From Rhodobacterales bacterium (GTDB lineage Bacteria; Pseudomonadota; Alphaproteobacteria; Rhodobacterales; Rhodobacteraceae): a DNA stretch of 64,000 nt. The position numbers and the translations under genes are program-made. Of this stretch, positions 1-64,000 are shown piece by piece. Numbering within the stretch: the first letter of the stretch is position 1; every line of letters begins with the position of its first letter. The stretch covers positions 62,001-126,000 of the forward strand of contig JAPLPE010000037.1 in the NCBI GenBank assembly GCA_026400355.1, written 5' to 3'. The notes beneath the pieces are model-generated. The model did no database searches and was not told the origin of the DNA. It saw only the letters and a list, made by a program, of their open reading frames with translations.

Positions 1-1
1 A

Positions 2-811
2 ATGCTGCTCCGCTCCGGCTTCGCAATCCTGCTGCTCGTCGCCATTCTCGTCCCGCTCAGCGGCGGATTTGCCACGCTCAGAACGGGGCGACCCGGCCTC
101 CATGCCCTTCGCGGCCTGCTTGTCGTCCTGTCGAATTTCTTCTTTTTCATGGGGCTGGCCAGCCTTCCCCTCGCCGAAGCGACCGCCATCTTCTTCGTCT
201 GCCCCCTGATAAGCGCAGCCATGTCCGTGGTCTTTCTGGGCGAAACAGTAGGCCCCCGGCGCTGGGCTTCGGTCGCTGTTGGGCTCGTCGGCGTCATCAT
301 CATCGTCCAACCGGGGACCGAAGCATTTCAACCCGCCTCGCTCTTTCCCCTTGCCGCCGCAGTCACCTATGCCGGCATGCAGAACATGACCCGCCGCCTC
401 GGGATCACCGAAAGTGCGACAAGCCTCGCCTTCTACGTGCAGGCGGCCTTCTTCTTTACAAGTGTCGCGTCCGGTCTTGCCTTTGGCAGCGGGCAGTTCG
501 CCGACCAGTCCAACGCGTCGCTCGCCTTCCTCTTCCGTGGCTGGATCTGGCCCGAACCGCAGGTCTGGCTCATCTTCCTCTTCGTAGGCCTGTCCAGTGC
601 CGCGGGCGGCTATTTCACTGCTCGCGCCTATCGTAGTACCGATGTGGCACTTGTGGCCAGCTTCGAATACGTATCGCTCCCCATGGCGCTGTGTTGGGGC
701 CTCCTGTTCTTTCAGGAATGGCCCGGCCCGCTGGATCTCTTGGGCATGGCGCTTATCCTCGCCTCCGGCCTCTTTCTGGTCTGGCGCGAGTCACAGACCC
801 GGCTAAAGTAG
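2..811 (+). CDS. EamA/DMT-family transporter, 5' partial
   Basis: Inner-membrane drug/metabolite transporter of the EamA (DMT) superfamily; substrate unknown. The 269 visible residues are almost entirely hydrophobic helices with the typical LANATA-like turn (here LPLAEATAIFF, about residues 56-66) that ends the first EamA repeat helix pair, and a second repeat starting near residue 115. The usual length is about 290-310 residues with ten helices; here the first helix is missing and the reading frame begins at the window edge, so the true start lies upstream and the ATG at position 2 is probably internal. The next gene starts 22 bases downstream on the same strand. Family is clear; exported compound cannot be told from sequence. 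Confidence 0.85.
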   Translation: MLLRSGFAILLLVAILVPLSGGFATLRTGRPGLHALRGLLVVLSNFFFFMGLASLPLAEATAIFFVCPLISAAMSVVFLGETVGPRRWASVAVGLVGVIIIVQPGTEAFQPASLFPLAAAVTYAGMQNMTRRLGITESATSLAFYVQAAFFFTSVASGLAFGSGQFADQSNASLAFLFRGWIWPEPQVWLIFLFVGLSSAAGGYFTARAYRSTDVALVASFEYVSLPMALCWGLLFFQEWPGPLDLLGMALILASGLFLVWRESQTRLK

Positions 812-833
812 AACCGCATTTCAAGGAGTTCGC

Positions 834-1457
834 ATGTCCAAACCACAGGCCGTCATCTTTGACATCGGCAACGTCCTCATCGAATGGAACCCCGAGCGCC
901 TCTATGACAGCGTGATCGGGCCGGACCGCCGCCGCGCCATGTTCGCCGAGGTGGACCTTCACGCCATGAACGATCGCGTGGACCGCGGCCACAACTGGCT
1001 GGCCGAGGTTCAGGCGACCGCTGGGAAACACCCCGCCTGGGCGGATGAGATCATGTTGTGGCACGACCGCTGGATCGAAATGGCCTCACCGGTCATTCCC
1101 CATTCGATCCGGCTGATGAATGCGCTGCAGGCCAATGGCGTTCCCGTCTTTGCTCTCACCAACTTCGGCGTCGAATCCTTCGACTATGCAATCCCGCACT
1201 ACCCTTTCCTCGGTCAGTTTGACCGCGCTTATGTCTCGGGCCGGATGCGGGTCAGCAAACCCGAGCCTGAAATCTATGCCCAGGTCGAAGCTGACTGCGG
1301 CCTTCCGCCCGGAGACCTGATCTTCGCCGATGACCGACCTGAAAACATTGCTGCCGCTGCCGCGCGGGGTTGGCGTACCCATCTGTTCACCACGCCACAG
1401 GGTTGGGCCGACCGCCTTGTCGCTGAAGGTCTGCTCAAAAAGGATGAGGCGCAATGA
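834..1457 (+). CDS. HAD-superfamily hydrolase (subfamily IA)
   Basis: Predicted soluble phosphatase-like enzyme of the haloacid dehalogenase superfamily. All four motifs are visible: motif I DIGNVL with nucleophile Asp10, motif II ALTNFG (Thr), motif III lysine in SKPEPEIY, and motif IV ADDRPEN near residue 166. The helical cap lies between motifs I and II, as in class I members. At 207 residues it is of ordinary length. The ATG has an AGGAG ribosome site just upstream, and the stop overlaps the start of the next gene by 4 bases (ATGA), so the two are translationally coupled. The substrate is not determined; 2-haloacid dehalogenase or sugar-phosphate phosphatase are both possible. Confidence 0.88.
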   Translation: MSKPQAVIFDIGNVLIEWNPERLYDSVIGPDRRRAMFAEVDLHAMNDRVDRGHNWLAEVQATAGKHPAWADEIMLWHDRWIEMASPVIPHSIRLMNALQANGVPVFALTNFGVESFDYAIPHYPFLGQFDRAYVSGRMRVSKPEPEIYAQVEADCGLPPGDLIFADDRPENIAAAAARGWRTHLFTTPQGWADRLVAEGLLKKDEAQ

Positions 1458-2374
1458 CCGTCGCGATGATCCCCTTTTCCGAGGGCGAAAGGGGCCTCGA
1501 CTGGCTCGGCCTGACCCGGGCCATTGCCGCAGGCCACGATCTCCCGCGCGCCCAGGTGGCTGATGTGCTGCTCTATCGCGGCAAGGACACGCTCCTCAAC
1601 CGCTCCGCCTGGATCGACGGGCTGGGGATCGCGGTCAAGGTTTGCACGATCTACCCCGGCAATGTCGCGCAGGGCAAATCCATGATTGGCGGCGCCGTCA
1701 ACCTCTGCTCTGACAGCGACGGCGCACTCGAGGCGATCCTTGATTTCCATCTTGTCACCAAATGGAAAACCGCCGGCGACAGCCTTCTTGCCGCCACCCG
1801 CCTGGCCCGCAAGGACAGCCATAACATCCTGATCCTGGGCGCCGGAACCGTCGGCCGCTCAATCCTCTCTGCCTATGGCGCGGCGTTCCCCAAAGCCCGC
1901 TTTACCGTCTGGAACCGCTCGCCCGAAGGCGCGCTCAGGTTCCGCAAGGACCATCCCGAGGTCTCCATCGCCACCGACCTCGAATCCGCCGTGAAGGCCG
2001 CCGACATCGTCACCTCGGCCACCATGTCCCACACCCCGCTGATCCGGGGCGAATGGCTGCAACCGGGCCAGCATGTCGACCTGATCGGCGCCTACACCCC
2101 CGCCATGCGCGAAGCCGACGATACCGCCATCGCCCGCGCCCGGGTGTTCTGCGACAACCGTGATACCGTGGTTAATCACATCGGCGAACTGATCGACCCC
2201 ATCGCCTCCGGCGCAATAGGGCCCGACCACGTTATTGCCGACTTTTACGACCTGAATTCCTTTGTTCGCCATACAGATGACGAGATTACCCTGTTCAAGA
2301 ACGGCGGCGGGGCGCATCTTGACCTTATGGTAAGTCGATTCATCCTCGACAACTGGAACAGTCGCAGGAACTGA
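1454..2374 (+). CDS. Ornithine cyclodeaminase / mu-crystallin family protein
   Basis: NAD(P)-dependent enzyme of the ornithine cyclodeaminase/mu-crystallin family, which act on amino acids or imino acids (ornithine cyclodeaminase, alanine dehydrogenase, ketimine reductase). The Rossmann motif ILGAGTVGRS sits near residues 125-135, and the family signature VDLIGAYTPAMREAD follows near residues 210-225. The N-terminal part carries the substrate lobe with KVCTIYPGN. At 306 residues it is slightly short for the family. Its start overlaps the stop of the HAD hydrolase (ATGA), so both probably serve one pathway. The exact reaction is not deducible. Confidence 0.87.
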   Translation: MTVAMIPFSEGERGLDWLGLTRAIAAGHDLPRAQVADVLLYRGKDTLLNRSAWIDGLGIAVKVCTIYPGNVAQGKSMIGGAVNLCSDSDGALEAILDFHLVTKWKTAGDSLLAATRLARKDSHNILILGAGTVGRSILSAYGAAFPKARFTVWNRSPEGALRFRKDHPEVSIATDLESAVKAADIVTSATMSHTPLIRGEWLQPGQHVDLIGAYTPAMREADDTAIARARVFCDNRDTVVNHIGELIDPIASGAIGPDHVIADFYDLNSFVRHTDDEITLFKNGGGAHLDLMVSRFILDNWNSRRN

Positions 2375-2402
2375 CGCCAGACCGAAGACGGAGGCTGTTG
2401 GA

Positions 2403-3365
2403 GTGATCTGGATTCTGATTGGCGTCGTCGCGGCTCTCATAGCCGTGCCCTTCGTCATTCGTGTGCGGCTCAAATCGCCCGACCCGTCTCTTGCGAAGGG
2501 CGAATTTGTTCAGCTTTCACAGGGCGTAACCCATTACCGCTGGATCGGCCCGGTCCGAGGCCCCGTTATTGTGGCCATCCACGGCCTTACCACCCCCAGC
2601 GATGTTTGGGACGCCGTTGCGCACGGCCTTGGCCGGATCGGCTATCGCGTTCTGGCCTATGATCTCTACGGCAGGGGCTACTCCTCTCCCGCCCTCGGCC
2701 GGCAGGACCGCCCCTTTCACCTCCGCCAGCTAGAAGACCTCCTTGCCGATCAGGGCCTGAACGAAGATCTCACGATCATGGGCTATTCCATGGGCGGCTC
2801 CATCGCGACGGCCTTTGCCGCCGACCATCCCCACCGGATGAAGCGCCTGATCCTTGTCGCTCCTGCCGGGATCGCCATGGAAGAAAGCAGTTTTGAACGG
2901 ATGACGCGCCGCCTGCCTGTGATTGGCGACTGGCTGAACGCCGTCTTCGGCGCAACCCGCATGACCGCCCGCATTCTCCCTGAATGCGGCAAACCGACCG
3001 AAGTGCCGGAAATCGTCGGGGTCCAACTTGCCCAGTTGCGACAGCCCGGCTTTCTTTCGGCCGTCCTCTCAAGCCGCCGTGGCCTCCTGAACGACCATCA
3101 GGAAGAAGAACACCGAAAGATCAGCCGCGACGACATTCCCGTCATCGCGATCTGGGGTGATCAGGACAAGGTGATCCCGATGCGGGCAGTTGGCGTCCTG
3201 TCATCCTGGAACCGCCAGACCGTGCAAGAGGTCATCCCCGGTGCGGGCCACGGCCTCCCCTACACCCACGGCACCGCCATCGCCGAAATCCTCCGCAACG
3301 TCCTCCGCGAAAAGTACGGTGCTCTTCAGCGCACCAACCCTCAAACCCTGCCGAAGCTGCGCTGA
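2403..3365 (+). CDS. Alpha/beta hydrolase, membrane-anchored N-terminus
   Basis: Hydrolase of the alpha/beta fold. The catalytic triad can be read: nucleophile Ser in GYSMGG (about residue 125), acid in WGDQDKVIP (about residue 255) and His in GAGHGLPY (about residue 280). A hydrophobic segment at residues 2-19 is a likely membrane anchor or uncleaved signal. The start is a GTG, chosen because this helix begins there and a GGAGG-like site (acggaggctgttgga) precedes it. It lies 28 bases after the cyclodeaminase gene and ends 8 bases before the convergent pbpC. Substrate unknown; esterase, lipase or haloperoxidase-like activity would all fit. Confidence 0.85.
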   Translation: MIWILIGVVAALIAVPFVIRVRLKSPDPSLAKGEFVQLSQGVTHYRWIGPVRGPVIVAIHGLTTPSDVWDAVAHGLGRIGYRVLAYDLYGRGYSSPALGRQDRPFHLRQLEDLLADQGLNEDLTIMGYSMGGSIATAFAADHPHRMKRLILVAPAGIAMEESSFERMTRRLPVIGDWLNAVFGATRMTARILPECGKPTEVPEIVGVQLAQLRQPGFLSAVLSSRRGLLNDHQEEEHRKISRDDIPVIAIWGDQDKVIPMRAVGVLSSWNRQTVQEVIPGAGHGLPYTHGTAIAEILRNVLREKYGALQRTNPQTLPKLR

Positions 3366-3373
3366 AGCGCACC

Positions 3374-5407
3374 CTACGGGACCATCTGCACCTGCGCTTG
3401 CGCCGACCGCCCCTGCGCGTCGATGACTGTCAGCGATGAAAACCCCACCCCAAGATCCGGCAGCACCACTTCACGCTGCCGGCTCACCGCCACTGGCGCC
3501 CCGTTGGCCAGCCATGTAAACGGCGCCGCCCCCTCGCTGACCCGCGCCATCAGGACCGTCCCTTCGATAACGGCTCCGTCAGGTGGAAAGTCGATCCGCA
3601 GCCCGTCACCTGGCCCCTCATCCCCTTCCCGCCGGAACCGCTGGAGCGGAAGCGGCAACTGATCCGTCGTGAGCAGCAAAGTCGCCGGTGGCGGCGCCGG
3701 AATCGGATCGATCCGTGACTTCAGCCGCTCAAACGCCGCAAACAACACAGGTGCAGCAAGCTGGCCGCCAAAGGCCCCCGGCACCGGCGTCCCGTCTGCG
3801 CGGCCCATCCAGACGCCCACCACATGCCGCCCGTCAAACCCCATCGCCCACGCGTCCCGGTGGCCATAGGACGTGCCAGTCTTGAAGGCGATCCCCGTCC
3901 CCTGCACACCCACCGGCCGTGGCGTTTCCAGCAGGATATCCGCCACCTCCCACGCCGCCACATCCCCCATCACCACATGCGGCAGGAACCCCGGCGTCGC
4001 CCCCTCGCGCCAGTGCAGGTCAACCGCCGTACCGCCGTGCCCGATCATTGCATAGACCCGCATGAGGTCGGTGAGCGTCATCCCCACTCCGCCCAGCGCC
4101 ACCGCCAGCCCCGGCGTTCCACCATCGGGGATCACCGGCACCGCCCCGACCCGCCGCAGCGCCGCCAACAGTTGCTGCGGCCCCATCGCCTCAAGCAGTT
4201 TGACCACCGGAACGTTCAGCGAGAGTTGCAGCGCCTGCCGCAGCCGGATCTCGCCCCGGAACATCCCGTCGAAGTTCAGCGGACGGTAGCCTGCGAAATC
4301 CGTGGGCCTGTCGTCGATCAGCGTCTCGGGATGTGCGATCCCCCTGTCAAACGCGATGCCATAGATCACCGGCTTCAGAGTCGATCCCGGTGACCGCAAG
4401 GCCCCGGTCATGTCGACAAACCCCTGCCGCGCATCCGCCGCATAGGACGATGACCCGACCGAGGCGAGGATCTCCCCCGTCTCGTGATCGGCGACCATGA
4501 TCGCTATCTGCAACCGATCCCCGTGCCCGTCCACCGCCTTGGCTGCAAGCTCCTCAAGCCGCCCCTGCAATGTCGCGTCCAGCGTTGTCAGATGGATCGT
4601 CGCAAACGGGTCCTCGGCCCTCGCGCTGTCCGACAGATGCGGCGCAAGCAGCGGGAAATCCACCCGCGCCTCGGGCGACCGTTCGGTCAGCGCGGCCTGC
4701 GCCTCCTCCGCATCCAGAATCCCCTCGCGCGCCATTCGTTGCAGCACCCGGTCCCGCGCCCTGTGCGCTGCCTCGGGGTGCCGGTCTGGCCGTCGTGACT
4801 CGGGCGCCTGCGGCAAGGCCACCAGAAGCGCCGCCTCGGCCGGGGTCAGCCGCCGGGGCGGCTTGCCGAACCACGCAAAGGATGCGGCCCGCACCCCTTC
4901 GATGTTCCCGCCAAAAGGCGCCCGGTTCATATACAGCGTCAGGATTTCGTCCTTGGTCAGCCGCCGCTCCAGCGCCAGCGCCAAGCGGATCTGCCGGATC
5001 TTGCCCGCCCAGGCTCCCGTCCCGCTGTCCTCCAACAGTCGGGCCACCTGCATGGTGAGGGTCGATCCGCCCGAAACGACCCCCCCGCTCAGCACCGCCT
5101 GCCAAAAGGCGCGGGCCATTGCGACCATGTCCACGCCGTCGTGGTGATAGAACCGCTTGTCTTCATACCGGACAAGCATGCTCACATAGGCCGGATCGAC
5201 GGCATCGAGCCCCACCGACAGCCGCCACCGCCCGTCTGCTACCGTATACGCGCGCAGCAGGTCGCCGTTGCGGTCCAGTACCTCGACCGATTGTTCGGTC
5301 ACAAGCGTCGGCAGCACCGTCGCATCGATCCATGCGTCGAACCGGTCACGGCCCAAAGCCCCGAACCACAGGATCAGGGCCACGGCAAAGAACCCCCTTG
5401 CCCTCAT
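3374..5407 (-). CDS. pbpC: Penicillin-binding protein 1C (bifunctional glycosyltransferase/transpeptidase)
   Basis: Class A penicillin-binding protein of the PBP1C type, anchored in the inner membrane by an N-terminal helix (residues 5-20). It carries the GT51 transglycosylase with EDKRFYHH and GGSTLTMQ (about residues 80-120), then the transpeptidase with SPGSTLK (Ser342), SLN and KTGTS, and ends with the all-beta BiPBP C-terminal domain typical of PBP1C (about residues 585-677). Length 677 is normal for the family. It lies 25 bases downstream of, and on the same strand as, the alpha-2-macroglobulin gene, the same pairing as E. coli yfhM-pbpC. Known family role: peptidoglycan synthesis, perhaps repair when the wall is breached. 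Confidence 0.95.
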   Translation of the reverse strand: MRARGFFAVALILWFGALGRDRFDAWIDATVLPTLVTEQSVEVLDRNGDLLRAYTVADGRWRLSVGLDAVDPAYVSMLVRYEDKRFYHHDGVDMVAMARAFWQAVLSGGVVSGGSTLTMQVARLLEDSGTGAWAGKIRQIRLALALERRLTKDEILTLYMNRAPFGGNIEGVRAASFAWFGKPPRRLTPAEAALLVALPQAPESRRPDRHPEAAHRARDRVLQRMAREGILDAEEAQAALTERSPEARVDFPLLAPHLSDSARAEDPFATIHLTTLDATLQGRLEELAAKAVDGHGDRLQIAIMVADHETGEILASVGSSSYAADARQGFVDMTGALRSPGSTLKPVIYGIAFDRGIAHPETLIDDRPTDFAGYRPLNFDGMFRGEIRLRQALQLSLNVPVVKLLEAMGPQQLLAALRRVGAVPVIPDGGTPGLAVALGGVGMTLTDLMRVYAMIGHGGTAVDLHWREGATPGFLPHVVMGDVAAWEVADILLETPRPVGVQGTGIAFKTGTSYGHRDAWAMGFDGRHVVGVWMGRADGTPVPGAFGGQLAAPVLFAAFERLKSRIDPIPAPPPATLLLTTDQLPLPLQRFRREGDEGPGDGLRIDFPPDGAVIEGTVLMARVSEGAAPFTWLANGAPVAVSRQREVVLPDLGVGFSSLTVIDAQGRSAQAQVQMVP

Positions 5408-5432
5408 GGCGAACGCCCCGCCCCGGCTTCAG

Positions 5433-8400
5433 TTATTCGGTCACCGTGATCGTCGACGCATCCGTACGCGCCCGCATCTGCGGACGGTACATGTCCTCGA
5501 CACTGGCAGCCGGGTGGTGGAACGTGCCCGGGCTGATCGCCCGCACGATATAGGCCAGCTGGAACGGACGGTCGCTGTCCCAGTTCACGGCGGCCAGGAA
5601 CCGGTCCTGCCGGAACTCGGCCGTCTCTCCGACCACCGGCTCAAGCCATTCCAGACCGCGCAGATCGCCGCCCCGGATCAGGTTCGGGTTGTCGATCTCG
5701 AACCCTGCCGGCAGCGGATCATTGACCATGAGCCGCCCGGCCTGCCTGCCAAAGGGCTGCACCGTCAGCACCGACACCAGCCGCGTCCCTGCCGCCACCT
5801 GCGCCACATCTGCCTTGGCCCCGTCCAGCGTGTAGTATTCGCGGCTAATCGCGAATCCATTGCCGCCTGCAGGCTCGGGCTCTTCTGGTACGCCAAAGGT
5901 TGTGACCGTGATCTCGGTCGGTTCAGTCCCGGTGTTCACCACCTCAATCGGCGCTGTCCGCACCGCAACATCCTGCAGCCAGACAAGCGGCGCGTCAGGT
6001 GCCGCGCCGTTGATCGTCAGGTCGGTTTCGCGCAGATCGTCGATCAGGGCATCCGCCACCATCAGCGTCCAAACGGCTTCCTGCGTGGACACCGCATTGC
6101 CGGTGCCCCCGATCCGCGCCGTAAGTGCGTCCCGGTCAACCGCATTCGACCCCGCCTCAACCGCCAGTGCCAGCACCGCCGCCGCATCGCGCCGGTTGGT
6201 ACCATAATCCACCCGCCAGATCGAGGCGTTGGGTTCCTCGGGCAGCGCGCGGATCATGTCCTGCGCCCGGGTGAACATGACATCCGCCCGCACCTGATCG
6301 CCATAGAAGGCCAGGGCCGCACCCACCTGCGCCGCGCCCAGCGGCGAGGTGAATGCCTTGCCGCGCTCATCTACATAGTAGCGCAGATCGCCCACGGCAG
6401 CCTCGCCTTCACGCGCCAGAACCATCAGCGCATAGGCCAGTTCCTCACCCCCGGTTTCGAAATCTGGGTAGTAGTTCACCTGGTTCTTTAGGTTGTCTAT
6501 CGCCATCGCAAAGGCTTGATCGGGCACCTCATACCCCCGCGCCCGCGCCCGGCTCAGGAAATCGGTGACATAGGCATCCAGCCACATATCCCCCGAAGAA
6601 GGTCCCCAAAGCCCAAAGGCCCCGTTCGACGACTGGTTCGCGAGGATCTCGGTCACCGCCTGCTCAACCCGCAGCCCCACGTCTTCACGATCCGCAAGAC
6701 CCATCGCCTGGATCACATCGTCAAAGTAGAGAAGGGGCATTGCCTGCGAAGTCAGCTGTTCCGTGCAGCCGTAGGGATAGCGGTCCAGCACATTGATCAG
6801 GCCCGGCGCATCGAACCGCGCCAGCGGCCCGACGGATAGCGTGGACGATCCCGTCCCGTCGATCAGGTCTGCAAAGACATTGTCGTCAAAGGTAAACGTC
6901 TGCCCGCCGGCCAGCGACAGACGGGTCGTCCGTGCCCCCTCGGGGTCGTTCACCTGCACCGGCACTGTCAGCACCTTGACCAGTTCCTTTCCGTCCGGTG
7001 TCGTCACCGTGATCGTGACCGTATGCAAGCCCGGGTCCACTGCGCCGACAGGCAGGCTGAACACCTGCTTGGCACCTTCCGCGAGGACAAAGGCCTGCGG
7101 GATCTGCTGGCTGGCCAGAACAATGCCATCCGCCTCTACCTTGAGCCCCATCTCGCCCACCGGCCCGCTTGCATGCACGAATTCAAGCAGCACGCGGCTC
7201 TGGTCCCCCGGCGCCATGAAACGCGGCAGGCTGGCCGTCACGACTACCGGATCGCGCACCAGAACATCCGCTGCCGCCTGACCTACCCCGTGCTGTGACC
7301 AAGCCACGGCCATCAGCCGCACCGTGCCGTTGAACGCCGGAATGTCGAACGTCACCGTGGCCTTGCCATCAGGCCCGACTTGCACCGGCCCGCTGAAGAA
7401 GGCGACAAGCTGTTCCGTCGGCGGCGGGGCAGAGTTGTTCAACTGCCCCATGGCGTCACCACCGGTGCGCACGGTCCCCATCGTCCCGTTCATCCCGTCG
7501 ATCAGCCGACCATAGATGTCGCGCAACTCCACACCAAGTTTCCGCTGGCCAAAGTAGTAGCCCTGCGGATCGGGATTCTGGAACGCCGTCAGGTTCAGGA
7601 TGCCCACATCGACAGCGGCCAGCGTCACATAGGCTGTTTCGCCGGGCAGCACGCCCTGCACGTCGATGCCCACCACCATCGGCCCGCGCGGCTCCATCTC
7701 GATCGGCGCGCTCAGCGTCACGTTCAGCGCCCGGTCACCCGGATCAACCGGGGCATAGGCAATCCCCAAAGACCGCGCCGGGTTGCGCCCGGCCGCCACA
7801 TCCATCGGTCGGATCACAGAGGCCGAAACATAGGCCCCCGGTCCCCATTCGTCCGTCACCGGCACGGGGATCAGGTTCTCGCCCTCGGTCACCTGCACCG
7901 TCTGCAGCGCGATGACGCGGTCCGACATGACCGTCACAACCGCCGTGCCCGCATAGCGCGGCACGATCCGCAGCATCGCCGTATCGCCCACCCTGTAGGC
8001 CGGCGCATCCAGCGACGCGTCAAGCACATCGGGCGTGGCCCCGGCGTCGGCCGGTACATACCAGCCCGCATAGAACTCCATCGCGGACGAGACATAGGTG
8101 CCGTCCGTGCGCTCCACCACAATCTCGTACCGGCCCCATTCGACCGGCACCGCTACATCCACAGGCGCGTTACCCAGCATCGCCGTGCCCGTCGCGATCC
8201 GTGACCGCGTCGTCGTCGGTTCCCAGTTCCAGTTGCCGTACATATTGTACCACTGATAATTCGTCTGCAGTCGGTTGACCGTCCAGGTCACCGTCATCGG
8301 CTGTGCCGTCATATCAGGGGCCAGCGCGATCAGGCCGAACCGCGCCTCGCCCTGTTCTGGAACGACGTCGGTAAAGGCAGGCTTGATCCCGATCATCGGC

Positions 8401-10868
8401 AAGTCCGGCGCCACCGGCACCGTCAACCGCCGCTCCACCGGCCGCCCCGATCCTTCCGAGACACGCACGTTCAACTGCGCCTCAAGCGGCTGGCTCGCAC
8501 CGCCAACCACGGTCGGCAGCACCACAGGGATGCTGGCAAGACCCGACTCATCCGTCCGGTCCCCGTCGCCAAGCGTCTCGAACAAGGTCTGGAATGTCGC
8601 GTCATAGCGGCCAAAGACATAGCCGGGGAACTTCTCCAGCCCTTCCGCTGCTGACAGGATCACATCACCCTCAATCGGCAGGTCCGCCGCAGGCGGCCCG
8701 AACAGGTACTTCGCCGTGATGTCGAGTTGCGGCACATCGCCCAGCCGCACTGGCCCTGCGACGTTCAGTTCAAAGTCGATCCGTTCCGGCAGGAAATCCT
8801 CAACCAGAACGCTCGCGGTCGCAAGCGCAGGCGCATCCACATCGGCCAGGACCGCAACCTGCCAGACGCCGCGCGGTGCGCTGCCCGCGACTGGCAGATC
8901 AAAGACATGCCCGCCTGCCCGATCCTCGGTCGATGCGATCCGGCTGTATTCCACCCCGTCCGGCCGCGTCAGCACAGCCGTCAGCGGCACGCCGGGCAGC
9001 GCCTCGGCCTCGCCGTCGCGCATCAGCGCGGTCAGGTGGATGACCTCACCCGCCCGATAGGCACCACGGTCCGTCGTCAGGAACACATCCATCGGCCCCG
9101 CCGGTTCGCGCCCCTCGACGCCCCGGTCCGACAGGTCGAACGCCGGATCGGTCAGCGACAGGAAGGCCAGATCATCCGCCCCGTCCGTCACCGTGACCAG
9201 CGCGGGCGCAGACGATCCGGTTCCCCGCGTCAGCCCCGCCTCGAACCGGGCGATCCCGTCTTCGCCAGAAACTGCTGTGCCCAGGATCGCGTTGGCCTGC
9301 GACACAAGCGTCACCTCGGCCCCGGCCATCGCTGCCCCGTCACCCAACTGGCGCACAACGACCGTCAACCCGTCATTGCCCATCATCGTGGCCAGACCGA
9401 TATCGGACAGCACAAACCACTGGGTCGACGCCGGCGTCACATAGGGATCGGCCCCCGGAACCGCAGCCGACAGGACATAGACCCCTGCGGGTTGCCCCGC
9501 CAAAGCCTCTTCCAGCGGGACGCGCGTCAGCACATCCCTGTTCAGATCCTGCGCGACCGTCGCCGTCCCTTCCCAGATCCGCTCACCGATCTGTTCGTCG
9601 AAATGATATTGCTGCCAGTCATACAGCGGCGATGCGAACATCCCTTCCTGCATGGTCCGCAGGATGTTGCGGTCGCTCACCCGCGCCAACGTCAGCTTGA
9701 CCTCGGTCAGGTTAACCGTCTCGATCGGCAGTGCCACATCGCCCACGCGGGGCAGAACATAGGCGCGGCTCGTGAACCGCACCGCCGGGCTCCGGTCTCG
9801 GACATAAAGGTTCAGTTCAACCGGTCGCACCAGCTTTTCGCCGCTCGCCGCAGGCAGACCTTCCCGCAGCACCACGCGGTAACGCTGCCCATGCTCCACC
9901 CCGTCCATGCAAAGCTGCGTATCGCTCACCTCAACCGTGAAATCGGTATCCGGCAACTGCACGAACGGCGCATAATCCACCCCGGCCTGCGCAAGCGATT
10001 CATTGAAATTCACACAGATGCGCGGCGTCGCGCTGTCACTGTCCACTTGCGAATCAGCCACCCGGAACCCGTAAAGCCCGATGGCCCGCTCCAGCGCCGC
10101 CTCGACATCGCGGCGCGGCTCTTTATCCTGCGCAAGCCGCAGCGTCGGGATCATCAGCCGGCCATAGCCCTGCGTTTCCAGCGCAAACGCCATCTCGTAC
10201 AGCACATCGGCCTGTGTCACTGGATCGCCGGCCCGGAGATACGCGTTGATCAACGCAGGCAGGGCCCGTTGCCAGGCTTGATGGAACTCGTCCGAATTCG
10301 CACTGATCGCGGTCAGCCCCAGCTTGCCATATTCGAACCACAGATCGGCCCGGTCAGTCAGCGCAATCGCCGCGCCATAATACTTTAAGGCCATCATGGA
10401 ATCGTTGGCCTGCCGCTGTTCTTCGGCAAAGCCGATCAGTTCGGCCGGTTTGTATTCGTCCGACGAATGGTACCGCCCGATCTGCACGGCCAGTTCCCGC
10501 GCCTGATCCAGCATGAAGCTGTCAAGGAACGACAATTCCGCCGCCCGCGTCGGCGCAAAGGCCAGAACCTGGGGATCGGTCGCGATCACCCGGCCCGAAA
10601 TGGCACCCTGATACGGCTGGACCACGTCGACCGCGGCCTTCGGGAAACAGGCATTCGATTTCTGGTTAAAGGTAAAGGCCACACACTGGTCATTCGACAG
10701 ACAGGCCGCCTGGCAGGCATCCAGCGTCGTGTCGAAGTAGGTGCCAAGGTCCGCCCCCGGAAAATCCACATCGCGCGAAATTGCAACATGGGATAGCGGG
10801 ACCACGTCCTGCGCCATCCCGACACCCGCAGAAAGGGCGAGCACAACCGAAATCAACAGCTTGCGCAT
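5433..10868 (-). CDS. Bacterial alpha-2-macroglobulin with N-terminal PAN/apple domain
   Basis: Large periplasmic protease-trap protein, 1811 residues. A Sec signal peptide (about residues 1-19, ending GVGMA) has no lipobox Cys, unlike E. coli YfhM, so the protein is probably soluble in the periplasm. Next comes a Cys-rich PAN/apple-like domain (about residues 30-90, with CQAACLSNDQCVAFTF), then the macroglobulin-like beta domains. The thioester motif YGCTEQ is intact with Cys1368, followed by the helical TED region and the C-terminal receptor-like domain. The ATG at 10868 is preferred over an upstream in-frame start because the signal peptide begins there and AGGTGGAG lies 8 bases before it. 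Probably cotranscribed with pbpC, fitting a role in guarding against host or predator proteases when the envelope is damaged. Confidence 0.94.
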   Translation of the reverse strand: MRKLLISVVLALSAGVGMAQDVVPLSHVAISRDVDFPGADLGTYFDTTLDACQAACLSNDQCVAFTFNQKSNACFPKAAVDVVQPYQGAISGRVIATDPQVLAFAPTRAAELSFLDSFMLDQARELAVQIGRYHSSDEYKPAELIGFAEEQRQANDSMMALKYYGAAIALTDRADLWFEYGKLGLTAISANSDEFHQAWQRALPALINAYLRAGDPVTQADVLYEMAFALETQGYGRLMIPTLRLAQDKEPRRDVEAALERAIGLYGFRVADSQVDSDSATPRICVNFNESLAQAGVDYAPFVQLPDTDFTVEVSDTQLCMDGVEHGQRYRVVLREGLPAASGEKLVRPVELNLYVRDRSPAVRFTSRAYVLPRVGDVALPIETVNLTEVKLTLARVSDRNILRTMQEGMFASPLYDWQQYHFDEQIGERIWEGTATVAQDLNRDVLTRVPLEEALAGQPAGVYVLSAAVPGADPYVTPASTQWFVLSDIGLATMMGNDGLTVVVRQLGDGAAMAGAEVTLVSQANAILGTAVSGEDGIARFEAGLTRGTGSSAPALVTVTDGADDLAFLSLTDPAFDLSDRGVEGREPAGPMDVFLTTDRGAYRAGEVIHLTALMRDGEAEALPGVPLTAVLTRPDGVEYSRIASTEDRAGGHVFDLPVAGSAPRGVWQVAVLADVDAPALATASVLVEDFLPERIDFELNVAGPVRLGDVPQLDITAKYLFGPPAADLPIEGDVILSAAEGLEKFPGYVFGRYDATFQTLFETLGDGDRTDESGLASIPVVLPTVVGGASQPLEAQLNVRVSEGSGRPVERRLTVPVAPDLPMIGIKPAFTDVVPEQGEARFGLIALAPDMTAQPMTVTWTVNRLQTNYQWYNMYGNWNWEPTTTRSRIATGTAMLGNAPVDVAVPVEWGRYEIVVERTDGTYVSSAMEFYAGWYVPADAGATPDVLDASLDAPAYRVGDTAMLRIVPRYAGTAVVTVMSDRVIALQTVQVTEGENLIPVPVTDEWGPGAYVSASVIRPMDVAAGRNPARSLGIAYAPVDPGDRALNVTLSAPIEMEPRGPMVVGIDVQGVLPGETAYVTLAAVDVGILNLTAFQNPDPQGYYFGQRKLGVELRDIYGRLIDGMNGTMGTVRTGGDAMGQLNNSAPPPTEQLVAFFSGPVQVGPDGKATVTFDIPAFNGTVRLMAVAWSQHGVGQAAADVLVRDPVVVTASLPRFMAPGDQSRVLLEFVHASGPVGEMGLKVEADGIVLASQQIPQAFVLAEGAKQVFSLPVGAVDPGLHTVTITVTTPDGKELVKVLTVPVQVNDPEGARTTRLSLAGGQTFTFDDNVFADLIDGTGSSTLSVGPLARFDAPGLINVLDRYPYGCTEQLTSQAMPLLYFDDVIQAMGLADREDVGLRVEQAVTEILANQSSNGAFGLWGPSSGDMWLDAYVTDFLSRARARGYEVPDQAFAMAIDNLKNQVNYYPDFETGGEELAYALMVLAREGEAAVGDLRYYVDERGKAFTSPLGAAQVGAALAFYGDQVRADVMFTRAQDMIRALPEEPNASIWRVDYGTNRRDAAAVLALAVEAGSNAVDRDALTARIGGTGNAVSTQEAVWTLMVADALIDDLRETDLTINGAAPDAPLVWLQDVAVRTAPIEVVNTGTEPTEITVTTFGVPEEPEPAGGNGFAISREYYTLDGAKADVAQVAAGTRLVSVLTVQPFGRQAGRLMVNDPLPAGFEIDNPNLIRGGDLRGLEWLEPVVGETAEFRQDRFLAAVNWDSDRPFQLAYIVRAISPGTFHHPAASVEDMYRPQMRARTDASTITVTE

Positions 10869-10899
10869 GACAATGACTCCACCTGAATCCAATGTCGCA

Positions 10900-10914
10900 G
10901 TTTTCGCAGAAAAC
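10900..10914. promoter_or_regulatory. Interrupted palindrome in divergent promoter region
   Basis: GTTTTC-GCA-GAAAAC, a perfect 6+3+6 inverted repeat, lies in the 116-base gap between the divergently transcribed alpha-2-macroglobulin and VOC genes. It could be a regulator site, but no regulator is linked to it and a palindrome of this size can arise by chance. Confidence 0.22.
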
Positions 10915-10984
10915 GGCCAGAGTCGCAATGCTTGTCCCGACTCACGAAGGTAATGAACGCGTTGTCTTTCGTACAGGAATTTCC

Positions 10985-11446
10985 ATGTCAGACCATCAAG
11001 AACGCGGCTTCAGCCCGCGCGCCATCGGTGAAATCGCGATCCGCTGCGCAGACCCCGCCCGCATGGCCCGATTCTATGAGGATGTGGTCGGCCTCACCCG
11101 GTTCGGCTATACCGACGACGACCCGATCATCTTCCTGAAAGTGGCCGACGGCTTTGGCGGGCATACCGCTGTCCTCGCCCTTTTCCGCCATGACATCGAC
11201 AACCCCGGCGTCCACGAAGCCGCACTTGTCCCGCCCGCAGGCGGGCCTGCGTCAACCCTGCACCACATCGCCCTGTCCATGCCCTTTGCCGAACAAGAGG
11301 CGGTCATGCGCTGGTATGACAGGATCGGCCAGCCCTATCAGGTCCAGCATTTCTCCTGGGTCGGCTGGCGCGGCATCTTCACCAACGATCCCGAAGGCAA
11401 CACGGTCGAACTCGTGGCCTACGATCCCACGCTCAGATCCGGATAG
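10985..11446 (+). CDS. VOC-family (glyoxalase/dioxygenase fold) protein
   Basis: Small soluble protein of 153 residues with the vicinal-oxygen-chelate fold: an opening strand with EIAIRCADPARMARFYEDVVGL, a central LHHIALSM and a terminal strand GNTVELVAYD, which supply the usual His/Glu metal positions. The ATG at 10985 is chosen over in-frame starts upstream because it directly precedes the domain; the upstream stretch would add 31 residues with no family counterpart and would run into the divergent promoter region. The 3' end overlaps the convergent yaaA gene by 28 bases. Substrate unknown (glyoxalase, dioxygenase or resistance-type VOC). Confidence 0.85.
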   Translation: MSDHQERGFSPRAIGEIAIRCADPARMARFYEDVVGLTRFGYTDDDPIIFLKVADGFGGHTAVLALFRHDIDNPGVHEAALVPPAGGPASTLHHIALSMPFAEQEAVMRWYDRIGQPYQVQHFSWVGWRGIFTNDPEGNTVELVAYDPTLRSG

Positions 11447-12204
11447 TCGCGCAGGAAAACCACTCTGTCGCCGTCACTGTGGTCCGGGGCAAAGGCATAG
11501 CCGCCGGTGCCAAATGCCTTGATCCCCTCCGGGTCGCTGATCCGGTTCTGCACGATGAACCGCGCCATCGCGCCCCGCGCCCGCTTGGCGAAAAAGCTGA
11601 CGATAGACGCCTTGCCGTCGCGCACTTCCATGAACACGGGCGTAATCACCCGCAGTTTCAGCGCCTTGCGGTCCGCCGCCGCGAAATATTCCTGCGACGC
11701 GCAGTTGATCAGCACATCCGTCCCCACCGCCCTGGCCTGGGCATTCAGCGCCTTGGCGATCTGGTCGCCCCAATAGTCATAAAGGCTCACGCCCCGCCGC
11801 GTGTGCAGCCTGCTTCCCATTTCAAGCCGGTAAGGCTGGATCGCATCCAGCGGCCGCAAAAGCCCGTATAGCCCCGACAGGATGCGCAGATGATCCTGTG
11901 CATAGTCCAGATCCTCGTGCTCCAGCGTCCCGGCATCCAGCCCCTGATAGGTGTCTCCGTCAAAAGCCAGCACCGCCGGTTTCACCTGCTGCGGCGCGGG
12001 CTGGTCGGCGAACGCGCGGAATCTGTCCCGGTTCAACCGCGCCAGATCGTCCGAAATCCCCATTAATTCGCGCAGATCCCGCAAGCCCAGGCCCCGCGCC
12101 GTCCGCGCCAGCCGTGCGGCATCGACCTGCCACTCAGGTTCCGTCGGCACCACCAGCACGGGTTCAAGGTTCAGGGACTTGGCAGGCGAAATCACGGTCA
12201 GCAT
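11419..12204 (-). CDS. yaaA: YaaA/DUF328 peroxide-stress protein
   Basis: Member of the YaaA (DUF328/UPF0246) family, which in E. coli lowers free iron under peroxide stress and binds DNA. The N-terminus MLTVISPAKSLN and the conserved SGLYGLLRPLDAIQPYRLEM block (about residues 114-133) are characteristic, and the length (about 261 residues) matches. The second Met (12204) matches the family start better than the Met two codons earlier. The gene converges with the VOC gene and overlaps its 3' end. No peroxide-regulator site was identified. Confidence 0.93.
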   Translation of the reverse strand: MLTVISPAKSLNLEPVLVVPTEPEWQVDAARLARTARGLGLRDLRELMGISDDLARLNRDRFRAFADQPAPQQVKPAVLAFDGDTYQGLDAGTLEHEDLDYAQDHLRILSGLYGLLRPLDAIQPYRLEMGSRLHTRRGVSLYDYWGDQIAKALNAQARAVGTDVLINCASQEYFAAADRKALKLRVITPVFMEVRDGKASIVSFFAKRARGAMARFIVQNRISDPEGIKAFGTGGYAFAPDHSDGDRVVFLRDYPDLSVGS

Positions 12205-12262
12205 CGGCAACCCCGGTCAGGCGAACCCAAGAGATAGCAGCCCCAAGCCCTGCAGCAACCCG

Positions 12263-12865
12263 TCACGAACCGCGCGGCGGACGCGGGTTCAAAAGAACCC
12301 GCGCCTCGCCCTTCACGATCGACCCCGGCATCAGGCGCACTTGCTTCACCAAATCGGGATAATCGCGATATCGGTCGTTGCTTACCACCGGCAACCGGTT
12401 CTCGGTTGCGATCCGCAGGATCGTCGCATCGCCATCCGTCCGCGACGGGCAGATCACCACCTGCGACTGCGGTATCCCGAACAACAGGGCAAGTTCGCCC
12501 CTGTCCAGATGCTGATTTGCCAGCTTGTAGCCGATATTGGCATCAAAACACAGGATCGGCTCTTTCCCTGCCTCCCGCAGCGTCGTCAGCACCTTCTGCA
12601 CGGCCCCCGCCGTGGGTGCGTTGTCGGCCCAGAACATCACGTTCGATCCGTCCACAACGACAGACCGGGGCGTGATCTCAAGATCGGGCGCAACCGAAGG
12701 CCTGCGCCGTCGCACCGGCCCGGGACGGCGCGGAGCAACAGGCGTCTTGCCCCGTCTTGGCCTGCCGTTCAGCCACCGCAAAACCCCGAACACGCCAAAC
12801 AGCGCGATCAGTACAGACGCCGCCACCAGGCCAGATTCGATCAGCTTCGGCACTTCAGGCTCCAT
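12263..12865 (-). CDS. Membrane-anchored NYN/PIN-like ribonuclease (Zc3h12a-type)
   Basis: 200-residue protein with one N-terminal transmembrane helix (about residues 12-31), a basic linker (RPRRGK...RRRRP, residues 35-57) and a C-terminal NYN domain of the Zc3h12a-RNase type. Acidic catalytic positions appear in VVDGSNVMFW (about residue 70), CFDAN and TDGDATI, plus SNDRYRD. In the family these domains cleave RNA; the membrane tether would place it on the cytoplasmic face of the inner membrane. Its start overlaps the stop of recQ, 11 bases apart on the same strand, so the two are cotranscribed and coupled. RNA target unknown. Confidence 0.8.
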   Translation of the reverse strand: MEPEVPKLIESGLVAASVLIALFGVFGVLRWLNGRPRRGKTPVAPRRPGPVRRRRPSVAPDLEITPRSVVVDGSNVMFWADNAPTAGAVQKVLTTLREAGKEPILCFDANIGYKLANQHLDRGELALLFGIPQSQVVICPSRTDGDATILRIATENRLPVVSNDRYRDYPDLVKQVRLMPGSIVKGEARVLLNPRPPRGS

Positions 12866-14891
12866 CCCGCAGGACCCCTAGGAAGGCATCCCCGAACCGT
12901 TCGGCATGCCGTTCACCCAGAATCCGTGTCAGCCCGCCAAGGTCGGTCGGCTTGGCCTGCGCCACCTTGGCCAGCAGAGACGCCGAACAACTCATCGTCT
13001 TGCCCGCCCCGTCCTCGCCCCGCGCCAGATCGGCCTGCACGGCGAGCAACCGGTCATAGATCGCGCCTTCATCCCGCCCGGCCAGCTTGCGGCGCGTCGG
13101 ATGCACCTCTTCGGTGCCGCCATTGATGACAGCCAGAAAGATCCGCCCGTAGCTTTCCAGCTTCTTCGCCCCCACGCCGCCGATCTTTGCAAAAGCGTCA
13201 AGCGTCGCGGGCCGCGCCTCGGCCATCTCGATCAGAGTCCGGTCGGCAAAGATGATATAGGCCGGCACCTGCGCCGCCTCGGCCAGTTCGCGCCGCTTGG
13301 CCTTGAGCGCGGAGAGGAGCGGCGCATCCTCTTCGCTGACCAGCGCCTGCACCTTCGGCCCCGCCTTGGCCGCTTTCAGCGCATCCGACCGCAACGTCAC
13401 CTGCGCCTCGCCCCGTAACACGGGCCGCGCCTTTTCGGTCATCCGAAGCGCACCATGCCGCTCCGGGTCGGGCCGCATCAGGTCCAGCCCCATGATCTGC
13501 CGGAAAATCGCCTGCCACTGCCGCTCGCTCCAGTCCTTGCCCACTGCAAAGGTCGGCAGCTTGTCATGGCCGCGCGCACGCACCTTCTCGGTCATTTTGC
13601 CCGTCAGGATATCGGTCAAATGCCCCGCGCCGAACCATTCCTCGGTCCGCAGCGCCGCCGACAAAGCCATCCGCACCAGCGTCGTCGCGTCAAACACCTC
13701 GGGCGGACGGTCACAAAGATCGCAGTTCCCGCAAGGCCTGCTCTCCTCGCCGAAATACCCCAGCAAAGTCCGCCGTCGGCAACTCAGTGCCTCGGCCAGC
13801 CCCAAAAGCGCATTCAGCCGCCCATGATCGGCCACCCGCCGTTCGGCCGGGGCCGCACCTTCGTCGATCTGCTGGCGACGATAGCGGATGTCATCCGGCC
13901 CGAACAGGGTCAGCGTCTCGGCCGGTGCTCCGTCTCGGCCCGCCCGACCGATCTCCTGATAATAGGATTCGATGGATTTCGGCAGATCTGAATGGGCGAC
14001 CCAGCGGATATCGGGCTTGTCGATCCCCATCCCGAATGCCACCGTCGCCACGACGATCAGCCCGTCCTCGCGGCTGAACCGTGTTTCCGCGATGCGCCGA
14101 TCCCCGGCCTCCATCCCGCCGTGATAATGCAGCGCGACATGCCCTGCCTCGCGCAGCGCCTGCGCCAGTACCTCGGTCCTGGACCGGGTCCCGCAATAGA
14201 CGATCCCCGACTGCCCCTTCCGCGCCCCGGCAAAGCGCAGGATCTGGTCGCGCGGGCTGTCCTTCACGGCAAAGGCCAGATGGATGTTCGGCCGGTCAAA
14301 CCCGCGCAGGAACACCGACGGCGGCACCCCATCAAAGAGCTTCTCGACGATTTCATCCCGCGTTTCGGCATCCGCCGTCGCGGTGAAGGCGGCCAAAGGC
14401 ACGCCCAGCGTCCGCCGCAACTCCCCGATACGCAGGTAATCAGGCCTGAAATCATGCCCCCACTGGCTCACGCAATGCGCCTCGTCCACGGCGATCAGCG
14501 TGACCTTCGCCCGCCGCAGCATGGCTGTCACACCCGCCGCCGCCAGCCGTTCCGGCGCCATGTAAAGAAGCTTGAGACTACCCCCCGCTATCGCGTCCCA
14601 GACGGCCTCGGTCTCTTCCGGCAGATTGCCCGAGGTCAGCGCCCCCGCCTCGACACCCGCCTCCTTCAGCCCCCGCACCTGATCCCGCATCAGCGCGATC
14701 AGCGGAGAGATGACCACCGTCACCCCGTCCCGCACCAGCGCAGGCAGCTGAAAACACAGCGATTTGCCGCCGCCCGTGGGCATGATCGCCAGACAGTTCT
14801 GCCCCGCCACTACGGCATCCACGATCTCTTCCTGCCCGGGCCGGAAGGCGTCGAATCCGAACACGTCGCGCAACAGCGTGGCGGCAGTCAT
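12855..14891 (-). CDS. recQ: ATP-dependent DNA helicase RecQ
   Basis: 3'-5' DNA helicase of the RecF pathway. Helicase motifs are in order: Q-motif FRPGQEEIVDA, Walker A PTGGGKS (about residue 45), DEAHC, TATAD, and motif VI QEIGRAGRDG. The RQC zinc ligands (CRRRTLLGYFGEESRPCGNCDLC) follow near residue 375 and an HRDC-like end. The ATG at 14891 gives 678 residues and the standard MTAATLLRDVFGF N-terminus; an in-frame start further upstream would add 34 non-homologous residues that lie in intergenic DNA. No strong ribosome site is visible. Followed by an overlapping NYN nuclease gene. Confidence 0.95.
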   Translation of the reverse strand: MTAATLLRDVFGFDAFRPGQEEIVDAVVAGQNCLAIMPTGGGKSLCFQLPALVRDGVTVVISPLIALMRDQVRGLKEAGVEAGALTSGNLPEETEAVWDAIAGGSLKLLYMAPERLAAAGVTAMLRRAKVTLIAVDEAHCVSQWGHDFRPDYLRIGELRRTLGVPLAAFTATADAETRDEIVEKLFDGVPPSVFLRGFDRPNIHLAFAVKDSPRDQILRFAGARKGQSGIVYCGTRSRTEVLAQALREAGHVALHYHGGMEAGDRRIAETRFSREDGLIVVATVAFGMGIDKPDIRWVAHSDLPKSIESYYQEIGRAGRDGAPAETLTLFGPDDIRYRRQQIDEGAAPAERRVADHGRLNALLGLAEALSCRRRTLLGYFGEESRPCGNCDLCDRPPEVFDATTLVRMALSAALRTEEWFGAGHLTDILTGKMTEKVRARGHDKLPTFAVGKDWSERQWQAIFRQIMGLDLMRPDPERHGALRMTEKARPVLRGEAQVTLRSDALKAAKAGPKVQALVSEEDAPLLSALKAKRRELAEAAQVPAYIIFADRTLIEMAEARPATLDAFAKIGGVGAKKLESYGRIFLAVINGGTEEVHPTRRKLAGRDEGAIYDRLLAVQADLARGEDGAGKTMSCSASLLAKVAQAKPTDLGGLTRILGERHAERFGDAFLGVLRDGA

Positions 14892-15006
14892 GGGCGGGGG
14901 GGAACCTGTCGGTCTAATGGTTAAGGCTGCTTCGTGTGAGACCTTACCAGAGTGAAGATTCCCTGAACAACCCTTCCCGTCCTTTGCGCGCAATCTGCCT
15001 CCCGTT

Positions 15007-15868
15007 TCAGCAGAAACTCCCGTTCGCGCCCGTTCCGCGTCTCACCTTGCGCCTGCGAAAAGGCCGCCCGCGCCTCGGCCATCTGCTAGGCCCGGAGCAG
15101 AGAACCCCCCGCGCCGCCGCCAGCGGCGCATAGCCCGCAAGGCGTCTCCCCCCCGCCTCGATCCCGGCCAGCAGCGCCAGCCCTGCCTCCGGTCCCAAGG
15201 CCATCGCATGGGCCACCGCCCGGTTCAGGTCCACAACGGGCGACGGCATCACCCGCCGCAACCCTGTCAAGAAGCCCTGCGATCCGCTCCCAGCCCCGGC
15301 ACCTCGAACAGCAAACCGACCTTGGCCCGCGCCTTCTTGGCCCGCGCGATCTCGTCCGTCATCAGACCCCCGATCAGCCGCACCGTCAACGCTGCCTGCG
15401 CATCCGGCGACAGGACCGGATGACAGGCCGCAAACATCAGGCCCGGCAGTTCGTCGTCCAGATCATCATCCGGCGCCGCCTTGATCCCCTGCACCGTGTC
15501 CTCGGCCTCAACGATCTCAAGCCCGATTTCGGCAGGCTTGCGCGCCATCATCCGGTCGCGCCGGAACCTGTCCACCGCCCGCCTCTTGCCTGCCGCCATG
15601 AGCGGGGCCCCCGATTGCGCGGCACACCCGACACGGGCCATTCGGCCAATGCCGCGACCCGTTCGTCCTGCGACAGTTCCTCGGCCAGCCCGACAACACG
15701 CACGAACCCCGTCAGCCCGCCGATCAGGCGGCTGCGTTCAATCCGCAACACCGCCTCGATGGCCTTATGGATGTCACTCTCAGCAACACGGACGCATTGG
15801 GCCCGGACGAAAGGCCAGGGCAATACGCTCTGAACGCCCCGCAATACAAACAGTCCGGCCGGGTACAC
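15007..15868 (-). pseudogene. Decayed ECF42-type RNA polymerase sigma factor
   Basis: Remains of an ECF42-like sigma factor (sigma domain plus TPR-like C-terminus), in at least three frames. The N-terminal part (about 15868-15620) reads DIHKAIEAVLRIERSRLIGGLTGFVRVVGLAEEL, the family sigma-2 start. A frameshift near 15605-15620 moves it to the frame with MAAGKRRAVDRFRR and FAACHPVLSPDAQAALTVRL. After TDEIARAKKARAKVGLLFEVP the text jumps straight to MPSPVVDLNRAVAHAMALGPEAGLALL, so some 150 residues are missing. The tail EARAAFSQAQGETRNGRERE sits in yet another frame and may extend to about 14921. It is upstream of nothing intact that it could express; its DGPF partner at 15917 is intact. Confidence 0.85.
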
Positions 15869-15916
15869 CTCAGCGCCCCGGTCAGCCGGCGAAACAAAGC
15901 AAGGGCAGCTTCGGCC

Positions 15917-16339
15917 CTATTTCTTTGCCGACCGCGCCCGCAGTTCTTCCTCGGCCGCAGCCAGTTCCGGTGTGAACGCATCACCAAAGTCGGCGGCCTC
16001 GATGAACGGACGGATCTCGATGTCGCTCGGCCCCGGCATCGGGTTCGGGCAGCGTTTCACCCATTCCACCGCCTCGGCCATGTCCTTGACCTCCCAGATC
16101 CAGAATCCGGCCACCAGTTCCCGCGTCTCGGCAAACGGCCCGTCCACCACCGTCCGCGACTCCCCGTCAAACAACACGCGCTTACCAGCCCGCGACGGCT
16201 TCAGCCCGTCACCCGCCTGGATGATCCCGGCATTCACCAGTTGTTCGTTGAAGGCCCCCATCGCCATCATCGCTTCCATCGACGGAAACACACCTGCCTC
16301 GCTGTCCACGGTGGCCTTGACCAACACCATCACGCGCAT
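15917..16339 (-). CDS. YciI-like DGPF-domain protein (ECF42 partner)
   Basis: 140-residue protein of the YCII-related family with the signature VVDGPFAETRELVAGFWIWEVKDMAEAVEW (the DGPF motif at about residues 66-69). In many bacteria such genes sit directly beside ECF42 sigma factors, and here it lies 48 bases upstream of the decayed sigma-factor reading frame on the same strand, the standard arrangement. The reading frame is complete and shows no lesion. Its biochemical role is not established even in characterised systems; it is probably orphaned here unless another ECF42 exists elsewhere in the genome. Confidence 0.87.
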   Translation of the reverse strand: MRVMVLVKATVDSEAGVFPSMEAMMAMGAFNEQLVNAGIIQAGDGLKPSRAGKRVLFDGESRTVVDGPFAETRELVAGFWIWEVKDMAEAVEWVKRCPNPMPGPSDIEIRPFIEAADFGDAFTPELAAAEEELRARSAKK

Positions 16340-16514
16340 CGTCTCAACTCCTCTGATCCACAGGGGCCACCACGGCCCTTCTGTCCAAGCGTCGAACGAC
16401 CTTCACCGGAATCGACAGCCAAAGACAACTGACTTGATCCTCGCGCCAAAGCCGCCCTGACCGGACCTGCGCCACCAAGACTTACGGCTTGCAAACTGCG
16501 CGCTCTCAGCCCCG

Positions 16515-17168
16515 CTACATTAATCGCAAGACCCCCACATACCCCAGCCAGAACCCGACCACGATCAGAACCGGTGGCAACAGATACCGGAATGACCAGT
16601 CCACCGCTGTCCGGACCCGCCCCAGCGACCGCTCTGCCCGGCCCCCGAACCAGACACGCATCGCAAGAAGCAGGACCAGCGGCGCCACATAGATCAGACA
16701 GTAGACGACGACCCACAGATACTCTCCGACCCGGCCCTCGGCCAGAAGCGGCGCCAAAGTGGCGGCGGCAAAGTAGGGCACCGCCGTCGGGGCGTCTGCC
16801 AACGTGCTTGCCACGGCAAAGGCCGCCGTCGCAGGCAGGGTCAGCCTGTCCGACAACGGCATCGCCCCGCCTCTGCCACCCGGCTTCACCCACGACCACA
16901 AGGCAAAACCGACGCAGCACAGCCCTGCGACGACCAGCGCCGTTCCCACGGCCCAAACCGGCAACAACGGAACAAGCGCAGCCAGAACCGCGGTCCACCC
17001 CTCGACCAGCATGATGCCGAAGGGGATATAGACCACCAGCGTGCCCAGAATGAACACCGTCCCCCGCGCCATCGGGCGGTCTGTGGTCAAAAGGTAGGCC
17101 ATCGCCGCAATGCTGAACGGGTTCAATGAATCGGCCATCGCGAGCCCCAGAAACGACAACTCCGTCAT
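16515..17168 (-). CDS. Polytopic membrane protein, GAP/LysE-like
   Basis: 217-residue integral membrane protein with about six hydrophobic helices. The N-terminus FLGLAMADSLNPFSIAAMAYLL carries the DSLNP turn seen in GAP (Sap-like) and cytochrome-c-biogenesis/LysE-type transporters, and the helix-2 FILGTLVVYIPFGIML block supports this. It is the first gene after the TetR regulator on the same strand, with a 28-base perfect-arm palindrome in the gap, so it is the likely controlled target, perhaps an efflux or small-molecule export protein. Substrate not recognisable. Confidence 0.72.
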   Translation of the reverse strand: MTELSFLGLAMADSLNPFSIAAMAYLLTTDRPMARGTVFILGTLVVYIPFGIMLVEGWTAVLAALVPLLPVWAVGTALVVAGLCCVGFALWSWVKPGGRGGAMPLSDRLTLPATAAFAVASTLADAPTAVPYFAAATLAPLLAEGRVGEYLWVVVYCLIYVAPLVLLLAMRVWFGGRAERSLGRVRTAVDWSFRYLLPPVLIVVGFWLGYVGVLRLM

Positions 17169-17214
17169 GACAGCACATGGACGGAGGAATGGGCGAACGG
17201 CGGCATCGGCGTCT

Positions 17215-17242
17215 CCTAATTAGAACGTTCGCTCTAATTAGG
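17215..17242. promoter_or_regulatory. Palindromic operator upstream of the GAP-like gene
   Basis: Two perfect 10-base arms, CCTAATTAGA (17215-17224) and TCTAATTAGG (17233-17242), flank an 8-base centre ACGTTCGC. The inner part resembles the TTAGAACG...CGNTCTAA type of TetR/AcrR operator. It lies 47 bases upstream of the start of the GAP-like gene and 17 bases past the end of the tetR gene, where binding would block transcription into the membrane-protein gene. The AT-rich palindrome stands out from its GC-rich surroundings. Confidence 0.75.
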
Positions 17243-17258
17243 TCCGCCGAAGCTATGT

Positions 17259-17876
17259 TCAATCCCTCCTGTCGTCTTTTGTTGTCACCCCCAGAACCGC
17301 CCCAATCGCCACACGCAAAGGGTCGGCCAGGGCCGCCGGATCACTCTCCCTATCCGCAAGCCGTCGCGTCAGGATGCCGTCCACCAGCGCCATCAACAGT
17401 CCCGCCACTGCCGCCAGATCTGTCTCCTTGGCAACAAGCCCGCGGTCCCGCAGCATGGCCAGCATCGCGACCACCTCTGCATGGGTCTGGCGGGCAAAAT
17501 CCTGCACAATCCCGGCCACCACCGGATTGCGTGACGCTTCGGCATAGATCTCGGTCGTCATCACCGGATCAAGGCCAAACTCCCCGGGCACCGGCTCTGC
17601 GATGATTGCCGCGATGATGGCCTCGACCGGATCGTCACGCGCAATCAGCCCGGCAACCGTTCGCGTCAACAGCGCGCGGTCGCGTGCAACAATCGCGGCA
17701 ACGATGTCTTCTTTGCTGTCAAAGTAATGGTAGAGGTTCCCGGGGCTGATCCCCGCAGCCTTGCAGATCGCCGCGATGCCCGCACCACGGAACCCCTCGG
17801 CCCGGAAAGTCACCAAAGCGGCGTCCAGAATACGCTCAATAGTCGACGCCGAACGCACCTGCCGGGCTTTCTGCAA
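17259..17876 (-). CDS. TetR/AcrR-family transcriptional regulator
   Basis: 205-residue repressor-type protein. The N-terminal helix-turn-helix is typical: ERILDAALVTFRAEGF...AAICKAAGISPGNLYHYFDSKEDIVAAIV (about residues 14-64). The C-terminal all-helical ligand domain resembles the TetR_C domain of BetI/AcrR-like members. It lies directly upstream of the GAP-like membrane gene on the same strand, with the palindrome 17215-17242 between them, so it probably represses that gene when no ligand is bound. Ligand unknown. Confidence 0.92.
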   Translation of the reverse strand: MQKARQVRSASTIERILDAALVTFRAEGFRGAGIAAICKAAGISPGNLYHYFDSKEDIVAAIVARDRALLTRTVAGLIARDDPVEAIIAAIIAEPVPGEFGLDPVMTTEIYAEASRNPVVAGIVQDFARQTHAEVVAMLAMLRDRGLVAKETDLAAVAGLLMALVDGILTRRLADRESDPAALADPLRVAIGAVLGVTTKDDRRD

Positions 17877-17933
17877 CTGAATGCCTCCCTCAGCCGCACC
17901 CGGCTTTCAGCGGCTGCTTACCGGCCAAACCCG

Positions 17934-18221
17934 CTAAAGGAACAGCGCCGCGTTGTTCCGTATGATGATCTCGAGAGCATAGATCGCGATCAGCGCCACG
18001 ATCGGCGACAGATCGATCCCGCCCATTGCCGGCAGGATGCGCCGGATCGGCCCATAAATCGGCTCAAGCAACCGATTCAGCCCATTCCAGACCTGCGCCA
18101 CAAAGGGTTGCCGGATATTGAGCACCTGAAAGTTGACCAGCCAGCTCATGATGAAATGAGCGAGGATAAAGAACCGGGCAATGCCGAGGATCAGAAGCAG
18201 GATTTCGAACAGTGATGTCAT
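17934..18221 (-). CDS. yggT: YggT-family membrane protein
   Basis: 95-residue YggT family protein with two transmembrane helices (about residues 5-27 and 70-90) and the conserved loop with LLEPIYGPIRRILPAMGGIDLSPI. Homologues are linked to cell division, ion tolerance or membrane-protein assembly, but a defined biochemical role is lacking. Length and motif are complete. It is separated from the tetR gene by 57 bases and is divergent from the thioesterase-like gene at 18362. Confidence 0.93.
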   Translation of the reverse strand: MTSLFEILLLILGIARFFILAHFIMSWLVNFQVLNIRQPFVAQVWNGLNRLLEPIYGPIRRILPAMGGIDLSPIVALIAIYALEIIIRNNAALFL

Positions 18222-18361
18222 AAAGGGATCATTCCTTGCGCAACTCCGGCATCAGGTAAGGGCCGTTGGCCAAAAGGGCAATCCCCTGACCCAGCGTCAG
18301 GATTGACCATTAGGTCACCCTTACGCAGGGTCCGCCCGCGCGCCAGCCTCCGGAGCCCAGC

Positions 18362-18901
18362 ATGTATCCCTTCGTCCGCATGACCTTTCAGCTTCTTCGT
18401 CATCGCAACGATCCGCCGCTTCCCCTGCTTGGCACCCATATCAGCCGGCACATCTGCTGGCCGTGGGATCTCGACTTCTGGGCCGAACTCAACAACGGCC
18501 GGACGCTCACCCTCTACGACATGGGCCGCCTGCCGCTCGCCTCTCGGAACGGTCTGTCGAAAACCGTGCAGGCCAATGGCTGGGGCATGGCCGTCGCCGG
18601 GGCAAGCATCCGTTTTCGCCGCCGCGTCAGGGCCTTCGACCGCATCACGATGAAAAGCCGCGGCGTCGGCTGGGACTCACGCTTTCTCTACATCGAACAA
18701 AGCATGTGGAAATCCGATGGCGAATGCGCCAGCCACGCGCTCATCCGCATGGCCATCACCGGCCCCAAAGGCATCGTGAACCCCGCCGATGCCGCACGTC
18801 ACATGGATGAAGACCCGGTCTCGCCCCCGCTACCCGACTGGGTCGCGGCATGGTCCGACGCCGATGCCAAACGCCCCTGGCCCCCGATGGCCGGGGCATA
18901 A
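18362..18901 (+). CDS. Acyl-CoA thioesterase-like hotdog protein (THEM6/YbgC-type)
   Basis: 179-residue single-domain protein of the 4HBT-like thioesterase group related to THEM6. Seen motifs are DLDFWAELNNGRTLTLYDMGRLPL near residues 36-59, with the aspartate-containing turn where a catalytic acid sits in hotdog thioesterases, and the central strand RRRVRAFDRITMKSR. It is presumably soluble and hydrolyses an acyl thioester. It is followed after 68 bases by the UMF1 transporter on the same strand. The substrate cannot be predicted. Confidence 0.8.
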   Translation: MYPFVRMTFQLLRHRNDPPLPLLGTHISRHICWPWDLDFWAELNNGRTLTLYDMGRLPLASRNGLSKTVQANGWGMAVAGASIRFRRRVRAFDRITMKSRGVGWDSRFLYIEQSMWKSDGECASHALIRMAITGPKGIVNPADAARHMDEDPVSPPLPDWVAAWSDADAKRPWPPMAGA

Positions 18902-18969
18902 GGCCAAACCATGCCTTGCCAGCAGCCCCGCTTTCCGGCTTTGATCGGTGCAAAACAGGGGGCAGGGGC

Positions 18970-20361
18970 ATGCTGAGCCAAAAGAAGCGTATCTGGGGCT
19001 GGATGTTCTTTGACTGGGCCCAGCAGCCCTATGCGACATTGGGGCTCACCTTCATCTTCGGCCCCTTTTTCGCCTCGGTCGCCGCAACCTATTTCATCAG
19101 TCAGGGTCTCGACGCAACGGCAGCGGGGGCCCAATCGCAAAGCCTCTGGTCCCTTGGCCAGACCATCTCGGGCCTCTTCATCGCCTTCACAGCGCCACTG
19201 CTTGGCGCATGGGCCGACGCATCGGGCCGCAAACTGCCGTGGATCTTCTGGTTCTCGGTCATCGTCGTGATCTGCGCGGCCTCGCTCTGGTTCCTCACTC
19301 CGGACGGCGCGCTCCTGATCCCGGTGCTTATCCTCTTCTGGTTCGGCTTCTTCGCCTCCGAATCCGCGCTCAACATCAATAATGCCATGTTGCCCTCGCT
19401 GGGTGACGAAAAGACCGTGGGCCGCATATCGGGCTCGGGCGGTGCCTTTGGATACTGGGGTGGTGTCCTGTCCTTGTTCATCATGCTCCTCCTTCTGGCC
19501 GAGAATGACGCCGGCAAGACCCTCATCGGCATCCCGCCCCTCTTCGGTCTCGACCCCGAAACGCGTGAAGGCACCCGTTCGGTCGGCCCCTTCATTGCGA
19601 TCTGGTACGCGGTATTCATGATCCCCTTCTTCCTCTGGTCGAGAGAGGACAAACCGCCCCGCACGATCCGCCCGACCATCTCGAAGGTGTTCTCGGAACT
19701 CGTTGTCACGTTGCGTGGCGTGTTCAAGCGCCGCAGCCTTGGTAACTTCCTGTTAGGCTCGATGCTCTATCGCGACGCGCTGAACGCGATCTACAGCTTC
19801 GGGGGCATCTATGCGGCACTGGTTCTGGGCTGGCACACGATTCAGATCGGCGTTTTCGGCATAATTGCCGCCATCGCGGCCGCTATCCTCACCTGGGTCG
19901 GCGGTCTGGCCGATCAGAAATACGGTCCGAAACCGGTGATCATGTTCACCTGCTGGGTCCTTGTGGGCGTGTCCATCGTCGTTGTCGGCATGTCGCGGGA
20001 AAGCCTCTTCGGCATCCCTCTGCCCGAAGGCTCGATGATCCCCGACATCATCTTCTACATCTGCGGCGGCCTTCTGGGCGGGGCTGGGGGCGCAAACTAT
20101 TCCGCTTCGCGCACCATGATGATCCGCCACACCCACCCCGACCGTCCGGCCGAATCCTTCGGCCTCTTTGCCCTCACCGGCAAGGCGACCGCTTTTCTGG
20201 CACCGGCACTCGTCGGCTTGTTCACATGGTGGACAGGATCGGTCCAACTGGGCTTTCTGCCGGTGATCGGCCTTTTCCTGATCGGGCTGTTCCTGCTACG
20301 CTATGTCGACAAGGATGGAGATCGAGCTGAATGGTCCGCATATTTGCCGCAATCGCGCTGA
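18970..20361 (+). CDS. MFS transporter, UMF1 family
   Basis: 463-residue major-facilitator protein of the UMF1/Atg22-like group. The N-terminal WGWMFFDWAQQPYATLGLTFIFGPFF is diagnostic for UMF1, and about twelve hydrophobic helices follow with a long central loop (REDKPPRTIRPTISKVFSEL) between the two halves. Start at 18970 is chosen because it precedes that motif by eight residues and a purine-rich site (cagggggcagggg) lies before it; an in-frame extension upstream would overlap the previous gene and lacks homology. Overlaps mepA by 31 bases in another frame. Substrate unknown. Confidence 0.9.
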   Translation: MLSQKKRIWGWMFFDWAQQPYATLGLTFIFGPFFASVAATYFISQGLDATAAGAQSQSLWSLGQTISGLFIAFTAPLLGAWADASGRKLPWIFWFSVIVVICAASLWFLTPDGALLIPVLILFWFGFFASESALNINNAMLPSLGDEKTVGRISGSGGAFGYWGGVLSLFIMLLLLAENDAGKTLIGIPPLFGLDPETREGTRSVGPFIAIWYAVFMIPFFLWSREDKPPRTIRPTISKVFSELVVTLRGVFKRRSLGNFLLGSMLYRDALNAIYSFGGIYAALVLGWHTIQIGVFGIIAAIAAAILTWVGGLADQKYGPKPVIMFTCWVLVGVSIVVVGMSRESLFGIPLPEGSMIPDIIFYICGGLLGGAGGANYSASRTMMIRHTHPDRPAESFGLFALTGKATAFLAPALVGLFTWWTGSVQLGFLPVIGLFLIGLFLLRYVDKDGDRAEWSAYLPQSR

Positions 20362-21242
20362 TCCTGTCGCTGGCGTCCTGCCAGACGGATTCCTCCGGCG
20401 GCGGCGGTGAAGCGACGGTCTCGACCCAGAACGCCGATGACACGCGGGTCGCCAAGTATCTCTTCGGTGCCGTGACCACGCCGTCGCCCGGGTCGTCCGC
20501 GCCCTACGGCTTCTATTCCGCAGGCTGTCAGGCGGGCGCACAGGCCCTGCCGGAAACCGGCCCCACATGGCAGGCCATGCGTCTGTCGCGCAACCGCAAC
20601 TGGGGCCAGCCTGTCCTTGTCGACTACCTTCAGGATCTGAGCGCATTTGCTGCGACACAGCCCGGCTGGGCCGGTCTTTATGTCGGCGACATGAGCCAGC
20701 CGCGCGGCGGCCCCATGGCCTCGGGCCACGCCAGCCACCAGATCGGCCTTGATGCCGACGTCTGGATGCTCCCCCCGCAACGCCTGAACCTCACCCGCGA
20801 GGAACGCGAATCCATCTCCTCGATCCAGACAGACCGCACCGACGGCGCATATACCAACTCCTCCTGGACACCCCAGCACGAGGCGATCCTCCGCGAAGCC
20901 GCGTCTGACCCGCGCGTCAACCGCATCTTCATTTTTGCCGGCGCCAAGGTGGAAATGTGCGCCAACGCCACCGGCGACCGCAGCTGGCTGCACAAGATCC
21001 GCCCCTGGTACGGCCATAACTTCCATTTCCACGTCCGCCTGAACTGCCCGCAAGGTGCCCGATATTGTGAAGGGCAGGATCCGATCCCGCCCGGCGACGG
21101 CTGTGCCGACGCCCAGCAGTGGGTCAATAACATCCTCAACCCGCCGCCGCCCGACCCGAACGCCGAACCCGTCGAACCGCGCGGACCTGTGACCATGGCC
21201 GACCTTCCCGGCCAGTGCCTCGACGTCCTCGGCAGCGACTGA
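20331..21242 (+). CDS. mepA: Penicillin-insensitive murein endopeptidase
   Basis: Zinc metallopeptidase of the MepA (M74) family that cuts D-Ala-meso-DAP cross-links in peptidoglycan. A lipoprotein-type signal (LILSLASC, Cys17) suggests attachment to a membrane. Metal-binding and catalytic elements are SGHASHQIGLDADVWM (about residues 125-140) and WYGHNFHFHVRLNCP (about residues 225-240), which contribute the HxxxxxxD and HxH ligands. Length 303 is normal. The start overlaps the UMF1 gene by 31 bases, so expression is coupled. Confidence 0.95.
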   Translation: MVRIFAAIALILSLASCQTDSSGGGGEATVSTQNADDTRVAKYLFGAVTTPSPGSSAPYGFYSAGCQAGAQALPETGPTWQAMRLSRNRNWGQPVLVDYLQDLSAFAATQPGWAGLYVGDMSQPRGGPMASGHASHQIGLDADVWMLPPQRLNLTREERESISSIQTDRTDGAYTNSSWTPQHEAILREAASDPRVNRIFIFAGAKVEMCANATGDRSWLHKIRPWYGHNFHFHVRLNCPQGARYCEGQDPIPPGDGCADAQQWVNNILNPPPPDPNAEPVEPRGPVTMADLPGQCLDVLGSD

Positions 21243-21247
21243 ACCCG

Positions 21248-22120
21248 ATGAAGTCACTGCTCCTCGCTGCCCTGATCTTCGGGGCAGCAGCCTTTCCCGC
21301 ATTGCCGGCCACGGCAGTTCACGCCGACTATGTCGGCACCTATGTCTGGCGCGAGAATGCCGGCTGGTTCGGCGGCCTCTCGGGGATCGAGGTGGACGAT
21401 GACGGCATCGGCTTTACCGCGCTGGGTGACCGCATCACGCTCCTGCGCGGCAGGCTCCAACGCAACGGCGACGGCGTCATCACCGGCGTCACACTCACGC
21501 AGAAAGAGACGCTCGTCGACAGCGAAGGCCGCGAACTGTCCGGGCGCCGTGCCGACAGCGAAGGTCTGGCCATCGCTCCGAATGGTAACATCTACATCTC
21601 CTTCGAAGGTCTGGCCCGTGTCCGTGAACAGGACGGGATGACAGGCACGCCCCATCTTCTGCCGTCCCACCCCGACTTTGACACGTTGATCTTCAACAGC
21701 GCGCTCGAAGCGCTGGCCATCGCCCCGGATGGCGCACTCTACACGATCCCCGAACGGTCCGGCAGGCCCGACCGGCCGTTCCCGGTCTATCGCTTCCGCA
21801 ACGGGACCTGGGACATCCCCTTCACCATTCCCCGCGACGATTCCTTTCTCAACTCCGGTGCCGACATCGGCCCCGATGGCAAACTCTACGTCCTGCAACG
21901 CGACTTCACCGGCATCGGCTTCCGCAGCCGCGTCCTGCGCTTCGATCTCGAAGGCCGCGGGGGTGAGGTGGTCCTCGAAACCTCCAACGGCACCCATGAC
22001 AACCTCGAAGGCATATCCGTCTGGCAGGCGCCCGATGGCCTTCGGATAACGATGATATCGGACAACAACTTCCGCTTCTTCCAGCAGACCCAGATCGTCG
22101 AATACCGCATCCCCGGTTGA
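21248..22120 (+). CDS. Esterase-like activity of phytase family protein (secreted)
   Basis: 290-residue protein with a Sec signal peptide (about residues 1-22, LLLAALIFGAAAFPALPATA) followed by one phytase-like beta-propeller domain (the 'esterase-like activity of phytase' family). Recognisable repeats include GIEVDDDGIGFTALGDR and SEGLAIAPNGNIYISFEG, and NLEGISVWQAPDGLRITMISDNN near the end. The start at 21248 is selected because the signal peptide begins there. It follows mepA by 5 bases and is probably cotranscribed. Enzymatic function is unproven; periplasmic phosphoesterase is plausible. Confidence 0.83.
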   Translation: MKSLLLAALIFGAAAFPALPATAVHADYVGTYVWRENAGWFGGLSGIEVDDDGIGFTALGDRITLLRGRLQRNGDGVITGVTLTQKETLVDSEGRELSGRRADSEGLAIAPNGNIYISFEGLARVREQDGMTGTPHLLPSHPDFDTLIFNSALEALAIAPDGALYTIPERSGRPDRPFPVYRFRNGTWDIPFTIPRDDSFLNSGADIGPDGKLYVLQRDFTGIGFRSRVLRFDLEGRGGEVVLETSNGTHDNLEGISVWQAPDGLRITMISDNNFRFFQQTQIVEYRIPG

Positions 22121-22175
22121 CCCTTGCCTGACGGGGGCGTAAGCGACACCGCCCTTTCAGCATCGGACCCAGGAC

Positions 22176-22805
22176 ATGCGTCTCCTCCCCGGCATCCTTG
22201 CCATGGCCCTCATCGTCGTGGCCTCCAACATCCTCGTCCAGTTCCTGATTCTGGACGGACTGCTGACCTGGGGCGCCTTCACCTATCCGCTGGCCTTCCT
22301 CGTCACCGACATCATCAACCGTGTCTACGGCCCCGGCCCCGCCCGCCGCGTCGTCTTTGCGGGCTTTGTCGCGGGCATCATTTGCTCGCTCATCGGCACG
22401 CAGGTCATGCTGGAACACGGCCCCACCGTGACCCTCCGCGTCGCCGTTGCCTCGGCCATCGCCTTCATCGCGGGCCAGCTCCTCGACATCACAGTCTTCA
22501 ACCGTCTCCGTGCGGGCAGTTGGTGGAAGGCCCCGCTCGCCTCCACCCTTCTGTCCTCTTCGCTCGACACGGTGCTCTTCTTCTCCATCGCCTTCTCGGC
22601 CACTTTCGCCCTTCTCTTCAGCGCCGATGCCAACGCCGCCGTCACCTGGGCACAAGAGGCCGCACCGCTTCTCAACTCCGGCCCGACGGTCCCCCTCTGG
22701 GTCAGCCTCGCCATCGCGGATTGGAGCGTCAAGCTCGCCATGACTCTCATCACGCTGGTGCCATTTCGCATCATTGTCGGGCAAATGCTGCACCGCGCAA
22801 ATTGA
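22176..22805 (+). CDS. yhhQ: Queuosine precursor transporter (YhhQ/DUF165 family)
   Basis: 209-residue inner-membrane protein of the queuosine precursor transporter family (vitamin-uptake fold), which imports preQ0/preQ1 in E. coli. Six hydrophobic segments and the typical FTYPLAFLVTDIINRVYGP motif (about residues 33-51) plus AGQLLDITVFNRLR (about residues 108-121) are present. No preQ1 riboswitch was recognised in the 55 bases upstream. It is the last gene before the small RNA locus at 22829. Confidence 0.92.
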   Translation: MRLLPGILAMALIVVASNILVQFLILDGLLTWGAFTYPLAFLVTDIINRVYGPGPARRVVFAGFVAGIICSLIGTQVMLEHGPTVTLRVAVASAIAFIAGQLLDITVFNRLRAGSWWKAPLASTLLSSSLDTVLFFSIAFSATFALLFSADANAAVTWAQEAAPLLNSGPTVPLWVSLAIADWSVKLAMTLITLVPFRIIVGQMLHRAN

Positions 22806-22828
22806 TCGCGCCGATGGTAGATTTTCTT

Positions 22829-22834
22829 TTGACA
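22829..22834 (+). promoter_or_regulatory. Putative -35 element of the small RNA/mini-ORF locus
   Basis: A perfect TTGACA lies 24 bases after the stop of the transporter gene, in an AT-richer stretch, and about 46 bases upstream of the strong Shine-Dalgarno site of the mini-ORF. A -10 at 17-base spacing (ACCTTC) is a poor match, as is common in Rhodobacteraceae, so only the -35 is called. Confidence 0.35.
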
Positions 22835-22892
22835 AACACAAAATCTGTGCCACCTTCCGCTCATCCGAAACCCATTGAAAGGAGGTGATCCA

Positions 22893-22949
22893 GTGTCAAG
22901 AAAGAGATTGGAGAAGTGCGTCGGGACAGCTTGGGGGATGATCAGCTAA
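22893..22949 (+). CDS. 18-residue peptide with perfect Shine-Dalgarno
   Basis: GTG-initiated ORF encoding MSRKRLEKCVGTAWGMIS. GGAGG ends seven bases before the GTG, ideal spacing, and the complement to the ribosomal 3' end is unbroken over about 12 bases, far stronger than at other genes in this window. The stop codon TAA lies inside the 9-base-pair hairpin that follows. The peptide is basic at the N-terminus with one Cys and one Trp. No function is known to me; it may be the true product or a translation-dependent switch for the RNA. Confidence 0.5.
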   Translation: MSRKRLEKCVGTAWGMIS

Positions 22950-23017
22950 GGCAGCCCTTGGCTGGAAGTTGCCCAGGTGGATGCGTCTAACCGACCCCAC
23001 CTCCTGAACTTTCGATG

Positions 23018-23048
23018 GGACCGTCCGAGACTGTCGGGCGGTCCTTTT
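23018..23048 (+). terminator. Rho-independent terminator
   Basis: GGACCG-TCCGA/TCGGG-CGGTCC forms a strong stem around a short loop, followed by TTTT (23045-23048). It ends the small RNA unit. The stop codon of the convergent membrane-protein gene (23047-23049) lies inside the T-run, so the hairpin may serve both strands. Confidence 0.85.
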
Positions 23049-24960
23049 AGTTTTCCGGCGCAGGCACATCCGCCAATCCCAAAGCCTCCAGCATGTCCGC
23101 CTCGGCCGCATCAATCGCCGCCATGATCTCGGCCTCGAACGCGTCCCGCGACACGGCCTCGTCCAGCTTCAAGATCGTGAAATCCACCCCCAGCATCACA
23201 GCGACCCCGCCTGCGATGCCACCCAAAATTGCCCCCGCCGTCGTTCCGGCCCCCGGTACGACGCTCCCACCCGCTGCCCCGGTCCCCGCCCCGATCAGCA
23301 TTCCCGAACCCAAGGAAATCGCCTTGCTCCCCGCGATCTTGGCCAACGCCTCGGCAGCGGCAGTAAAGACCCCCTTGGCCAACATCTTGGCCCCCACCTT
23401 GGCCATGACAACACCTACCAGCGCTCCCGCCGTCACGCCGCCCAATCCGGCCGAGGCAAGGCGCATCTCAAACCCGATCGCCGTGGCGGACAGATCGCTC
23501 GTCAAAAGCGTCGCGGGCCGCTGACCGATCTCGATGATCCCCACATCATCGCGCGGGACCGCAGCAGCACATCCCCCCAGCACTACCGCCCGCCGCGCCT
23601 CATGCACCTCGGCCAGAACGCTGTTGCCTGAAACATCTGCGATCGCCCCTTCAAGCCCCGCCAGCGGATCGCCCACGGCCAGTTGTGCCTGCAACTCCTG
23701 ATCCAGATAACTCACGCCCGACCCAACCAGCAGATAGGCCGTCCGCAGGTACTCGGCCCCCAGACTGTAGTACCAGTCCAGAAACCCCGGCACATTCGCC
23801 CGCACCCTGTCAAACCCGGCCCGCACCGCCGCCCGCAACGTCTCCCGCTGCGACGACAGGATTGCCGCAAACTCCGCGTCCAGCGCCTCGACCGCCGCAA
23901 TCGTCCCCGGCGGACATTGCAGCGAGCCAATCGCCTCGGCCTCCACCATCTGCCGGATCGTCGCTGGCGACAGCGACTCTGTCACAACCCGCCCAGGCAG
24001 GTCCTCCCCGGACAAGACAGGCAATTCCCCTTCGGACAGGTCAGTCACAGGCAAACTTGCCGCCTCCGTCTGCACCGGCCCCAGATACCGGCCCGCCCCT
24101 GCCTCAAGCCCCGCCAGCGCCTGAAAGTACCCTGCCGTCAGCACCACACCGACCGCCGCCAGCAGCGCCACCCGCCCCGCTCCCACCCGCGCGGGCGTCG
24201 CGGCATCCGTCGGTACAAGTATCCGCCGCAAGGCCGCCCGCGGCAGCAGACCCGCCGCCATCGCGAACCCGACCCCCGCGAAATACCCGAACGCCGTAAC
24301 CGCCCGCCAGGCCGCGATCACCCACCCCGGCACCGCCTGCCCTTCGGCCCAGCCCACCCCCCAGGCCTGCACCCCGGTCCACAGCGCCACAGTGTCCATG
24401 ACCTGCGCCACCACCATGCTCGACCCAGTATAGCGAGGCTCTCCTGCCACCACTTCGGCCAAAGTGCCGCCACCCGGGACCGTGGCCAAAGCCGCCGCGA
24501 CCGCCATCACCCCAGCCGCCCCGAAAACCGACAACAGCACCACCGGCTTGACCCGCGCAAAGGCCCGGTACCGCGCCGCCACCCGCCCCACGACAGGCGA
24601 CACAGCAATCAGCAGCACGACCGCCCCCGTCGCCGCGATCCAGCCCAAAGCCGCAAATCCCTGCCCGATCAGCGCCGCCGCCACCCCGGTCCCCGCCATC
24701 AGCGCGGGCCCGGTGGCCACCAGACAGCGTAAAGGATGCCCCAGCCACAGCCACCACACCGGCCGTTCCAGCATTGCGCCCTGATGTGCCATCCGCACCG
24801 CCGACAGGCTCGCCAGCACCAGCCAAACCGGCACCGCCACGACCAGCACGACCGCGCCAGTCACCGCCAGCGGCATGGCCGGCCCCGTCACCGCCGCCAG
24901 GGCCAGAAGCCCCAGGATCACAAGGCTGACGACCGCAAAGCGGGCGGGTGACGCGATCAC
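23047..24960 (-). CDS. Hypothetical membrane protein with glycine-zipper C-terminal region
   Basis: 637 residues, not recognised. The first 280 residues hold about seven hydrophobic helices. A hydrophilic middle (about residues 290-490) carries LQCPPGTIAAVEALDAEFAAILSSQRETLRAAVRAGFDRVRANVPGFLDWYYSLGAEYLRTA, likely helical. A C-terminal Gly/Ala-rich stretch (about residues 510-600, with repeated GxxxG such as GAGTGAAGGSVVPGAG and GAILGGIAGG) resembles glycine-zipper segments that insert into membranes, and an acidic helix ends the protein. The GTG start is supported by GGAGG five bases upstream. It stands alone, divergent from arfB. Function unknown; a membrane-inserting or pore-like role is only one possibility. 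Confidence 0.85.
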   Translation of the reverse strand: MIASPARFAVVSLVILGLLALAAVTGPAMPLAVTGAVVLVVAVPVWLVLASLSAVRMAHQGAMLERPVWWLWLGHPLRCLVATGPALMAGTGVAAALIGQGFAALGWIAATGAVVLLIAVSPVVGRVAARYRAFARVKPVVLLSVFGAAGVMAVAAALATVPGGGTLAEVVAGEPRYTGSSMVVAQVMDTVALWTGVQAWGVGWAEGQAVPGWVIAAWRAVTAFGYFAGVGFAMAAGLLPRAALRRILVPTDAATPARVGAGRVALLAAVGVVLTAGYFQALAGLEAGAGRYLGPVQTEAASLPVTDLSEGELPVLSGEDLPGRVVTESLSPATIRQMVEAEAIGSLQCPPGTIAAVEALDAEFAAILSSQRETLRAAVRAGFDRVRANVPGFLDWYYSLGAEYLRTAYLLVGSGVSYLDQELQAQLAVGDPLAGLEGAIADVSGNSVLAEVHEARRAVVLGGCAAAVPRDDVGIIEIGQRPATLLTSDLSATAIGFEMRLASAGLGGVTAGALVGVVMAKVGAKMLAKGVFTAAAEALAKIAGSKAISLGSGMLIGAGTGAAGGSVVPGAGTTAGAILGGIAGGVAVMLGVDFTILKLDEAVSRDAFEAEIMAAIDAAEADMLEALGLADVPAPEN

Positions 24961-25057
24961 ATGGACCTCCGTGCGGTTGCGCGTTATCTGGCAGCACGGC
25001 CCCCCTCCGTCAACCGCTCCCCTCCGTCAACCGCCCCCCTGACCGCCCCGAGGACCC

Positions 25058-25483
25058 ATGCTCCGGATCAACGATCACATCACCCTCCAGGACTGGGAAA
25101 TGACCGAGACCTTCATGCGGTCCTCCGGCCCCGGCGGGCAGAACGTGAACAAGGTCTCGACCGCCGTCGAACTGCGGTTCGAGGCCGAACGCTCCCCCTC
25201 GCTCCCCGTTCCGGTCAAGGCGCGCCTGCGCCGCATCGCCGGCTGGCGCTGGAATGCCGACGGCGCCATTGTCATTCAGGTCCAGGACACCCGCTCTCAG
25301 GCCCAGAACCGCGAAATCGCCCGCGAACGCCTCGCCGACCTCATCCGCGAAGCCTGCGTCGTCCCCAAACGCCGCGTCCCCACCAAACCCACCCACGGCT
25401 CGGTCAAACGCCGCCTTGTCGCCAAGAAGGTCCGGGGAGAGGTCAAGGCCGGCAGGCGCGGGGTGGAGGGGGAGGAGGAGTGA
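25058..25483 (+). CDS. arfB: Peptidyl-tRNA hydrolase ArfB (ribosome rescue)
   Basis: 141-residue class I release-factor-like protein that frees stalled ribosomes. The catalytic GGQ lies in RSSGPGGQNVNKV (about residues 22-34), with the basic C-terminal tail (KRRVPTKPTHGSVKRRLVAKKVRGEVKAGRR) that enters the mRNA channel in known ArfB/YaeJ. It has no codon-recognition domain, as expected for ArfB. It stands alone, divergent from the membrane protein and 93 bases before the 3' end of the convergent pncB. Confidence 0.94.
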   Translation: MLRINDHITLQDWEMTETFMRSSGPGGQNVNKVSTAVELRFEAERSPSLPVPVKARLRRIAGWRWNADGAIVIQVQDTRSQAQNREIARERLADLIREACVVPKRRVPTKPTHGSVKRRLVAKKVRGEVKAGRRGVEGEEE

Positions 25484-25576
25484 AATCATGCCATAGCTTA
25501 CTGGATTTGTCCCAGAGTAGGGTCTGTGAAACCCACGTCTCCCATCGTGCCAGACACCATCCGCCAAACGCCCAAC

Positions 25577-26869
25577 CTAAACCCTTACCTCCACCCGCTT
25601 CTGCTCGCCCACCCCGAACACCCGCTTGTACCGCTCGATCTCGGCCTCGGGCCCCATCGCCTTTTCCGGATTGTCCGACAGCTTGACCGTGGGCCGTCCG
25701 TCTGCCGACACCGCCTTGCAAACCAAACTGAACGGCGCCAGCGCGTCCCCTTCGACCAGCCCGGTAAAGTCGTTCGTCAGCATCGTCCCCCACCCGAACG
25801 AAACCTTGACCCGGCCCCGGAACCGCGCCGCCAGTTCCTCGATCTTCTGCACGTCAAGCCCGTCGGAAAAGATCACCAGCTTCTCGCGCGGGTCCTCGCC
25901 CCGGTCCTTCCACCAGCGGATCGCCGTCTCGGCCCCCTCCACCGGGTCGCCCGAGTCAATCCGCACCCCCGTCCATCCTGCAAGCCAGTCCGGCGCCCCG
26001 GCAAGGAACCCCGCCGTGCCATAGGTATCGGGCAGGATGATCCGCAGGTTGCCCTCGTGCTCCTCCTGCCAGTCGGCCAGCACCCGGTAGGGCGCTTTTC
26101 GCAGTTCGGCATCCGTATCGGCCAGCGCGGAATAGACCATGGGCAGTTCATGCGCATTGGTCCCTATGGCCTCCATGTCGCGGTTCTTGGCGATCAGGCA
26201 GTTCGACGTACCGACGAACTTCTCGCCCAAGCCCTCGACCATCGCCTGCACACACCAGTCCTGCCACAGGAACGAATGCCGCCGCCGCGTCCCGAAATCG
26301 GCCAGCCGCAGGTCAGGGATCCGGCGCAGACGTTCTGCCTTCTCCCACAGCTTCGTCATCGCCCGGGCATAGAGCACCTGCAACTCGAACCGCCCCATCT
26401 CGCGCAGCACGGCCCGCCCGCGCAGTTCCATCAGCACGGCCAGCGCCGGGATTTCCCACAGCATGACCTCGGGCCAGTTGCCCTCGAACGTCAGCTCGTA
26501 CTGCCCGTCCTTCTTTTCCAGATGATAGGGCGGGAGCCGCATCCCCTCGAACCATGTCATGAAGTCCGACCGGAACATCTGCCGCTTGCCGTAAAACGTG
26601 TTCCCGCGCAGCCAGGTGCTCTCTCCGCGCGTCAGCGACAGCGACCGGATATGATCCAGCTGCTCCCGCAACTCGCCCTCGTCCACGAGTTCCGCCAGCC
26701 GGATGCGCGACGACCGGTTGATGAGCGAAAAGGTCACCTGCGTCGTCGGATGATTGCGGAACACCGACTGGCACATCAGCAGCTTGTAGAAATCCGTGTC
26801 GATCAGAGACCGGACAATCGGATCGATCCTCCACTTGTGGTTCCAGACGCGGGTGGCGATATCGACCAT
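25577..26869 (-). CDS. pncB: Nicotinate phosphoribosyltransferase
   Basis: 430-residue enzyme that converts nicotinate and PRPP to nicotinate mononucleotide in the NAD salvage pathway. The N-terminal TDFYKLLMCQ motif, the RIDSGDPVEGAE block and the phosphate-binding FSDGLDVQKIEELA with SFGWGTMLTND are all present. Length is normal. The start region is overlaid by an 8-base-pair hairpin (26873-26910) whose 3' arm overlaps the AAAGGG ribosome site, suggesting translational or transcriptional control. No partner NAD genes are adjacent. Confidence 0.95.
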   Translation of the reverse strand: MVDIATRVWNHKWRIDPIVRSLIDTDFYKLLMCQSVFRNHPTTQVTFSLINRSSRIRLAELVDEGELREQLDHIRSLSLTRGESTWLRGNTFYGKRQMFRSDFMTWFEGMRLPPYHLEKKDGQYELTFEGNWPEVMLWEIPALAVLMELRGRAVLREMGRFELQVLYARAMTKLWEKAERLRRIPDLRLADFGTRRRHSFLWQDWCVQAMVEGLGEKFVGTSNCLIAKNRDMEAIGTNAHELPMVYSALADTDAELRKAPYRVLADWQEEHEGNLRIILPDTYGTAGFLAGAPDWLAGWTGVRIDSGDPVEGAETAIRWWKDRGEDPREKLVIFSDGLDVQKIEELAARFRGRVKVSFGWGTMLTNDFTGLVEGDALAPFSLVCKAVSADGRPTVKLSDNPEKAMGPEAEIERYKRVFGVGEQKRVEVRV

Positions 26870-26870
26870 G

Positions 26871-26910
26871 AAGGGCCCTTTCGGTTTTTTCCTTGGTAAG
26901 ACAAGGGCCC
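26871..26910 (-). promoter_or_regulatory. Hairpin occluding the pncB ribosome site
   Basis: On the coding strand GGGCCCTT (26910-26903) can pair with AAGGGCCC (26880-26873), an 8-base-pair stem with a 22-base loop, ending three bases before the pncB ATG. The AAAGGG part of the stem is the only good Shine-Dalgarno candidate, so the folded form would hide it. No known riboswitch class was recognised. Confidence 0.4.
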
Positions 26911-26936
26911 GCGCAGATGCAAGGGAACCGATGACA

Positions 26937-27230
26937 TCAGGATGACAGCGTTGTCACCAGATGGCGCACGACGGCCTCGTCAACGGTCCGCACCAGCGCC
27001 CTTTCAAGCGTGGCGTCCTGCTCCGCCGCTCCCGTTTCCAGCGTCACCACCGCGAGCGTGACCGTCCCGCCAACCGACGGTACATGCCGCGCCAGCAACC
27101 CGCAGAGCGTCTCCAGCGCCGCCCGGTTCGTCACCCCCGTAATCGGTCGCTGGATATCCACCGACTGGATCGCCGCCTCGCACTGAAACCGCCCGAAGCG
27201 CGCCCGGCGCGATCACCTGCGGCGTGCCCG
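26937..27230 (-). pseudogene. Gene fragment, possibly GGDEF-like
   Basis: An open stretch ends with a stop at 26937 and reads RFGRFQCEAAIQSV, then DIQRPITGVTNRAALETL and GGTVTLAVVTLE. The DxxxTGVxNRxALE pattern weakly resembles the beginning of a diguanylate cyclase (GGDEF) domain, but the GGDEF signature itself is absent and the product would be at most about 97 residues, beginning right after an in-frame stop. It abuts another broken gene. I cannot exclude that it is a small real gene. Confidence 0.3.
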
Positions 27231-27590
27231 GCGCCGCAAACACGCCCACCGTGATGTCCCCGCTATAAGGCTCCACATAGGCCGCCAGCGAAACGGCCAG
27301 CGCCGCCACTGCCTCGCGCCGCCGCAAGAGCAGGAGCGCCGACCCGATCAGCCCGCCGAACACGCCCAGACCACACGCCCAGACCAAAGGCCAGCGTCAT
27401 CCAACCCGGATAGGTCAGTATCACCTGCACCTGCTCTGCCGTCATGCCAACCCGCCATGAGGCTCTCTTCCGTCGCTGACAACGACCCCACGAACTGCTG
27501 GGCCCCACAGGCGTTCCACACAAGCCCAAGCCCCGCCGTCGCGCAATGCCAAAGCGGCACCCTCGCCGGGACCGAAATCGCGATCGTCAT
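27200..27590 (-). pseudogene. Frameshifted small membrane protein gene
   Basis: A three-to-four-helix membrane protein, of a type common in Rhodobacteraceae and often labelled hypothetical or sugar-transporter-like, can be reassembled only across frames. From the ATG at 27590 it reads SVPARVPLWHCATAGLGLVWN to EESLMAG. An extra base near 27449-27450 shifts to MTAEQVQVILTYPGWMTLAFGLGV, and a 13-base tandem duplication (27360-27385) shifts it again to FGGLIGSALLLLRRREAVAALAVSLAAYV and GDITVGVFAAPGTPQVI. The C-terminus is then lost. The two lesions make it non-functional. Confidence 0.75.
27360..27385. repeat. Perfect 13-bp tandem duplication
   Basis: ACACGCCCAGACC occurs twice head to tail (27360-27372 and 27373-27385). 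Removing one copy restores the frame AFGLGVFGGLIG in the surrounding membrane-protein pseudogene, so the duplication is the inactivating lesion and looks recent, as both copies are identical. Confidence 0.85.
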
Positions 27591-27812
27591 CTCGTCTCTC
27601 CTTCTGATCCATTCAGAACTCATGCCCTGCTGAAAGGATGGACACCCGGCGCCCCCCGGCTTTAGACAACCCACGCAAGAGATCTTCACCCAATCCGCAT
27701 CATGTGTCCAAACCACACGCCCTTGCCCGCCACCTGACCAAGATTCCCCCCTTTGTATTGATCCGCCCCCCCTTTTCGGGCGATGCATCCTTGGACGCCC
27801 AAGGAAACCGCC

Positions 27813-28250
27813 ATGCCCAAGACCATCCTGATACTGAACGGTCCCAACCTGAACCTGCTTGGCCTGCGCCAGCCGGAAATCTACGGCCGCGACACGCTGG
27901 CAGACGTGGCCGCCGCCTGCACCGCGCTGGGCGCCGAACACGGCCTCGCGGTCGAACTGCGCCAGTCCAATCACGAAGGCGAACTGATCGACTGGATACA
28001 CGATGCACGCAAAGGGGTAGCGGGCATCATCATCAACCCCGGCGCCTATTCCCATACCTCCATTGCCATTCTGGATGCCCTGAACGCTTATGAGGGGCCG
28101 GTGATCGAGGTCCATATCTCGAACATCCACAAACGCGAAAGCTTCCGCCACCATTCCTACGTCAGCCTCCGGGCGGACGGGGTGATAGCGGGGCTTGGCG
28201 TTGAAGGGTACCAGCTTGCGCTGCGCCGGATGGTCACGATCACCGCGTGA
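27813..28250 (+). CDS. aroQ: Type II 3-dehydroquinate dehydratase
   Basis: Shikimate-pathway enzyme that dehydrates 3-dehydroquinate. The 145-residue protein has the type II signature [11 protein letters not shown] (residues 6-16), the active-site tyrosine in PEIYG, and the substrate-binding [14 protein letters not shown] and [16 protein letters not shown] blocks. The ATG at 27813 with AAGGA before it gives the standard [12 protein letters not shown] start. It is followed by rmlA after 29 bases on the same strand; a functional link between the two is not obvious. Confidence 0.95.
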
Positions 28251-28279
28251 TCAACCTACGGGATCAAAGGACGGACGAC

Positions 28280-29164
28280 ATGGCACATCGCAAAGGCATC
28301 ATTCTCGCAGGTGGATCGGGCACACGCCTCTATCCCATCACCATCGGCCTGTCGAAGCAGCTTCTGCCCGTCTATGACAAGCCGATGATCTATTATCCCC
28401 TGTCGGTCCTCATGTTGGCCGGCATCCGGGACATCGCGATCATCACCACCCCCACCGATCAGGACCAGTTCATCCGCACCCTGGGCGACGGCTCTCAATG
28501 GGGCCTTTCCCTCACCTATATCGCCCAGCCCTCGCCTGACGGTCTTGCGCAGGCCTATATCCTGGCGGACCCCTTCCTCGCCGGGGCACCCTCGGTCATG
28601 GTCTTGGGCGACAACATCTTCTTCGGCCACGGCCTCCCTCAGTTGATGGAGGAAGCCTCCATCAAACCGACCGGCGGCACCGTCTTTGGCTACCATGTTG
28701 CCGATCCCGAACGCTATGGCGTGGTCGATTTCGACAGCGCCGGCATCGCACGCGCGATCATCGAAAAACCTTCGAACCCTCCGTCCAACTACGCCGTCAC
28801 TGGGCTCTATTTCCTCGACGGCACGGCACCATCCCGCGCCCGCATGGTCAAGCCGTCCCCCAGGGGCGAGCTGGAAATCACCACTCTTCTCGAAATGTAC
28901 CTCGCCGAAGGCACGCTTGACGTGAAACGCATGGGCCGCGGCTACGCCTGGCTCGACACCGGCACGCACGCAAGCCTGCTTGACGCCGGCAACTTCGTCC
29001 GCACGCTCGAGGAACGTCAGGGCCTCCAGTCCGGCAGCCCTGATGAAATCGCCTTCAATCATGGCTGGATCACCACCGAGGCACTGCAGGCCCGCGCCAA
29101 ACTGTTCGGCAAGAACGCCTATGGCAAGTATCTGTCCGATCTGTTGAAGCATCCCACGATCTGA
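28280..29164 (+). CDS. rmlA: Glucose-1-phosphate thymidylyltransferase
   Basis: Makes dTDP-glucose from glucose-1-phosphate and dTTP, the first step toward dTDP-rhamnose and other deoxysugars. The 294-residue protein carries GIILAGGSGTRLYPIT (residues 5-20), SKQLLPVYDKPMIYYPL, LGDNIFFGHG and WLDTGTH, all standard for RmlA/RfbA. The ATG at 28280 has AAGGACGG upstream. RmlB, RmlC and RmlD are not in the window. It lies just left of the polysaccharide cluster and may feed it with an activated sugar, but an 800-base gap separates them. Confidence 0.95.
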   Translation: MAHRKGIILAGGSGTRLYPITIGLSKQLLPVYDKPMIYYPLSVLMLAGIRDIAIITTPTDQDQFIRTLGDGSQWGLSLTYIAQPSPDGLAQAYILADPFLAGAPSVMVLGDNIFFGHGLPQLMEEASIKPTGGTVFGYHVADPERYGVVDFDSAGIARAIIEKPSNPPSNYAVTGLYFLDGTAPSRARMVKPSPRGELEITTLLEMYLAEGTLDVKRMGRGYAWLDTGTHASLLDAGNFVRTLEERQGLQSGSPDEIAFNHGWITTEALQARAKLFGKNAYGKYLSDLLKHPTI

Positions 29165-29965
29165 ACCAGCTGATCACGCGCTGATTCGATTTGCCTCAGT
29201 GCCCCGGTTCGGGCAAGTTTTCCGCGCTTTCAACAATGCCGCGTATTGCTGCATTTTGTCGCCCGTACATCACCCAGCCTGAACGTGTATCTCAGAAAGT
29301 GTTGTTTCCATCCCGGAAAATGCCTGACCACCGCCACAATCTCGACACGATCTGATACCGTATGGTTTGAAAAGAAGAAGCACCGCGACAAACCCGGATC
29401 AAGGATCGATAAGAGGCTGATCCTGGACGATAATTGTTGCAATGACGGATGTCAGCATGTGCGATCCTCAGCAACTGTTTCCCATGTTGCGTCAATGTCC
29501 GGCCAACACCACACAAACAATGCAATTGGCAAACCTGCCCACTGAATTCTGAGCCCACCTGCTTGGGAATTGACGATGGGTGAACTCGTGCAGTTAGTTC
29601 TGCTCTTGGTTGAGTTTAGGGTCGTCCACCGCTCAGTCTGAATAGATTTATCAATACGATGAGGCGCATCATCAAATCTGACTTTTCCTAAGGTCATTGA
29701 CGATAATGCTTCAAGCAGTCTTATTTTCTCCTGCATGTGATTACGTTTGTCGAAAGATGAGGGTTCGGAATGGCGGAGGTTTTCGGCCTGCGCCCCAAGG
29801 GTGACGGGTACATGGTTCAACCTTTGCTCTAGCCATAACATCGGCAGAACAGGCCGGACAGACTGCCTTCGCAGGCAACAAGGACCATAACCAAGGGACC
29901 GCAGACCCGCGGGACGTGACCCGGCCTTGTTGCCGGACCAACCGAGTTTTGTCCAAGGGGGCAAC
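29165..29965. other. Long intergenic region before the polysaccharide/PKS cluster
   Basis: About 800 bases without a convincing gene, clearly richer in A+T than the flanks. Short ORFs here have Cys- and basic-rich translations without family features. A candidate promoter is TTGACG at 29697-29702 with TTATTT at 29721-29726 (18-base spacing), pointing at the sugar transferase and leaving a 240-base leader. Such long AT-rich upstream regions often hold regulator sites (for example MucR/Ros type) for exopolysaccharide operons, but no specific site could be assigned. Confidence 0.5.
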
Positions 29966-30652
29966 GTGACGTACCAGACCCGAATGCCATTCGCCGCCGA
30001 ACTGGCCTCAGCAAGCCCCGTGGCACCCTATGCCATCCCGGCGGCGGGCCTCTACGGCCGTTTCTTCAAGCCTCTGTTCGATATCGTCCTCGTCTTGCTG
30101 GCGGCGATCCCGGTCCTTGTCATGGTGCTGCCCCTGGCGCTTGTCGTCGCGCTGGATGGCCATTCGCCCTTCTACATGCAGGAACGCATCGGCAAGAATG
30201 GCCGCACCTTCCGAATGATCAAGTTGCGGACAATGGTCTATGACGCGGACCGCGTGCTCGAGGACTATCTGGACAGCAATCCCGTCGCCCGTGCTGAATG
30301 GGACCGGACCCAGAAACTGCGCAATGATCCGCGTGTCACCTTTGTCGGATGCATCCTGCGCAAGACCTCGCTCGACGAAGTGCCACAGCTCTGGAACGTT
30401 CTGATCGGTGACATGTCCATCGTTGGCCCGCGCCCGATGATGCTCTCCCAGCAGGACCTCTACCCGGGTGTCGAATACTACGCGATGCGTCCCGGCATCA
30501 CCGGCTTCTGGCAGATTTCCGTCCGCAACGACAGCAGCTTTGCCGAACGTGCAGCCTTTGACCGCGCCTATTTCCGCAACCTGTCCTTCGTCACGGACTT
30601 CTGGGTCATGGTCAGAACCGTGCGCGTCGTGGTCAAGGGAACGGGCTATTAG
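29966..30652 (+). CDS. Priming sugar transferase (ExoY/WcaJ C-terminal type)
   Basis: Polyprenyl-phosphate hexose-1-phosphate transferase that starts a repeat unit on the lipid carrier in the inner membrane. It has one hydrophobic segment (about residues 35-60), then PFYMQERIGKNGRTFRMIKLRTM, the catalytic LRKTSLDEVPQLWNVLIGDMSIVGPRPM block and the PGITGFWQIS end, all standard for the bacterial sugar transferase family. Length about 228 residues matches the short ExoY form without the N-terminal membrane bundle. GTG at 29966 is preferred because AGGGGG lies five bases upstream; TTG and ATG alternatives exist. First gene of the cluster. Confidence 0.88.
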   Translation: MTYQTRMPFAAELASASPVAPYAIPAAGLYGRFFKPLFDIVLVLLAAIPVLVMVLPLALVVALDGHSPFYMQERIGKNGRTFRMIKLRTMVYDADRVLEDYLDSNPVARAEWDRTQKLRNDPRVTFVGCILRKTSLDEVPQLWNVLIGDMSIVGPRPMMLSQQDLYPGVEYYAMRPGITGFWQISVRNDSSFAERAAFDRAYFRNLSFVTDFWVMVRTVRVVVKGTGY

Positions 30653-30788
30653 GAACATGGCCGACCCGAACCGATCGGTCCATCCGGCAAGGCAAGGCCA
30701 TGATTTTGCCACAGGAAGTCACTACGCGCTCTCGCCAACCTCAGTAATCGTGCCGGTATGTTAACAGCAAATAGTTGGGTATGAACGG

Positions 30789-32171
30789 ATGCCAAACCTA
30801 CTGGCCTATGTCGCGCTGGCCCTCTGGCCCGTTGTCGGCGCAGTCCTGTTCAACCGGCTCCCTGTCGGCCGCGCCCTGCTGGCCAGCATCCTGATCGCCT
30901 ATCTGTTCCTGCCGCCGTCCCCGGCGATGTTCAACTTCCCCCTGCTGCCCGCCTTCACCAAGGAAACCATCGCAAGCGTGGTGGCCTTCCTGATCTGCCT
31001 TGTCCTTTATCGCGACCGGATGGATCTGATGCCCCGGTCCTCTGTTGCCCGCGTGCTGATGGCCATGTTCCTGTTCGGTCCGCTGTTCACCATAATGACC
31101 AACAGCGAACCCATCTATTTCGGCAGCTTCGGACTTCCTGGTCTGACGCTCAAGGAATGCCTCGGCACCTTCGCGCAGCAGGCCATCCTGCTCATGCCTT
31201 TCATCCTCGCCTACAACTTCCTGCGTACAGCGGATGATCTGCGCGATCTCATGTTAGCCTTCCTGATAGGCGGTCTGGTCTATTCGATCCCGATGCTGCT
31301 CGAAGTGCGCCTCAGCCCTCAACTCAACGTCTGGATCTACGGCTTCTTTCAGCACGATTTCATCCAGGCGATGCGGAATGGCGGATTCCGCCCCTTCGTG
31401 TTCCTCTACCACGGCCTCTGGGTCGCGCTTTTTGCGATGATGTCGGTCGTGGCCTCCGTGGCGCTCTTGCGGGGCGATCCCGGGCTCCGCCTCATCACTT
31501 ACGCGCTCTGTGCAGTTTATCTCTTCATCGTCCTTGTCCTGTGCAAGTCCGCGGCCTCGCTCCTCTACGCACTCTTTGCGGTGCCGCTTGTCCTTCTGTT
31601 CGGCCAGCGCATCCAAGTCCGCGTCGCAGTGGTTCTGGCAACACTCGCGCTTGCCTATCCGGCTGCCAAGGGGCTCGACCTTGTACCGCAGGAACGCATT
31701 CTGGATCTGTCGGCCAGCTACGAACAGGATCGCTCCGCTTCGCTGGCCTACCGTTTCCACAACGAAACCATCCTGCTTGAACGGGCCTCGGAAAAGCCTC
31801 TGTTCGGCTGGGGCCTCTGGGGCCGCAACCACGTCCTTTCCACGCAAAACGGAGAGATCATGACCGTTACCGACGGCCGCTGGATCATTTCGATCGGCAT
31901 GTTCGGATGGCTTGGCTTCCTCGCCGAATTCGGCCTTCTGACTCTGCCCGTCTTCGCCATCTGGCTCAAACGCAGATCGCCCGACAAACCGCTGTCGCCC
32001 TTCATCGGCCCGGCTTGCCTGATCCTTGGCCTGAACGTTCTCGACCTGATTCCGAATGCCACCCTGACCCCGCTCACCTGGCTCTTTGCGGGGGCAATCA
32101 TGGGTTATGCCGAATCTCTCGAGACGGCCACGGAAATACGCCGGGCACCCGTGTTCAGGACGGTCATCTGA
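30789..32171 (+). CDS. O-antigen ligase/Wzy-like polymerase
   Basis: 460-residue inner-membrane protein with ten or more hydrophobic helices. Near residues 310-345 a large hydrophilic loop carries YRFHNETILLERASEKPLFGWGLWGRN, like the Wzy_C/WaaL periplasmic loop (the arginine-rich R-x3-L region with GxGxG-like GWGLWG). Predicted to polymerise repeat units on the periplasmic side. It starts 136 bases after the sugar transferase and its stop lies two bases before the next ATG. Wzy versus ligase cannot be told apart from sequence, but gene context (flippase and chain-length protein) favours polymerase. Confidence 0.8.
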   Translation: MPNLLAYVALALWPVVGAVLFNRLPVGRALLASILIAYLFLPPSPAMFNFPLLPAFTKETIASVVAFLICLVLYRDRMDLMPRSSVARVLMAMFLFGPLFTIMTNSEPIYFGSFGLPGLTLKECLGTFAQQAILLMPFILAYNFLRTADDLRDLMLAFLIGGLVYSIPMLLEVRLSPQLNVWIYGFFQHDFIQAMRNGGFRPFVFLYHGLWVALFAMMSVVASVALLRGDPGLRLITYALCAVYLFIVLVLCKSAASLLYALFAVPLVLLFGQRIQVRVAVVLATLALAYPAAKGLDLVPQERILDLSASYEQDRSASLAYRFHNETILLERASEKPLFGWGLWGRNHVLSTQNGEIMTVTDGRWIISIGMFGWLGFLAEFGLLTLPVFAIWLKRRSPDKPLSPFIGPACLILGLNVLDLIPNATLTPLTWLFAGAIMGYAESLETATEIRRAPVFRTVI

Positions 32172-32173
32172 CA

Positions 32174-32455
32174 ATGACCATCCCCCGCAAACCCCGCTTG
32201 CGCGTCATCGCCGCCTTCCGCAACCAACCCGACGCGCGCCAACACAACCGTGCCGCCATCGCAGCCACCGGTGCCCGCGCCCGCGTTGATTCCCATTGCA
32301 CAAGCGCCGCCAAGGCTGCGCAGATCGCACAGGTCCATGACTTGGCGCTGGGCCGCCGCGATGCCGCACCCGTGTGCCGTTTTGACGCCCCGCGCCCCAT
32401 CTCTGCCGCGCCATCCCTGCCCGCCGGACCAAAGGTTGCCGCCCATGCGCATTGA
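32174..32455 (+). CDS. Small Ala/Arg-rich hypothetical protein
   Basis: 93-codon ORF with ATG two bases after the polymerase stop and a stop that lies 8 bases inside the next gene. The product (TIPRKPRLRVIAAFRN, then repeats of AAIAATGARARVDSH) is basic and unlike any family I know, with no signal or membrane segment. Its position in a chain of coupled genes supports translation; its composition, typical of GC-rich non-coding frames, argues against. Could be a spacer. Confidence 0.42.
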   Translation: MTIPRKPRLRVIAAFRNQPDARQHNRAAIAATGARARVDSHCTSAAKAAQIAQVHDLALGRRDAAPVCRFDAPRPISAAPSLPAGPKVAAHAH

Positions 32456-34937
32456 ACTTCCATCCCTCGCCCTGTCACTTGCCCTGCTCGTCTCTGCAAC
32501 AGCCGCACAGGCCGACCGTGACGTGCGCGCCTTCTTCTTTGGCAACAGCCTGATCCATCACCTGACCGACACGGACGAAACCACCGTCCCCTACTGGCTG
32601 GCCAAACTCGCCGACGCAGGCGAACAGGGCTTTGCCTCCGACGGGACCTGGGGCTTTCTCGACGAATGGGCGGTCAACCTCCCGCCGCATCCCGAATGGA
32701 AGATCGAAGGCGTCACCCCGGTCTGGGATACCGAATCCTTTGCTTTCCGCCGCGCCGGGTTCAACACGATCATCCTGAACCCCGCCAACTTCATCCACTA
32801 CGATCCGCCCGACAACGAACTGCGCGGCCCCAGCGCGGTTGAGCTGACCAAACGCATCTTTGACTGGGCCTCGAACCAGTCCGAAGGGATGCAGTTCTAC
32901 CTCTACGAAGGCTGGTCGAACATGGAGGATATCGCTGACTATCCCCCCGGCAGGCGCGGCTTGGCCCGCTACTTCGCATTCAACATGGGCGAATATCACG
33001 ACTGGAACGTCGAATACCTCGACGCCGTCGAACGTGAACTCCCCGATCTGCCGATCCGCCCGATCCCCGTAGCCTCGGTCCTCGCCCGCGTCCTGACCGA
33101 AACCAGCCTCTCCGATATCCCGGTCGAGGAAATCTATTCCGACATCTCCCCCCACGGGACGGCCACCAAATACCTGCTGGCCGCGATGGTCACCTATAGC
33201 GTCCTCTACAACGCGCCCGCCCCAGCCATCGACCTGCCCGACACGATCCACCCGATCCTGCGCGACAATTACGCGCTGGCCTCGGCTGCCATCTGGGCCG
33301 GACTGAACGGCAGCGCCATGCCACAGGACGCAGCCACCCTCCGCCCCGCCGGGGCACTGGCCGATCCCTGGCTCGGCATGGGCCTGAGCGGCATCGCCGA
33401 CTATGCAACCCAACAGCCCTTCATCGACGTGATGAAGACCGCCCGCCCCTGGGTCGGCCACACCACCGACCAGTGGGGCGCGTGGGATGCCGTCCGCCTC
33501 GCTGACGAAGGCTACCTTGACGAAAACGGCTGGCTCCGCGCCATCCCACCCGAACTCGATCGGGTCGAGGCGCTGTTCCTCAACGAACAGCCCGCCGCCT
33601 TCCACTCACTTGCGGGGCGCTACAGGGTGACGTGGGAAGGGCAGGGGACCGTTTACGTCGGCGGCCTTGCCCGCGACGCCACCAGCGCACCCAACGAAAT
33701 CTGGTTCAGCTACACCCCCGGCCCTGGTGTCGTCTGGGTCGGGATCAGCGCGACCGATCCTGCCGACCCCGTCCGCAACATCAAGGTCATCCGCGAAGAC
33801 CTGATCCCCCTCTACGACGAAGGCCAGCGCTTCAACCACGACTGGCTCCGCGTGGTGGGTGACATGCGCGCTGTCCGCTTCATGGACTGGATGACCACCA
33901 ACGGCTCGCCACAGGTCACATGGGCCGACCGCCCGCAGCCCGATGACTACAGCTACGGCTGGCGCGGTGTCCCGGTCGAGGTGATGGTGGACCTTGCAAA
34001 CACCATCGGCGCCGACCCGTGGTTCACACTCCCCCACATGGCCGATGACGCCTACGTCACCGCCTTCGCCACCTATGTCCGCGACAACCTCGACCCCCGG
34101 CTCAAGGTCTATGCCGAATGGTCGAACGAAGTCTGGAACTTCATCTTCCCGCAAACCCATTGGACGCAGCAGCAGGCCATCTCGCGATGGGGCGATGTCG
34201 CGGCCGATAACGGAGGCTGGATGCAATTCGCGGGCTTCCGCGCAGCACAGGTCGCCGATATCTGGTCAACCGTCTTTGCCGATCAGGCCGACGTCCGCCT
34301 TGTCCGCGTCATCGCGACCCAGACCGGCTGGAAGGGTCTCGAAGACCCCCTCCTCAACGCCCCCCTCGCTCAGGCCGAAGGCCTGCCCGCCCCGTTCGAG
34401 TCGTTCGACGCCTACGCCGTCACCGGCTATTTCGGCTACGATCTCGGCTCCGAAGAAATGGCCGACAGACTCCGCGACTGGATTGCCGAAGGCGACGCCA
34501 CCGAAAGGGTCACCGACGCCCTTCGCGACGGCTCATTCGATGATCTGGTACACGACCTCTTCCCCTATCACGCCGACGTCGCCGCCGATCACAACCTGCA
34601 ACTTGTCATGTACGAAGGCGGCACCCACCTGACCGGCATCGGCCCCGTCGTGGACGACGCCGCCATCACCGCCTTCCTGACCGACTACAACTACAGCAAG
34701 GATATGGCCGCCCTCTATGACGATCTCTTCGCCGGCTGGCAGGAGGCGGGCGGCACCCTTTTCATGGGCTTTGTTGATGTCGCCCCGGCCTCGAAATGGG
34801 GCAGCTGGGGCGCACTGCGCCACCTGGACGACATGAACCCCCGCTGGTCGAGCATCGCCCGTCACAATGCCGATACCCCCGTCACATGGGAAACCCGCAT
34901 CCCCGGCACATTTGCCGGAACGATCGTGCAGCAATGA
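32445..34937 (+). CDS. Secreted SGNH-hydrolase/clan GH-A glycoside hydrolase fusion
   Basis: 830-residue exported protein. The signal peptide spans about residues 1-23 (LALSLALLVSATAAQA). Domain 1 (about 24-290) looks like an SGNH esterase/acetylhydrolase: FFFGNSL with Ser35 and a terminal DISPHG block with Asp233 and His237. A beta-rich linker follows (about 380-470). Domain 2 (about 470-830) resembles a clan GH-A TIM barrel: GWRGVPVEVMVDLANTIGADPWFTLP, VYAEWSNEVWNF with Asn561-Glu562 as acid/base, and VMYEGG with Glu724 as nucleophile. It begins 11 bases inside the small ORF and overlaps the GT2 start. Likely deacetylates and cuts or trims the exported polysaccharide. Domain assignments are by motif and are inferential. 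Confidence 0.75.
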   Translation: MRIELPSLALSLALLVSATAAQADRDVRAFFFGNSLIHHLTDTDETTVPYWLAKLADAGEQGFASDGTWGFLDEWAVNLPPHPEWKIEGVTPVWDTESFAFRRAGFNTIILNPANFIHYDPPDNELRGPSAVELTKRIFDWASNQSEGMQFYLYEGWSNMEDIADYPPGRRGLARYFAFNMGEYHDWNVEYLDAVERELPDLPIRPIPVASVLARVLTETSLSDIPVEEIYSDISPHGTATKYLLAAMVTYSVLYNAPAPAIDLPDTIHPILRDNYALASAAIWAGLNGSAMPQDAATLRPAGALADPWLGMGLSGIADYATQQPFIDVMKTARPWVGHTTDQWGAWDAVRLADEGYLDENGWLRAIPPELDRVEALFLNEQPAAFHSLAGRYRVTWEGQGTVYVGGLARDATSAPNEIWFSYTPGPGVVWVGISATDPADPVRNIKVIREDLIPLYDEGQRFNHDWLRVVGDMRAVRFMDWMTTNGSPQVTWADRPQPDDYSYGWRGVPVEVMVDLANTIGADPWFTLPHMADDAYVTAFATYVRDNLDPRLKVYAEWSNEVWNFIFPQTHWTQQQAISRWGDVAADNGGWMQFAGFRAAQVADIWSTVFADQADVRLVRVIATQTGWKGLEDPLLNAPLAQAEGLPAPFESFDAYAVTGYFGYDLGSEEMADRLRDWIAEGDATERVTDALRDGSFDDLVHDLFPYHADVAADHNLQLVMYEGGTHLTGIGPVVDDAAITAFLTDYNYSKDMAALYDDLFAGWQEAGGTLFMGFVDVAPASKWGSWGALRHLDDMNPRWSSIARHNADTPVTWETRIPGTFAGTIVQQ

Positions 34938-35806
34938 CCCAGCCACACGGGAACAGCGGGCCGCCCCTGCGGGACGACATGATGACCATCATCATCCCGG
35001 CCAGCAACGAAGAACGCCTCATCGGCCCCAACCTCGCCGCGCTGCTCGCCTCGGAACCGACCAAACGCGCGATCGAGGTGATCGTGGTGGCCAACGGCTG
35101 CCGCGACGCTACCGTCGCCGCCGCTTCTGCCCATATCCCCGAAGCCAAGGCCCGCGGCTGGACCCTCACCGTCATCAACCTGCCCCAAGGCGGCAAGCTC
35201 AACGCCCTGAATCACGGCGACGCCGCCGCCCATGGCGCCCACCGCGCCTATCTTGATGCCGACGTTACCGTCAGCCCCCCGCTGCTGGCGCAGCTCTGCC
35301 ACGCCCTCGGCCGCCCCGACGCCGCCTATGCAAGCGGCCGTCTCAACATCACCGCCCCCCAATGCGGCGTCAGCCGCGCCTATGCCCGACTCTGGTCCCG
35401 CGTGCCCTTCATGGCCAACGGCGTGCCAGGCTGCGGTCTCTTTGCCGTCAACAGCGCCGGCCGCGCCCGCTGGGATACCTTCCCCGCCATCATCGCCGAC
35501 GATACCTTTGTGCGCCTCCACTTTGCGCCCAACGAACGCTACAGCGTCCCTGCCTCATACGACTGGCCCGTCGCCTCCGGCTTCAAGGCGCTCGTCCGCG
35601 TCCGACGTCGTCAGGACCGCGGCGTCTCCGAGATCAACGAAAGATACCCCGCCCTCCTCGCCAACGAAGACAAGCTTCCGCTTGGCCTTTCCGGCAAGCT
35701 TCGCCTCGCAGCCACAGACCCCACTGGGTTCGCAGTCTATACGGCAGTCGCCCTTGCCGTCCGGGCCACCCCAGCGACAACGCCCGATTGGAGCCGCAGC
35801 AGATGA
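34934..35806 (+). CDS. Glycosyltransferase family 2
   Basis: 290-residue cytosolic or membrane-associated GT-A enzyme. Visible motifs are TIIIPASNEERLIG (about residues 17-30), the sugar-nucleotide strand VIVVANGCRDATV, the AYLDADVTV DxD motif (about residues 110-118) and DDTFVRLHFAP in the acceptor part. Start ATG overlaps the stop of the SGNH-glycoside hydrolase (ATGA), and its own stop overlaps the flippase start, so all three are coupled. Adds a sugar to the lipid-linked repeat unit; donor unknown. Confidence 0.87.
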   Translation: MTQPHGNSGPPLRDDMMTIIIPASNEERLIGPNLAALLASEPTKRAIEVIVVANGCRDATVAAASAHIPEAKARGWTLTVINLPQGGKLNALNHGDAAAHGAHRAYLDADVTVSPPLLAQLCHALGRPDAAYASGRLNITAPQCGVSRAYARLWSRVPFMANGVPGCGLFAVNSAGRARWDTFPAIIADDTFVRLHFAPNERYSVPASYDWPVASGFKALVRVRRRQDRGVSEINERYPALLANEDKLPLGLSGKLRLAATDPTGFAVYTAVALAVRATPATTPDWSRSR

Positions 35807-37173
35807 CCGCCGTCCTGACCCGCCTGACCAAAGGCCGCAGCCTGACCGAACGCGCCGCGCGCGTCACGCTCATCACACTGGGCGGCTACATCATGGGCCA
35901 GGTCGTTCGCCTCGCCTCCAACCTCATCCTCACCCGCCTCCTCTACCCCGAAGCGTTCGGGACCATGGGCATCGTCCTCATGGTAATGATCGGCCTGCAG
36001 ATGTTCTCGGACGTGGGCCTCAACGCCTCGATCATGCAAAGCAAACGCGGCGATGATCCCGGCTTCCTCGATACAGCTTGGACGATCCAGGCCATGCGCG
36101 GCGGCATCCTCTGGCTGACCGCCACGCTCCTCGCCTACCCGTTGGCCCTGTTCTACAATGAACCGATGCTGGCCTGGTACATGCCGGTCGCGGCTTTGGC
36201 CCTTGTCGTGACCGGCTTCAACCCGACGCGGATCCAGCAGGCCCACCGCCACCTCGAGGCATGGCGCATCACCGTGGCCGACCTTGCCACGCAGGTCATC
36301 GGCATCGTCATCGGCGTCGTGCTGGCCCTGCTGCTCAACTCGGTCTGGGCACTTGTCGTCGCTGGCCCCTTATCGGCCGTTGCAGGCCTCATCATCTACA
36401 ACATGTCCCTGCCGGGCCATAAGAACAGCCTCCACTGGGACAAGTCCTCGGTCACCGAACTCGTCCATTTCGGCCGCTGGATTCTCATCTCCACCATCGC
36501 AGGCTTCGTCACTCTGCAGGCCGACAAGATCATCCTTGCCAAGCTTATCCCCCTTGAGGTCTTCGGTCTCTACAACATCGCCTTCTTCCTCGCCTCTTTT
36601 CCCTTCCTGATGGGCCACATGGTGATCGGCCGCGTCCTGATCCCCGTCTACCGCCAAAGCCCCCCGCTCGCCTCGCCTCAAAACTACGCCCGCCTGCGCC
36701 AGATGCGCTTTGCCATGACCGGTGCACTGACGGTGATGGTCGCCATGCTGGCCTTCGGCGGCGTGTGGCTGATCGACCTGATGTATGACCCCCGCTATGC
36801 CAGCGCGGGCGGCATCGTCGTTCTCATCGCCATCTCGCTCATGCCCAACCTCATCATCATGGCCTGCGATCAGGCGGCACTTGCCAACGGCGATTCCAAA
36901 CGCTTCTTTGTCCTCACCGCCGCCCGCGCCGCGCTTGTCGTGATCCTCATGCTCGCGGGACTGTGGTATTTCGGCCTGATCGGTGCCATTCTTGGCCAAG
37001 GGCTCGCCAACCTCGTCGTCTATCCCGTGCTGGTCTGGCTTGTCCGCCCGTATGGCGCCTGGGACCCGCTCCACGACGCGTTCTATCTGGGTATCGGTGC
37101 GGTGATCTTTGTTTTCGGCTGGTGGCTCAATGCCGACGCAATCGCCGCATTGGCGTCTATCGGGCTGATGTAA
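35803..37173 (+). CDS. Wzx-like polysaccharide flippase (MOP superfamily)
   Basis: 456-residue inner-membrane protein with 12-14 hydrophobic helices and the N-terminal layout of polysaccharide exporters (ERAARVTLITLGGYIMGQVVRLASNLILTRLLYPEAFG). It would move lipid-linked repeat units to the periplasm. The ATG at 35803 overlaps the previous stop (ATGA). An upstream in-frame extension exists but overlaps the GT2 gene completely and is ignored. It is followed after 49 bases by the PKS gene with no terminator between, so the polysaccharide and polyketide blocks are probably read as one transcript. Confidence 0.9.
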   Translation: MTAVLTRLTKGRSLTERAARVTLITLGGYIMGQVVRLASNLILTRLLYPEAFGTMGIVLMVMIGLQMFSDVGLNASIMQSKRGDDPGFLDTAWTIQAMRGGILWLTATLLAYPLALFYNEPMLAWYMPVAALALVVTGFNPTRIQQAHRHLEAWRITVADLATQVIGIVIGVVLALLLNSVWALVVAGPLSAVAGLIIYNMSLPGHKNSLHWDKSSVTELVHFGRWILISTIAGFVTLQADKIILAKLIPLEVFGLYNIAFFLASFPFLMGHMVIGRVLIPVYRQSPPLASPQNYARLRQMRFAMTGALTVMVAMLAFGGVWLIDLMYDPRYASAGGIVVLIAISLMPNLIIMACDQAALANGDSKRFFVLTAARAALVVILMLAGLWYFGLIGAILGQGLANLVVYPVLVWLVRPYGAWDPLHDAFYLGIGAVIFVFGWWLNADAIAALASIGLM

Positions 37174-37222
37174 TGCGGTCATTCTGTGAATCGCGCCTCA
37201 ATTTCTCCGCAATGCCCGGGCA

Positions 37223-43611
<6,389 letters not shown>

Positions 43612-43615
<4 letters not shown>

Positions 43616-44601
43616 CTGCCTCGGTCCTCGCCATCATTCTGAACTGGCGCACCCCGGCCCTGACGATCGAGTCAGCCGGGTCTGCCCTGCGCGAGATGGA
43701 GGGGATCACCGGCGAAATCACAATCGTTGACAATGACTCGGGCGACGGTTCCTTCGAAGCGATGACCAGGGCCGTCACCGACAAGGGCTGGTCCCGCGTC
43801 CGCGTTCTCCGGTCTGACAGAAACGGTGGCTTCGGCGCGGGCAACAACTTCGGCATCCGCGCCGGCCTCTCCGACGGCACGCGCCCCGATTACATCTACA
43901 TCCTGAACTCTGACGCCTTCCCCGATCCCGGCGCCATCCGCGCCCTGCTCGACCATCTGGAAACCCACCCGGTTGCCGGCTTTGCCGGCAGCTACATCCA
44001 CGGCCCCGACGGCGACACCCACAACACCACCTTCCGCTTCCCCTCCATCCTCTCCGAATTCGAAGGTTCCATCCGCTTCGGCCCCGTCACTCGCCTGTTG
44101 AAGAACCACCGCGTCCCGATGACGCCGCCCACAGTCACAACCCGGGTCGACTGGCTCGCCGGATGCTCCTTGATGATCCGCCAGTCCGCGCTGGACCGGA
44201 TCGGTCTCTTTGACGAAACCTTCTTCCTCTACTTCGAGGAAACCGACCTCTGCCTGCGCGCCGCCCGCGCCGGGATCGCCACCGATTTTGTCCCCGAAAG
44301 CAGCGTGAACCACATCGGCGGCGAAACCACCGGCAGCAAACGCTGGACCAAGGTGCCCACCTACTGGTTCGACTCTCGCCTCCACTACTTCACCAAGAAC
44401 CACGGCCGCACCTATGCCACCCTCGCCACGCTCTCGCACCTCAAGGGCGGCTCGCTGCACTGGCTCCGTTGCAAGCTGACCGGCGCCCGCCGCGCCGAAC
44501 CGCCCCATTTCCTGCGCACCATGGCCTCGCACGCCTGGACTCAACTGATCCGCCCGCAGCGCTTTCCGGCCGCAGCACCCCAACCGACAAAGGCCGCCTG
44601 A
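43612..44601 (+). CDS. Glycosyltransferase family 2 (rhamnosyltransferase-like)
   Basis: 329-residue GT-A enzyme of the WcaA/rhamnosyl-type GT2 group. Motifs: SVLAIILNWRTPALT (about 3-17), EITIVDNDSGDGS (about 36-48), GNNFGIRAGL, YILNSDAFPDPGAIRALL (DxD-like) and FFLYFEETDLCLRAARAG (about 200-217). Start overlaps the PKS stop (ATGA) and its stop overlaps the NRPS start (TGATG), placing it inside the PKS/NRPS block. It may glycosylate the polyketide-peptide product or belong to polysaccharide assembly. RmlA upstream at 28280 could supply dTDP-sugar. Confidence 0.87.
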
Positions 44602-47600
44602 TGCCCGCCTTCACCTCCCTCCTCATCGGTCACGAATCCCTCGCCATCCAGTGCGGTCAGATGCTCCTTGACGCGGGCCACCCTGTCCGGGCCGTTGTCA
44701 CCCGCCACCCCGACGTTCACCGCTGGGCCGAAAAGCATGGCCTGATGACCGTTGCCCCCGGCGCCGGCCTTGCCCGACGCCTGAACGGCCTCTCCTTCGA
44801 CTGGCTCTTCAGCATCGCCAACCTCGACATCATCCCCGCAGATGTCCTGTCGATGGCCGGGCGCGGCGCGATCAACTTCCACGATGGCCCTCTGCCGCGC
44901 TACGCGGGCCTCAATGCCCCCGTCTGGGCGATCCTGAACAACGAACCCCGCCACGGCATCACGTGGCACCTCATCGCGGGCGGCGTGGACGAAGGTGACA
45001 TCCTCGAACAACGCCTGTTCGACATTGCACCCAACGAAACCGCCCTCACGCTCAACACCAAATGCTACGCCGCCGCGATCGACAGCTTCCCGGCCGTAAT
45101 CGGCCAACTCACCAAGGGCATCCTCGACCGCACCCAACAGGACCTCTCCCTTCGCAGCTACTACCCCCGCGCCGCCCGCCCGGCCCATGGTGGCGTCATC
45201 GACATCGCCGCCAAGGCGACCGAAATCGCCACGCTCGTCCGCGCCCTCGACCACGGTGATTACCGCAACCCTCTCACCTGCGCCAAACTCCTCCTTGGCG
45301 CCCACACCCTCGCCGCGGGCCAGGCCGAGGTCGCCTATGGTTCCGCCACCGCCGGCACGGTCCTTTCGGTCCTCCCCGACTCTATCACCATCGCCACCGC
45401 CGAAGGCGCAATCCGCCTCTCCGCCCTGCGCCACATGACCGGGACCAGCGCCTCCCCCATCGGCCTCGCTCTTGTTGGCGACATTCTCCCCTCGCCGCCC
45501 GCCGGCCTGACCGAGGCTCTGAAGGCGACTGTCAACGACGAACCACACTGGCGCGCTCATCTGGAAACGCTCCAGCCCGCCACACTCCCCAATCTCGGCG
45601 GCCCGCTCGGCACCGCGCCCCTGTCGCAAACCATCGCGCTCCCCGCAGACGTCACCCCCGACGATGCGCTCACCGCGATGGCCCGCCTGACCGCCCTCAT
45701 GGCGGAAACCGGGACCGCCGACATCTCCTTCGCTCGGCCCACACCGCACCCCGGCATCGTCAGCCCCTGCGTCCCCGTGCGCTACTCAACACCTGAAGCG
45801 TTCCGCGCCTCCCTGTCCGAAGCCCGCTCCCGCACCCCGTTCGCCACGGATCTGCCGCTCCGCCTCGGCACCAAGGCCCCCGCTGGCGCGGAAATCGGCC
45901 TGTCCGACGATCCCGCCACCGGCCTGATTCATGGCGCCATCCTCACCCTGTCGGCCCACGGCCAGACGGCCACCCTCCACGCCGATCCCGCTCGGATCTC
46001 GCCCGCTGCCTTCGCCCTGATCGCCGCTCGCCTGACCGCGCTGATCCTCGACCCCGCCGCGCCCACAGCCTTCCCGGCCTCAGAACGCGACCTTGTCCTG
46101 AACGGCTGGAACGCCACCGGTGCAGATTATGACCGCACCACCACCATCCCCCGCCGGATCGAGGCGCAGGCCGCAAAGACACCGCGCACCGAAGCAATCG
46201 TCTTCGAAGGCCGGGCCGTGACCTATGACGCCATGAACCGTCAGGCTAACCGCGTGGCCCACCGCCTTATCGCCCTTGGCGTCAAACCCGGAACGCTCGT
46301 GGGCCTCCACCTCCGCCGTTCCATTGACCTGCTCATCGGCGCGCTTGCCATCCACAAGGCCGGTGCCGCCTACGTGCCCCTCGACCCCGGCTATCCCGCC
46401 GACCGCATCGCGCTCTATGTCGAAGACTCGGGCGCCCCCGTCATCATCACCCATTCCGGCCTCGTCGAAACGCTTCCCGCCCACGCCGCGCAGGTGCTGG
46501 TCATCGACACGGACGCCGACATCGATTCCGCCCCCGACACCAACCCCGACAGCAGCGCAACTGCCGAAGACCTCGCCTACCTGATCTACACCTCGGGCTC
46601 GACCGGCCGCCCCAAGGGCGTGATGATCGCCCACCGCAACGTCGTGAACTTCTTCACCGGCATGGACGCACGTATCCCCCACGACCCGCCCGGCGTCTGG
46701 ATGGCTGTCACAAGCCTCTCCTTCGATATCTCCGTCCTCGAACTCTTCTGGACACTCTCGCACGGCTTCACCGTCGTCATCTCCTCAGACGACGACCGCC
46801 GCCTCGTCTCCTCGGGCCACATGGCCCTCATCGATCGCGGGATGGAGTTCAGCCTCTTCTACTGGGGCAATGACGACGGCGTCGGCCGCGACAAGTACCG
46901 CCTCCTCCTCGAAGGGGCCAAATTCGCCGATGCCAACGGCTTTGTCGCTGTTTGGACGCCCGAACGCCACTTCCACGCTTTCGGCGGCCCCTATCCCAAC
47001 CCCTCCGTCACGGGTGCCGCTGTCGCTGCCGTGACCCGCAACCTCTCGGTTCGTGCCGGGTCCTGCGTCGCGCCCCTCCACCACACGGCCCGCATTGCCG
47101 AAGAATGGGCCGTCATCGACAACCTCACCAATGGCCGCGCGGGCCTTGCCATCGCTTCAGGCTGGCAGCCCGACGATTTCGTCCTGCGCCCTGAAAACAC
47201 TCCGCCCGCCAACAAACCGGCGATGTTTGACGCCATCACCAAACTCCGCGCCCTCTGGTCCGGTATGCCCGTTGATTTCCCAACGGCCAACGGTGGCTCC
47301 TTTCCCGTCCTGACCCAACCCCGCCCCGTGTCGAAAACCCTGCCGATCTGGGTCACCACCGCCGGCAACCCCGACACGTGGAAAGAGGCGGGCAGCATCG
47401 GCGCCAACGTCCTCACCCACCTTCTCGGCCAGTCCATCGACGAAGTCGCGGGCAAGATCACGATCTACCACGACGCCCTGCGCGCCGCAGGCCACGACCC
47501 GGCGGACCACAAGGTCACGCTGATGCTGCACACCTTCATCGCCGAAACCCGCGACAAGGCCCGCGAAATCGCCCGCGAACCGATGAAGGACTACCTCCGC

Positions 47601-49136
47601 TCTGCCGCCGCCCTCATCAAGCAATACGCTTGGGCCTTCCCCGCCTTCAAGAAACCGTTGGGTGTGTCGAACCCGATGCAGCTTGACCTCGGCTCCCTTG
47701 AACCTGCCGAACTCGAAGGCATCCTCGATTTCGCATTTATGCGCTATTTTGATGATTCAGGCCTGTTTGGTACGATAAATGATGCTCTGGACCGGGTCGA
47801 GGAACTCAAACGCATCGGCGTCGATGAAATCGCCTGCCTGATTGACTACGGCATCCCCACCGCCCAGGTCCTCGAAGCCCTGAAACCCCTTGCCGAAGTC
47901 CGTCACCGCGCCAACATCGCTGAACAACTGCCCGCGGATGACTTCTCGCTCGCGGCCAAGATCGTGCGCCGTAAGGTCACCCACCTGCAATGCACGCCCT
48001 CGATGGCCCGCATGCTCGTCACCAATGACGACAGCCGCACCGCCCTGTCCTGTGTCAGGCACCTGATGATCGGGGGCGAAGCACTTCCCGGAGCCCTCGT
48101 CGCCGACCTCAACAAGGCGACCCCGGCCACCATCACCAATATGTACGGCCCAACCGAAACCACGATCTGGTCCACCACCCAGCCCGCCAGATCGACCGAA
48201 GGCGTCATCGGCATTGGCCGCCCCATCGCCAACACTCAGGTCTATGTCCTGAACGACGCCCGCGAACCCGTCCCCGTGGGCCAACCCGGCGAACTCTACA
48301 TCGGCGGGGATGGCGTCGCGCGCGGCTACTGGCAGCGCCCCGACTTGACCGCGGAACGCTTCCTTCCCGATCCGTTCCGTCTCGGTAACCGCATGTACCG
48401 CACCGGCGACCTGGTGCGCTGGGCTGCTGACGGCACGCTCGATTTCCTCGGCCGCGCTGACCATCAGGTCAAACTGCGCGGCTACCGCATCGAACTTGGC
48501 GAAATCGAAGCCGCCATCGACACCTTCCGTAACGTGACCCAATCCGTCGTCACGGCACGTGAAGACACCCCCGGCCTTGTCCAGCTTGTCGCCTACTTCA
48601 CCGCAACCGGCCCCGTGGATGAAATCGCCCTCCGTGCCCGGCTTTCTGCGGCCATGCCCGAACACATGATCCCCGCCCGCTTTGTCCGGCTCGACAGCTT
48701 CCCGCTGACCCCGAACAAGAAGGTTGACCGCAAAGCTCTACCCGCCCCCGTCGAACGCATTCTTACCGCCGTTTACACCGCCACGGTCGAAGGTTCGGCT
48801 GGCACCATCGCCGCCATCTGGACCCGCATCCTTGGCGTGTCCCAGATCAGCCTCCGCGACAGCTTCTTCGATCTCGGCGGCCATTCGCTCCTCGCGGTGC
48901 AGGCCCACCGCGAAATCCGCGACAAGCTCGCGGTCCCGCAACTCGGCATCACCGACATCTTCCGCTTTCCGACCCTCGGCGCTCTCGCCGCCCGGGTGGA
49001 CGAGTTGCGCACACCCGAACCCGCAACGCCCGAACCCGCATCGCCCGGGCCGCACGACGATGACCGCGCCTCGGCCCGCAATGATGCCATTTCGCGCCGC
49101 CGCGAAATGCGCGCCCGCCGCGCAGGGCAGGGGTGA
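44601..49136 (+). CDS. NRPS-like protein: formyltransferase - partial C - A (with embedded luciferase-like monooxygenase) - PCP
   Basis: 1511 residues. Residues 1-280 form a methionyl-tRNA-formyltransferase-like domain with INFHDGPLPRYAG and the metal/catalytic Asp in GGVDEGDI. Residues about 300-500 look like the C-terminal lobe of a condensation domain (PHWRAHLETLQPATLP to ERDLVLNGWNAT) without HHxxxDG. The adenylation domain has A3 YTSGSTGRPKG (about 662-673), A4 FDISVLELFW, then A5 MYGPTETT and A10 NKKVDRKALP after an insertion. The insertion, about 748-1105, is an FMN-dependent luciferase-like monooxygenase of the MupA/Atu3671 type (EFSLFYWGNDDG, WTPERHFHAFGG). PCP: Ser1429 in DLGGHSL. 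No thioesterase. Asp in A4 suggests an alpha-amino acid substrate. Overlaps its neighbours, coupled. Confidence 0.93.
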   Translation: MPAFTSLLIGHESLAIQCGQMLLDAGHPVRAVVTRHPDVHRWAEKHGLMTVAPGAGLARRLNGLSFDWLFSIANLDIIPADVLSMAGRGAINFHDGPLPRYAGLNAPVWAILNNEPRHGITWHLIAGGVDEGDILEQRLFDIAPNETALTLNTKCYAAAIDSFPAVIGQLTKGILDRTQQDLSLRSYYPRAARPAHGGVIDIAAKATEIATLVRALDHGDYRNPLTCAKLLLGAHTLAAGQAEVAYGSATAGTVLSVLPDSITIATAEGAIRLSALRHMTGTSASPIGLALVGDILPSPPAGLTEALKATVNDEPHWRAHLETLQPATLPNLGGPLGTAPLSQTIALPADVTPDDALTAMARLTALMAETGTADISFARPTPHPGIVSPCVPVRYSTPEAFRASLSEARSRTPFATDLPLRLGTKAPAGAEIGLSDDPATGLIHGAILTLSAHGQTATLHADPARISPAAFALIAARLTALILDPAAPTAFPASERDLVLNGWNATGADYDRTTTIPRRIEAQAAKTPRTEAIVFEGRAVTYDAMNRQANRVAHRLIALGVKPGTLVGLHLRRSIDLLIGALAIHKAGAAYVPLDPGYPADRIALYVEDSGAPVIITHSGLVETLPAHAAQVLVIDTDADIDSAPDTNPDSSATAEDLAYLIYTSGSTGRPKGVMIAHRNVVNFFTGMDARIPHDPPGVWMAVTSLSFDISVLELFWTLSHGFTVVISSDDDRRLVSSGHMALIDRGMEFSLFYWGNDDGVGRDKYRLLLEGAKFADANGFVAVWTPERHFHAFGGPYPNPSVTGAAVAAVTRNLSVRAGSCVAPLHHTARIAEEWAVIDNLTNGRAGLAIASGWQPDDFVLRPENTPPANKPAMFDAITKLRALWSGMPVDFPTANGGSFPVLTQPRPVSKTLPIWVTTAGNPDTWKEAGSIGANVLTHLLGQSIDEVAGKITIYHDALRAAGHDPADHKVTLMLHTFIAETRDKAREIAREPMKDYLRSAAALIKQYAWAFPAFKKPLGVSNPMQLDLGSLEPAELEGILDFAFMRYFDDSGLFGTINDALDRVEELKRIGVDEIACLIDYGIPTAQVLEALKPLAEVRHRANIAEQLPADDFSLAAKIVRRKVTHLQCTPSMARMLVTNDDSRTALSCVRHLMIGGEALPGALVADLNKATPATITNMYGPTETTIWSTTQPARSTEGVIGIGRPIANTQVYVLNDAREPVPVGQPGELYIGGDGVARGYWQRPDLTAERFLPDPFRLGNRMYRTGDLVRWAADGTLDFLGRADHQVKLRGYRIELGEIEAAIDTFRNVTQSVVTAREDTPGLVQLVAYFTATGPVDEIALRARLSAAMPEHMIPARFVRLDSFPLTPNKKVDRKALPAPVERILTAVYTATVEGSAGTIAAIWTRILGVSQISLRDSFFDLGGHSLLAVQAHREIRDKLAVPQLGITDIFRFPTLGALAARVDELRTPEPATPEPASPGPHDDDRASARNDAISRRREMRARRAGQG

Positions 49137-49795
49137 GCGTCCTCTACCTCGCCCGGTCCTTCCTCGACCCGCATGTCACCGTCGCGGGTGGCCTGATCGC
49201 TGACTTTCAGTCACGGCTCTGGCCCGGCGAACCCTCCGTCGTCGCCCGCGCCGTCCCGTCCCGCCTTGCCGAATTCACCGCAGGCCGCACTGCCGCCCGC
49301 ATGGCCCTGACTGACCTTGGCCATCCGGCCTCCGCGATCCTCAAAGGCCCCGGCGGCGAACCCCTCTGGCCAGCCGGCATCACCGGCAGCATCAGCCACG
49401 GCGGCGGCTTCTGCATCGCCGCCGCCGCGCCGGCCTCACAGGCCCGCGCCCTTGGCCTCGATCTCGAACCCTTCCATCCCCTCTCACCCGACGTCGCCGC
49501 CGAGGTCTGCACCAAGTCCGAGGCCGCTCGTTTCCATAACCAACCCGACGCCGGCGACCTCCCTCTCCGCATCTTCTGCGCGAAAGAAGCGGGCTACAAA
49601 GCCATCTACCCCCTGGCCGGAATCCTTCTTGATTTCGACGCCTTCGACGTGACGCTCTCAACTGACCGCACCCGCTTTCAGGTCACCACCCTCCGTCACC
49701 TCGGCCCGTTCCCGGCCGGAACTGTGCTTGACGGCCATCAGGGCGTGGCTGACGGCCTCCTTCTCTCGGTCGTCCACCTCCGCCCCGGCTTCTGA
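49133..49795 (+). CDS. 4'-phosphopantetheinyl transferase (EntD/Sfp type)
   Basis: 220-residue enzyme that loads the phosphopantetheine arm onto carrier proteins. Motifs GSISHGGGFC (about residues 84-93), the Mg-binding GLDLEPF (about 110-116) and the FCAKEAGYKAIYP block (about 148-160) are in the right order and spacing for the Sfp/EntD superfamily. The GTG start overlaps the NRPS stop (GTGA), so it is made with the synthases it should activate: the ACP of the PKS (Ser1785) and the PCP of the NRPS (Ser1429). Confidence 0.93.
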   Translation: MSVLYLARSFLDPHVTVAGGLIADFQSRLWPGEPSVVARAVPSRLAEFTAGRTAARMALTDLGHPASAILKGPGGEPLWPAGITGSISHGGGFCIAAAAPASQARALGLDLEPFHPLSPDVAAEVCTKSEAARFHNQPDAGDLPLRIFCAKEAGYKAIYPLAGILLDFDAFDVTLSTDRTRFQVTTLRHLGPFPAGTVLDGHQGVADGLLLSVVHLRPGF

Positions 49796-49802
49796 ATTGT
49801 GG

Positions 49803-49822
49803 CGGGATTGTGTTCCCGTTTT
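49803..49822 (+). terminator. Possible weak terminator after the PPTase gene
   Basis: CGGGA (49803-49807) and TCCCG (49814-49818) form a 5-base-pair stem around TTGTGT, followed by TTTT. The stem is short, so it may attenuate rather than end transcription before the GumC-like gene, which starts 167 bases on. Confidence 0.35.
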
Positions 49823-49988
49823 CCCTAACAGAAACAGCACGTTTCCATGAATGCCAGACCAAACGGGTCGCGTTCATGCGCGATCAAGGGTACACTATGG
49901 CAAGAAGATGGCATCTTTCCGGCAGACATCTGACCGCCCGAAGGATTCGCATCACCAAGGCCATGTTGGCCGGTAAAGGAGAAGCCAG

Positions 49989-51317
49989 ATGGGCCCGATC
50001 GCATCCGTTCAGGATCTGATCAGCGCGCTGAAACGCCGCGCCGGTCTCATCACGCTTGTCATCCTGATCGGTCTTCCCCTTTCCGTCTTGTTCGCCCTGT
50101 CCCAGCCCCGCGAATACGAGGCAACCGCCGTCGTCCAGATTGAAGCACCCCGCATCGCCCAGAGCGTTACGGGCGCCCAGGACATGTCCGCTACAAACCA
50201 GCTTGATCTGATCCAGCAGCAACTCATGTCACGCGACCGGATCGTCACACTGATCGACGAATTCGACCTATATCCCGGCCTTCCGACCCTGACAGAAAAG
50301 ATTGGCCAGTTGCGGTCGTCGATCATTCTGACGCGGCTGGTCGACCCCTCTCAGGCCTTCAACCCTGCCGCACAGCCCAATGGCCTCTCCATAACAGTCC
50401 GTATGGATGTGTCACAACAGGCCGCCGACGTGGCCAACGCCATGCTCAACTCCATCATCACCGAAGCCAAGGCCCGCGCCGACCAGCGCGCCGCCGGCAC
50501 ACTGGAATTTCTTGTGGCCGAGGAGGCGCGGGTCGTCGCCCAGATCGCCGAAATCGAAAACCGCATCGCAACATTCCGGGGTGAACATCTGGCCTCCCTT
50601 CCCGAAGGTCTGACCGCCCAGCGCGAACGCCTCACCGACCTTACCGAGCAGCAGATCGCCATCGACAACCAGTTCCTTGCCCTGCAAAGCACAAGCGACC
50701 GTCTTCGTGCCGAAGAAGTGACCCGCCAGACCGATCTGCTCAACCAGCAGCGCGCATTGATCACGGCAAACATCGAAAATGTGCAGGCTGCCATCGCCGC
50801 TACGCCGACGGTGGAAAGCCAACTTGGCGCAATGAACCGCGACCTGAACCAACTTGAAACAGAATACGAGGTCATAACGACCCGACGCACTGATGCTGCC
50901 ATGAACCAACTCCTGGAAAGCCGCGATCAGTCGACCCGTTTCGAAGTGCTCGAAACTGCGCTCGTTCCGGAATTCCCGATTTCCACCAGCCGCAAGAAAC
51001 TCGCGTTGATGTGTGGTGTGCTGACTGTAGGTCTGGCTTTTGGTCTGGCTCTTGTTCTCGAACTGCTGAACCCGGCGATCCGCTCTGCCGCGCAGATGGA
51101 GCGTCAGATCGGGGTAGTGCCGGTCGTCGTGATTCCGCATCTGCACGCCTCGAAACGGCGGCGCTGGCCCGGGCTCTCGGTTGGTGCTTTGGCGGCTGTC
51201 TTTGCGCTTGCTGCCGCGATCTGGTCCGCGATCCGGTTCGGTCTGATTGAACCAGCCATGGGTCTCATCCCGCGCAAGACGGGTCCGACACTGGTAAAGG
51301 TGCCCCGTCGCGCCTGA
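49989..51317 (+). CDS. GumC/Wzz-type polysaccharide chain-length/export protein
   Basis: 442-residue inner-membrane polysaccharide co-polymerase. One helix lies near residues 20-37, then a large periplasmic coiled-coil part with the YEATAVVQIEAPRIA start, VRMDVSQQAADVANAMLNSII and long heptad-like stretches (about 160-300), a second helix near 325-345 after FPISTSRKKLALMCG, and an extra hydrophobic segment near 385-405. The cytosolic kinase of full-length Wzc is absent; a separate BY-kinase gene converges on it 18 bases away. AAGGAGAAG provides the ribosome site. Controls chain length of the exported polymer and would pair with that kinase. Confidence 0.88.
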   Translation: MGPIASVQDLISALKRRAGLITLVILIGLPLSVLFALSQPREYEATAVVQIEAPRIAQSVTGAQDMSATNQLDLIQQQLMSRDRIVTLIDEFDLYPGLPTLTEKIGQLRSSIILTRLVDPSQAFNPAAQPNGLSITVRMDVSQQAADVANAMLNSIITEAKARADQRAAGTLEFLVAEEARVVAQIAEIENRIATFRGEHLASLPEGLTAQRERLTDLTEQQIAIDNQFLALQSTSDRLRAEEVTRQTDLLNQQRALITANIENVQAAIAATPTVESQLGAMNRDLNQLETEYEVITTRRTDAAMNQLLESRDQSTRFEVLETALVPEFPISTSRKKLALMCGVLTVGLAFGLALVLELLNPAIRSAAQMERQIGVVPVVVIPHLHASKRRRWPGLSVGALAAVFALAAAIWSAIRFGLIEPAMGLIPRKTGPTLVKVPRRA

Positions 51318-51335
51318 CGGCGCGCGAAAAGGCTG

Positions 51336-52235
51336 TCAGTACTGATAATCGAAGATATCGGCGCCTTCAGCCTTGTTGAGGATCACGCCGACCACCGGCT
51401 TGTCCTCGCCCAGCCGCCGCACAGTTTCCTTCATGTGTCGTGGCGTGGTAAGTCCACCCGCAGTCACCAGCATGATACAGTCAAAGAACGGCTTGAACGC
51501 GATCACGTCATCCTGCGCCAGAACCGGTGGCATGTCATAGATCGTGATGTCCGGCTCCACATCTGCGATCATCTGTTCGATCACCGCCGCAGTGACCGGG
51601 TCATGGAACAACTCTGACACATAGCCTTCGGTCCGCCCGTTGAATCCAAAGGCGATATTGTCCCCGATGTTCAGCATGTTCTGTCCCGGCTTGCGCAGGA
51701 ACTGTTCAACGGGAACTGCGCCACGCAGGAAATCACCCATGGGCGGAGTGCCCTTGACACCCATATAGCGCGCCATTGACGGGTGGCGCATATCCATGTC
51801 CATCACCACTGTCCGAAAGCGTTCATAGCGCGACAGCGCGAGCGCAAGATTGACCGTCGAAAACGACTTTCCGCATCCCTGCGTGGGCGAGGTTATGGCC
51901 ACCCGTGACCAGCCGTTATCCTTCAGCGCCTGCAACAACCGCGTCCGCAACACGTCAAAGGCCGCATGGGCCAGGTTCTCGCGGCTTGCCGTGATCACCA
52001 GATTCCGGTTCAGCAGCGCCTCATCGACAGCAAAGGTCTCAAGGTTCTTCCACACATCCCGCTTCTGAAGGAATTCGCGCGGCACATCTTCGCGCTCGGG
52101 CACAGGCAAGGGGGCCGGGTGCGGTTTCACCACGCCCGCCGCCGCATCCAGCCGCGCAATCTCCTCCAGCAGCCGCACCCGCGCCGCCGGGTCAAGCCGG
52201 GTCTTGCGTCCACGCGGTGCGGTGTCGTCAATCAT
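51336..52235 (-). CDS. CpsD/CapB-type tyrosine autokinase (BY-kinase)
   Basis: 299-residue cytosolic P-loop kinase that pairs with Wzz/GumC-type proteins. Walker A is SPTQGCGKSFST (about residues 113-124), Walker A' is VVMDMDMRHPS (about 142-152), and Walker B is ITIYDMPPVL (about 229-238). Family members end in a tyrosine cluster; here only FDYQY remains, so phosphorylation sites are few. It is the last gene of a leftward set with two glycosyltransferases. With GumC on the opposite strand, the Wzc function is divided between two convergent genes. Confidence 0.88.
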   Translation of the reverse strand: MIDDTAPRGRKTRLDPAARVRLLEEIARLDAAAGVVKPHPAPLPVPEREDVPREFLQKRDVWKNLETFAVDEALLNRNLVITASRENLAHAAFDVLRTRLLQALKDNGWSRVAITSPTQGCGKSFSTVNLALALSRYERFRTVVMDMDMRHPSMARYMGVKGTPPMGDFLRGAVPVEQFLRKPGQNMLNIGDNIAFGFNGRTEGYVSELFHDPVTAAVIEQMIADVEPDITIYDMPPVLAQDDVIAFKPFFDCIMLVTAGGLTTPRHMKETVRRLGEDKPVVGVILNKAEGADIFDYQY

Positions 52236-52354
52236 CAGACGGGTCCTGTCGCGGCCCTTTGGGCCCTCGACATCTCGTGTGGGACAATCTTGGCAGAATT
52301 AAGCCATTGGTCCCCACGCTCTTCGGTTTTCATCCTTCGGAAACTGACAGGCGA

Positions 52355-53329
52355 TCACTTGTACTCGATCAGCACCATATCCGCTCCGCGCCAGCGGCGC
52401 AGATGATAGGTCAGCATCCCCTGTACATTCGCGATCTTCGACAGCGTCAAATAGAACGCCTGATGCAACGCCATCGCGCGCTCCATCCCGTCGCGCATCA
52501 GCCCCCGCGCCGTCTGCAGCCAATTGACGCCATACCCCAGCACGACCAGTCCCGCCAGCCACCACCACCCGGACACGATCCCGACGATGGCCAGCACCGG
52601 AAACACCGCGCCATAGACCCAGGCCCGCTGCAACTCCCGCCGGAAATGCGGCGGGTTCATCCGTCCCACCTCGGCAAACCCGTGCCCCGTCCGCACCGTC
52701 CTCTTCCACCAAGCCGAAAACTCCGTCATCGCCAGATCGTGCAACGTCATCACTTCGGGCAGCCGCCAGGCCTTGGCACCCGTCCGCCGCACCCGGATGA
52801 CAAAATCCTCGTCCTCCGAACAGATCAGCCGGGGATTGAACCCGCCGACCTCCCGGAAGATGTCCGACCGCACCATCAGATCGCCGCCACAGGCGGCAAT
52901 CTCTCCTGCAGGCCGGTGCCACTCCACCTCGGCCATCGCGTTGAACACACTGGCTTCCGGATGCAACTCGGTCCTCCACCCTGTCACCAGCCTCACTTCC
53001 GGCGTGGCCTCCATGAACGCCCGCGCCGCCCCGATCCACCCCGGCGCGACCCCGCAATCCCCGTCCACGAACTGCACAAGATCGGGCAACCCGCCCGCCT
53101 CCAGCGCCGCAAACCCCGCATTCCGCGCCCGCGCCGCTGTGAACGGCACCGAAGTATCCAGCTGCACGACCGCCACCCCCAGCGACTCCGCAAAGGCCAC
53201 ACTCCCGTCCGTCGACCCTGAATCGACATAGACGACCCGCACCCCCTGCGCTGTCAGGCTCGTGAGGCAGCGCTTCAGCCGGTCCCCCTCGTTCCGCCCG
53301 ATCGCCACGGCCCCCACCGTCAGCGTCAT
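52355..53329 (-). CDS. Glycosyltransferase family 2 with C-terminal membrane helices
   Basis: 324-residue GT2 enzyme. Motifs VGAVAIGRNEGDRL (about residues 5-18), VYVDSGSTDGSV (about 33-44), QFVDGDC (about 88-94, the DxD) and CSEDEDFVIRV (about 175-185) are typical, and the C-terminal part carries two to three membrane helices (VFPVLAIVGIVSGWWWLAGLVVLGYG). The ATG at 53329 is chosen because the stop of the upstream GT4 gene overlaps it by four bases. It is separated from the BY-kinase by 119 bases. Acceptor and donor unknown. Confidence 0.87.
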   Translation of the reverse strand: MTLTVGAVAIGRNEGDRLKRCLTSLTAQGVRVVYVDSGSTDGSVAFAESLGVAVVQLDTSVPFTAARARNAGFAALEAGGLPDLVQFVDGDCGVAPGWIGAARAFMEATPEVRLVTGWRTELHPEASVFNAMAEVEWHRPAGEIAACGGDLMVRSDIFREVGGFNPRLICSEDEDFVIRVRRTGAKAWRLPEVMTLHDLAMTEFSAWWKRTVRTGHGFAEVGRMNPPHFRRELQRAWVYGAVFPVLAIVGIVSGWWWLAGLVVLGYGVNWLQTARGLMRDGMERAMALHQAFYLTLSKIANVQGMLTYHLRRWRGADMVLIEYK

Positions 53330-54546
53330 TTCGGCCTCACCGGAAGTCCATCGGACCCCGCGAACAACCGCGCCAGCCACGCGGCCTCGGCGGCCCCGTC
53401 AAACTCCGCCATCACCTTGGCCCGGCCGGCCTCGCCCATCGCCCGTCGCCGCGCCGGATCGGCCATCACCGCGACCAGCGCCTCCGCCAAACCGTCCACA
53501 TCTCCCGGCGCGACCAGCATCCCGTTCACCCCGTCCTCGACCAGCTCCGGCACCCCCGCGATCCGCGTCGTCACGACCGGCACCCGCGCCGCCAGCGCCT
53601 CCATCAGCACCACCGGCAACCCCTCGGCAAAGCTCGGCAAGACCAGCGCATCCGCCCCTTGCAATGCAGCCGCCACCTCGGCCTGCGTCCGGTATCCGGC
53701 GAACGTCACACGATCTCCCAACCCCAGCGCCGCCGCCTCCAAAGCCTGCCGCTCCGCCCCGTCCCCGATTAGCGTCAGCCGCAGATCGGCCCCTTGCGCA
53801 CGCGACTTCGCAAGCGCCGCAAACAGCACCGGCACCCCCTTCACCGCCGCAAGGCGCCCCACAAACAGCAGATGCCCCCCGTTGGCGGTCGAAGGCGCAT
53901 CATACTTCGCCGGGTCAATCCCGCAGTGCACGACATGCAGCTTGCCCCAGTGCCGCTGATCCGAAAACAGCATCGCCTGCGACCGGCAGAAATGGCTGAT
54001 ACAGGCCACAAACCGCGCCCGCGCGATCTTGGCGTCGATCCGCCACCGGAAGGGCTGATAGAAGATATCCGGCCCGTGCATCGTGAAACTGAACGCAATC
54101 CCGGACATCTCCGATGCAAGCATCGCCACCGAACAACTGGAATCCGAAAAATGGTTGTGCAGATGCGTGACGCCCTGCGCCCGCAGATGCTCGGCCAGCA
54201 CCGCCGACTCCAGGAAATAGAACAGCTGCCACAGAAACGCCCGGACACCCGGCGACCCCGTCGTCAGCGCCAGTCTTAGCGCCGCAAACCACGCCCCCGG
54301 CCGGTGCCTCAACACGCCCCAATGCGCCCGGATCAGCGTCACAGGGTTCTTCGCCGCCCCCAGCACGGCAAAGGTCGCCGCCTCCTCATCCTTCTGATCA
54401 GCCAGCACATCCTTGGGCCGCGCCCGCCGGATCGTGCAGGTGACAACCTTCACCCCCTGCGCCCGCAGTGCCGCAATCTCGCGCTGGATGAACGTGTGCG
54501 AAACCTTGGGGTACTCCCCCGTCAGATAGGCCACCACCCCGTCCAT
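53326..54546 (-). CDS. Glycosyltransferase family 4 (GT-B)
   Basis: About 406 residues, two Rossmann halves of the GT-B fold. The N-terminal half begins VVAYLTGEYPKVSHTFIQREI, a sequence typical of exopolysaccharide GT4 enzymes; the C-terminal half has LLFVGRLAAVKGVPVLFAAL and the EX7E site FAEGLPVVLMEALAA, with a nucleotide-sugar-binding end. The Met at 54546 is preferred because AAGGTGG lies seven bases upstream; a longer start at 54582 exists. Its stop overlaps the GT2 start, so both are coupled and head the leftward operon. Confidence 0.9.
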   Translation of the reverse strand: MDGVVAYLTGEYPKVSHTFIQREIAALRAQGVKVVTCTIRRARPKDVLADQKDEEAATFAVLGAAKNPVTLIRAHWGVLRHRPGAWFAALRLALTTGSPGVRAFLWQLFYFLESAVLAEHLRAQGVTHLHNHFSDSSCSVAMLASEMSGIAFSFTMHGPDIFYQPFRWRIDAKIARARFVACISHFCRSQAMLFSDQRHWGKLHVVHCGIDPAKYDAPSTANGGHLLFVGRLAAVKGVPVLFAALAKSRAQGADLRLTLIGDGAERQALEAAALGLGDRVTFAGYRTQAEVAAALQGADALVLPSFAEGLPVVLMEALAARVPVVTTRIAGVPELVEDGVNGMLVAPGDVDGLAEALVAVMADPARRRAMGEAGRAKVMAEFDGAAEAAWLARLFAGSDGLPVRPK

Positions 54547-55064
54547 CCGTCCCGCCACCTTGACTGACTGCCCCACACACATCCACCGTAGAACCGTGGC
54601 AAGATTTTGTCCCTGCCTCCGTCATCCTGCACCCTGACGTTCTTCACCCAGATTGATCTGGAATGAAGAGGATCTGTTTTTCAACGTTTTGCAAAAGTTC
54701 TCTTGCACTCGGTTTGACCTGGATCGTGCGGACTTGGGACAGAACGACCAAAGCAGGGCCAAGTCGCAAGAAACATAAGCCAATGATTTCAATGGTGTTT
54801 AGAACGGACCGTGCGGTGTCTTCGCACGGCGCACGGGAACTGATTCATTCCTGTCCACTTGTCCACACTTTGACCGCATGGCCTGACCTCTGAAGCCTCA
54901 TTTTCCATCTGGGCCGTCACCCCATTCAGTCGCGCGGGGGTTGTCTCGGATGTCCTCGGAGAGTGGCTGCCGGACCCTTTCGACGGTCGCATCGACGTTG
55001 CAAAGATCGTCATGGAGAACCAAGGCCTGTGCGCTGGTTGGGGTTCACTCCGCCCCACCCCCGG
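54547..55064. other. Intergenic region upstream of the leftward glycosyltransferase operon
   Basis: No convincing gene in about 520 bases; it lies between the starts of the leftward operon and the end of the CoA-transferase gene. The 54600-54700 part is AT-rich and holds CCAGAT-TG-ATCTGG (54648-54661), a 6+2+6 palindrome that could be an operator for the leftward operon. Near 54950-55060 an open stretch could be read as a short protein fragment, but nothing identifiable. Confidence 0.45.
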
Positions 55065-56267
55065 TCAAGCGAAGTCGCGTGGCCCAAGCAGAGCGAGCGC
55101 CCCCAGCACCTCGACCGTATCCTCCCCGCACCTTGGCGGCGCCCGCCGGTAACTTACCGGCGTCCGTGTCAGCTTCAGCGGATTGCCCAGCAGCCGCACG
55201 ACGCCGCCCGCCACATCTGGCCGCGCCATCTCGATCACCATCTCCCGTGCCGCCACCTGATCCGACGCCAGAGCCTGATCGATCCGGTTCACCGGCCCCA
55301 CCGGCACCCCCGCCGCCTCCATGACGGCAATCACCTCTGCCATCGGCCGGGCCCGGAACAGCGGCGTCAGCGTGGCCAGCAACGCCTCCCGGTTCACCGC
55401 CCGCGCCGGGTTCGTCGCATAGTCCGGCACATCCGCCAACCCGCCCACCCCCAGCGCTTCGCAGCACCGCCGGAACTGCCCGTCGTTGCCCACCGCCACG
55501 ATCACATGCCCGTCCAGGGCCGCAAACACCTGATAGGGTACGATATTCGGATGCCCGTTCCCCCGCCGCACCGGCACCTTGCCGGACGCAAGATAGTTTG
55601 CCCCCTCATTGATCAGCCAGGCAATCTGCGTATCGACCAGCGCCACGTCGATGTACTGGCCCTCGCCGGTCCGCTCACGATGCCGCAGGGCCGCAAGGAT
55701 ACCGACGGTCGCATACATCCCGCAGACCACATCCGCCACGGCGACCCCGACCTTCATCGGCATCCCCTCCGGCTCGCCGGTCAAGGACATGATCCCCCCG
55801 AACCCCTGCGCCATCAGGTCATAGCCGGGCTTGGCCGCATGCGGCCCCGTCTGTCCGAACCCCGAGATCGAACAATAGACCAACCCCGGCTGCGCCTTCA
55901 GCATCGACTCATGGTCCAGCCCGTACTTGGCCAGCCCTCCGGGCTTGAAGTTCTCGATGACCACATCTGCCTTTGTCGCCAGCGCCCGAATCGTCGCTTG
56001 CCCCTCGGCGGATGCAATATCGACCGCGACAGACCGCTTGTTCCGGTTGGACGACATGAAATAGGCCGACAGGTCCGTCGGTTCCCCGTCCGACCCCATC
56101 ACGTAGGGCGGTCCCCAGGCCCGCGTATCGTCACCGCCCCCCGCCGGGTTCTCGATCTTGATGACGTCAGCCCCCAGATCACCCAGCAGCTGCGTGCATG
56201 TCGGCCCCGCCAGAATCCGCGTCAGATCAAGAATGGTGATCCCGTCAAGTGCGCCCGTCACGTCCAT
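55065..56267 (-). CDS. CaiB/BaiF family CoA-transferase (class III)
   Basis: 400-residue family III CoA-transferase. N-terminal GITILDLTRILAGPTCTQLLGDLGADVIKIE (about residues 9-39) and the NRNKRSVAVDI and VVIENFKPGGLAKYGLDH blocks are typical, and the catalytic Asp lies in PGYDLMAQGFGG. Transfers CoA between organic acids (formyl-CoA, succinyl-CoA, carnitine-CoA type); substrate not deducible. It stands alone, with the 11-base repeats and MocR gene upstream on the same strand. Confidence 0.9.
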   Translation of the reverse strand: MDVTGALDGITILDLTRILAGPTCTQLLGDLGADVIKIENPAGGGDDTRAWGPPYVMGSDGEPTDLSAYFMSSNRNKRSVAVDIASAEGQATIRALATKADVVIENFKPGGLAKYGLDHESMLKAQPGLVYCSISGFGQTGPHAAKPGYDLMAQGFGGIMSLTGEPEGMPMKVGVAVADVVCGMYATVGILAALRHRERTGEGQYIDVALVDTQIAWLINEGANYLASGKVPVRRGNGHPNIVPYQVFAALDGHVIVAVGNDGQFRRCCEALGVGGLADVPDYATNPARAVNREALLATLTPLFRARPMAEVIAVMEAAGVPVGPVNRIDQALASDQVAAREMVIEMARPDVAGGVVRLLGNPLKLTRTPVSYRRAPPRCGEDTVEVLGALALLGPRDFA

Positions 56268-56594
56268 CTTCCCGTTCTGCCGTCAACCACCCCACCCTAT
56301 ACGCCCCCCCAACCCCCCGCAATCACACGTAGGGTGGGGAAAACCCACCACCCAAAGCGAGGTCGCGCGGACGCGCGGCCCGCGCCACACGCAACGTCCG
56401 CCCCGAAAACCCCGCATCAACCAGTGCGCCCTATACAAACCAATGAACAGCCCGTTACCCGACCGCGCAAAACATACCGACGCAATACCGACGTGATACC
56501 GACGCAATACCGACAGTCCACCGACACCGAAAATAAATTGAAAACAATAGGATGCAGGGGTTTCACAGGCTCACCCCCCGCGCATCCCGAAACC
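56268..56594. other. Intergenic region with repeats, MocR end to CoA-transferase start
   Basis: About 330 bases between two leftward genes. It holds the tandem repeats at 56474-56517 and otherwise only short frames rich in Pro and Arg. No promoter could be assigned with confidence. Confidence 0.55.
56474..56517. repeat. Four 11-bp tandem repeats (ATACCGACGCA type)
   Basis: Units ATACCGACGCA (56474-56484), ATACCGACGTG (56485-56495), ATACCGACGCA (56496-56506) and ATACCGACAGT (56507-56517) lie head to tail. Further ACCGAC cores follow at once. Eleven bases is about one turn of DNA, so a protein could bind each copy on the same face. The array is 207 bases upstream of the CoA-transferase start and 78 bases after the MocR gene. 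Not a CRISPR. Confidence 0.85.
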
Positions 56595-58064
56595 CTAACC
56601 CTTGGTTAACGCCGCCCCGCGCATCGCCTCTCCGATCAGCGCCACCCCTTCGGCAATCCGCGCCGCCGGGATTGATGAATAGGCCAGCCGGAAAAACTCT
56701 ATCGGCGGCCGTTCCGCCGCAAAGAACGGCGCCCCCGGCTCGATCAGCACGCCCTTGTCCCGCAGACCCGCCGCGACCCGCTCCATGTCCATCCTGTCAG
56801 GCGCCCGCATCCACACGCTCGACCCGCCCGACGTGCCCTGTCCTGCCACCACCAGCCCCTCGGCCTCCAGCGCCGTATCCATGATCCGCCGCCTTTCGTG
56901 ATACGCCCGCCCCATCCGCCGGATCAGCGCATCATAATGCCCGAGCGACAGGAAATAGGCCGTCGTCCGCATCACATGCCCCGGCGGATGCCGCAGGACC
57001 GACGCGCGCAAGGCTCGCGCCTGAGCGATGAACGGCGCCGGCCCCGCCAGCCAGCCCAGCCGCAGCCCCGGAAAGATCGACTTGGAGAAGCTGCCCACAT
57101 GAATCACCCTGCCTTCCCGGTCGAGCGACTTAAGCGCCGGCGAAGGCGGCTTGAGGAAGGACATCTCGAACTCATAGTCATCCTCGACCACGATGAAATC
57201 CTCGGCCCCGGCCCGGTCCAGGAGCAACTGCCGCCGCGCCACGGGCATCGTCACCGTCGTTGGGCACTGGTGGCTCGGCGTCGTGAACACCACCTGCGTG
57301 TCGCGCGGCAGGCTGTCAGGGTCCAGCCCCGCCCCGTCGATCGGCACGGCAGTCAGCGGGCACCCCACCTGCTGCAGAATCGCCCGCAGCGACGGATAGC
57401 CGGGGTCTTCGATCACCGCTGGCCGGTGCGGCCCCAGCAACACCTGCGCCGTCAGCCACAGCGCATTCTGCGCCCCCAGCGTGAGCAGGATCTCATCCGG
57501 GTTCACCAGAATCCCCCGCCGGGGCAGGGTCTGGCGCACGATGAAATCGATCAGTAGCGGATCATCCTGATCGAACTGGTCCGCAGACAAGCTCTCGAAA
57601 TCCCGCCGCCCCAGCGCCCGCAGCGCACAAAACCGCCAGTTTGCACTGTCAAACAGCGTCGGATCGGCCTGCCCGTAGATGAAGTTATACCTGTAGCGCG
57701 CCCAGTCCTTCGGCTTATCCAGCCCCAGCGACGGCAGACGGTGGCCAAGGAGCCGCCCCCAGTCCACGCTCCCCTCGACCGCCGCCCGCGCCGGAAAGGC
57801 CGGCGGCTCGGGCGCGTTCTCGGACACGAAATACCCTGACCGCCCCTTCGCCGTCAGATAGTCATCCGCCACCAGCTCGTTATAGGCCAGCGTCACCGTG
57901 ATCCGGCTCACCCCCAGATGCACCGCCATCGCACGCGACGACGGCAGCTTCTCGCCCCGCCGCATCCGGCCAGTCAGGATGCCCTGCGCGACCATCTGCT
58001 GGATCTGCGCCTGCAATGTCCCGGGGGCCGCCCTGTCAAGAATGAAACTGTCAATCGAAATCAT
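56595..58064 (-). CDS. MocR/GntR-family PLP-dependent transcriptional regulator
   Basis: 489-residue fusion of a GntR winged helix and a fold-type I aminotransferase-like domain. The HTH spans about residues 20-75 (KLPSSRAMAVHLGVSRITVTLAYNELVADDYL), and the PLP lysine lies in HVGSFSKSIFPGLRLGW (about residue 308). Members sense amino acids or vitamin B6 (PdxR, TauR, GabR). The ATG at 58064 matches the usual MISIDSF start, with 21 extra upstream residues rejected. Regulated target is unclear; the divergent decayed gene at 58197 or the downstream CoA-transferase are candidates. Confidence 0.92.
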   Translation of the reverse strand: MISIDSFILDRAAPGTLQAQIQQMVAQGILTGRMRRGEKLPSSRAMAVHLGVSRITVTLAYNELVADDYLTAKGRSGYFVSENAPEPPAFPARAAVEGSVDWGRLLGHRLPSLGLDKPKDWARYRYNFIYGQADPTLFDSANWRFCALRALGRRDFESLSADQFDQDDPLLIDFIVRQTLPRRGILVNPDEILLTLGAQNALWLTAQVLLGPHRPAVIEDPGYPSLRAILQQVGCPLTAVPIDGAGLDPDSLPRDTQVVFTTPSHQCPTTVTMPVARRQLLLDRAGAEDFIVVEDDYEFEMSFLKPPSPALKSLDREGRVIHVGSFSKSIFPGLRLGWLAGPAPFIAQARALRASVLRHPPGHVMRTTAYFLSLGHYDALIRRMGRAYHERRRIMDTALEAEGLVVAGQGTSGGSSVWMRAPDRMDMERVAAGLRDKGVLIEPGAPFFAAERPPIEFFRLAYSSIPAARIAEGVALIGEAMRGAALTKG

Positions 58065-58196
58065 GGTATCTGGCCCTATGATCCCGGCAGCTTGGACTTC
58101 CCCACCTGTCAGAACAAGCCCCGACAAGCGAAACGTTTGGCGGACTCAGCAATCTCCGGCAGCATTGCGCCCTTCATTTCAGACCTGATCATTGCC

Positions 58197-59289
58197 ATGC
58201 GAATTGCCCGTGCCCTTCTCGCCGCCATCTTCTGTTCCCCGACCATGACGCTGGCCCGGTCGGACTACACGACTGTGCCCGATATCCTCTCCCTCGCCCA
58301 GAAGATCCTGACCGGACGCGCTGACCTGCCCGACCTCCAACGCTGACGTTTCGGGGCCGAGCCGGTCTATCTCATGCTGCATTACGGCATGACTGACGCA
58401 GATCAGACGGCAGCCCTTCTCGCCTCACTCGACGGTGCGTCGAAGCCGCCGATCTGATGGGCGCGCTTGCTGTCACCCGAGACGAAATTACGAAAGGTCT
58501 TGCCACGCTCGACCCAGATCCCGTCCGCGCCTTTGCAATGTCGGGTTCGTCCATCGAACGGGCGATCCTTCGGGCCGACAATGGCGCATCCTGCTTCCCG
58601 CTTCTGGTTCAGGCACTGGCCAACCCTGTTTTGGCGCCACTGCTTCCACCGAACGCGCCCCTTGGAACTGTTCTCCTTGCGCAGGTGACCGATCCCACAG
58701 CCCGATGCGACGCTTCTTGCACTGTCGAAATCCGCCAGGGCCGCCAGCTTCCTCATGCCCGCTGCGACTCTTGACGCTCCGATGTCGGACCGCGCGGCCT
58801 TCACGACGCTGACGACCGCTCATCAGTCCGATCCTGCGTTCAACGCCGATCCGGTCGGGAACCGGTACACATTCAACCTCGCCACGATCAAGGAGGATAC
58901 CGGCATCCTCCCCCGTCCGCCCTCTCAGGACGGGACGGTCGTTGCCGACCGCGCCGAAGGCGACCCTCTGGACGATACGTCGATACCCACGCGGCCCGCC
59001 TTGCTGACAGATGATTTCGACTGGGCGCTCTGGACCGACGTCGCAACTGCACTGGCCGAAGACACCCTGCCTGAGGACGATCCGACACACATGGATATCG
59101 CTCACTCTCTACGCCGGGGCGATGAGCCTTGCATAGACCCGCGCCCTTGCTGACCAGACGGACGACCCCGTCGAACGGTTGGCGATTGTGCGCGATGTGA
59201 TCCAGCGCCTCGACCGCCAAAGCGACGCGGCAATGGCCAATTCTGGCCAAGCGCATGTGCTCCGCGGCGACTTTCTCCTCAAGTCCTGA
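58197..59289 (+). pseudogene. Frameshifted exported-protein gene
   Basis: An N-terminal signal-like start (ATG 58197, RIARALLAAIFCSPTMTLARSDYTTVPDILSLAQKIL) is cut by a stop at 58346. Continuation is found in other frames: EPVYLMLHYGMTDADQTAALLAS (about 58360-58440), then EAADLMGALAVTRDEITKG...RADNG (about 58447-58590), then DEALFDWALWTDVATA-like text near 59020-59060 and finally RALADQTDDPVERLAIVRDVIQRLDRQSDAAM to the stop at 59289. At least three lesions, so it is a pseudogene of an unrecognised secreted protein of perhaps 350 residues. Confidence 0.7.
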
Positions 59290-59341
59290 AACGAAAGATG
59301 GGCCGCCTGAAGGCGACGCCTTCTGATCTGTCCCGAACCCC

Positions 59342-59998
59342 TTACTGGGTCGGTGTGATCACGATCTCCACGCGCCGGTTCTGCGCCCGGCCCTCGGCCG
59401 TCTGGTTTGTGGCGATGGGCTGGTTTTCACCCATGCCGGTCACGCGAATGCGGTTCGCCGCCACGCCCGAACTGATCAGGACCGATGCCACCGCCTGCGC
59501 ACGCCGCTGCGACAGGTCAAGGTTATACTCAGCCGTCCCGGTGTTATCGGTATGGCCCAGCACCGTAATGGTCGAGTTCGGATAGCGGTTCAGGTTCGCA
59601 GCCACATCGCGCAGGTCACCCTGCAGCGTCGGCGTAAGCGTGGCTGATCCGGTGGCAAACAGGATATCCTGCGGCATCGTCACGATCAGCGACGTGCCCG
59701 TGTTCACAATGCCGACGCCCGCGCCCATCTCATTGCGCAGTTCGGCCTCTTGCTGGTCCATCGTATTCCCCGCCAAAGCACCCACGGTGCCAAGCACGGC
59801 AGCACCCAGCGCCGCATTGCGGATCGACTCGGTCGCGTTGGCGCCCGAAGCCGCGCCCACTGCCAGACCTACGGCCGCGCCCGTCAAAGCACCGATCTGG
59901 GAATTGCGTGTGCCCTGACCTTCCACCGGCGGCTGGCAGGCCGTCAGACCAAGTACCGACACGGCGGCGACAACAACGGGGATCTTCGCAAAAGACAT
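59342..59998 (-). CDS. OmpA-family peptidoglycan-binding lipoprotein (YiaD-like)
   Basis: 218-residue outer-membrane lipoprotein. The lipobox is SVLGLTAC with Cys21; then comes a glycine-zipper stretch (GALTGAAVGLAVGAASG), and the C-terminal OmpA domain carries TITVLGHTDNTGTAEYNLDLSQRRAQAVASVL and RRVEIVITPTQ. The domain binds peptidoglycan non-covalently. The second Met (59998) fits a normal signal length, and GGAAG lies eight bases upstream. A 7-base-pair hairpin lies in the leader at 60021-60039. Confidence 0.92.
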   Translation of the reverse strand: MSFAKIPVVVAAVSVLGLTACQPPVEGQGTRNSQIGALTGAAVGLAVGAASGANATESIRNAALGAAVLGTVGALAGNTMDQQEAELRNEMGAGVGIVNTGTSLIVTMPQDILFATGSATLTPTLQGDLRDVAANLNRYPNSTITVLGHTDNTGTAEYNLDLSQRRAQAVASVLISSGVAANRIRVTGMGENQPIATNQTAEGRAQNRRVEIVITPTQ

Positions 59999-60020
59999 CT
60001 GGCAAACTTCCATGACTGAC

Positions 60021-60039
60021 GGGGCACGACCTGTGCCCC
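60021..60039. promoter_or_regulatory. Hairpin or operator in the OmpA-lipoprotein leader
   Basis: GGGGCAC-GACCT-GTGCCCC, a perfect 7+5+7 inverted repeat, lies 22 bases upstream of the ATG on the coding strand. As RNA it would form a stable hairpin before the ribosome site; as DNA it could be a repressor site. No run of U follows. Confidence 0.4.
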
Positions 60040-60081
60040 TGTTGCCTCATATTGCCTAAAACGCAATGCTATCCAATATCA

Positions 60082-60113
60082 CAATTCAGTTGGGCAGAGT
60101 TTTGCCCAAATTG
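60082..60113 (-). terminator. Possible terminator-like hairpin after the ada gene
   Basis: On the minus strand, TTGGGCA-AAACTC-TGCCCAA lies 32 bases after the ada stop, with CAAT/ATTG extending the stem around a small bulge. There is no U-run, so it may protect or pause transcripts rather than end them. Confidence 0.25.
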
Positions 60114-60140
60114 CGCTGCCCGGGCCCCACGTAGCCCTGC

Positions 60141-60983
60141 TCAGGCCTCCGCCCGCGCCGATTCCCAGGCCAGAATCGCCCGCTTCACCGGTAGTCCCCA
60201 ATGATACCCGCCCAAGGCGCCCGACTTCCTTAGCGCTCTGTGGCACGGGATCAGCCAACTGATCGGGTTCCGCCCCACAGCCGTGCCCACCGCCCGCACC
60301 GCCTTGGGATGGCCGATGGCCCCCGCAATATCGGAATAGGTCGTCACGTGGCCCGACGGGATGGCAAGCAGCGCCTCCCACACCTTGATCTGGAACGGCG
60401 CCCCAATCAGGAACAGCGGCGCCGGATCAAGCCCCGCCTCTGCCGCCCCAAAGGCACGCAGCACCCAGGGCCGCAGCATCATCGGGTCTTCCACAAACTG
60501 CGCCCGGGGCCAGCGCCCGGTCAGGTCGCGCATCGCCTCCTCCTCGCCCGTCTCACCTGCAAATGCGATCCCGCAGATACCCTTCTCGGTCCCCATGACC
60601 AGCGCCGGTCCAAAAGGGCTCTCGAACCAGCCCCAGCGAATCCCGAGCCCGTCGCCTTCTCGCGCAAACTCACCGGGGCTCATTGCCTCCCAGCGCAGAA
60701 ACAGGTCATGCAACCGCCCCGACCCCGACAGCCCCACGGCATCCGAGGTCTCCAGCATCGTCTGCCGGTCACGCAGCAACAGCTTCGCCTGACCCAAAGC
60801 CAGATACTGCTGATACCGCTTGGGCGAAACACCGACCCATTGCGAAAACAACCGCTGGAAGTGGGCGGGCGACATGTCCATTTTCGCCGCCAGTTCTTCC
60901 AGGGTCAGGGGAACGTCGCTTCCGTCGATCAGATCGATGGCGCGGCGCATGACGTGGTAGTGATATGACTGAATTTGTTCCAT
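60141..60983 (-). CDS. ada: AraC-HTH/O6-alkylguanine DNA alkyltransferase (Ada-type)
   Basis: 280-residue protein with an AraC-type helix-turn-helix at the N-terminus (MRRAIDLIDGSDVPLTLEELAAKMDMSPAHFQRLFSQWVGVSPKRYQQYL, about residues 12-62) and a C-terminal alkyltransferase with the PCHR acceptor (ISWLIPCHRALRKSGALGGYHWG, about residues 240-263). The N-terminal zinc domain of E. coli Ada that senses methylphosphotriesters is missing, so it resembles the shortened Ada variants found in many bacteria. Its start overlaps the divergent nth region. Confidence 0.92.
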   Translation of the reverse strand: MEQIQSYHYHVMRRAIDLIDGSDVPLTLEELAAKMDMSPAHFQRLFSQWVGVSPKRYQQYLALGQAKLLLRDRQTMLETSDAVGLSGSGRLHDLFLRWEAMSPGEFAREGDGLGIRWGWFESPFGPALVMGTEKGICGIAFAGETGEEEAMRDLTGRWPRAQFVEDPMMLRPWVLRAFGAAEAGLDPAPLFLIGAPFQIKVWEALLAIPSGHVTTYSDIAGAIGHPKAVRAVGTAVGRNPISWLIPCHRALRKSGALGGYHWGLPVKRAILAWESARAEA

Positions 60984-61077
60984 GAAGCTGATCTATCGCG
61001 TCCTCACTTGCCCCGCGACCCGGATTTTGCGCATCCCGACGCTTGCCCACGGCACCCTGTCCGGGCATAGGGAACAC

Positions 61078-61722
61078 ATGGTCCGCCAGTTGAACTATCA
61101 CGAGATGCGCGAGGTGTTCACCCGCTTTCAGGAGGCCTCCCCGGCCCCGGAAGGCGAGCTTGAGCATACCAATGCCTTCACCCTTCTCGTCGCCGTCGCC
61201 CTCTCGGCTCAGGCGACCGACCTAGGCGTCAACAAAGCCACCCGTGCGCTCTTCGCAATCGCCGACACGCCGCAGAAAATGCTGGCACTCGGCGAAGAAG
61301 GCCTGATCCAGCACATCAAGACGATCGGCCTCTACCGCAACAAGGCGAAAAACGTCATCCGCCTCAGCCAGATCCTTGTGGACGACTATGGCGGCGAAGT
61401 CCCCAACTCCCGCGCCGCGCTCCAGTCCTTGCCGGGCGTCGGCCGCAAGACGGCGAATGTCGTGCTCAACATGTGGTGGCATCTGCCTGCACAGGCCGTC
61501 GACACCCACATCTTCCGAGTCGGCAACCGCACAGGCATCGCCCCGGGCCGTGATGTCGATGCCGTCGAACGCGCCGTTGAGGACAACACCCCCGCCGATT
61601 TCCAGACCCATGCCCATCACTGGCTCATCCTGCACGGGCGCTACACTTGTGTGGCTCGCAAACCCCGATGCTCGCTTTGCCTGATCCGCGACATCTGCCT
61701 TTCCGAGGACAAGACCCCATGA
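61078..61722 (+). CDS. nth: Endonuclease III
   Basis: DNA glycosylase/AP lyase of base-excision repair, acting on oxidised pyrimidines. The helix-hairpin-helix LPGVGRKTANVVLN carries catalytic Lys, the catalytic Asp lies in VDTHIFRVGNR, and the C-terminal 4Fe-4S site is C-X6-C-X2-C-X5-C in CVARKPRCSLCLIRDIC. The ATG at 61078 with GGGAA upstream gives the usual 214 residues; an in-frame upstream start would add 32 residues that overlap the ada promoter. The stop overlaps the kinase start (ATGA), so the two are coupled. Confidence 0.95.
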   Translation: MVRQLNYHEMREVFTRFQEASPAPEGELEHTNAFTLLVAVALSAQATDLGVNKATRALFAIADTPQKMLALGEEGLIQHIKTIGLYRNKAKNVIRLSQILVDDYGGEVPNSRAALQSLPGVGRKTANVVLNMWWHLPAQAVDTHIFRVGNRTGIAPGRDVDAVERAVEDNTPADFQTHAHHWLILHGRYTCVARKPRCSLCLIRDICLSEDKTP

Positions 61723-62702
61723 AATCATACCACGTTGTCGGCATCGGCAATGCCATCGTCGATGTGTTCACTCTGGCCGACGACACGTTCATCGAACTCA
61801 TGGGGATCGAAAAGGGCATCATGCAACTCGTCGAACGCGACCGCGGCGAGGTGCTCTATGGTGCCATGAAGGACCGCGTGCAGGCCCCCGGCGGATCGGT
61901 TGCCAACACGCTGGCCGGCCTGGGCAACCTTGGCCTTAAGACCGCCTTCATCGGCCGCGTCCATGACGACGCGCTGGGTCACTTCTATGCCCGCTCAATG
62001 GAGGACAACGGCACCGATTTCGTCAACCCGCCCGTCCCCGGCGGCGAACTTCCTACCTCCCGATCGATGATCTTCGTCTCGCCCGATGGTGAGCGGTCGA
62101 TGAACACCTACCTCGGCATTTCCTCCGAACTCGGCCCCGAGGATGTGTCCGACGACGTGGCAGGCAAGGGCAGCTTCCTCTTTCTCGAGGGCTATCTCTA
62201 CGACAAGCCCAAGGGCAAGGCTGCCTTCGAACGCGCCGCAAAGCTCTGTCAGGACAATGGTGGCAAGGCCGGAATCGCATTGTCCGACCCCTTCTGCGTC
62301 GACCGCCACCGTGACAGCTTCCGCCGCCTCGTCCGCGATCTTGACTATGTGATCGGAAATCAGCACGAGTGGGAATCGCTTTACCAGACCGACCTTTCCT
62401 CCGCCCTCGAAAACGCGGCCCGCGATGCCGAAGTGGTCGTCTGCACCCGGTCGGGTCACGACGTGGTCATCGTGCGCGGCGAGGAAGAGGCGATCGTTCC
62501 GGTCCACCGCGTGGTACCCGTCGATGCCACCGGCGCAGGTGACCAGTTCGCGGCAGGCTTCCTCTATGGCATGGCGACGGGCCAGTCGCTGGCCATCTGC
62601 GGTCGCATGGGCTGCATCGCTGCCGCCGAAGTCATCAGCCATTTCGGCGCAAGACCCGAAGCCGATCTTAAGGCGCTTTTCCACAAGGAAGGGCTGATCT
62701 GA
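61719..62702 (+). CDS. PfkB-family carbohydrate/nucleoside kinase (adenosine-kinase-like)
   Basis: 327-residue ribokinase-fold protein. The N-terminal VVGIGNAIVDVF and the PfkB signature DATGAGDQFAAGFLYGMATG (about residues 268-287, with catalytic Asp) are present, plus GGSVANTLAGLGNLGLKTAFIGRVHDD. In alphaproteobacteria this sequence type is often adenosine kinase, which phosphorylates adenosine to AMP, but 2-keto-3-deoxygluconate or other sugar kinases of the family cannot be excluded. The start overlaps nth by four bases. Confidence 0.9.
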   Translation: MKSYHVVGIGNAIVDVFTLADDTFIELMGIEKGIMQLVERDRGEVLYGAMKDRVQAPGGSVANTLAGLGNLGLKTAFIGRVHDDALGHFYARSMEDNGTDFVNPPVPGGELPTSRSMIFVSPDGERSMNTYLGISSELGPEDVSDDVAGKGSFLFLEGYLYDKPKGKAAFERAAKLCQDNGGKAGIALSDPFCVDRHRDSFRRLVRDLDYVIGNQHEWESLYQTDLSSALENAARDAEVVVCTRSGHDVVIVRGEEEAIVPVHRVVPVDATGAGDQFAAGFLYGMATGQSLAICGRMGCIAAAEVISHFGARPEADLKALFHKEGLI

Positions 62703-62997
62703 AGGCCCTGGCGGAAGCCCAGAGGTGCTGTATTGCGCCTCAGGCGAAGGCATTTGGCCGACAAGGAAACATGAAGAGCGCCTGGTCTGTTAGGGGCGCG
62801 GTAATCTTTAGTTGTCATGTTCAGGTTGCGGTGCAGGCTGAGTAGCCGATGACCGCTGGCGAAGAAGCCATTCTTCCGAGGCCGGGCGCCCGCGCCCTGT
62901 CCGGGGGAACGCACCGTACCCATGATGTCTTTGTCGTTGAATTACCTCGTGGGGCTCCGCAGAAGCCGGGGCAGAGCCCCCTCAACGCCCAACCCGG
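62703..62997. other. Intergenic region between convergent genes
   Basis: About 295 bases separate the kinase and the leftward sulfotransferase. An imperfect hairpin GGGGCTC (62951-62957) with GAGCCCC (62974-62980) could slow transcription from both sides, but no T-run is present. One frame on the minus strand reads NGFFASGHRLLSLHRNLNMTTKDYR; I found no family for it. Nothing else seen. Confidence 0.4.
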
Positions 62998-63816
62998 TCA
63001 CTCGGCCAGTTTTGCGTGAACCTCAGCCAGATCGATCTCGCCCAGCGGCATCTTGTTGCCCGGGTTCTCGAAATCATAACGGAAGAGAAGGAAGTCCTTC
63101 TTGTAGATCTCGTACATGAGATGCATCGAAAGGTCGTCAAAGTAGTCCTCGACCGGATGCGTTCGTGCAGGCCCGTGCCCTTCGCTTTCATTGAACCGCG
63201 GCACGTTCTTCAGCACGACCGGATGCTTCGTCGTCACGTGGTCCAGGACAACCTGCATCCCTTCGTTGAACTTTTCGGTCCAGATGATATGATCATATCT
63301 CCCGCCATTCACCACAAAAGTCGATGTATGGCCCGTCATCGATGACCAGTGAATGTCAGGATCCATGGGCTTGCGCCAGCGGATGGTGTCACGCGCAAAC
63401 AGAAGGAAGCGGCGAAAAGACTTGATCTGGTCGAATTCGAACCCGTTCTCAGGCGATCCCACTTCGATCCCGTATTTCTGGATCAGCATCGGCACAAGGT
63501 TGCCGCGATAGCGCCGCCCGTTCCGCTGGATACCGCAGATCTTGTCAAAGAAGGAAGACAAGATGCGGGTATAGGGATTTCGCACGCATGTGAAGGCATA
63601 GCTTCTATGTGACCTGACATTGGTCTCGATCAACTTCTGGCTGTGATCAAGCGCCCATTTGTGCATCCCGTCGGTCGCGTCATGGATGTCACCGTCATAG
63701 AACCGGCCCTGATCCGAATAGTACATGATCTGGCCGATCGTCGAACAGGCGCATTTCGGCACGACCCGATAGACCATGCTCTCGCTTTCCGTCATCCATG
63801 TGCCGGGAAAACCCAT
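62998..63816 (-). CDS. Sulfotransferase-family protein
   Basis: 272-residue protein of the carbohydrate sulfotransferase (HNK-1-type) family. The PAPS-binding 5'-phosphosulfate loop is VVPKCACSTIGQIMYY (about residues 17-32), and the 3'-phosphate motif is FTCVRNPYTRILSSFFDKI (about residues 75-93). The start at 63816 with AAGGA five bases upstream is preferred; the longer frame would need a TTG start 32 codons earlier. It may sulfate polysaccharide or lipid, and a role on the cluster product is only speculative because it is 9 kb away. Confidence 0.82.
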   Translation of the reverse strand: MGFPGTWMTESESMVYRVVPKCACSTIGQIMYYSDQGRFYDGDIHDATDGMHKWALDHSQKLIETNVRSHRSYAFTCVRNPYTRILSSFFDKICGIQRNGRRYRGNLVPMLIQKYGIEVGSPENGFEFDQIKSFRRFLLFARDTIRWRKPMDPDIHWSSMTGHTSTFVVNGGRYDHIIWTEKFNEGMQVVLDHVTTKHPVVLKNVPRFNESEGHGPARTHPVEDYFDDLSMHLMYEIYKKDFLLFRYDFENPGNKMPLGEIDLAEVHAKLAE

Positions 63817-64000
63817 CGATCCTTGCCATCCTGCCGTATCGTCTCCTCCAGCTAAATCACGATCTGGGCAGAACCAAGACAGGAAAAAAGCAAAGACACC
63901 CTGTTTCTTCAAGGCCGGTTCACGGTATCAGGGGAAAACAATACCTGATACCGAGGCAGTCTGTTTTCGCAAATGGCAAAGATCGCCTTCATCCTTCTGT

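Follow-up and report, generated by a model that had tools for sequence, protein, structure and literature searches.

What is the function of a small intergenic RNA that carries a perfect Shine-Dalgarno (SD) sequence, a copy of the 16S anti-SD and an 18-codon open reading frame (ORF)? An original prediction had placed such an RNA in the 64,000-nt stretch of Rhodobacterales DNA analysed here (the window), proposing that it could change between a folded, ribosome-silent state and an open state, or serve as a sponge for ribosomes or mRNA SDs. Using comparisons across the family and the class, we tentatively read it as a ribosome-responsive leader RNA tied to arfB, a gene for an alternative ribosome-rescue factor.

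Parts and distribution of the RNA unit

The unit is about 185 nt long (22864..23048, + strand), as delimited by conservation, by its fold and by a terminator, and its folding energy of -85.9 kcal/mol was not reached by any of 200 shuffled sequences (z -5.76). It follows a gene of the yhhQ/VUT family for a queuosine-precursor transporter (22176..22805, + strand), a conserved upstream neighbour identified by synteny and family match, and precedes a gene on the opposite strand (23047..24960, - strand) for a 637-amino-acid membrane-like protein with no Pfam or NCBIfam match. The stop codon of the latter gene overlaps the end of the RNA terminator.

Transcription would start at about 22864, downstream of a predicted promoter at 22830..22857 (+ strand). 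The TTGACA originally pointed out is present as a -35 element (22830-22835), and no 9-of-12 match to the sigma-70 consensus was found at this promoter; it has an extended -10 (TGn, 22849-22851) before a -10 element CACCTT (22852-22857). Since 48 of 62 Rhodobacterales loci keep the pattern TTGACA-16 nt-(TGn)CAnnnT, positioned -46 to -50 relative to the SD, the promoter is, on this comparison, of an extended -10 type conserved among relatives. Between the -35 and -10 elements lies a conserved imperfect inverted repeat, ACACAAAATCTGTG(T), seen at 22836-22851 of the window and in the upstream regions of homologs, which could be an operator.

The extended SD, GAAAGGAGGTGATCCAG (22877..22893, + strand), is complementary to 17 nt of the 16S 3′ end. 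This was verified with the 16S rRNA of a family relative, whose 3′ end reads GCGGCTGGATCACCTCCTTTCT, while a search for the 16S 3′ end in the window's own assembly did not find it. The 14-mer AAGGAGGTGATCCA within this site occurs once in the 4.07-Mb assembly (reversed control, 0); it starts at 22879 and not at 22880, a small correction to a perfect SD that otherwise proved real. Even strongly diverged homologs retain GAAAGGAGGTG within the SD. The remaining parts lie downstream on the + strand, and several of them were found much as predicted. The ORF begins with GTG at 22893 and ends with TAA (22893..22949; codons 22893-22946, TAA 22947-22949), encoding MSRKRLEKCVGTAWGMIS. Its start codon falls within a hairpin (22889..22912) in which UCCAGUGUC (22889-22897) pairs with GAUAUUGGA (22904-22912), and its stop codon is contained in a 9-bp hairpin (22943..22964) and abuts GGCAGCCC, an arrangement that recurs in diverged homologs. 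An inner helix (22920..22995) joins GTCGG (22920-22924) to CCGAC (22991-22995) and is followed by CACCTCC (22998..23004, within CACCTCCT at 22998-23005), the copy of the 16S anti-SD, which pairs with 22881-22887 of the SD. An intrinsic terminator (23017..23048), consisting of a 12-pair stem (23017-23045) and a T-run, closes the unit, and its helix is changed on both sides at 8 pairs in homologs.

A plain DNA search found the RNA in 26 of 61 relatives, and a search with a covariance model (R1), built from an alignment of 61 Rhodobacterales copies (A1), detected a copy, nearly always just one, in 218 of the family's 246 genera. Some genomes scored as lacking the RNA contain divergent copies that had fallen below the first filter (G036, G013, G570, and G623). 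Three further divergent copies from Rhodobacteraceae (L242, L245, and L246) carry ORFs of 24-26 codons; they are akin to the MSx type known from other orders and could form a bridge between it and the Rhodobacterales type. No Rfam family reached its threshold for the window unit.

Masking of the SD and fixed length of the mini-ORF

When the 61 Rhodobacterales homologs were folded one by one as ensembles, GGAGGTG:CACCTCC had a mean pair probability of 0.93 and the hairpin that encloses the GTG start had values of 0.7-0.94; the RNAalifold consensus agreed with these single-sequence folds on both elements. The SD was paired at 0.96 in Rhodobacterales versus 0.66 in shuffled bodies. In the alignment, 97.2% of the cells of the SD:CACCTCC helix are paired; it is CACCTCC that varies, mostly by C-to-U or A-to-G changes that leave a G-U pair, while the SD side is constant, as expected if the latter is fixed by the 16S tail. 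Of the inner helix, 95.5% of cells are paired and 2 pairs are changed on both sides. For the named structure as a whole, 92.2% of cells pair and 12 pairs are changed on both sides, most of them supplied by the terminator helix, and none of 500 shuffles reached any of five measures. The original prediction had called for a covariation search in Rhodobacterales and had made itself depend on conservation of the pairing arms; the arms are conserved, with covariation above that of all 500 shuffles, and together with the hidden start codon they make a folded, silent state opposed to an open state the natural reading. The idea that motifs merely came together by chance between two genes is refuted: presence of the unit in 218 of 246 genera, the covariation and the fold z of -5.76 leave it next to no probability.

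A CACCTCC-like element is absent from 8 of 21 strongly diverged homologs (those scoring 25-88 bits with R1). At one locus, L165, the SD:CACCTCC match is lost (TTTGCTCTT), and yet ORF codons 7-8 (GAGCAA) perfectly match TTGCTC; from its sequence, this locus looks as if an alternative pairing had been retained in place of SD:CACCTCC.

The ORF is exactly 18 codons long, gap-free and without in-frame stops, in 61 of 61 Rhodobacterales homologs. Its stop codon is TAG in 29, TGA in 18, and TAA in 14 of them, so that both variable positions vary, and TGG was never seen there; none of 400 column permutations yielded a stop-free frame. All 30 further loci, some of them from genomes already sampled, also have 18 codons. 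The best evidence comes from the strongly diverged homologs: an ORF of exactly 18 codons is present in 17 of 21, at a peptide identity of 27% (e.g., MIIGKQEQLVKVTGERTI and MSNWDLELEVRLTSGAKI). The chance of an 18-codon ORF is 0.019 per diverged sequence, a value that is not to be multiplied as an independent probability, because these homologs are interrelated and the model that retrieved them was itself built on 18-codon copies. These data indicated that length and stop position (beside the GGCAGCCC hairpin), and not the peptide, are conserved. Such a length-fixed, sequence-free mini-ORF would be a clean case of selection on the act of translation and not on its product.

An RNA of dual function, whose 18-amino-acid peptide is active by itself, would draw on two residues that are largely retained, E7 (61/61 homologs and 15/17 diverged peptides) and V10 (59/61 and 14/17). 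The rest of the peptide is replaced in diverged homologs and differs between orders, and much of the conservation at codon level falls where the RNA pairs; we regard an active peptide as improbable. A GGAG at codons 6-7, which includes Glu7 (22910-22913 of the window; A1 columns 47-50), occurs in all 61 homologs, with Glu7 itself in 15 of 17 diverged peptides, and is a candidate for an internal SD-like site or for a second partner of CTCC. The idea that rare codons form a designed pause was rejected; codon adaptation is low in the ORF (0.40 versus 0.71 in gene segments), and it is equally low in both alternative frames of that region.

Linkage to arfB and possible routes of action

The downstream neighbourhood was compared across Rhodobacterales. 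The upstream gene belongs to one family, that of the queuosine-precursor transporter in the window, in 60 of 62 loci, and arfB starts -18 to 170 nt from the RNA terminator, often at 8-30 nt, in 47 of 62; among the further loci, it lies within 200 nt in 25 of 30. In the window, arfB (25058..25483, + strand; NF006718, 180.4 bits against a cut-off of 100) is 2 kb away, behind the opposite-strand gene for the 637-amino-acid protein. The earlier statement that neither neighbour explains the RNA therefore does not hold: judged by these comparisons, the unit is the usual leader of arfB, and the window represents a species in which the two became separated. Presence of the two is also correlated: the RNA is missing from 13 of the 14 genera without arfB and from 15 of the 232 with it (Fisher 3.5e-13, 246 genera). 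Seven of the arfB-less genomes retain yhhQ with no RNA seen beside it. Joint loss of RNA and arfB could be a single deletion.

As arfB, whose product rescues stuck ribosomes, lies directly behind the RNA in most relatives, the RNA probably reports the state of translation. A start codon often 8-30 nt past the terminator leaves no room for a separate promoter, and arfB should then be transcribed through the terminator. A terminator ahead of a gene with no separate promoter, as in an attenuator, is found in relatives; the strongly conserved ORF, with arfB directly behind the unit in 47 of 62, would be its leader if translated. In the window, this arrangement is broken by the 2-kb distance.

We propose that in the resting state the SD would be held by CACCTCC, the internal copy of the 16S tail, and the GTG start by its hairpin. 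A 30S subunit could win the SD, with its best chance during transcription, before CACCTCC has been synthesized. Freeing the SD and start takes an average of 11.5 kcal/mol (15.7 in the window), which is outweighed by the 17-bp duplex with the 16S tail at about -30 kcal/mol, suggesting that a 30S subunit can invade. As transcription reaches CACCTCC some 110 nt beyond the SD, the switch would be kinetic, with early ribosomes winning. The ribosome would then translate exactly 18 codons to the stop within its hairpin, and CACCTCC would be released. In constrained folding with the start occupied, CACCTCC moves to codons 6-8 with a probability of about 0.5, pairing with the GGAG at codons 6-7. The signal would be the position of the ribosome and not the peptide. 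Sequence comparison establishes the promoter, the SD and its masking, the length and stop of the ORF, the terminator and the link to arfB, from which transcription, translation, switching and an effect on arfB are predicted. In most species, transcription past the terminator would make arfB, and the RNA would plausibly tie the dose of rescue factor to the supply or progress of ribosomes.

How ribosome engagement might reach arfB was examined by equilibrium folding, which revealed no antiterminator; the terminator formed with a probability of about 0.97 for every ribosome position on the ORF, so classical antitermination is unsupported at equilibrium. The segment after the stop, GGCAGCCCTT, found no support as an antiterminator, since its pairing with the terminator arm (-14.5 kcal/mol versus -9.8 for shuffled letters) was not partner-specific and constrained folding showed no influence of it on the terminator. 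Ribosome engagement might instead alter arfB output through the stability of the RNA, through the kinetics of its folding, or in trans. A terminator indifferent to the ribosome would also suit a constitutively strong, unregulated leader, in which the SD and mini-ORF protect the 5′ end or clear ribosomes and the terminator fixes a low level of arfB, and the exposed SD of the VSHC type described below points the same way. Such a leader leaves unexplained why the SD and start are masked in Rhodobacterales and why the ORF has exactly 18 codons, and we consider it unlikely.

In about a fifth of the loci, the window included, arfB is not adjacent and the RNA is still intact, which suggests that the RNA does more than control arfB in cis; in the window, where an inserted gene separates the two, the RNA would act alone or in trans. 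Separation is scattered on a weakly supported yhhQ tree, requiring 13 changes by parsimony, of which at least 2 are forced by well-supported branches. The RNA might then be a trans-acting small RNA, with arfB a mere neighbour: ribosome loading would free CACCTCC, or other segments, for the SDs of mRNAs, or the RNA would occupy 30S subunits. Consistent with this, relatives sharing its 5′ module in other Alphaproteobacteria stand alone, and one of them, CC2171, is catalogued in Rfam as an sRNA. An RNA-seq transcript of 215 nt has been recorded for a Mesorhizobium member of CC2171 (PMC5596092). Loss of the RNA together with arfB, and the lack of CACCTCC-like elements in the 8 diverged homologs, argue against this reading, which we think somewhat doubtful.

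Small RNAs of Alphaproteobacteria such as cuckoo/alpha-r14 and CcsR carry a CCUCC-type anti-SD element. The unit resembles them in having such an element within a small RNA, but differs in that its one CACCUCC is locked in a long-range helix with its own SD and in matching no Rfam family at threshold. The window motif is CACCUCCU only, versus the CCUCCUCCC of these anti-SD sRNAs, and it is not free for pairing with mRNAs, as CACCUCC is paired with the SD of the same RNA (p 0.93). RcsR1 (RF02552) scored 20.8 bits in the window (E 0.03-0.04), under its gathering score of 60.

As a leader tied to arfB, the unit shares with leader-peptide attenuators such as trpL/rnTrpL of Sinorhizobium a short ORF, alternative pairing and an intrinsic terminator before a gene. 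Unlike them, it has no run of codons for a single amino acid, it is SD-led and not leaderless, its peptide is not conserved, no antiterminator was found, and the downstream gene encodes a ribosome-rescue factor. The terminated attenuator RNA rnTrpL acts in trans (PMC10117765, PMC7298713), and by analogy the terminated form of the unit could do so too. In arfA of Escherichia coli and brfA of Bacillus, an RNA element couples rescue-factor output to the state of translation in a self-limiting manner, the mRNA of the rescue factor being itself non-stop (PMC8874680, PMC10107115). If the leader model holds, the unit likewise ties rescue-factor output to translation via an RNA element, although by other means, since arfB is preceded by a complete terminator and, upstream of that, by a separate ORF that has its own stop codon.

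ArfB is essential in Caulobacter once trans-translation is lost (PMC8012679), and the reviews searched describe no regulation of arfB. A conserved leader whose complementarity to the complete 16S tail lets it sense ribosome engagement would, if true, be a direct link from translation status to rescue capacity.

Relatives in other Alphaproteobacteria

The window RNA matched the CC2171 sRNA (Rfam RF01867) weakly but over its full length, with 37.0 bits (E 1e-6, model positions 1-159). This is under the gathering threshold of 75, which was exceeded in 10 of 289 genomes of the class, and direct membership was rejected. Most of the 37 bits come from the 5′ module GAAAGGAGGUGAUCCAGUGUC of CC2171, which is identical in the window alignment. 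CC2171 (Caulobacter/Hyphomicrobiales) is like the window RNA in its 21-nt 5′ module GAAAGGAGGTGATCCAGTGTC after an AACA-rich leader, its short GTG ORF, its end terminator, and its size; it differs in a mini-ORF of 20-26 codons (VSHCH...), in lacking an adjacent arfB, and in an SD that is masked no more than by chance. Common ancestry of the two is plausible. The consensus helix of CC2171, CAUuGuC:GaCaAUG, joins ORF codons 3-5 to a pre-terminator segment, and its positions are deleted in the window. The equivalent kissing helix between the start-hairpin loop (ORF codons 3-5) and the pre-terminator segment in Rhodobacterales, which had seemed to covary by eye (GAAAG/CTTTC, GAGAA/TTCTC, TGAA/TTCA), was rejected, as it was no better than shuffled partners (mean longest helix, 4.51 versus 4.60).

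An extended SD with an immediate start codon was found in 33 of 385 Alphaproteobacterial genomes (reversed control, 0). The mini-ORFs behind it differ by clade, with 14 codons in the Bradyrhizobium type (VSYTKRCHLAGIAR), 20-26 in Hyphomicrobiales and Caulobacterales (VSHCH...), and about 26 in a third type (MSSE...); most of these loci have a terminator and several exceed the CC2171 threshold. No arfB adjoined a 5′-module RNA of another order (0 loci). Masking of the SD as a trait of the whole group was rejected: it holds for Rhodobacterales and the Bradyrhizobium type and fails for the VSHC type, where shuffled sequences pair the SD more than the real ones do. In the Bradyrhizobium type, the start is paired at 1.00 versus 0.66 in shuffles. 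The 14-codon ORF of that type, VSY(T/L)KRCHLAGIAR (L051, L057, L063, L064, L076, L086, and L087), contains TCACCTC and CTGGGATC, which would be able to mask the SD from within the ORF. At VSHC-type loci (e.g., L033, L056, L081, and L158), the ORF codons for TWI(L/V)AS (ACCTGGATCNTCGCCTC) resemble the 16S tail, and the SD is nonetheless under-paired.

It is conceivable, and we offer it as speculation, that Alphaproteobacteria have an overlooked class of ribosome-sensor RNA, with one copy per genome, a site for the whole 16S tail, an ORF of clade-fixed length and a free peptide, of which the Rhodobacterales version would be a switch that responds to ribosome availability and governs ArfB by means of an internal mimic of the 16S tail. 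If true, this would give a function to the catalogued but unexplained CC2171-like RNAs. Our literature search found no published account of the function of CC2171 or of its mini-ORF, nor a prior description of the unit in work on CC2171, extended SDs or arfB attenuation.

Three loci (L140, L050, and L153) have ORFs of 56-57 codons with signal-peptide-like starts behind the same 15-nt extended SD, and these look like ordinary small secreted proteins. Outside Proteobacteria, AAAGGAGGTGATCCAGTG precedes ORFs of 9-16 codons, most of them followed by terminator-like hairpins, among the matches listed, some of which may be chance matches: L031, L034, L040, and L091 in Phycisphaerae/Planctomycetes, L060 and L073 in Myxococcota, and L039 in Krumholzibacteriia. 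The two from Myxococcota encode similar 15-amino-acid peptides, VESSCSYTAGEVVRF and VDIDCTYTAGEVVHF.
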